From positions 1-26,424 of IMG/VR virus record IMGVR_UViG_3300027906_000129: a stretch of DNA of 26,424 nucleotides; one strand, written 5' to 3'. The notes under the pieces are model-generated. The model made no database searches. It saw only the letters and a program-made list of their open reading frames with translations, and was not told where the DNA came from. The translations under genes and the position numbers were made by a program. Positions within the stretch are counted from its first letter, which is position 1; each line of letters starts with the position of its first letter. Positions 1-26,424 of this stretch are shown here, in pieces. Source of the DNA: a virus.

Positions 1-911
1 GCTTGTCCAGCTTGAGCACCTTGGTTATGAGCACCACCTCGGCCGCCTCCACCCCAAAAAGATGCACCACCACTTCTAGCAGAACTATAGTTATTACCAG
101 ATGGCACAAAACCATTATCTACACCACAATCACCCTGACCACCAGTAAGGTTAATATCTCCACCAGTTGCAGAACCACCAGCACCACCTAGAACAGCGCC
201 AATGTTTCCGTGTAGACCACCAGCTCCACTATTTCCAGTACAGTAAGAACCAAAAGAAGAACCAGAACCAGCAGCACCACTAGCAGTTGAAGCTGCTCCA
301 GTACCACCAGCACCAACATTTACAGTAACAGTTGATACACCAGAAATATCTATAGTTTCAATCGCAGTACCACCAGCACCACCACCAGCACCATAGTCAT
401 TAGCTGCACCAAAACCACCACCTTGTCCACCAGCACCAGTAACAATAACTTTAACAGTTCTAATTCCAGCTGGTTTAGTATAAGTATGAGTTCCAGCAGT
501 TGCAAAAACTTGAACAGATTTTAATCCACCAGTATGAGTTAATGAAGCACCATTTAATGCTGGAAGAGTTCCAGAAGTTGCGAGTTTTCCAACTGTTACT
601 GCGTTATTTGTAATCTTTGCAGTACCTACAGAATTATCTGGGGGTGTTGTTGTAACTTGTGCTTTATTTTTAAATATGACATAAAAGTTTAAACCAGTTG
701 CAGGCGCTTCAGTCATAGTAAGAGTTGTACCAGCGGCAGAATAAGCTGCAGTTGGTTCTTGTCTTACGTTTCCTACGAAAACTTCAAGGTCATTTGCATT
801 TGAAACAGAATGTGATAAAGTAAATGCAGTTGTTGAACCATTTCCAGTAAATGATTGTTTGTTTACTGCACTTACAAAACCTTGAGTTGGTGTAGTTCCT
901 ATGAACGGCAT
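1..911 (-). CDS. Glycine-rich tail fiber/adhesin, 3' part cut by window
   Basis: Open for 303 codons from an ATG at 909-911 to the window edge, so the C-terminus is missing. AGGAG lies 6 nt upstream of the ATG, which supports the start. Residues about 20-85 form one copy of the module FTGNGSTTAFTL...VFVGNVRQEP found repeatedly in the neighbouring fiber genes. Residues about 90-112 (DNSVGTAKITNNAVTVGKL) look like the short trimeric stalk of marine phage fibers. From about residue 130 a beta-rich entry (HTYTKPAGIRTVKVIVTGAGG) leads into a long glycine-rich domain, as in phage adhesins that expose polyglycine loops for receptor contact. It is the last visible gene of the appendage run, 9 nt after the 111-aa gene. 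The fiber role is inferred from composition and context; the receptor is unknown. Confidence 0.8.
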   Translation of the reverse strand, partial: MPFIGTTPTQGFVSAVNKQSFTGNGSTTAFTLSHSVSNANDLEVFVGNVRQEPTAAYSAAGTTLTMTEAPATGLNFYVIFKNKAQVTTTPPDNSVGTAKITNNAVTVGKLATSGTLPALNGASLTHTGGLKSVQVFATAGTHTYTKPAGIRTVKVIVTGAGGQGGGFGAANDYGAGGGAGGTAIETIDISGVSTVTVNVGAGGTGAASTASGAAGSGSSFGSYCTGNSGAGGLHGNIGAVLGGAGGSATGGDINLTGGQGDCGVDNGFVPSGNNYSSARSGGASFWGGGGRGGAHNQGAQAGQ

Positions 912-920
912 ACCCTACTC

Positions 921-1256
921 CTATGTAATCTGCATTAAACCAAGAACTGCATCCAGTGATGTAGCAGCACTTGCTTGAACTTTTAATATATCACTTGCCT
1001 CTAAGACGTATTTTTGACCAGCGAGAACTTCAAGTGTTGTGTTCGCTGGGATTGTTACTTCATTGAGTAACAGTCTTGTTGCGTTACTGTCAGATGCATC
1101 AGTGAACTGAACACTTGCAGTAACAGAGTTATCTGTCTTATTTGTAATTGCAAGTCCTAAAATAATTGCAGTTGTAGATGCTGGACAAGTATACAAAGCT
1201 GCAAATGCAGAATGATTGACTGAAGCGAGTGATGCGTTTTTAAATGTATTTGCCAT
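921..1256 (-). CDS. Small virion appendage protein, 111 aa
   Basis: A compact beta-rich protein (MANTFKNASL...). Its second half, VTIPANTTLEVLAGQKYVLE followed by ...DAVLGLMQIT, aligns clearly with the end of the 202-aa protein encoded at 4106-4714, so the two are paralogs; this copy lacks that protein's central insert. The fold looks like a small jelly-roll or Ig-like virion decoration domain, but I do not recognise a named family. It lies 7 nt after the 202-aa module protein and 9 nt before the glycine-rich adhesin, within the fiber operon. There is no signal peptide or membrane segment. A structural role is inferred from the paralogy and context. Confidence 0.75.
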   Translation of the reverse strand: MANTFKNASLASVNHSAFAALYTCPASTTAIILGLAITNKTDNSVTASVQFTDASDSNATRLLLNEVTIPANTTLEVLAGQKYVLEASDILKVQASAATSLDAVLGLMQIT

Positions 1257-1263
1257 ATTCCTA

Positions 1264-1872
1264 TTATCCTAAAGCGATTGCGAGTGCAGTAGCGTCATCA
1301 GCAGGGTCAAATGTTAATTTTGCTTTTGTTATTGTACTATCTGCAACAGTATTTATAGTGTTTGCTTGTGATAATTGTATCACTTGTATATTGTTTGTTC
1401 CACTTGGTGGTGCAGAAGTAAATGTCAAAGTTGCACCGTCAACTGTGAACGCATAACTTGAACCATACCTCTGGTAAACATTATCAACAAATACCATAAA
1501 ATTAGCTGCATTACTAGCAGAAGGTATTTGTGTTAATGTAAATGCAGTTGTTGAACCGTTACCATTAAACTCATCAATATGTGGTGATGCAAGTGCAGAC
1601 ACCATTGATGTAGTAGAACGACCAAGGAATACAATAAAAATTCTAGAACCATTACTTGGTGCAGATGCAAAGTTAATCTTTGGTGAACCAGTTGACAAAG
1701 AGATATTAAACGAGTATGAAGGTTCTTGAACAATACCATCAAGTGACACAAGAAGTTGTCCTGCTTGTGCAACTGGAAATTCAAGAGTAAATGTCGTAGT
1801 TGAACCGTCACCAGTAATTAACTGTTTGTCAAAACTACCATGTGATGGTTCTAATCCAATATAACTTGTCAT
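1264..1872 (-). CDS. Fiber/appendage protein with two GDGSTTTFTL modules, 202 aa
   Basis: Two tandem beta modules fill most of the protein. Module 1 (about residues 15-85) has ITGDGSTTTFTLEF...SLDGIVQEP; module 2 (about 100-170) has FNGNGSTTAFTL...VFVDNVYQRY...TLTFTSAPPSG. The end (STITKAKLTFDPADDATALAIALG region) closes with AIALG, similar to the ALATALG end of the 189-aa protein at 4728-5297. The module type recurs in the genes at 3325-4104 and 1-911. AAAGGG about 10 nt upstream of the ATG is a usable Shine-Dalgarno. It is probably a virion surface or baseplate-linked appendage; the exact position is unknown. Confidence 0.75.
   Translation of the reverse strand: MTSYIGLEPSHGSFDKQLITGDGSTTTFTLEFPVAQAGQLLVSLDGIVQEPSYSFNISLSTGSPKINFASAPSNGSRIFIVFLGRSTTSMVSALASPHIDEFNGNGSTTAFTLTQIPSASNAANFMVFVDNVYQRYGSSYAFTVDGATLTFTSAPPSGTNNIQVIQLSQANTINTVADSTITKAKLTFDPADDATALAIALG
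1350..1357 (-). promoter_or_regulatory. Possible internal T4-type late promoter TATAAATA
   Basis: A perfect match to the T4 late promoter octamer, read on the minus strand inside the 202-aa gene (codons for a T-I-N-T stretch). Transcription would start near 1344, about 88 nt before the ATG of the 111-aa gene. The match may be chance in AT-rich coding sequence. Confidence 0.3.
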
Positions 1873-1891
1873 TACTGTTTCCCTTTAGTCA

Positions 1892-1898
1892 TATTTAG
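1892..1898 (-). promoter_or_regulatory. CTAAATA late-promoter-like motif before the 202-aa gene
   Basis: ACTAAATA overlaps the stop codon of the upstream 62-aa gene. If it works like a T4 late box, the transcript would begin near 1886, followed almost at once by the AAAGGG ribosome site and the ATG at 1870-1872. The same heptamer stands before gp8, gp5, the 62-aa gene at 22098 and the Fe-S gene. Inferred from recurrence only. Confidence 0.4.
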
Positions 1899-2083
1899 TC
1901 TGCGTCTTTTATTGTCAAAGTTTTTGCTTTAACTTGTCTTTGAATTTCTGCATAATCAGTATTGTCTGGCTCAAGAGGCACTGACATTTCAATTTTATCA
2001 CCATTTTCTTCAACAATAATATTAATACAAGAGTTTTCGCCTGTTCTTATATCTGCTATATATTTTGCACTAGTAATGTTCAT
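1895..2083 (-). CDS. Small conserved-type phage protein, 62 aa
   Basis: A short soluble protein, MNITSAKYIADIRTGENSCI..., ending EIQRQVKAKTLTIKDAD. It resembles short proteins that I recall among the fiber genes of marine T4-like phages; they share an N-terminal NIT-AKY and a C-terminal YAEIQRQV...LTI-DAD. No catalytic motif, signal or membrane helix is visible. It lies between the 409-aa receptor-binding candidate (12 nt gap) and the 202-aa module protein. Its position suggests a structural or chaperone role for the neighbouring fibers, but this is inference and the function is unknown. Confidence 0.7.
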   Translation of the reverse strand: MNITSAKYIADIRTGENSCINIIVEENGDKIEMSVPLEPDNTDYAEIQRQVKAKTLTIKDAD

Positions 2084-2095
2084 AACTATAACTCC

Positions 2096-3325
2096 CTATA
2101 ACTCTGCAACTATTAATGTTCTATGGTCACCATTTGCAAAACACCCATTACATTCCCTAGCAACCATATTTGGAGCATTACAATTAATACCACCACCAAC
2201 AGTACTTAAACCATTGACAGCCATACCAGTAACGGTTTGTGAACCACCATTGTAGACACGATAATTACCAGCTGTTGCAGTGAGAGATGGTGTAGTTCTC
2301 ATTTGCACTGTTAATGCTACATGAAATACACAAACACCATTATTATTTGAAGGAACAGAGCCTGAGCCAGGTAAATAAGGACTATTGGTTGGGGTAAGGT
2401 CTTGTAGATATCTTTGACAAGCATTAAGATGTTCACCTCTGGTACGGTGTTCAAATGGTGTCGCTGAACTGCCAGTTTCCAATTGGATGCCTGTGATTTC
2501 CCAATCATTACTTGTACTATCTGCAAAGTTTACTTGTCCAGTTGTACTACCAGCATCAGCAGAAGCAGCCCATGAAGTTACTAAACTTCCAGTATTTGTA
2601 TCTGCACCAGCATATAGATTAAAGAAAAATTCTAAAGAACTATTAACATCATTATCTAGTTTACCAGATGCATCTGCTGGAAAAGTTATAGTGTATCTAT
2701 TCCAGTTTGCATTTGCAACTGTGTAAGAACCAGAAACATTTCTTCCGTTATCCCTATCATATATTCTTGCAGTATACACACCAGTTTTATTTGTTTTCAC
2801 ATAAAAAGATAAAGTCATTGGTAAAGCATCAGAACCATGTCCTTTTGCAAATCTTTGAAGTTCTCGACCTTCAATTTTAGTTACGATATATCCTTGTTCA
2901 TTAGCTGCAAGAGAGGTGTCTGCTGTTGTACAATCTACTTTTAATGCGTGACCAAATCCAGGCAAGTCTGTAACTGTAGATTGTGTGACAGTAAATGCAG
3001 CTCCAGAGTTTTGTTTATAGAAAGCAAATCTATCTAAAGTATACACATTACCAACAGAAGCAAACGAAGTTCCTCTTTGAGCTATCATCATTTCACTGTT
3101 GATGATAACATTTTTTCCACCACCACCAATTCCAGATGTTTTTACTAATGAAATTGCACCGTCAGTAATGTTTGCAGTTACAACGGAATCATCAGCAAGT
3201 TTTGCAGCCGTTACTGCATCAGCAGCAAGTTTTGCAGTTGTAATTGAACCATCTTCAATATCTGCTACTTTAACTGTGGTGTCTGTGTTTAAAAGTTCTG
3301 CGACATTTTTTGCGTTACTAGCCAT
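2096..3325 (-). CDS. Tail fiber with trimeric stalk and carbohydrate-binding-like jelly roll, 409 aa
   Basis: The N-terminus (about residues 20-62) repeats short units: DGSITTAKLAADAV, AAKLADDSV, ANITDGAI. This is the typical trimeric stalk of phage fibers. After a GIGGGGKN hinge comes NVIINSEMMIAQRGTSF and YTLDRFAF (about 72-100), the common start of a jelly-roll fiber head. It runs to WEITGIQLETGSSATPFEHR and CQRYLQ near residues 275-310. That pattern is known from carbohydrate-binding-module-like heads of phage and prophage fibers. The remaining C-terminal part, about 100 residues with C-N-A-P-N and ECNGC, is less familiar and may hold the receptor tip. The start shares TAATG with the stop of the 259-aa gene. 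It is a strong candidate receptor-binding protein; the sugar target cannot be read from sequence. Confidence 0.8.
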   Translation of the reverse strand: MASNAKNVAELLNTDTTVKVADIEDGSITTAKLAADAVTAAKLADDSVVTANITDGAISLVKTSGIGGGGKNVIINSEMMIAQRGTSFASVGNVYTLDRFAFYKQNSGAAFTVTQSTVTDLPGFGHALKVDCTTADTSLAANEQGYIVTKIEGRELQRFAKGHGSDALPMTLSFYVKTNKTGVYTARIYDRDNGRNVSGSYTVANANWNRYTITFPADASGKLDNDVNSSLEFFFNLYAGADTNTGSLVTSWAASADAGSTTGQVNFADSTSNDWEITGIQLETGSSATPFEHRTRGEHLNACQRYLQDLTPTNSPYLPGSGSVPSNNNGVCVFHVALTVQMRTTPSLTATAGNYRVYNGGSQTVTGMAVNGLSTVGGGINCNAPNMVARECNGCFANGDHRTLIVAEL

Positions 3326-4104
3326 TATACGAAGTACCTCGCCATTATTTGCGAATTATTTACTGGAGCAAATGTAAATGTTAGAGTTGCACCAGAAATA
3401 CCATAATCCGTTGTTGGTTTCATTGCGATACCATTGTAAAATACAAACACATCATTTACAGATGCGTTATTACTTAAAGTAAATGCAGTATTAGAACCGT
3501 TACCAGTAAAGTTATCTAAGAACATTGATACGGCTCTTCTAGCAGTTGTTCTCATACCAAGATGTTTCACTTCAATCTCTGCACTATTAGGTGGTGCAGA
3601 AGTAAATGTTACCACTCCAGTTGTTGTGTTGAGTGAATAGTTTGTAGATGCCTTCTGTAGAATACCATCAATAAACACCATAATTTGTGATGAGTTTGCT
3701 GGGATTTCTGATAAGGTCACTGTAGTTGCAGAACCATTACCAGTAAATGCATCCATAGTAAATGTTTTTAATGCGTCAGATAATTCATTCACACCGACAG
3801 AACCAGCAGGGGGTGAATGAAGAATGGTTGTTAGACCGTGATGAATAACGTAGATATTGTCACCGTTTGCAGGCGTTCCAGTAAATGTAAGAACTTTTGG
3901 TTTACTACTTGCATCATCTCCAATTGTATAGGCAACGTCTGGTTCTTGAACAACACTGTTTACAACAACCATGATGTTCTGAGAAGAACCACCAGGCACT
4001 TCATTTGTCAGAGTAAAAGTTGTCGCACTTCCATCTCCAGTAAAGTCTTCTTTTAAAAACTTTGGACTAACTCTGTTTTCAATTGACCCACCTATGTATG
4101 ACAT
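3325..4104 (-). CDS. Fiber/appendage protein with three tandem beta modules, 259 aa
   Basis: The protein consists almost wholly of three copies of a module of about 80 residues. They are FTGDGSATTFTL...VVVNSVVQEPDVAY...LTFTGTPANG, FTGNGSATTVTL...VFIDGILQKASTNY...VTFTSAPPNS and FTGNGSNTAFTL...VFYNGIAMKPTTDY...LTFTFAPVNN. Each module seems to be a small beta sandwich with a conserved G-N-G-S turn. The N-terminus MSYIGGSIENRVSPKFL resembles the start of the other module protein (MTSYIGLEPS). Its stop overlaps the ATG of the 409-aa fiber (TAATG), implying coupled translation and perhaps joint assembly. The function is inferred as a fiber shaft or adaptor. Confidence 0.75.
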   Translation of the reverse strand: MSYIGGSIENRVSPKFLKEDFTGDGSATTFTLTNEVPGGSSQNIMVVVNSVVQEPDVAYTIGDDASSKPKVLTFTGTPANGDNIYVIHHGLTTILHSPPAGSVGVNELSDALKTFTMDAFTGNGSATTVTLSEIPANSSQIMVFIDGILQKASTNYSLNTTTGVVTFTSAPPNSAEIEVKHLGMRTTARRAVSMFLDNFTGNGSNTAFTLSNNASVNDVFVFYNGIAMKPTTDYGISGATLTFTFAPVNNSQIMARYFV

Positions 4105-4105
4105 A

Positions 4106-4714
4106 TTAAGATACCTCTTGTAGAATACCAGCGATTATATCAACATTAGCTGCACTTGCGTATGCATAAACCTTATCGTTTGAATTAAGAACAACCTTCT
4201 GTCCAGAAACAATTTTTAGTGTTGATGATGCTGGAATTGTAACATCTTTTACAATATGATATGCTTTGTATATTACTTTTGTACCAGCGGCAGTTCCGTT
4301 AGCTGCACTAGCGTTTTGTGCATATGTAAATGTTGTTGAACTTGGAACAGATGCAACCTTATACATTCCGTTGACATATGCAGTTGTTGAACCAGTTACC
4401 ATAACATATTGTCCAACACTCAATCCGTGTGCAGAACCAGTTGTTACAGTTGCAACATCACTTGTAGATACAATACTTGTGATTGACCCTAGAGTTGCAG
4501 AAGTGTCTTGAATAAAACAAGATAGTGCAACACCAGCAGTTCCAGTATTGGAAGCATCAAGTTCCACCAGAATTGAGTTAACACCACTTGAACCATTGTT
4601 TGCATTGTAAACTAACTGTGGGCCTGTAGCATTATCAGTCGCACTTCCAGTAGATTGATAAAACTCACCAGCAGTCGGAATACTTGCAAAACTGTTTACG
4701 AAGTTATTAGCCAT
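4106..4714 (-). CDS. Virion appendage protein, paralog of the 111-aa protein with an inserted domain, 202 aa
   Basis: The N-terminus (MANNFVNSFASIPTAG) and C-terminus (KDVTIPASSTLKIVSGQKVV ... AGILQEVS) match the 111-aa protein at 921-1256. Between them, at about residues 73-148, sits an extra unit: ITSIVSTSDVATVTTGSAHG, then LSVGQYVMVTG, then NGMYKVASVPSSTTFTY. That HGLSVGQ...NG...V-S-TTFTY pattern is a small beta module common in marine phage structural proteins. So this copy gained, or the other lost, a domain. Only 1 nt separates it from the 259-aa gene. It is most likely a virion decoration or baseplate-fiber connector; no named family. Confidence 0.75.
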   Translation of the reverse strand: MANNFVNSFASIPTAGEFYQSTGSATDNATGPQLVYNANNGSSGVNSILVELDASNTGTAGVALSCFIQDTSATLGSITSIVSTSDVATVTTGSAHGLSVGQYVMVTGSTTAYVNGMYKVASVPSSTTFTYAQNASAANGTAAGTKVIYKAYHIVKDVTIPASSTLKIVSGQKVVLNSNDKVYAYASAANVDIIAGILQEVS

Positions 4715-4727
4715 ATTTCTTTCCTTT

Positions 4728-5297
4728 TTATCCTAACGCAGTTGCTAGTGCGATTGAAAATCCTTCAGTAGAGATTGCACCCCCAACTGTAGGAAATGTC
4801 AAGTTTACAGTACCATTTGATATGTTACCACTTGCTTGTAGATTACCAGTGACAGTTATGCCTGTTGACGTACTTGCAAGTTTAACACTATTATCGTGAT
4901 ACAATTGAACTGCACCATTTGCTGTTCCATCCATCATTGTTTCATTTGAAGCTGCATTTTTCAACTTAAACGTATCTGCATTAACTTGTAGTTCACCAGT
5001 AGAATTATTAATCTGAGAGTTTGTTCCATCATGAAACATTTGTAAATCATCACCAGCACCAAATTTAACTCTACCTACACCAGCACCAGTTGAGTCTGGT
5101 AAATCAATTACGTTTGGAAAAAGAACATTCGCAAGACCATCATTTAGTTGTTTAATTCCACCGATAACATCACTAACTGCTGTACCATTAATACTTGATG
5201 GTAAAAGTGCAACATCACCTACGTCACCAGCGAGTTCGTTGAACTCAACTCTAAACTGTTCAAATGTGTTACTTGCTGATACGTTTCTATCTGCCAT
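4728..5297 (-). CDS. Fiber-like structural protein, 189 aa
   Basis: Begins MADRNVSASNTFEQFRVEFN, a common start for marine phage fiber proteins with a short helical N-terminus. The middle, FGAGDDLQMFHDGTNSQINN then STGELQVNADTFKLKN, followed by AVQLYHDNSVKLASTSTGIT and VTGNLQASGNI, is a repeated beta-prism-like pattern seen in many ocean phage fibers. It ends SIALATALG. Its ATG overlaps the 3' end of the 77-aa gene by 11 nt. It probably forms part of a trimeric fiber shaft; the host target is unknown. Confidence 0.75.
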   Translation of the reverse strand: MADRNVSASNTFEQFRVEFNELAGDVGDVALLPSSINGTAVSDVIGGIKQLNDGLANVLFPNVIDLPDSTGAGVGRVKFGAGDDLQMFHDGTNSQINNSTGELQVNADTFKLKNAASNETMMDGTANGAVQLYHDNSVKLASTSTGITVTGNLQASGNISNGTVNLTFPTVGGAISTEGFSIALATALG

Positions 5298-5520
5298 CTT
5301 TTTCTACCAATTTTACTAAGAGAGATTTAATTTCATGCATCTCAGATTTTAATATATTTATCTCTCTTGTTGCATCTCTTATACTGTCTTTCTGTGCAAC
5401 AATATTTTGTTTTCTTTGCACAGCAGCAAGGTACGCACTTCTATTAGTATTTATTACTGCTTTAGAGTGCATATCTTTAACTAAATCCTTATGTCCTTCT
5501 ACACTTTTAAAATCTGACAT
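5287..5520 (-). CDS. Small coiled-coil phage protein, 77 aa
   Basis: MSDFKSVEGHKDLVKDMHSK, then INTNRSAYLAAVQRK, then a charged helix DATREINILKSEMHEIKSLL. The C-terminal 35 residues have heptad-like spacing of I/L residues, which suggests a coiled coil. Proteins with the same INTNRSAY and REIN-LK-EMHEIK segments recur beside the DUF4815 gene in marine T4-like phages, as far as I recall. It starts 1 nt after the stop of the 2289-aa gene and has no clear Shine-Dalgarno, so it may be translated by coupling. A small linker or assembly factor is plausible, but the function is unknown. Confidence 0.7.
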   Translation of the reverse strand: MSDFKSVEGHKDLVKDMHSKAVINTNRSAYLAAVQRKQNIVAQKDSIRDATREINILKSEMHEIKSLLVKLVEKDGR

Positions 5521-5521
5521 T

Positions 5522-8500
5522 TTATGTTGCTAATGCGAGAGCTCGCAAGTCCTTTAATCTTGGTGGTTCAGATGAGTTTGTTCCTTGCATCACAACTTTA
5601 ATTGAGAACGCAATAAACTCATCTAGATTATTCGCAGTAAATTCATATTCTTTAAAATCAGTAGCAGATAAAGATGCGTTAACTACTGTATCTGGACTTC
5701 CATTTGTATTGAAGAAGTTGTATCCTATTTCATCAAAGTCTGATGCATCATCAGAACGAAGTATCTTAAACATTACTTTTACATTTGCACTTGCAAATCT
5801 ATTCATATCTATGAATACTTTTAATCCAGTAGCAGGATTATCAAGTGCAACTCTTCTTGTCATGTAAATTCCATCATTGATATCACCTTGAGATTGTTCA
5901 GATGAAACATAGTCACCTTGTAATGCAGTAACACCCATATCAGATGCACTATCAATTTTATTCAATCTATTTGTAAATGTAACAATTGATTTTCTATCTA
6001 AGTCTATAATAGGCGATAAGTTTTCTCTTTGACTTCTCATTTCTAAATCTAGATAGAAAGACTTTTGACCAGCGATTTCATTAGTCTCGTTGATTTGAGA
6101 ACAAATCATTCTAGGTTTATCGAACATAAAGTTCTCACCTAGAGTAATTGGTTTTGCAAAAGAAGTTCCAGCAAGACTAAATGAATTTTCTGTACCAGCT
6201 GGAGAGGTTGCAGTTGTAGTTCTTATCTTAGAAGAAATGCCTGTCTCTGGATATAACATAGTTGGAAGTAGGGTTTGCATACCATCCATCATTGCATTTT
6301 CAGTAACAACGACTGCACTTCCACCTTGGTTTTGGTCACCAGTAGAAGAACTTGGTGCAGTAGCAGTTGCAAGTGTATAACTATCAATTCCAATATTTGT
6401 AAGAGCAGTATGAGTTTTATTTACTTGGTCAAGTGGAATACCATTTAACTGGTAAAGTTCAACCGTTGCACCATTAGCATGAGTTGCAGCTGTTGTACTA
6501 TCATATCCTCTTGTAGTCGCAGTGATTGTGTTAGAAGAAATAGTTCCTCTAATAATTTCACTTCCAATCTTAATGTATATATTTGAACCATCATTACTTG
6601 CAATAAAATCTGCATTTGCAGTAATTCCAATACTTGTCTGTGTTGTGGAACTAATTGCAGACGTTAGAGTTGTAGTAATACCAGATGCAACTCCACTAAT
6701 TGTTACGTTATTAGATGAAGAATACATATGATGGTCTGGGTGAGTTACTTGTACAAAACTTGAACCTTCAATAGTTCTAATTGGGTCTGCACCTAATGTT
6801 TTTGTTTCCACAACATCATTAGTTAGAGTTAATACACCTCTAGTACCAGTTTCAAAACTTGCTCTATATGCTGTAAATTTTAAGTCTTCATAATCATATG
6901 CAGTCCAAGTGGAATTATTTTGAGATTTAAACAACACACCCAAGTGTGGTTGTTTTGAAATCATTCTAGTTGAACCAATTTCTTGTTCACCCATTCTAGA
7001 AATCCATGCAAAATATCTTTCAGATGGTGTAAACAATACTATTGCAACTTCTTGACCCTCTTGCAAATAAACTGGAGAGTCAAACTTAAAGGTAGTAGGT
7101 GTTGTTGCGTCTGCTGATAAGTTTACATTACTAATTTTTTTACCAGTAATAGCTCTTGCAGACGAAGTATCAACAGTGAGTGATGTATCGGATGCAATTG
7201 CAGTAACCTTTGCAACAAGAGCAGCTGCATCATAGTTACCAGTATCTTGAGTGACACCAGAAGTTTGATTTCCAGCACCTTCAATAGTAATTGTATCACC
7301 AATATTTAAATTATGTGTACCAGTTAAAAAATCTGTATTAGTACCAGTAACAGTTGTTGAACCACTACTCATTGCAACCGTACCTTTCATATATGGTTGC
7401 AACCATTTATTTGCAAATGGAAATTGTTTTCTAGTTGGGAAACCATTAACAACTTCTCTAATTTGACATAGAACTGGAATATTTGGGTCTTTTCTTTGAA
7501 AGTAGGTATCAATCTTAGTTACAAACTCACCACCAGTTTCACTGGACAACATAGTCTGTGCAAGTGGGTCTGTGTAACCCCAAGAAGCTTCTTGGGCTGC
7601 AATAGCATCAAACCAACTATCTTGAGTTTGATTATTTGAAATTTGTGTTCCACCTTCATTTTCTTCATCATCATCTTCATTATTAAAAGTACCAAGAAAT
7701 TCTCTGTCAACTCTGTTTGTTGAAGTTTCACTTGACACTGTTCTCGTATCAGAAACATTTTGAACTTCAATTCTTCCGTTTCTTGTTGCAAGAATTTCTT
7801 CTTGAATATTTCTAAGAATACCAGTTGAGGAGAAAAGAGCTTGGGCGAATGTTTCTGGTTCTGGATTACTTGCGTTTGAACTTGAAGATGTTAATCTAAA
7901 CAATCTTTCACCAGTTTGGAATTTAGGATTACCAGCAACATTTGGGTCTGGGATAGTAAATAGTCCAGTACAACTTCCACCACCATCTGAGAATATCGCA
8001 CCACCAGTAGAAGTCACAGTTCCAGCACCACCAGTAGCAGGAGTAACAAACTTTGTTACATCAACTTTATCAAAGAAAGGATAAACTCTTGAATTTGGTT
8101 TTAAACCATCAACTACAAAGTTAACATTTTTACTTCTCATAAAAGGTATCAATGCAGTAGAACGTAATCTATCTCCCAATGATTCTCTATCAATCTGTGC
8201 AACAACTCTTGTGTTTACACCACCCCTTCTCTGTCTACGAGTAGTTGTAGTGGTAACTCTAGTAGTTACATTTCTAAATTGTGAATTACCTTCTATAAAG
8301 GTAGCGCCTGTATTAGTAACTTGTTCTGACTGCGAAGTGCCTGTCCATTGTGTTTGCCATGAGTTCCAAATAGTTCCCATTGCGTTTCCAACTTGTGCAA
8401 CTAATTGGTCAAAGTTACCATCTCTATTGATAATCAAGTTTGGTAGTCTATTAACCTCAAACCACTCATCACCAGTTGGGTCAAGAGTACAAATGCCTGT

Positions 8501-11500
8501 CCATGAGAAAGATAAAACTGGATTTAGATTTTCAACTCTTGTAGCATATGGTTGTTGAACAGATACAACATTTGTGTATGGTAATGTAATTATGTCACCA
8601 GTTTTTTGATAATTATCAGCTGTTCTTTGTGTATCAGTAGTATTTTCTTCAACGAGAGAAATACCTTTCATAGTAAACTTAGGACGAAGTTCATTATTCT
8701 CGTAGTCTATTGCGTTTCTATAGTCAGAATTTTGAACATCACCAACAGAGTGACCAGAGTAATTATCTACAACAAAACCAGATTTAAATCTATCAAGACC
8801 ATTCTCATCTTGTACTTGGAATGACTGTGCATCTTTTTCTAATAGACTTAGTGCAGTATAATATTCTACTTGATTCAATCTTCTTTCGATTGAACCAATA
8901 TCTCTCATAGTAAATCTACGATTATCTGTCTTTTCAAAAGATACATCATCTATATCTAAAACATATGGTGGAAGGTTAATAGTTGCAAGTAACATTGCCT
9001 TTTCAATTTTCTTAGATGGAAAAGGAGTTTCGGCTGGTTCACCTTCAACAATTTTAAACATACCATATTCTGTCAAGAATAACATATCAACTCTTCCAAG
9101 ATAAAAATCAAAATCATATTGGAATTGAGAATTATCTTTTGGAATTAATATTGCAGATGCACCAGTTCCAGCAAAAGACCTTGAACTAAAATCAAATGAT
9201 TTTGAGGTAACCTTATGAAGTGTCTGACTTTGACTAGTTGTTGTCGTATCTATAGTTGCATCTTTAACTCTTGGTCTAAAGTCAACTGTATCTCTTAGGT
9301 CAAATAAACCAGATGGAGCTTTAACTTCTGGGTCTACTCTTGTTGCAGTATAAGTTGGTATCTCTTTATAATCAATTGCACTATAAGAATCTACTGAGAA
9401 GAAATCACCAGTACCGTGTGCGAAGTAATCACATACAATTAAAAGTTTTCCTACTGGAGTTGGTTTACCACCTTTTCTTACTAGTCTTGAAATGTCATAG
9501 AAGTTATCTCTTTGTCCAGTATCAAGTGTAAATCTACTGGTAATATCTTTTGAACCAGCAGTAAATGTTCCTAATGTTGCAGTTGCAGTTGACGTAACAC
9601 CAGTTATGGTTTCATTTGCAATAAGGTCTTTACCGTTTGTAGTAATATATGTAATTGGATTGGTAGTATTAATAATAATTGCATTTGCACCACTTGATGC
9701 ACCTTGAATTGTTTCACCTCTTTGGAAAGTACCAGATACACTTGTAACTGTATACTGAGGAAGTAAAGGTGTTGCACTTGTATCTTCTGAATCTAATACT
9801 GCATAAAGTTTATATACATCTGCACGACCAAGTGAAATATCTTTATGTTGAGATGCAGTACCATAAGCAGGCCCTGCACTTGAGTCAGCATCAACTAGAA
9901 CTAGATGTGCAGCTTGTTTTGTTTTTGTTTTTTCAGAGGCAACAGTTCTTGTTAATGTTGCGATAACTTTAACCTTTGCACCGTTACCCAAAATCTCTGG
10001 GTTTGTAATTGTTAACTGATTACTATTTACCACATATGTTTGAGCAGGAGTTGTACTTGCATCAAGGTTAATAATATCACCAGCGGCCGCAGTATTTGAA
10101 CTACCACCAATTGCAGAACCAGCAGAAATAACTGTGACTACACAATCTGTGTTTGATTTTGCAGAGAATGTTTCATTAGAACCAGCAGTTAAGTTAATCT
10201 CACCAGCAGCAGTTGTTGTAACAACAAATGTTTGTCTGAATGTTTGAACTGTTTGTGATACACCAGCATTTGTATCAGTCTTTAATGTTTTAATAGTATC
10301 TTTTCTTAGTTTTCTAAGAAGAAGGTTTTTCTCTTGGTCACGAAGTTGATTTCTCAATCTAATCGCTTGAACAGATGTAACAGCAGTTGCAGAGTTACTT
10401 GCGAGAACAATTGCAGTGTTACTAGTTATAGTATTAACTCTTGCAGTTAAATCTGCACCACCAGAACCAGCACCAGGCACCGTTACAAAGTCACCCACTT
10501 TTAAGTCAGTTGTAAATGTGGTATTGAAACCAGTTACGTTTGCATTAGAACCATTCATAGAAACATTACCACCAAGGGTAAGAGTAGAACTTAGTACCAT
10601 ATTTGCAGTAAAATCTTGGCCAGTATTTGGTGAGTTCATAAATACAGATTTTGCATCATCAAAGTTTCTTGATGTGATAGCTGCAACCGTAAGTTCATTA
10701 TTACTTGCATCTTCTATAAGTTGATTTGCATTATTAGAAACAGTTTGTGACGTTGAAATAAGTTTCTCACCTACATTAAAATTACCAGATACCGTAATCA
10801 ATTGAACTAAGTTATTAACAGCACTATGAACAAATCCAGTTGCACCAGATGTTTGTCCAGTTATTTGTGTACCTTGTGCTACTCCATTTGGACTTCCACC
10901 AAAGTTTGCACTAAGTTGAATTTGTGTGAACATACGAATATCAAAAAGATATAAGTTAAATTCTGAATCGTTATCAGCTGCGTTTGCTAATGTGTCGTTT
11001 GAAGAGTTACCAGAAGAGTGTTCAAATCCTCTCGCTCTTGCAACTCCAATTTGTGCGTTTGCAGCTGTAGAGTAATTTGTTTTCTGTACAGAGTGTAATT
11101 GAATTTCACGATATGGTTCTGCGACATCACCAGAAATGAAAGGTGAAAGGTCTGGAGTACCTTTTACGTTTGTTACTCTTGTAAAGTTTCCAACTTCTAC
11201 ATTTGTAATTGCAGAGTCAAAGTTATCTGCTGTTCTAGGTTTAGGTAAATCAACAAATGAAGGAACGACTTGTTCAATCTCGTATCCACGAACATAGGCT
11301 TTTCCAGGCGATACTTGAACTGTCAATGAAGCTTCAGCGGCAGTATTACCAGCATCAGTAGTTTGATTAGATGCATACACACCATTGTTAGAACCATCAT
11401 CTAATGTTTCTTTAATCTCAAGTCCATAAGGTCTTACTGTATAGTTTCCAGATTCATCAAATGTTCTTCTTGCAATATTTTCTTGGAAAATATTATAATC

Positions 11501-12391
11501 GGTTCTGTCTACAATCTTTTGAATAGAACCATTTTTAACTCTCATAAGTTCAACAAATTCTTCATCATCAGCAGAACCCAATGGTAGTTTTGCAAGAGTA
11601 AGGTTAAATTTTAATCTGTGAGCGCCTTTTGCATTTACATTTGTAGAACCAGCTGCATTATCTAAAAGTGTAGTATCTCCTTCTGGAGTAATTAAAGATT
11701 CTGATACGGTAAGACCAATACGATATGATGGAGTATTTCCATATTTGTCTAAAATAATTCTCTGTGCGTCAACTTTAACAAATTGACCACGAATAAAATA
11801 TACACCCTCTTCTATGGAAGCAGCAGAACTAGCTCCAGTTGCATCAGAGGTTTGTAATGTTGAAGATAAATTACCAGCTGCGATTGAACCACTAGATATT
11901 GCTTTATCTACTGATATACTTTCACCATTTACAAATCTATTTGTAACACCAGCAGTTGATGCACCAACAGAACCAGATGCACTTGCAGTATTTGTTGCAC
12001 TACCAATATACTTTATATAAAGAGTTGGTGCATCAGTTGTTGTTGCATCTGCATATCCTACAACTCTTGCAGTGATACCAGAAGTACCACCAGTTATAAT
12101 ACCGTCAACGTAGTCTGCAAGATATCCAGATATTGCATTTCCACTATAGTTGGTCTGTAATCTTATACCATAATACTTATTATCAAATGATATCTGGCCT
12201 GGAATGACCATAGACCCCTCTTTAAAAAAGTGTCTTCCGTGTTTTTCAACTTGATTTTGAAGAATAGATTGTAAAGTAGTTAATTCTCTCGCTTGAACGG
12301 CAAAGCCAGGACGAAAGAGTACTCTATGAAACTTATCTGCTGGGTCAAAATCATCATAATATGGTGCTACGTTTAAATCGGTTTTTTGCAT
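5522..12391 (-). CDS. Giant DUF4815-type baseplate/tail structural protein, 2289 aa
   Basis: The N-terminus has the DUF4815 pattern: APYYDDFDPADKFHRVLFRP, then GFAVQARELTTLQSILQNQV, then KEGSMVIPG. A later piece of the same architecture, GLFDLRDTVDFRPRV, lies near residues 1028-1040. Between them is a long stretch of small beta modules, including ITGQTSGATGFV (about 510) and FQRGETIQGASSGANA (about 890). A Thr/Arg-rich segment (TTTTTRRQRRGG, near 1385) and an acidic run (EDDDEENEGG, near 1574) look like exposed linkers. The C-terminal third is beta-rich. Such proteins follow gp8 in marine T4-like phages and may replace T4 gp7/gp10-type wedge or fiber-attachment parts; that is inference. It starts 3 nt after the gp8 stop, with a weak ribosome site. 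Confidence 0.85.
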   Translation of the reverse strand: MQKTDLNVAPYYDDFDPADKFHRVLFRPGFAVQARELTTLQSILQNQVEKHGRHFFKEGSMVIPGQISFDNKYYGIRLQTNYSGNAISGYLADYVDGIITGGTSGITARVVGYADATTTDAPTLYIKYIGSATNTASASGSVGASTAGVTNRFVNGESISVDKAISSGSIAAGNLSSTLQTSDATGASSAASIEEGVYFIRGQFVKVDAQRIILDKYGNTPSYRIGLTVSESLITPEGDTTLLDNAAGSTNVNAKGAHRLKFNLTLAKLPLGSADDEEFVELMRVKNGSIQKIVDRTDYNIFQENIARRTFDESGNYTVRPYGLEIKETLDDGSNNGVYASNQTTDAGNTAAEASLTVQVSPGKAYVRGYEIEQVVPSFVDLPKPRTADNFDSAITNVEVGNFTRVTNVKGTPDLSPFISGDVAEPYREIQLHSVQKTNYSTAANAQIGVARARGFEHSSGNSSNDTLANAADNDSEFNLYLFDIRMFTQIQLSANFGGSPNGVAQGTQITGQTSGATGFVHSAVNNLVQLITVSGNFNVGEKLISTSQTVSNNANQLIEDASNNELTVAAITSRNFDDAKSVFMNSPNTGQDFTANMVLSSTLTLGGNVSMNGSNANVTGFNTTFTTDLKVGDFVTVPGAGSGGADLTARVNTITSNTAIVLASNSATAVTSVQAIRLRNQLRDQEKNLLLRKLRKDTIKTLKTDTNAGVSQTVQTFRQTFVVTTTAAGEINLTAGSNETFSAKSNTDCVVTVISAGSAIGGSSNTAAAGDIINLDASTTPAQTYVVNSNQLTITNPEILGNGAKVKVIATLTRTVASEKTKTKQAAHLVLVDADSSAGPAYGTASQHKDISLGRADVYKLYAVLDSEDTSATPLLPQYTVTSVSGTFQRGETIQGASSGANAIIINTTNPITYITTNGKDLIANETITGVTSTATATLGTFTAGSKDITSRFTLDTGQRDNFYDISRLVRKGGKPTPVGKLLIVCDYFAHGTGDFFSVDSYSAIDYKEIPTYTATRVDPEVKAPSGLFDLRDTVDFRPRVKDATIDTTTTSQSQTLHKVTSKSFDFSSRSFAGTGASAILIPKDNSQFQYDFDFYLGRVDMLFLTEYGMFKIVEGEPAETPFPSKKIEKAMLLATINLPPYVLDIDDVSFEKTDNRRFTMRDIGSIERRLNQVEYYTALSLLEKDAQSFQVQDENGLDRFKSGFVVDNYSGHSVGDVQNSDYRNAIDYENNELRPKFTMKGISLVEENTTDTQRTADNYQKTGDIITLPYTNVVSVQQPYATRVENLNPVLSFSWTGICTLDPTGDEWFEVNRLPNLIINRDGNFDQLVAQVGNAMGTIWNSWQTQWTGTSQSEQVTNTGATFIEGNSQFRNVTTRVTTTTTRRQRRGGVNTRVVAQIDRESLGDRLRSTALIPFMRSKNVNFVVDGLKPNSRVYPFFDKVDVTKFVTPATGGAGTVTSTGGAIFSDGGGSCTGLFTIPDPNVAGNPKFQTGERLFRLTSSSSNASNPEPETFAQALFSSTGILRNIQEEILATRNGRIEVQNVSDTRTVSSETSTNRVDREFLGTFNNEDDDEENEGGTQISNNQTQDSWFDAIAAQEASWGYTDPLAQTMLSSETGGEFVTKIDTYFQRKDPNIPVLCQIREVVNGFPTRKQFPFANKWLQPYMKGTVAMSSGSTTVTGTNTDFLTGTHNLNIGDTITIEGAGNQTSGVTQDTGNYDAAALVAKVTAIASDTSLTVDTSSARAITGKKISNVNLSADATTPTTFKFDSPVYLQEGQEVAIVLFTPSERYFAWISRMGEQEIGSTRMISKQPHLGVLFKSQNNSTWTAYDYEDLKFTAYRASFETGTRGVLTLTNDVVETKTLGADPIRTIEGSSFVQVTHPDHHMYSSSNNVTISGVASGITTTLTSAISSTTQTSIGITANADFIASNDGSNIYIKIGSEIIRGTISSNTITATTRGYDSTTAATHANGATVELYQLNGIPLDQVNKTHTALTNIGIDSYTLATATAPSSSTGDQNQGGSAVVVTENAMMDGMQTLLPTMLYPETGISSKIRTTTATSPAGTENSFSLAGTSFAKPITLGENFMFDKPRMICSQINETNEIAGQKSFYLDLEMRSQRENLSPIIDLDRKSIVTFTNRLNKIDSASDMGVTALQGDYVSSEQSQGDINDGIYMTRRVALDNPATGLKVFIDMNRFASANVKVMFKILRSDDASDFDEIGYNFFNTNGSPDTVVNASLSATDFKEYEFTANNLDEFIAFSIKVVMQGTNSSEPPRLKDLRALALAT

Positions 12392-12394
12392 TGT

Positions 12395-13900
12395 TTAAAA
12401 TTCCACTACGACTTTAATATCCTCTGTTTGGTCTGAGGCTCTTGAGATTGCTCTTCTATTTTCAACATAGATTATCTCACCAGTATCCCTTGAAAGTTCT
12501 GGAACTGCATAACCACTAGCAAAGACAACACCATTAGTAGTTCCAGATGTTGAAGATGCTGGGGTATGAGCGGCACTAGAATTTGCACCAGATACAGCGT
12601 TTGCACCAGAAAATGCAGTAAGGTTTTGACTTGCATCTAATCCATAGTTTGTATATTTTTCTTGAACATAATAAAGTATTCTGTTTGTTGCATCCCACTC
12701 TACTACAGTACCAACTGCACCAGTGGTTGCTTGTGTAATCTTCTCATCAATTTGATATGTTCCAGAACCACCAGCAGCCATTAGTATTGCATTTGTAGTT
12801 CTTGCAGTTGCAAGGGCAGCAACATTATTTGTTGCAGAATCTTTTGGGTTTTTGACAATACCAACTCTTCTGAAGTCATTTACTTGAACAACATCTGAAT
12901 CTGCTGGTTCTAATTTTGATTGTAACATTACATAATGTCCACCAAGTTCTGCAATATCATCAGTACCGTGACCACTAGGTGGGTCTATAATTGTTTTAAT
13001 TGTACCAGCTGTTGCGCTATTCCAATCTGATAATGTTCCACCAGCAATTGCAGAAGTAGCAGCTGTGTTTGTGTAGATGTTTGTACCAGAAAGGTCAAAA
13101 GATGCAAACGAATATCCAGTTCCATTTGCTTGCATATATGAGGTTGAAGATAATGCATTATTACCAAATTCTGAAATTGCACCACCAGATACTACAATCT
13201 TTGCGATACCTCCAGTACCATCACCTCTTATTTTTGTATAATAAGTTCCATTTGGATATGAAGAACCACCAGATGTTACCATGAATACATATACACCTCT
13301 ATTTGCATCAGCGTTTGCGTTTACTTTAACAGGCATAAAGTCAGTTGTCAAGAAGTTTTGTATTTCTGAAGTTGTCATAGAATACATATACTTGATGTAA
13401 TAATTATTATCTTGCCAGAATGGAGCTGCGTTAACTGAAGTTGGTTCAGTTCCAGATATATTACTTGCACCAGTTTGGAGTTGGTCACCATTATAAAGTA
13501 CTTTGTATACTTTATTTTCAGTAGTTTTGAAATAATATGTGGAATCAAACACACTCGTTGCACCACTAGAAGTTGTAGTTTTTGTGTTACTATAATTACC
13601 AGTACTTGTACCACCAACATCATGTCTGTACATATCAAATGCACTAGTTGTTGCATAATCCCTACGAGGTATTACATATGATTTTGAAGATATAAGTTTT
13701 GCAGCCAACATATCATCCCAATAATATGATTCGTCTGCAACACTATCTACTGGAGTTGGGGGATTACTATCCGTAGCTGCACCTTCTGAAGTCCAAGGAG
13801 ATGGTTTACCAACGAACATATAGTATTTACTAGATGCTACGTCAGAGAAAAACGCATCTGCATTTGACTGTCTAAATTTTTCTGTAATTATCGCTGCCAT
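12395..13900 (-). CDS. 8: Baseplate wedge protein, T4 gp8-like
   Basis: Both ends match T4 gp8 from memory. The start has IITEKFR...MFVGKPSPW...NPPTPVDSV...YYWDDMLAAK and VIPRRDY. The end has RDTGEIIYVENRRAISRASD then QTEDIKVVVEF, like T4's GEMIYMENRPPI...DQTEEINILF. In T4, gp8 forms a dimer in each of the six wedges and binds gp10, gp7 and gp6. This copy is 501 aa against 334 in T4. Extra length includes a module near residues 380-400 (YQIDEKITQATTGAVGTVVE) of the type also seen in the 981-aa and 2289-aa proteins. AGGA lies about 8 nt upstream of the ATG. It follows the 581-aa adhesin, so fiber genes are interposed between the wedge genes here. Confidence 0.93.
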   Translation of the reverse strand: MAAIITEKFRQSNADAFFSDVASSKYYMFVGKPSPWTSEGAATDSNPPTPVDSVADESYYWDDMLAAKLISSKSYVIPRRDYATTSAFDMYRHDVGGTSTGNYSNTKTTTSSGATSVFDSTYYFKTTENKVYKVLYNGDQLQTGASNISGTEPTSVNAAPFWQDNNYYIKYMYSMTTSEIQNFLTTDFMPVKVNANADANRGVYVFMVTSGGSSYPNGTYYTKIRGDGTGGIAKIVVSGGAISEFGNNALSSTSYMQANGTGYSFASFDLSGTNIYTNTAATSAIAGGTLSDWNSATAGTIKTIIDPPSGHGTDDIAELGGHYVMLQSKLEPADSDVVQVNDFRRVGIVKNPKDSATNNVAALATARTTNAILMAAGGSGTYQIDEKITQATTGAVGTVVEWDATNRILYYVQEKYTNYGLDASQNLTAFSGANAVSGANSSAAHTPASSTSGTTNGVVFASGYAVPELSRDTGEIIYVENRRAISRASDQTEDIKVVVEF

Positions 13901-13919
13901 TTGTTTTTTCCTATAATCT

Positions 13920-13926
13920 TATTTAG
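13920..13926 (-). promoter_or_regulatory. CTAAATA late-promoter-like motif before gp8
   Basis: ACTAAATA lies in the 28-nt gap between the 581-aa gene and gp8, about 20 nt upstream of the ATG. A start about 6 nt downstream would leave a very short leader holding the AGGA ribosome site. Inferred from recurrence of the heptamer and likeness to T4 TATAAATA. Confidence 0.45.
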
Positions 13927-13928
13927 TA

Positions 13929-15674
13929 TTAATATCTGATACTAATCATACCGAGCCCACCGTGGTCTGAACCATTTTGAAGGGCACCATGACCAATGTC
14001 AATATTACCAGTAGAACTGCGTGGTGTTGCATTATAATAAGTTCCGCCTGTTCCATATGGAACTCTACCAGTTTCAGCAGTTCTTCTTGCCTCAGAGTTT
14101 TTGTATGTTCTTGTTCCATTTGTTCTTGTTGTTGAATCTGTGTAAGTACCATAACTACCATTTGCACTTAGTGCTGTAGAGGTAGACCCATCTGCAAATC
14201 CAATGAAACTAGAACCACCACCACCAGATTCGTTAGCACTGGCAGTGTGTCCTACACCACCACCGTAGTAACCACCACCAGCACCACCAGAACCACCAGA
14301 ACCAGCAACACCATTCAGAAATCCACCTCTAAATTTTGAACCAGCGGTGGTATTAGTGCCTGAAGCTGCACCACCAGCAGATTGAGTACCACCAGCGCTA
14401 CCAGTTTCACCAGCACCACCAGTTAGTCCACCACCCATACCAGCGTGTTTATTAGTATGAACATACCAATATGAACCACCACCGCCACCAGCAATCAATA
14501 CGACATGAGTTGCCATTGTTTTTCCAATAAATTCAGATGTTGGCACCCAATTACCAACACCACCAACAGTAGCAGCAGTAAATGGCTCGGCACTTAAATT
14601 GATGGTTGGGGAGAGTACGAATGTAGCTCCTCCACCACCGCCACCGCCGTTGGCAGCACCACCACCGCCACCGTAACCAGCATCCCAAAGACCACCACCG
14701 CCAGGAACAATAAGTTTCCATGCTTGTCCTCTTTCTGCTTCCAATATATTGATTGTAGATTTTACATAACCACCAGCACCACCAGTACCAGTTCCACCAC
14801 CAGCGTTTGTATAGGCAGCACCACCAGCACCCCACATCTCGAAGGTTGCTTGTGTTAAGTCGGCAGGAGGTGTCCAACTTTGCATAGCATTTGCAGAATA
14901 ATTAAAGACCTCTTCAATTAGACCTTTAACAGTTATTGTGAATTGTCTTGTATTTGTTTTTGTTGTTGTCTCACCAGTTGCAGTACAAGTAACAGTAAAA
15001 GTAGATGTAGTTGAAGCCCCTGCTGATTCTTGTGGGGGTGTTCCAGTAATTACACCAGCAGTACTCATTGACATATTAGTTGGAAGAGAACCAGCGGTAA
15101 CAGTATACGCCAAAGTATCGTTTGTATCTGCACTAGTAGCTGCGACAGTAAATTCTGCAACTCCTCTATCTATATCGTGAATAATTCCTATAGAACCAGC
15201 TGCAGTCGTAAAAGTAGGAGCTGGAGCGAAATCTAAAGCTTGTGATAAATCAGCAGATACAAGTCCAGTAGCAGTAGTGACTCTAACACTATACTTGTCA
15301 TTTGCACCAGCATTAGCAACCAATGTACTAGATGGAACAAATGTTACAGATGTTGCACTTACATAAGTTGTAGTGCATGAAAATAAAGCACCGTTAGTTC
15401 CTACACAAGTTACAGCCGCTCCAGTTGCAAAACCAGTTCCAGTTACCGTAATAACATCATTAACTGCATCAAAATTTGACGGTGAAACAGAACTTACCGT
15501 TGGAGGAGTGTCAACAACTTTCCACGCACTACCGTTATAATACTCCATAAGATTTAAAGTAGTATTATATCTTTGGTCACCAGCAACTGGAGAACCTTCT
15601 CTATCACCAGTTGCACCTTTAGGCATTGTAGTAGCCGTAGTTGAATTAAATCTTCTTAATGTATCAATAGCCAT
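13929..15674 (-). CDS. Adhesin-type tail fiber with TIG, Ig and glycine-rich domains, 581 aa
   Basis: Residues 1-55 (MAIDTLRRFNSTTATTMPKG, then YNTTLNLMEYYNGSAWKVVD) form a virion-attachment type N-terminus. Residues 57-150 look like an IPT/TIG fold (PPTVSSVSPSNF...ITVTGTGFATGAAVTC). Residues 152-250 look like a He_PIG-type Ig domain (TSADTNDTLAYTVTAGSLPT, then MSTAGVITGTPP). From about 275 to the end lies a glycine-rich domain (FEMWGAGG, GGGGGGGATF, VVLIAGGGGG, GGGYYGGGVG, GGGGSSFIGF), resembling the PF12810-type Gly-rich fold and phage polyglycine adhesins. Its tip likely contacts the receptor. It lies 21 nt after the 336-aa gene; GGGAG is about 7 nt upstream of the ATG. Domain calls are by eye; the glycine-rich part is the surest. 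Confidence 0.85.
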   Translation of the reverse strand: MAIDTLRRFNSTTATTMPKGATGDREGSPVAGDQRYNTTLNLMEYYNGSAWKVVDTPPTVSSVSPSNFDAVNDVITVTGTGFATGAAVTCVGTNGALFSCTTTYVSATSVTFVPSSTLVANAGANDKYSVRVTTATGLVSADLSQALDFAPAPTFTTAAGSIGIIHDIDRGVAEFTVAATSADTNDTLAYTVTAGSLPTNMSMSTAGVITGTPPQESAGASTTSTFTVTCTATGETTTKTNTRQFTITVKGLIEEVFNYSANAMQSWTPPADLTQATFEMWGAGGAAYTNAGGGTGTGGAGGYVKSTINILEAERGQAWKLIVPGGGGLWDAGYGGGGGAANGGGGGGGATFVLSPTINLSAEPFTAATVGGVGNWVPTSEFIGKTMATHVVLIAGGGGGSYWYVHTNKHAGMGGGLTGGAGETGSAGGTQSAGGAASGTNTTAGSKFRGGFLNGVAGSGGSGGAGGGYYGGGVGHTASANESGGGGSSFIGFADGSTSTALSANGSYGTYTDSTTRTNGTRTYKNSEARRTAETGRVPYGTGGTYYNATPRSSTGNIDIGHGALQNGSDHGGLGMISIRY

Positions 15675-15695
15675 TGACCACTCCCTACTTAATTA

Positions 15696-16706
15696 TTAAG
15701 ATACAGTAGTTCCATTATTAGAAAGAACTGCCCATCCACCAGTTGTATTGTACATCAATACTACACCATCACCTACATCATTGAATACAATTGTTGAACC
15801 ACCAGCTAAAGTTGCTGGAGTAAGAGTTGCGTTACCACCGTCTGTTACCATTGAGATAGTTTTAATCTGTCCGTTAACACCATTTGCAAGTGTAAATGCT
15901 TGAGCACCAGTTGTTACAATTGCACTATGTGCTGTATTGAGTGACAATGCAACAGCAGAACCAGCACCATTCGCAGTTTCAGTAGCGACAATAGTTTTTG
16001 CACCACTCAACAATACGTTTGGAGTTGCTCTTGCAGAACCACCATCTAGAGGTAACTGAAACCAACCACTATCAGATGCAGAGTGAGGTTGTGCCATTAA
16101 AGTTTGACCGTGAGTATTTTGCTCACAGTTTAATCTAATTGCACCTACATTTGTTGCCGCACCACCAGTTGAACGAATAGTTACATTACCAGTACCTTTT
16201 GGAAGTAATGCAAGGTCTACATTAGTTTCACCAGATGAACCGATAATCGGAGCAGTTGGAGCACCAGATGAAGCTGAACCACCAGTAGGTGCGTTTGCAA
16301 TCTCAATTTCGTTTACTGCATTTGCAGATTCTTGGAAGATGAGTTGTTCATTTCCATTAGAGTCTGCAATGAAAGCAGCGTCTGCAAGTTTAATTTGAGT
16401 ATCTAACAATACAGTACCAGTTGCATTAGGCAAAGTAATTGTTCTGTCAGCTGTTGGGTCTGTAACTGCAAGAGTAGTTTCGTGTGCGTCAGCAGTTGAA
16501 CCTTCAAATTCGATTTGGTTTATTTTTGGTGATGTTAAAGTAACATGAGTAGCATCTGCGCTGATACCACTAGTTAATGCAGTTCCAGTACCAAGTTTGG
16601 TATAGATTTCTACAAAGTTGTCATTAATCTTGTCTCCACCAGTTCTGAGGTCATCACCAGTACCGTCATTCGCTGAAGAACCAAGACCAAGTGCTTGATA
16701 TGCCAT
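15696..16706 (-). CDS. Tail fiber-like structural protein, 336 aa
   Basis: The N-terminus, ALGLGSSANDGTGDDLRTGG then DKINDNFVEIYTKLG, is a recurrent leader of marine phage fiber proteins, probably a trimerisation or attachment unit. The middle has TAPIIGSSGETNVDLALLPK followed by GTGNVTIRS, again a repeating beta pattern known from these fibers. The C-terminal 100 residues (QAFTLANGVNGQIKTISMV, then NATLTPATLAGGSTIVFND, then GWAVLSNNGT) form a beta-rich head also common in phage fibers. A strong AGGAG precedes the ATG by 8 nt and a perfect late-promoter octamer lies upstream, so this gene may head a sub-operon with the 581-aa adhesin and gp8. Confidence 0.8.
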   Translation of the reverse strand: MAYQALGLGSSANDGTGDDLRTGGDKINDNFVEIYTKLGTGTALTSGISADATHVTLTSPKINQIEFEGSTADAHETTLAVTDPTADRTITLPNATGTVLLDTQIKLADAAFIADSNGNEQLIFQESANAVNEIEIANAPTGGSASSGAPTAPIIGSSGETNVDLALLPKGTGNVTIRSTGGAATNVGAIRLNCEQNTHGQTLMAQPHSASDSGWFQLPLDGGSARATPNVLLSGAKTIVATETANGAGSAVALSLNTAHSAIVTTGAQAFTLANGVNGQIKTISMVTDGGNATLTPATLAGGSTIVFNDVGDGVVLMYNTTGGWAVLSNNGTTVS

Positions 16707-16736
16707 TTATTTTTCTCCTAATTAGAATCTTATATT

Positions 16737-16744
16737 TATTTATA
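16737..16744 (-). promoter_or_regulatory. T4-type late promoter TATAAATA
   Basis: An exact T4 late octamer on the minus strand in the intergenic region, 30 nt before the ATG at 16704-16706. A transcript starting near 16730 would have a leader of about 25 nt containing AGGAG at 16715-16719, the expected geometry. This is the best late promoter in the window. Confidence 0.7.
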
Positions 16745-16751
16745 TAGGTTG

Positions 16752-19697
16752 TTAACCCAAGTCAAAAGTTTTATTGGTTGAATCAAATTTAACAGTACCA
16801 ATTGACCAAACCCAAATATCTTGAGCGTTATCAAATTTTAAATTATTTCTATCAAATCTGTTTATACTATCATCAAATCTTGGTATTGAAGAACCACTAG
16901 CTCTTGTACCTTCATCAAACTTATTTATACTACTGTCAAAAGTGATTCCAGATTCAGCAAAATCAGTGAAGTATACTCCAGCAGTATCTCTTGGGGTTAT
17001 ATCACCACCAGAACCGTCAAACTTAATAGTACTACTGTCAAACTTCTTAGTAGTATCACTCATCAATGTAGTGACAGTAGTTTCGTCAAACCTTTCAGTT
17101 CCACTATCAAATGTTATAAATGTATTGTCAAATGCATTAATTCTTCCACTACCAGAAACTATTATCTGGCCAGGCGGTGGTACATTAATTTTTGTTTGAA
17201 ATGCAGCTTCTGGTATAAAGTAATCCTCACCATTATCAAATGAAAGATTTGTGTTATCAAATTTAAGTCCACTTTGAGAAAATCCACCATCTGCATTTCT
17301 TATAGAAACTTCATCTATGCGAACATTACCAAACTGTTCTATTGTAAATGATTCATCATTGATACCATCTAAATTTGTAATTCTTCTGATGCCTGGATAG
17401 TGTGGTGTATTCTCTGTAGTATTTGGGCCTATTGCAAATGCATATTTTGGTAATAGGTCAAGTGTCGGCCCCATCGCTCTTGGACTTCTTGCAACACCAA
17501 TAATAACATTGTGTATTCTAGAAAGAGTTGTATCTCTAGTTGTACTAGTTAAATCTGTATGACTATCAACATCTCCAGCTGGAGATGCTCTTAAAGTAGT
17601 TCCATCATCTACTGTTCCTAACCTTCTACCAAATACACTGGTAAATATTGTTCTGAATAGAGATGCAAGTTCTGGAGTAAATGAGTCTACTGTCTGTGCA
17701 ACTACACCAGTTACAGCACGACCAACAATTTCAACTTCACCAAATACATTCCAACCAGCAGGGTGAACAGTTGATTTAATTGCATCTCTCCATTCATTGA
17801 TAGACTGACCCACCTTAACAACATATGAATAATCTTGATAGAAATTACTATCTTGAACTCTCATAACATCTTCAGAAATACGACCATCTGCACCAAAGAA
17901 TTCACCAGAGGTGTCTGCAACTGTTCCTACAGATGCAGTAGCAGACGCAATAGAGATATTTGCAATAGTACCAGAAGTACTACCAACTGCAATTGTATTT
18001 CCAGCTGCAAGATTTGCTGTTGTGTTAATTGATATTAATTGTCTTGCAGTATCAAATGCAGTAATAGTTCCAGAGTGAGATGTTAACGAATTACCAGCAG
18101 CAAATGTACCAGTGATATCTTTTAAAATTGCATGACGAAAAGGAATAATTGTAGGTGCAGAATTATAGTTAAATCCAAAGTTAGTAAACTCAAATGAATC
18201 TACACCACCAACACCAGAGTTAGAAGCTGCAAGTAACTTTGCACCACTACCATTTGCAGTTGTAATACCAGTTACCACTGGAAGTTTTGAATAACCAGCA
18301 CCTCTTGAAACCATCCTTACATCTGTAATCTCACCAGCCTCAGATGCAACACTAAGGTTTGCAAATGTGCCTGTTTCCATAACAATCTTTACACCCTCAT
18401 AAGTATCTTGATAAAAGGGTTGACTTGTTTCTTCAAGTGTGATATGGTCTGTCGCAGTCATTCCATATTCAGATAAACTACCACTCTCTGGTGCAATACC
18501 ACCACCAACAACTGCAACAGCGGCAGCTGCAGATACACCATCTGTGTTTGAATTATCTAAAACTAATGTATCACCTACTGCATAGTTTTGTCCAGCGTCA
18601 TCAATAATAATTTCATCAACCACACCTCTACTAACAGTCTGAACTTTTCCGATTGCAGTATTACTACCACCAGAAGATAAGTTAATACTTTCATCAGCAG
18701 TATAATACGAACCACTATTTGTTGTAGTGCTTCCTTTAACAATTGAATATGGTGTAAATGAAACATCTTGGTCTGTAACTGTAGATGTACCTTTTACTAT
18801 CTCTCCTTGTTGGAATGTTCCAGAAAAAGTTTCTTCATCAAGTTCCAGTTCAACAATGTTTGTTTCAGCTTCTCTAAATGAAACTGTTGATACTACAATT
18901 CCAGTTGCACCACTAGTTCTTCCAGTAATTGTTTGTCCAATGAGTTCAGAAACAATACCAGTGACAAGATTTATTCTCATTATCTTTCTAGTTGTCCACT
19001 TACCATCAGAAACACGAAGCATATTCTCTGTTGGATAGGTTATTCTAGGTTCTTCATTTAGAAGAAGTCTAAAGAATAATTCGTGTCCTTTCTTTGTACC
19101 TTTTGCAAGGTAAAGGTCACGAATATTTTTTACTAGTTTTCTTTTATCAACTCCAGCATCAACATTATCAATAATACCTTCAAGAAAGGAATCTCTAAAT
19201 CTATCTAAGAATGTGTATAAAGTTGCATCAACATTTGAATAATTAAGAAGTTGTTGTATACTAGAAACTGGATTGGGTCTATAAGTTTCAAGTGTACCAG
19301 ATGAGTTAGAGGTTGCACCACTAACAATTTCACCAATAATAAAACGAGTTTGTGATGTTACAAATAATCTTTTATTATCATCAACATCATCAACTAAAAC
19401 TTTTGCAGTTGCACCAGATGTTTGACCAGTAATAACTTCACCAACTTCAAACTTAACATTAGAGTCCTCCAAAACAATCTGGTCATTATTTTCATCTAAT
19501 ACAAAATTTACTGATTGTGTTTCCTCTCTAATATAATTATTAACTTCACTAAAAGTAATTTCTGCACTTTCTAAAAACTGATAATAGAATTTTATAAATT
19601 GAGAAAAAACTGGGTGGTCTGCCTGAATAAACTCTGGCAGTTGGTGTTGGATATGATTTGAGACTTTGTTATTTAAAACATTATCATTATTGGCCAT
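16752..19697 (-). CDS. Baseplate structural protein with FD-repeat tail, 981 aa
   Basis: N-terminal 220 residues contain a helical region (HQLPEFIQADHPVFSQFIKF...YYQFLESAE and DRFRDSFLEGIIDN ... DLYLAKGTKKGHELFFRLLL), a conserved-type start in marine T4-like baseplate proteins placed after gp6. It is interrupted by two small modules (FEVGEVITGQTSGATAKV at 83-100, FIIGEIVSGATS at 119-130). A third (ITGRTSGATGIV) is near 257-268. Residues 600-760 are less repetitive. From residue 813 to the end, the dipeptide FD occurs 14 times, often exactly 7 residues apart. It sits between gp6 and the fibers, where T4 has gp7, so it may be the wedge organiser; no T4 homolog is visible. The ATG is 2 nt after the gp6 stop. 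Confidence 0.82.
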   Translation of the reverse strand: MANNDNVLNNKVSNHIQHQLPEFIQADHPVFSQFIKFYYQFLESAEITFSEVNNYIREETQSVNFVLDENNDQIVLEDSNVKFEVGEVITGQTSGATAKVLVDDVDDNKRLFVTSQTRFIIGEIVSGATSNSSGTLETYRPNPVSSIQQLLNYSNVDATLYTFLDRFRDSFLEGIIDNVDAGVDKRKLVKNIRDLYLAKGTKKGHELFFRLLLNEEPRITYPTENMLRVSDGKWTTRKIMRINLVTGIVSELIGQTITGRTSGATGIVVSTVSFREAETNIVELELDEETFSGTFQQGEIVKGTSTVTDQDVSFTPYSIVKGSTTTNSGSYYTADESINLSSGGSNTAIGKVQTVSRGVVDEIIIDDAGQNYAVGDTLVLDNSNTDGVSAAAAVAVVGGGIAPESGSLSEYGMTATDHITLEETSQPFYQDTYEGVKIVMETGTFANLSVASEAGEITDVRMVSRGAGYSKLPVVTGITTANGSGAKLLAASNSGVGGVDSFEFTNFGFNYNSAPTIIPFRHAILKDITGTFAAGNSLTSHSGTITAFDTARQLISINTTANLAAGNTIAVGSTSGTIANISIASATASVGTVADTSGEFFGADGRISEDVMRVQDSNFYQDYSYVVKVGQSINEWRDAIKSTVHPAGWNVFGEVEIVGRAVTGVVAQTVDSFTPELASLFRTIFTSVFGRRLGTVDDGTTLRASPAGDVDSHTDLTSTTRDTTLSRIHNVIIGVARSPRAMGPTLDLLPKYAFAIGPNTTENTPHYPGIRRITNLDGINDESFTIEQFGNVRIDEVSIRNADGGFSQSGLKFDNTNLSFDNGEDYFIPEAAFQTKINVPPPGQIIVSGSGRINAFDNTFITFDSGTERFDETTVTTLMSDTTKKFDSSTIKFDGSGGDITPRDTAGVYFTDFAESGITFDSSINKFDEGTRASGSSIPRFDDSINRFDRNNLKFDNAQDIWVWSIGTVKFDSTNKTFDLG
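16761..17261 (-). repeat. Seven-residue FD repeat region of the 981-aa protein
   Basis: FD occurs at residues 813, 820, 856, 863, 870, 886, 893, 920, 927, 941, 948, 955, 971 and 978. Eight neighbouring pairs are spaced by exactly 7. The flanking pattern is roughly (S/D)-S-x-(I/T/L)-(K/N)-(K/R)-F-D. The DNA repeats are diverged, so this is protein-level repetition kept by selection rather than a recent expansion. Confidence 0.85.
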
Positions 19698-19699
19698 AA

Positions 19700-21658
19700 C
19701 TAGTATCCACTAGAACTACTTGACGAACTTGAACTTGAACTTGAAGAACTCGTTGAACTTGTTGAAGATGTTGATGCAGAAGAACTCGCACCAGTATATG
19801 AACTTGCAGTAGAGACACCAACCCCAGCAGCTGCACTACCAGTTGCAATCGTATCTACATTTGCAGTAATTATAGTGTTATTTAAATCAATTTCTAATAC
19901 TTGATTTCTTACTGCAATAATATCATTAGATTCTGGTTTTACAATCATTCTAATTTTTGTTGAAGTTGCACCATCTATATTTGATACTGAAGTAATATTA
20001 AGAGAGGTTAAAACTATCTCTCCAGTATTATAGTCTATTGTACCAGCAGTTTCGTCTGCATATGTTTTTGTTGTACCACCAACAACATAATAAAGTCTTA
20101 CGTTACCCATACCATTATCATTAAGAAACATTTCATTTGAATTACCAGAAATAAAGAAACCAGTTGATTGTAGAATACCACCTTCATCAGAATTGTGACC
20201 AGAGTGTGGATTATACAATGCATTACTAAATGGTATAGTATATTTGGTTGCAGTACCTAATGTCGGAGTAAAGTCTTTACTTAAATTAACAGTTGTAATA
20301 TTAGATGTAATGGAATCATCAGTTTCATCAACTAATCTTGTAAACGCAGAATGTCTAAATGCACTATCAAAGTTGGTTAAGTTGTTTGTATTAAAGTTCG
20401 TCATTGTTGTCAGAACATTTGATTCCAAAGTTTCTTTTGCCTTAATCGTATTCTTAGAATTATATACAAAGTTTACATTCAATCTTAACTTAGTATACTC
20501 TGGGTCAACCACTACTGGTGTAACAGACGCAATAGTATATGTATTTTTTAAATCATTCACAATTTGATTTTTTGCAGACTCAGTAATAGAACCAGCTGTT
20601 GGTACAATAGAAATATAAACTCTTCCAAATACTGGAACGTCATTATCTTCACCACCATACACTTGAACTGATTTTGCATTTGCATAAACCTTTGGTACAA
20701 TTGCTTTAAAATCATTGACTGTAACTGCACGACCTTGAGCTGCGTAATCTAGAGGTGCATTAAATTTAATAGATTGAATACTTTCTTTCTCTGCACCACC
20801 AGAAGCTGCTGAAACAGTTGCAGTTGTAATATCTGTTATACCAGTAATAGTTGCAGATGTACTAAAAGAAGTTGCACCATTTGCTTTTGTTTTGTTTGTT
20901 ACTACATATCTTAGACGAACAATATTTCCATCTGATAATGCTTTACCAGTGATACCGTCACCAAAGTAAATCTCAAACTTACCATCAATACTTTCTTGGA
21001 GATAATAAACATTTGAGTCTGCTTTTACTTGAGTATTATCTAACGCTTGTGTGAATGTTGTTGAAACAGTTGATGATGCAGTATTAAATACATCAACAAG
21101 TAAAGTAGAAGTATCCCCATTCTCATCATTTACATAAAATTTTTGGTCAACATTATCTGTATCAACTGTATATCTATTTGTTACATATGTTCCTTCATGA
21201 ATTGAAATATTAGAAAAGGTCAATACACCATTTACTGTTTGTGCATTATGTTCCGAAACTGTAACAAATTGATAATTAATATCATCTATAACTGTGGTAA
21301 AAATTGTTCCTACTGGAATAGTTGCAGAAGTTAATGCACCTATATTATTCAATGTTATATTAACATTTGCGATAGGAGCTCTTGCAGAGTTTGGAATATA
21401 ACCTAATGTCTTTGCATGAGAAACTACAGAGGAACGAACAGACGCAGTATCAAGGAAAGCCTCATTTGCAACCATATTCATATTCATGGCGAGGTAATGT
21501 GTGTTATAAGAAAGAACATCTAACAATGCACTCATACCAGAACCTTCAAAATCATAATCAGTAAATTCGGATTGATTTCTCATAAATGTTTTTAGATTAC
21601 CTTTGATATCATCAAAGTCTAAATCTGTTACGTCTAATCTTTTTTCTGTGGTTGCCAT
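19700..21658 (-). CDS. 6: Baseplate wedge protein, T4 gp6-like
   Basis: The start matches T4 gp6 in pattern: FDDIKGNLKTFMRNQSEFTD then YDFEGSGMSALLDVLSYNTH, then NEAFLDTASVRSSVV and KTLGYIPNSARAP (residues 15-94). T4 gp6 is 660 aa and forms the inner ring that binds the wedges together; this is 652 aa. The central part (GAEKESIQSIKFNAPLDYAA then QGRAVTVNDFKAIV) is the J-like baseplate region shared with other contractile machines. It ends in an unusual Ser/Thr-rich tail of about 40 residues. The ATG shares TAATG with the gp25 stop, so the two are coupled; AGAGAG lies about 9 nt upstream. Confidence 0.95.
   Translation of the reverse strand: MATTEKRLDVTDLDFDDIKGNLKTFMRNQSEFTDYDFEGSGMSALLDVLSYNTHYLAMNMNMVANEAFLDTASVRSSVVSHAKTLGYIPNSARAPIANVNITLNNIGALTSATIPVGTIFTTVIDDINYQFVTVSEHNAQTVNGVLTFSNISIHEGTYVTNRYTVDTDNVDQKFYVNDENGDTSTLLVDVFNTASSTVSTTFTQALDNTQVKADSNVYYLQESIDGKFEIYFGDGITGKALSDGNIVRLRYVVTNKTKANGATSFSTSATITGITDITTATVSAASGGAEKESIQSIKFNAPLDYAAQGRAVTVNDFKAIVPKVYANAKSVQVYGGEDNDVPVFGRVYISIVPTAGSITESAKNQIVNDLKNTYTIASVTPVVVDPEYTKLRLNVNFVYNSKNTIKAKETLESNVLTTMTNFNTNNLTNFDSAFRHSAFTRLVDETDDSITSNITTVNLSKDFTPTLGTATKYTIPFSNALYNPHSGHNSDEGGILQSTGFFISGNSNEMFLNDNGMGNVRLYYVVGGTTKTYADETAGTIDYNTGEIVLTSLNITSVSNIDGATSTKIRMIVKPESNDIIAVRNQVLEIDLNNTIITANVDTIATGSAAAGVGVSTASSYTGASSSASTSSTSSTSSSSSSSSSSSSSSGY
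19709..19790 (-). repeat. Poly-serine coding tail of gp6
   Basis: The last codons of gp6 alternate AGT and TCA/TCG, giving a run of about 14 serines after an S/T mixture, and ending S-G-Y. On the plus strand this shows as short copies of gaactt. The tail is probably disordered. Confidence 0.8.
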
Positions 21659-22098
21659 TATCGTAATCTCTCTAATGTAAATGATAAATCAATAAGTTCT
21701 GTGGGTGCGTTCTGTATATAAAACTCAACAGCACATTCATATTGATTTTCATCAAACCTTGGAATAACTTCAACTGAAGTAAGTAATGCTCTAGGTTCAA
21801 AGTTTGTTATTACATCTGTTATATGTCTTTGTAATGCTTGTGCAGTAAATGGAGTCATATTCTCAAATAACATATCACGAACACCAGATGCAATCTCTGG
21901 ATGAAAAGGTTTTTCATATTGACCAATCTGAACTAAATTACGCACACTTCTTTTAACTGCAGCTGCATCTGTCAATACATTGAGTTTTTTAGTAACTGGA
22001 TGCCTACTAAAATTGAGATTTAAATCTTTATAGATTCGTGCAGAACGAGGCGAATCATTTGTTCTCTCTGCATCTCTATATGCTGGTTGTATTGCCAT
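21658..22098 (-). CDS. 25: Baseplate wedge protein, T4 gp25-like
   Basis: A 146-aa member of the gp25 family, whose members nucleate the sheath at the baseplate in contractile phages and type VI secretion. The N-terminal part has IYKDLNLNFSRHPVTKKLNV, then the helix VKRSVRNLVQIGQYEKPFHP. The hallmark EPR motif is at residues 101-103 (ITNFEPRALLTSVEV), and the protein ends with the beta hairpin VEFYIQN...LSFTLERLR. T4 gp25 is 132 aa. Its stop overlaps the gp6 start and its start overlaps the stop of the 62-aa gene (TAATG twice), with GGGAG 12 nt upstream. The identification is firm. Confidence 0.95.
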   Translation of the reverse strand: MAIQPAYRDAERTNDSPRSARIYKDLNLNFSRHPVTKKLNVLTDAAAVKRSVRNLVQIGQYEKPFHPEIASGVRDMLFENMTPFTAQALQRHITDVITNFEPRALLTSVEVIPRFDENQYECAVEFYIQNAPTELIDLSFTLERLR

Positions 22099-22286
22099 TA
22101 TACGTCTTGACTCCCTAAAGGTCTACATTGATAATCTATTGTTTTCCAATTACCATCTCTCATAACTTCTAGTTCTGTTTTCAGAACAACACATTCTTGT
22201 TTGTTTTTAAAAAACTGTACATTCTGATATAAACAATTTGTATCAGAAAAACACGCCGTTAATAATAATGTCCATATGATTTCCAT
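22098..22286 (-). CDS. Small cysteine-containing protein with hydrophobic N-terminus, 62 aa
   Basis: MEIIWTLLLTACFSDTNC begins with a short hydrophobic stretch, then C12, C18, C32 and C54. LTAC at 9-12 fits a lipobox, but the leader is only 11 residues and has no positive charge, so lipidation is doubtful. The remainder (QNVQFFKNKQECVVLKTELE ... WKTIDYQCRP) resembles small phage proteins of the DUF1482 kind in cysteine spacing. It is probably membrane-anchored or exported, with disulfides. It lies between gp5 and gp25 and shares TAATG with gp25. AAAGAGG upstream supports the start. The function is unknown; a role at the envelope during lysis is one guess. Confidence 0.65.
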   Translation of the reverse strand: MEIIWTLLLTACFSDTNCLYQNVQFFKNKQECVVLKTELEVMRDGNWKTIDYQCRPLGSQDV

Positions 22287-22302
22287 GATATACCTCTTTA
22301 GT

Positions 22303-22309
22303 TATTTAG
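22303..22309 (-). promoter_or_regulatory. CTAAATA motif at the gp5 stop
   Basis: The heptamer includes the gp5 TAA stop and is followed by the AAAGAGG ribosome site of the 62-aa gene. A late start 6 nt downstream would fall inside that ribosome site, leaving a leader of about 12 nt, which argues against a normal promoter here. Confidence 0.3.
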
Positions 22310-24555
22310 ACAATCGTACTAGAAGTTGTTGTACTTCCAGTAGATGCATTTGCAAGTGCAACACCTCTTTCTTCATTAAATCTATTTCTAATGCCTGAAT
22401 GAAGGCTTGGACTACTTTTAAATCTTGTAGATATAGTTGCAAGTTTAATATCGTGTATTTCATTAATTAGGTCTGCATCTGTAATTACTGTTACTGGTGG
22501 GTCTTTCCTTGCGTTTTTTTGTTTCAGACTTGTATGTGCTTCTCTGAATATCTTTCTAGCACCGCCTGGCCCAAACTGTACTGCTGTACTCCAGACTGTA
22601 TCTTGCAATCCATTACTATGTGTACCATCACAAACATTAATTCCAGTATCTTTTGTTATAGTACGAACAGCTGGGTCATGATGTGTTCTTTGTATAAAGT
22701 CGTGTTGTGCTTGTTTAAACCTTGTTGCAGTTGTATCATTTGCGGCTAGTTCTTTCCATTTATTTCTAAACGAAGTGTCACCTCTTGTTGCGGCCGCATT
22801 ACCCCCAACATTGTTTAGACTGTTATAGAAATCTGAATATCCGTTTTCTTCTTTTGCTAGGAATGACATCCAACTCTTAAATGTTCCAACCTTTGTCGCA
22901 ATCTGATAAGAACCATATGACCAACCACCTCTATCTTTTGATGCAGATTTTGTATTGATAGCGCCTGGATTTCCATTTGATTCAAATCTTTCTGATTGAG
23001 AACCTAAATCTGCTCTTGTACAATCGCCTGGCTCTGTTATTGCATTTTCTGGTATTGCACCACTTTCTGCACCAGAACCACCAGCGGATACTGCACCACC
23101 ACTTCTTCCTGCTGGGGGAGAAAGACTTCTTGTTGCGCCAGTATCATCATCTTCACCTTGTGGGTCATCATCTCCAGCACCACCTACTGTAGAAGACTTT
23201 GGTTCTGAAGTTAATATCTCTGGTAGTTGTATTTCTGTTAAATCTGTTTCCGTAACTTCTGTAGGTTCAGTTGAAGAACCACTATCACCAATAAGAACAG
23301 TTCCAGAACCAGCTTCGATTACATCACTACCATCACCGTGGGCGCCCTCACCAGAATCGGCTGCATCACCTTTACGAGCTGCGTTTTGCGTTCCACTTGG
23401 TTGATTGATTTTTACAGTAGAACCATCTAAAGTTACATCACCAGTGATATCCATATCAAGAGTTGTACCAATACGAATAGTAGAAGACTCTGTTATGTTT
23501 TGTTCGTATGTTTCTTTTAGAAACTCTTGTACCTTTGCACTATAGTTTCTTGTAATATCAGATTTGATATGTTCTGAGAACGTATTATCCTCTGCACCGT
23601 ATCGTAAATCTATGTTACCGTGTATACTTTCATCAAACGCATCATTGTAAACATTAAATACTGCACCATTAATATCAGTAGTTCTTGCACCTTCAATTTT
23701 AATTGTTTTGCTTCCACCAACATCTTCAGTATAATCATCCGTAACTTCTATATTAAATGCTTTACATTTAATATTCAGAGTGCCTTCAACAGTAAGATGC
23801 ATATCACCTTGAACGTGCTCGTGATTATTTCCACTAACTAGATGATAATCATTTGATACAACTTTGTCTACACGATTACCAGCTGCGTCAACTTCATAGA
23901 ATGTGCCAGGCATTGTATGTTGTGCAACTCTTTCAACACCAGAACTATCGTCATATTCTACAATATGTCCAGACTCAGATTCAAAAACATGGTTCTTTGG
24001 GTATACTGCATTATATGTTGTGGTAGGTTCATCATATGTAGTTCCATCTGCACTACGAATACCTTCAACAACTTTTGCTTTCTTGTCACCTACAATTGTA
24101 TCTTGTACTTCAAAGTTTCTTGCAAGTCTATTAGTGTCTGGTTCTCCAGTGGTTCTTGGATAGACAGAAGTATTATATCCATCTAGGTCTGGATTAGTTT
24201 CTCTACGATTTGGGTCATGAAAACCCTTATTGGGGTCACCTAATTGGTCTGGAACGCCAGGCAGTGAACCCATAATAATTGGTTCTTGCAATGTATCTGG
24301 GTCACGAAAGAAACCCATAACCCAAGTTCCTTCAACTAAGAACCCAGGCGTATGACCCATACCATTCATTGATGGTGTGTGAACTGTTTGTAGTACCCAC
24401 GCCCAAGGTAAATCCTCAGTGGGTATTTTTACTTTATCGTCTGTATGATAACCTACGCAACGAACACGAACACGGCCTAGTTTTGTTGGGTCATTTCTAT
24501 CCTCAACAACACCAGTGAACCATACAAACCCATCTTGACCTTGAAAGTTTTCCAT
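22306..24555 (-). CDS. 5: Baseplate hub/tail-tip protein, T4 gp5-like, with C-terminal muralytic domain
   Basis: Residues 1-100 form the gp5 OB-fold (FVWFTGVVEDRNDPTKLGRV, then LPWAWVLQTVHTPSMNGMG, then VMGFFRDPDTLQEPIIMG). Residues about 190-385 give a VgrG/gp5-type beta-helix needle (GHIVEYDDSSG, NNHEHVQGDMHLTVEGTLNI). A linker rich in Gly, Ser and Asp (about 395-510) follows. Residues about 512-700 look like a lysozyme-like peptidoglycan domain: E522, E525, SNGNPGAIN, GGWSYGSYQIAT and VWSTAVQFGPGGARKIF. C512 and C642 could pair. T4 gp5 (575 aa) carries its lysozyme between OB-fold and needle; here that place has under 90 residues. The ATG has no Shine-Dalgarno and sits 5 nt after a CTAAATA box. 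It heads the baseplate operon. Confidence 0.92.
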   Translation of the reverse strand: MENFQGQDGFVWFTGVVEDRNDPTKLGRVRVRCVGYHTDDKVKIPTEDLPWAWVLQTVHTPSMNGMGHTPGFLVEGTWVMGFFRDPDTLQEPIIMGSLPGVPDQLGDPNKGFHDPNRRETNPDLDGYNTSVYPRTTGEPDTNRLARNFEVQDTIVGDKKAKVVEGIRSADGTTYDEPTTTYNAVYPKNHVFESESGHIVEYDDSSGVERVAQHTMPGTFYEVDAAGNRVDKVVSNDYHLVSGNNHEHVQGDMHLTVEGTLNIKCKAFNIEVTDDYTEDVGGSKTIKIEGARTTDINGAVFNVYNDAFDESIHGNIDLRYGAEDNTFSEHIKSDITRNYSAKVQEFLKETYEQNITESSTIRIGTTLDMDITGDVTLDGSTVKINQPSGTQNAARKGDAADSGEGAHGDGSDVIEAGSGTVLIGDSGSSTEPTEVTETDLTEIQLPEILTSEPKSSTVGGAGDDDPQGEDDDTGATRSLSPPAGRSGGAVSAGGSGAESGAIPENAITEPGDCTRADLGSQSERFESNGNPGAINTKSASKDRGGWSYGSYQIATKVGTFKSWMSFLAKEENGYSDFYNSLNNVGGNAAATRGDTSFRNKWKELAANDTTATRFKQAQHDFIQRTHHDPAVRTITKDTGINVCDGTHSNGLQDTVWSTAVQFGPGGARKIFREAHTSLKQKNARKDPPVTVITDADLINEIHDIKLATISTRFKSSPSLHSGIRNRFNEERGVALANASTGSTTTSSTIV

Positions 24556-24560
24556 AAACT

Positions 24561-24567
24561 TATTTAG
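24561..24567 (-). promoter_or_regulatory. CTAAATA late-promoter-like motif abutting gp5
   Basis: The box ends 5 nt before the gp5 ATG and lies just downstream of the intrinsic terminator, where the late operon would be expected to start. With the T4 spacing of about 6 nt, transcription would begin at or near the A of the ATG, giving a leaderless message. No Shine-Dalgarno is present to contradict this. Confidence 0.45.
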
Positions 24568-24572
24568 TGCGT

Positions 24573-24606
24573 AAATAAAAAAAGAGAGAACCGAAGTTCC
24601 CTCTTT
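24573..24606 (-). terminator. Intrinsic terminator with UUCG tetraloop
   Basis: On the minus strand AAAGAGGGAAC pairs with GTTCTCTCTTT (11 bp, one G-U) across a TTCG loop closed by C-G, followed by a T-rich run (24573-24583). This is a textbook rho-independent terminator. It should end transcripts from the 122-aa/54-aa unit and shield the gp5 operon. Confidence 0.92.
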
Positions 24607-24710
24607 CCCAATCCGAAGATTGTCTCCTTTGTTGTATCACCCTTGTCTAATCCGAATCTTATTCAGCGATAGGTAGGCACCGTTACGGTTGGGTGTTAGC
24701 CTATTCTTAT
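24573..24710 (-). ncRNA. Candidate structured RNA ahead of gp5
   Basis: About 135 nt between the 54-aa gene and gp5, ending at the UUCG terminator. Visible pairings on the minus strand are TAGGC (24703-24699) with GCCTA (24678-24674), ACCG/CGGT with a TAA loop inside it (24689-24686 with 24682-24679), and a CAATC-TTCG-GATTG hairpin (24622-24609). CACCC (24695-24691), bulged in the first stem, can pair with GGGTG (24642-24638), making a pseudoknot. AAGATT (24660-24655) can alternatively pair with AATCTT (24621-24616). It could be a free small RNA from the GATAAATA box or a structured 3' UTR of the early unit. No known family is recognised. Confidence 0.4.
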
Positions 24711-24715
24711 TTATC
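24708..24715 (-). promoter_or_regulatory. T4-type late promoter GATAAATA
   Basis: The octamer overlaps the stop of the 54-aa gene. A start near 24702 would fall exactly at the beginning of the candidate structured RNA, which then runs about 120 nt to the terminator. That would make a complete small transcription unit. It may be chance, given the shared stop codon. Confidence 0.4.
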
Positions 24716-24875
24716 CACCAAAGTAAATTCCCATTTGTTGGATTAAATACCACCAAGTATATTCCTTGGAATTTTCAACACCGAATATCCATAAAATGTC
24801 TATCCAACCAAATGCGAATACAGCAATAAAAATGTATCCGATAAATTCACTAGTCCATTCTTTAACACTGGTCAT
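24711..24875 (-). CDS. Small membrane protein, 54 aa
   Basis: ATG at 24873-24875 with a strong AAGGAG 7 nt upstream; TAA at 24711-24713. It overlaps the 3' end of the 122-aa gene by 14 nt in another frame, so it is likely coupled to it. The protein begins MTSVKEWTSE, has a hydrophobic helix at about residues 11-32 (FIGYIFIAVFAFGWIDILWI), then FGVENSKEYTWWYLIQQMGI and a YFGG end. The helix plus a Trp-rich interface region suggests a single-pass inner-membrane protein. The strong ribosome site and membrane-like sequence argue it is real despite its length. The function is unknown. Confidence 0.8.
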   Translation of the reverse strand: MTSVKEWTSEFIGYIFIAVFAFGWIDILWIFGVENSKEYTWWYLIQQMGIYFGG

Positions 24876-25230
24876 TTGTAACTCCTTGTTCTATTGCTGC
24901 TTCTTGCATAATAGGTGTCAAAACTTCTTCAACAGCATTTTCCCAATCATCCCAAGTAATGTTACTAGCATGATGAACGCTACTCTGAGTAGGAGCCCAA
25001 CCGAAGATATTTTTGAAAAGAGCCCTTTGATTACCAAGACCATTATTGAAAAGGTCATAGGCTGCGTTTTGCGCCCTTCTGAATTTATCTAATGCTTTGT
25101 TTTTTGAATTAGGAAACTCGCATCTACCAGCTAAAGGTAGTAAATCATTTAAGTTATTATTAAGATGTGAAAAACCTTGGTTCATTCCCCAAGTATTTGA
25201 AAACAATTTTTCTTGATAACCTTGATACAT
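24862..25230 (-). CDS. Conserved-type phage protein of unknown function, 122 aa
   Basis: A mostly helical soluble protein: MYQGYQEKLFSNTWGMNQGF, then GRCEFPNSKNKALDKFRRAQ and NAAYDLFNNGLGN. A C-terminal acidic helix follows (WDDWENAVEEVLTPIMQEAA). I recall similar short proteins (YQGY-EKLFSNTWGMNQGF, CEFP-SKNK-LDKFRRAQ) in marine T4-like phages, without known function. It is the first gene after a near-consensus sigma70 promoter, with a leader of about 24 nt, so it is probably early. It is followed by the overlapping 54-aa membrane gene and then the terminator at 24573-24606. Confidence 0.75.
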   Translation of the reverse strand: MYQGYQEKLFSNTWGMNQGFSHLNNNLNDLLPLAGRCEFPNSKNKALDKFRRAQNAAYDLFNNGLGNQRALFKNIFGWAPTQSSVHHASNITWDDWENAVEEVLTPIMQEAAIEQGVTNDQC

Positions 25231-25260
25231 ATTTAACTCTTTCTCTCTGATTACATATAT

Positions 25261-25289
25261 ACTATATCAAATAATAATAGTAATGTCAA
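25261..25289 (-). promoter_or_regulatory. Sigma70-type early promoter of the 122-aa/54-aa unit
   Basis: TTGACA (25284-25289) and TATAGT (25261-25266) are separated by exactly 17 nt. The -10 box is followed by ATAT, and the leader has AGAGAAAGAG, as in the other early promoter at 26248-26276. Confidence 0.88.
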
Positions 25290-25301
25290 GCATTATTTGG
25301 A

Positions 25302-25323
25302 AACCCTTTAAAATCAAAGGGTT
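25302..25323 (-). terminator. Hairpin at the end of the 79-aa gene, probable weak terminator
   Basis: AACCCTTT pairs with AAAGGGTT (8 bp) around a 6-nt loop, overlapping the TGA stop at 25314-25316. No real U-tract follows on either strand, so termination may be weak, or the hairpin may protect the 3' end. Confidence 0.45.
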
Positions 25324-25553
25324 AATCCATTATCAGCGAGGATAATATCTCGCACTCGTTCACGGTCTACCGAATCACCCCCACCCCAAGTATAATCTTT
25401 TGTTTGTGAAGAAACATACTTTAGAGTTGCAGTGAAAATCATATCATAGGTTAAACCCTTGATAGGGTAGATACCATTCTTTTCATCATAGAATTCTTCT
25501 ACATAAACTAGAAAGTTAACCAAAGTATCTGCGATAGTATAAGTTGGAATCAT
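25314..25553 (-). CDS. Hypothetical protein, 79 aa
   Basis: A small soluble protein, MIPTYTIADTLVNFLVYVEE, FYDEKNGIYPIKGLTYDMIF, and a charged end with GGGDSVDRERVRDIILADNG. No family is recognised. The N-terminal half looks helical. The start shares TAATG with the stop of the 138-aa gene, so the two are translationally coupled, and the stop lies inside a hairpin. It is the last gene of the three-gene early-type unit. Confidence 0.7.
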   Translation of the reverse strand: MIPTYTIADTLVNFLVYVEEFYDEKNGIYPIKGLTYDMIFTATLKYVSSQTKDYTWGGGDSVDRERVRDIILADNGLTL

Positions 25554-25969
25554 TACACAACCTCATATGGTTTGTTCCACTTACCAACACTAATGTGTAC
25601 ATAGTAAGCGATGTCAAAGTAGTCGGTCATGATATCTGAATCATTGTACCAAACTTTTCCACCATTCTTAGCAGGAGCAGTTCGTGAAATCGTATCAATC
25701 TTACTCAAGATATCTGCATTTTCTTTTCCGTAGAAATCTTCAAGGTGAAACTGATTAATCTGGTGATGTTCACCGTCACTTAGATTAGCAGTTGTTATTG
25801 TGTTGTTATACCTATCAAAGTATTCATAGTCATTGAAGGCAGGGCCTTTCATTAACGAAATAGAAACACTTGAATGGTGGTCACGCACCACAGAAAATTT
25901 ATATTGGGGTAACTCTTTCTTGAGTTCGTTTCGGATATGTTTTACATCCTCTGCTGAAATATATGCCAT
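25553..25969 (-). CDS. LPD29-like domain protein, 138 aa
   Basis: The N-terminus (YISAEDVKHIRNELKKELPQ then YKFSVVRDHHSSVSISLMKG) fits the pattern of the LPD29 domain, a small domain of polyvalent and phage proteins with IR--LKK-FP--KFSV and a following S-I-S strand. The second half has INQFHLEDFYGKENADIL and MTDYFDIAYYVHISVGKWNK. No catalytic motif is clear. Such stand-alone versions occur in phage early regions; their role in takeover of the cell is only surmised. AGAGAGG at the end of the 80-aa gene serves as ribosome site. Confidence 0.65.
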   Translation of the reverse strand: MAYISAEDVKHIRNELKKELPQYKFSVVRDHHSSVSISLMKGPAFNDYEYFDRYNNTITTANLSDGEHHQINQFHLEDFYGKENADILSKIDTISRTAPAKNGGKVWYNDSDIMTDYFDIAYYVHISVGKWNKPYEVV

Positions 25970-25973
25970 TTAA

Positions 25974-26216
25974 TTAACCTCTCTGTTCTAAATGTAAAAG
26001 TTCTTCACTAATCATACCACGAATAGTTGCGAGTTGAAATGAACTATCAGTATGTTCAAGACCTTCTGCAATCGCAGTATCTAAAATCTCACGAGCACAA
26101 ATACTCATATCAGAAGAACCGATTTCTTCTGCATCACTAAACATCCACTCTACTTGTTCTTCAACAATTTCTCGAAGCGTGAATAACTGACTAGAAGTAA
26201 ACTCTTTCTGTATCAT
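25974..26216 (-). CDS. Hypothetical acidic protein, 80 aa
   Basis: A small acidic, helical protein, MIQKEFTSSQLFTLREIVEE, QVEWMFSDAEEIG, and EILDTAIAEGLEHTDSSFQL. No family is recognised and there is no membrane segment. It is the first gene behind a near-consensus sigma70 promoter, with a leader of about 24 nt carrying AGAGAG, so early expression is likely. Four nt separate it from the 138-aa gene. Small acidic early proteins of phages often bind host proteins, but nothing in this sequence shows that. Confidence 0.72.
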   Translation of the reverse strand: MIQKEFTSSQLFTLREIVEEQVEWMFSDAEEIGSSDMSICAREILDTAIAEGLEHTDSSFQLATIRGMISEELLHLEQRG

Positions 26217-26247
26217 ATGATTCTCTCTTTCTCTTGACTATACATAT

Positions 26248-26276
26248 ACTATACTATGTTCTCACAACAATGTCAA
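26248..26276 (-). promoter_or_regulatory. Sigma70-type early promoter of the 80/138/79-aa unit
   Basis: TTGACA (26271-26276), a 17-nt spacer and TATAGT (26248-26253). It is nearly the same as the promoter at 25261-25289, sharing CTTGACATT, TATAGTATAT and an AGAGAAAGAG leader element. Confidence 0.9.
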
Positions 26277-26310
26277 GTGTTTTTTTCATTTATTTTTTGT
26301 GTCTGAAAAC

Positions 26311-26317
26311 CTAAATA
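26311..26317 (+). promoter_or_regulatory. CTAAATA late-promoter-like motif of the Fe-S gene
   Basis: On the plus strand, 22 nt before the ATG. A start about 6 nt downstream would leave a leader of about 16 nt holding AGGAG (26330-26334). The geometry is that of a T4 late promoter, and the strand differs from all other genes here. Confidence 0.5.
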
Positions 26318-26339
26318 AATCAAAGACTTAGGAGTAGGA

Positions 26340-26424
26340 ATGCTACAGATAACAGATAGTGCAAAGGAATATTTAACGAGTATGACCGAATCAGAGAGGA
26401 AACGATTCGCACACCTTTCAGTTT
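26340..26424 (+). CDS. A-type Fe-S cluster carrier, IscA/HesB-like, 5' part
   Basis: Only 28 codons lie in the window: MLQITDSAKEYLTSM...RKRFAHLSV. The start ITDSAKEYL followed some residues later by a beta strand (LSV) fits the N-terminus of the IscA/HesB family, proteins of about 100-110 aa that carry Fe-S clusters through three cysteines; those cysteines would lie beyond the edge. HesB-like genes are frequent auxiliary genes in marine T4-like phages. AGGAG 5 nt upstream of the ATG supports the start. It is the only plus-strand gene here and is divergent from the early unit. The call rests on a short fragment. Confidence 0.65.
   Translation, partial: MLQITDSAKEYLTSMTESERKRFAHLSV

Follow-up and report, generated by a model that had tools for sequence, protein, structure and literature searches.

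What does the intergenic stretch upstream of gp5 in the virus record IMGVR_UViG_3300027906_000129 encode, and does it belong to a neighbouring mRNA or function as an RNA in its own right? The window is the whole stretch of DNA that was analysed, 26,424 nucleotides from IMG/VR, and by gp6 the closest isolated phages are Methylophilales phage Melnitz (55% identity) and the Pelagibacter phages Mosig and HTVC008M. An earlier note, made from the sequence alone, had suggested a phage small RNA, a regulatory 3' UTR or a leader of the adjoining tail-tip gene. All genes around the locus lie on the minus strand. Two small ORFs without a PHROG match (24862-25230 and 24711-24875, together 24711-25230) are preceded by a sigma-70-like promoter (TTGACA-17-TATAGT, 25289-25261, a consensus match), and gp5, the baseplate hub and tail lysozyme gene (22306-24555), is preceded by a separate CTAAATA box (24561-24567) that lies 5 nt ahead of its ATG. 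Seven TAAATA boxes occur within 40 nt upstream of the minus-strand genes of the window compared to 0.8 expected, and are therefore likely to be late promoters of this phage. Given the sigma-70-like promoter ahead of the small ORFs, the layout is an early-type two-gene unit, followed by a knotted RNA with its terminator and then by late gp5.

The knotted RNA occupies positions 24577-24703 on the minus strand, 127 nt from the first helix, P1, to the end of the terminator T-run. It is preceded by a late-promoter-like box, GATAAATA (24708-24715, a consensus match), which overlaps the stop codon of the 54-aa ORF (TAA, 24713-24711), and P1 starts four bases after this box. The 5' strand of P1, UAGGC (24699-24703), pairs with GCCUA (24674-24678) over 5 bp and encloses one strand of a pseudoknot, CACCC (24691-24695), whose partner GGGUG lies at 24638-24642, as well as the inner hairpin P3, ACCG-UAA-CGGU (24679-24689). 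Hairpin P4, CUGAAU-AAG-AUUCGG with a conserved U.G pair (24652-24666), is connected to the second pseudoknot strand by the joining segment AUUAGACAA (24643-24651), for which a census of 16 variants was made. The 3' part consists of a purine-rich, Shine-Dalgarno-like linker, AAAGGAG (24624-24630), a UUCG hairpin, CAAUC-UUCG-GAUUG (24609-24622), and an intrinsic terminator, GAGGGAAC-UUCG-GUUCUCUC followed by seven T (24577-24603). No start codon follows the Shine-Dalgarno-like tail in the window, and no conserved reading frame was seen across the knotted RNA. The box, the ACCG/CGGT hairpin, the CACCC/GGGTG complementarity, the UUCG hairpin and the UUCG terminator of the earlier note are thus all found on this strand, while its bulged stem is a stem of another form, namely the 5-bp P1 around a pseudoknot strand, and P4 is an element additional to those it named.

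The folding energy of the whole stretch is modestly better than that of shuffled sequences (z -1.8), with the hairpin-terminator part at z -3.1 and the 5' part at z -0.15. Energy alone therefore gives no support for the 5' part, which is supported instead by comparative data, with strong covariation in P1, the pseudoknot and P4. A covariance model, R1, built from 12 sequences that include the window sequence, scores 136 bits at the knotted RNA as its sole match within the window. The core model R2 (75 positions), built without the window sequence, gives the window a score of 40.8 bits (E 2e-9).

Members share a fixed order of elements: P1, the pseudoknot 5' strand two to three bases further on, P3, the P1 3' strand, a joining segment whose last bases are usually UCG, P4, an A-rich joining segment, the pseudoknot 3' strand, the purine-rich linker, an optional hairpin and the terminator, which is present in every complete member inspected. 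P1 is AAGGU/GCCUU, UACGC/GCGUA or CAGGU/GCCUG elsewhere, with covarying pair types UA/AU/UG/CG, GC/CG and UG/CG/AU/UA, and P4 reads CUGA[A/G]U-NAG-A[U/C]UCGG in most members. P3 varies in size, with relatives showing other pairs and loops (ACC-GUAA-GGU, AC-UUCG-GU, AGCG-AUUA-CGCU, GGCA-GUAU-UGCC), and is weak or absent in others. The pseudoknot is found in the compensatory variants CCAAC/GUUGG, UCAAC/GUUGA, CUGUU/GACAG, CUAGU/ACUAG and CCACG/CGUGG, and further compensatory changes, such as CCAGC/GCUGG (L335) and CUAAC/GUUAG (L304), come from the independent gp32-anchored sample described below. Of 60 distinct cores, 39 have AAGGAG in the linker; most of the remainder retain GAGA, and six have neither. 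The UUCG hairpin is the optional element, varying in sequence and replaced by an unrelated hairpin or by none in other members. Two groups of members (L034/L022/L005/L032/L035 and L201/L203/L210/L238) carry an extra 5' domain of about 40-120 nt, either AGTAGATTAAGTTGCGAAAATTAGGAAT or CCCCCAG...GCGAGACTAATTTTC...CTCCAC, between the promoter or stop codon and P1.

Since the first MAFFT alignments mis-registered two subtypes, pairs were counted on a 32-column gap-free core parsed by hand, and also on a 16-row set. Across 25 distinct, related rows, compensatory double changes are found in 10 of the 16 core pairs (6.1 in shuffled data), including all five pairs of the pseudoknot, although in seven rows of the CCC/GGG subtype only three of these five pairs form in the register used. 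Double changes occupy 59 cells compared to 17.3 after shuffling, the covariation score is 0.427 compared to 0.145, and 91% of cells are paired compared to 76%; none of 500 shuffles came as high on these measures. Hand-parsing leans towards structure, which gives particular weight to two checks, the slid controls and the sample anchored on gp32: moving the partners by one to three columns reduces pairing from 91% to 30-46%, so that every slid register collapses. The fifth pair of P4 shows an AU/GC compensatory change (14 GC and 10 AU of 25 rows), and the U.G pair of P4 is kept in 21 of 25 rows; the search patterns had in part preselected the P4 motif, a selection from which the gp32-anchored sample is free. 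As this U.G pair is possible on the minus strand only, the RNA strand is the minus strand. Taken together, these data show that the structure of the knotted RNA is conserved by selection, and the check in relatives for which the earlier note had called comes out in favour of its stems and of the pseudoknot it had raised as a possibility. Its competing fold, AAGATT/AATCTT, can form in the window sequence but is not a conserved switch, because the full six-base form is present in only 2 of 60 distinct cores.

Relatives fetched by gp5 contain the knotted RNA, and two DNA patterns enlarged this set. R1 recovered members in phages fetched otherwise than through gp5, many with the knotted RNA after gp32, and R2 retrieved additional, more diverged members. 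In all, about 105 IMG/VR contigs, counted by hand as those with confident covariance-model matches, match R1 or R2, most at E < 1e-5, and contigs of 123, 152 and 173 kb have one strong copy each. The independent sample consists of 80 loci picked by gp32 protein similarity alone and not by the RNA. Eleven of these have a match (E from 7.6e-26 to 5e-6), in every case 3' of gp32, while one more matches weakly (E=0.5); three of the members, L335, L304 and L350, are without the DNA patterns of the earlier searches. The exact core has no match in 84,980 bacterial and archaeal species genomes (two scans), and three members compared by blastn with 50,697 phage records gave terminator-size matches only. 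An R2 scan of ten whole isolate genomes (Melnitz, pelagiphages, cyanophages and C48C1) gave none below E=0.1. In Melnitz, a match that follows the gene for the major capsid protein (L226, 39.6 bits) was rejected, as it shares the terminator only. The 207-nt gap 3' of gp32 in Melnitz EXVC044M holds a degenerate look-alike (L259:3913-3981, R2 E=0.13) with the motifs AAGG..CCUU, CUGG/CCAG and UGAAU-UGG-AUUCA.

To our knowledge, the structured RNAs known from phages are few, apart from tRNAs, tmRNA and a small number of motifs. In Rfam 15, nothing matches the window at the gathering threshold, the best sub-threshold score being 17 bits where 58.7 are needed, which agrees with the earlier note recognising no Rfam family. 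At permissive thresholds only chance matches appear, including one of terminator size in the member L105, and RF01739, RF01745 and RF01761 match neighbouring stretches but never the knotted RNA. The names found in the literature on cyanophage and pelagic phage RNAs are the glutamine riboswitch, tmRNA, manA, wcaG, PhotoRC-II, CfrI and abiF, and no description of the knotted RNA was found there. The manA (RF01745) and wcaG (RF01761) RNAs are structured RNAs of marine T4-like cyanophages (Weinberg 2010, PMC2864571). They resemble the knotted RNA in deriving mostly from marine metagenomes and T4-like phages, and in L367 a manA RNA takes the gp32 3' slot. However, the manA model has 192 positions and several stems, a size and fold other than those of the knotted RNA; R2 does not match the manA stretches of L367 and L304, and the Rfam manA and wcaG models do not match the knotted RNA. 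RF01739, the glutamine (glnA) riboswitch that Melnitz and other marine T4-like phages are known to carry (PMC9004378), is likewise a small conserved phage RNA and a neighbour of the knotted RNA in L019/L201/L203/L210, but it is a separate element on the opposite strand and its model does not match the knotted RNA. Bacterial sRNAs derived from 3' UTRs commonly comprise an mRNA 3' end with a shared terminator and sometimes an internal promoter; the knotted RNA differs from these in being phage-encoded, in its knotted core and in having no recognised CU-rich seed. The knotted RNA is a new, previously undescribed family within phage structured non-coding RNA.

The genes upstream of the knotted RNA vary. 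In the commonest group it starts between -8 and +3 nt from the stop codon of gp32 (PHROG 224, E 1.6e-114), which encodes the single-stranded-DNA-binding protein central to phage replication, with a convergent next gene; most gp32 genes sampled are without it. In L149 a tRNA-Gly lies between gp32 and the knotted RNA. In L100/L142/L182 the gene upstream is an ORF of 122-126 aa, the 126-aa ORF of L100/L142 being unrelated; in L281 it is a small ORF, and L164 has the knotted RNA within a gene-poor stretch. In the window clade the knotted RNA sits between the small ORFs and gp5, whereas most family members are far from gp5. A permuted tmRNA of the alphaproteobacterial type is located about 1.1 kb from the knotted RNA of L142 (4385-4750, minus strand). 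The 3' flank of gp32 appears to be a favoured site of structured RNAs. The manA RNA of L367 (2459-2632) lies directly 3' of gp32, L304 has a below-threshold manA match (2450-2610) between gp32 and the knotted RNA, i.e. in tandem with it, and manA-like sequences after gp32 were also seen in L308, L359, L362 and L374.

Promoter-like sites vary along with the upstream genes. In the window, L029, L026, L031 and L002/L222, a late box precedes P1 by 3-5 nt despite different upstream genes. In T4, the late box is positioned at about -13 to -6, and with this spacing transcription is predicted to start at the base of P1; by the same reasoning the gp5 box predicts a leaderless late gp5 mRNA. Sigma-70-like promoters, both consensus matches, lie upstream of the knotted RNA in L034/L022/L005 (TTGACA-N17-TATAAATA) and in L297 (TTGACA-17-TATGAT). 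No promoter-like box was seen directly before P1 in the gp32 group, where the RNA starts at the stop codon and for both reasons may be a 3' UTR only. The strand of the knotted RNA is thus defined, it is present in a single copy per long contig, and both the genes and the promoter-like sites upstream of it vary.

The region before gp5 shows further features in relatives of the window phage. The TAAATA box about 5 nt before the gp5 ATG (24555-24567 in the window) is also found in L001, L014, L019, L024, L026, L029 and L034 and is kept although the intergenic sequence differs. In L007 (1584-1698), L014 (4023-4160) and L015 (1967-2075) this slot holds a different candidate small RNA, with a sigma-70-like TTGACA-17-TATACT followed by GAGUGGGUGUCC...GGACUC and a UUCG terminator, and with no clear match to the knotted RNA family. 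The glutamine riboswitch of L019/L201/L203/L210 lies on the opposite strand between the knotted RNA and gp5, in L201 at 13035-13086 on the plus strand; it precedes a short ORF (MNTIIFQLIKHI...), and this ORF and the knotted RNA apparently have a common bidirectional terminator.

How, then, might the RNA act? The main rival to an independently working RNA, because the knotted RNA so often begins at a stop codon, is a cis-acting 3' UTR element that would stabilise or cap the upstream mRNA, or terminate it cleanly, and would never exist as a separate RNA, the mRNA being that of gp32 in most phages and that of the small ORFs in the window. In most members the RNA begins at the upstream stop codon, oftenest that of gp32, or no more than a few nt away from it, which also keeps the regulatory 3' UTR of the earlier note under consideration, and the unit ends in a terminator that often lies between convergent genes. 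Nevertheless, this reading appears doubtful, if quite conceivable, in view of the promoter-like sites in L297 and L034/L022/L005, the late box before P1 in the window clade and the tRNA that intervenes in L149; moreover, the detailed conserved core seems to go beyond what stability needs, and most sampled gp32 genes do without it. The commonest position, directly 3' of gp32, would also suit a binding site for the gp32 protein, acting as a pseudoknotted autoregulatory operator or decoy by analogy with the 5' pseudoknot of T4 gene 32 but moved to the 3' side, as the gp32 proteins of T4 and RB69 recognise a pseudoknot on their own mRNA (PMC535899). The T4 operator, however, is a 5' leader element, a pseudoknot of about 28 nt together with a less structured part with UUAAA repeats over the ribosome-binding site (PMC535899), whereas the knotted RNA lies 3' of gp32 or elsewhere and has a larger core of about 75 nt. 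With the window clade, L100 and L297 not next to gp32 at all, such a site is improbable.

A leader, attenuator or riboswitch of the downstream gene, gp5 in the window, could draw on the position immediately ahead of gp5 that the RNA has in the window clade, on the aptamer-like knotted core and on the genuine glutamine riboswitch nearby in relatives. It is nonetheless very improbable, since gp5 has its own late box, the terminator separates the RNA from gp5, and many other members have an oppositely oriented downstream gene; furthermore, the competing fold is not conserved and no Rfam riboswitch matches. The leader of the tail-tip gene proposed in the earlier note finds no support, in view of the late box of gp5 and the terminator, as well as of the riboswitch that intervenes in four contigs and the distance of most members from gp5. 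The helix order of HDV-like ribozymes is a nested pseudoknot with P3 and P4, and the knotted RNA shares it (P1, P2 as the pseudoknot, P3, P4 and J4/2, with P3 weak in part of the members), while in many members the segment that joins P4 to the pseudoknot strand contains C-N-A-A. Predicted self-cleavage is even so scarcely credible: the position of the active-site C lacks a C in 14 of 60 distinct cores, on which ground the HDV ribozyme was rejected, no P1.1 nucleotides are conserved in the P3 loop or after P1, P1 has only about 5 bp, and no HDV family of Rfam matches.

The reading that we favour, and regard as probable, is that the knotted RNA forms a new family of phage structured RNAs, which would be made either as an independent short transcript or as the 3'-terminal part of a longer one. 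Its structure, its single copy and its changing neighbours and promoters speak for an RNA that functions as one unit, made alone or cut from the 3' end of a longer transcript. The phage small RNA of the earlier note is well supported as regards structure and gene-like architecture. In the window clade, the late box would give rise to a discrete RNA of about 110-130 nt whose 5' end coincides with the base of P1; in other members, this RNA would start from a sigma-70 promoter or be processed out of the 3' part of an upstream transcript, that of gp32 or another. P1 and the pseudoknot at one end and the terminator at the other may protect the ends. During infection the core and its AAAGGAG/GAGA tail might act in trans by binding a protein or the translation machinery. 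Contact of AAAGGAG with the 16S anti-Shine-Dalgarno stays a tentative suggestion because of the limited occurrence of AAGGAG among the cores, and such pairing as a universal feature was rejected on the same count. More speculative, and rather unlikely as it stands, is the view that this is a widespread trans-acting phage RNA with a new nested-pseudoknot fold, made while aquatic bacteria are infected, which would bind the host translation machinery through AAAGGAG and the 16S anti-Shine-Dalgarno, or a phage replication protein, for example gp32, and time the switch from replication to late expression.

The knotted RNA adds to the few known structured RNAs of phages a family that is spread over environmental T4-like phages, mostly beside gp32, and its structural model makes the family directly searchable in meta-transcriptomes. 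Should the look-alike in the Melnitz gp32 gap prove to be truly related, this phage and its OM43 host would offer a laboratory system. If the RNA is trans-acting, it would supply a layer of regulation so far missing from an abundant virus group.
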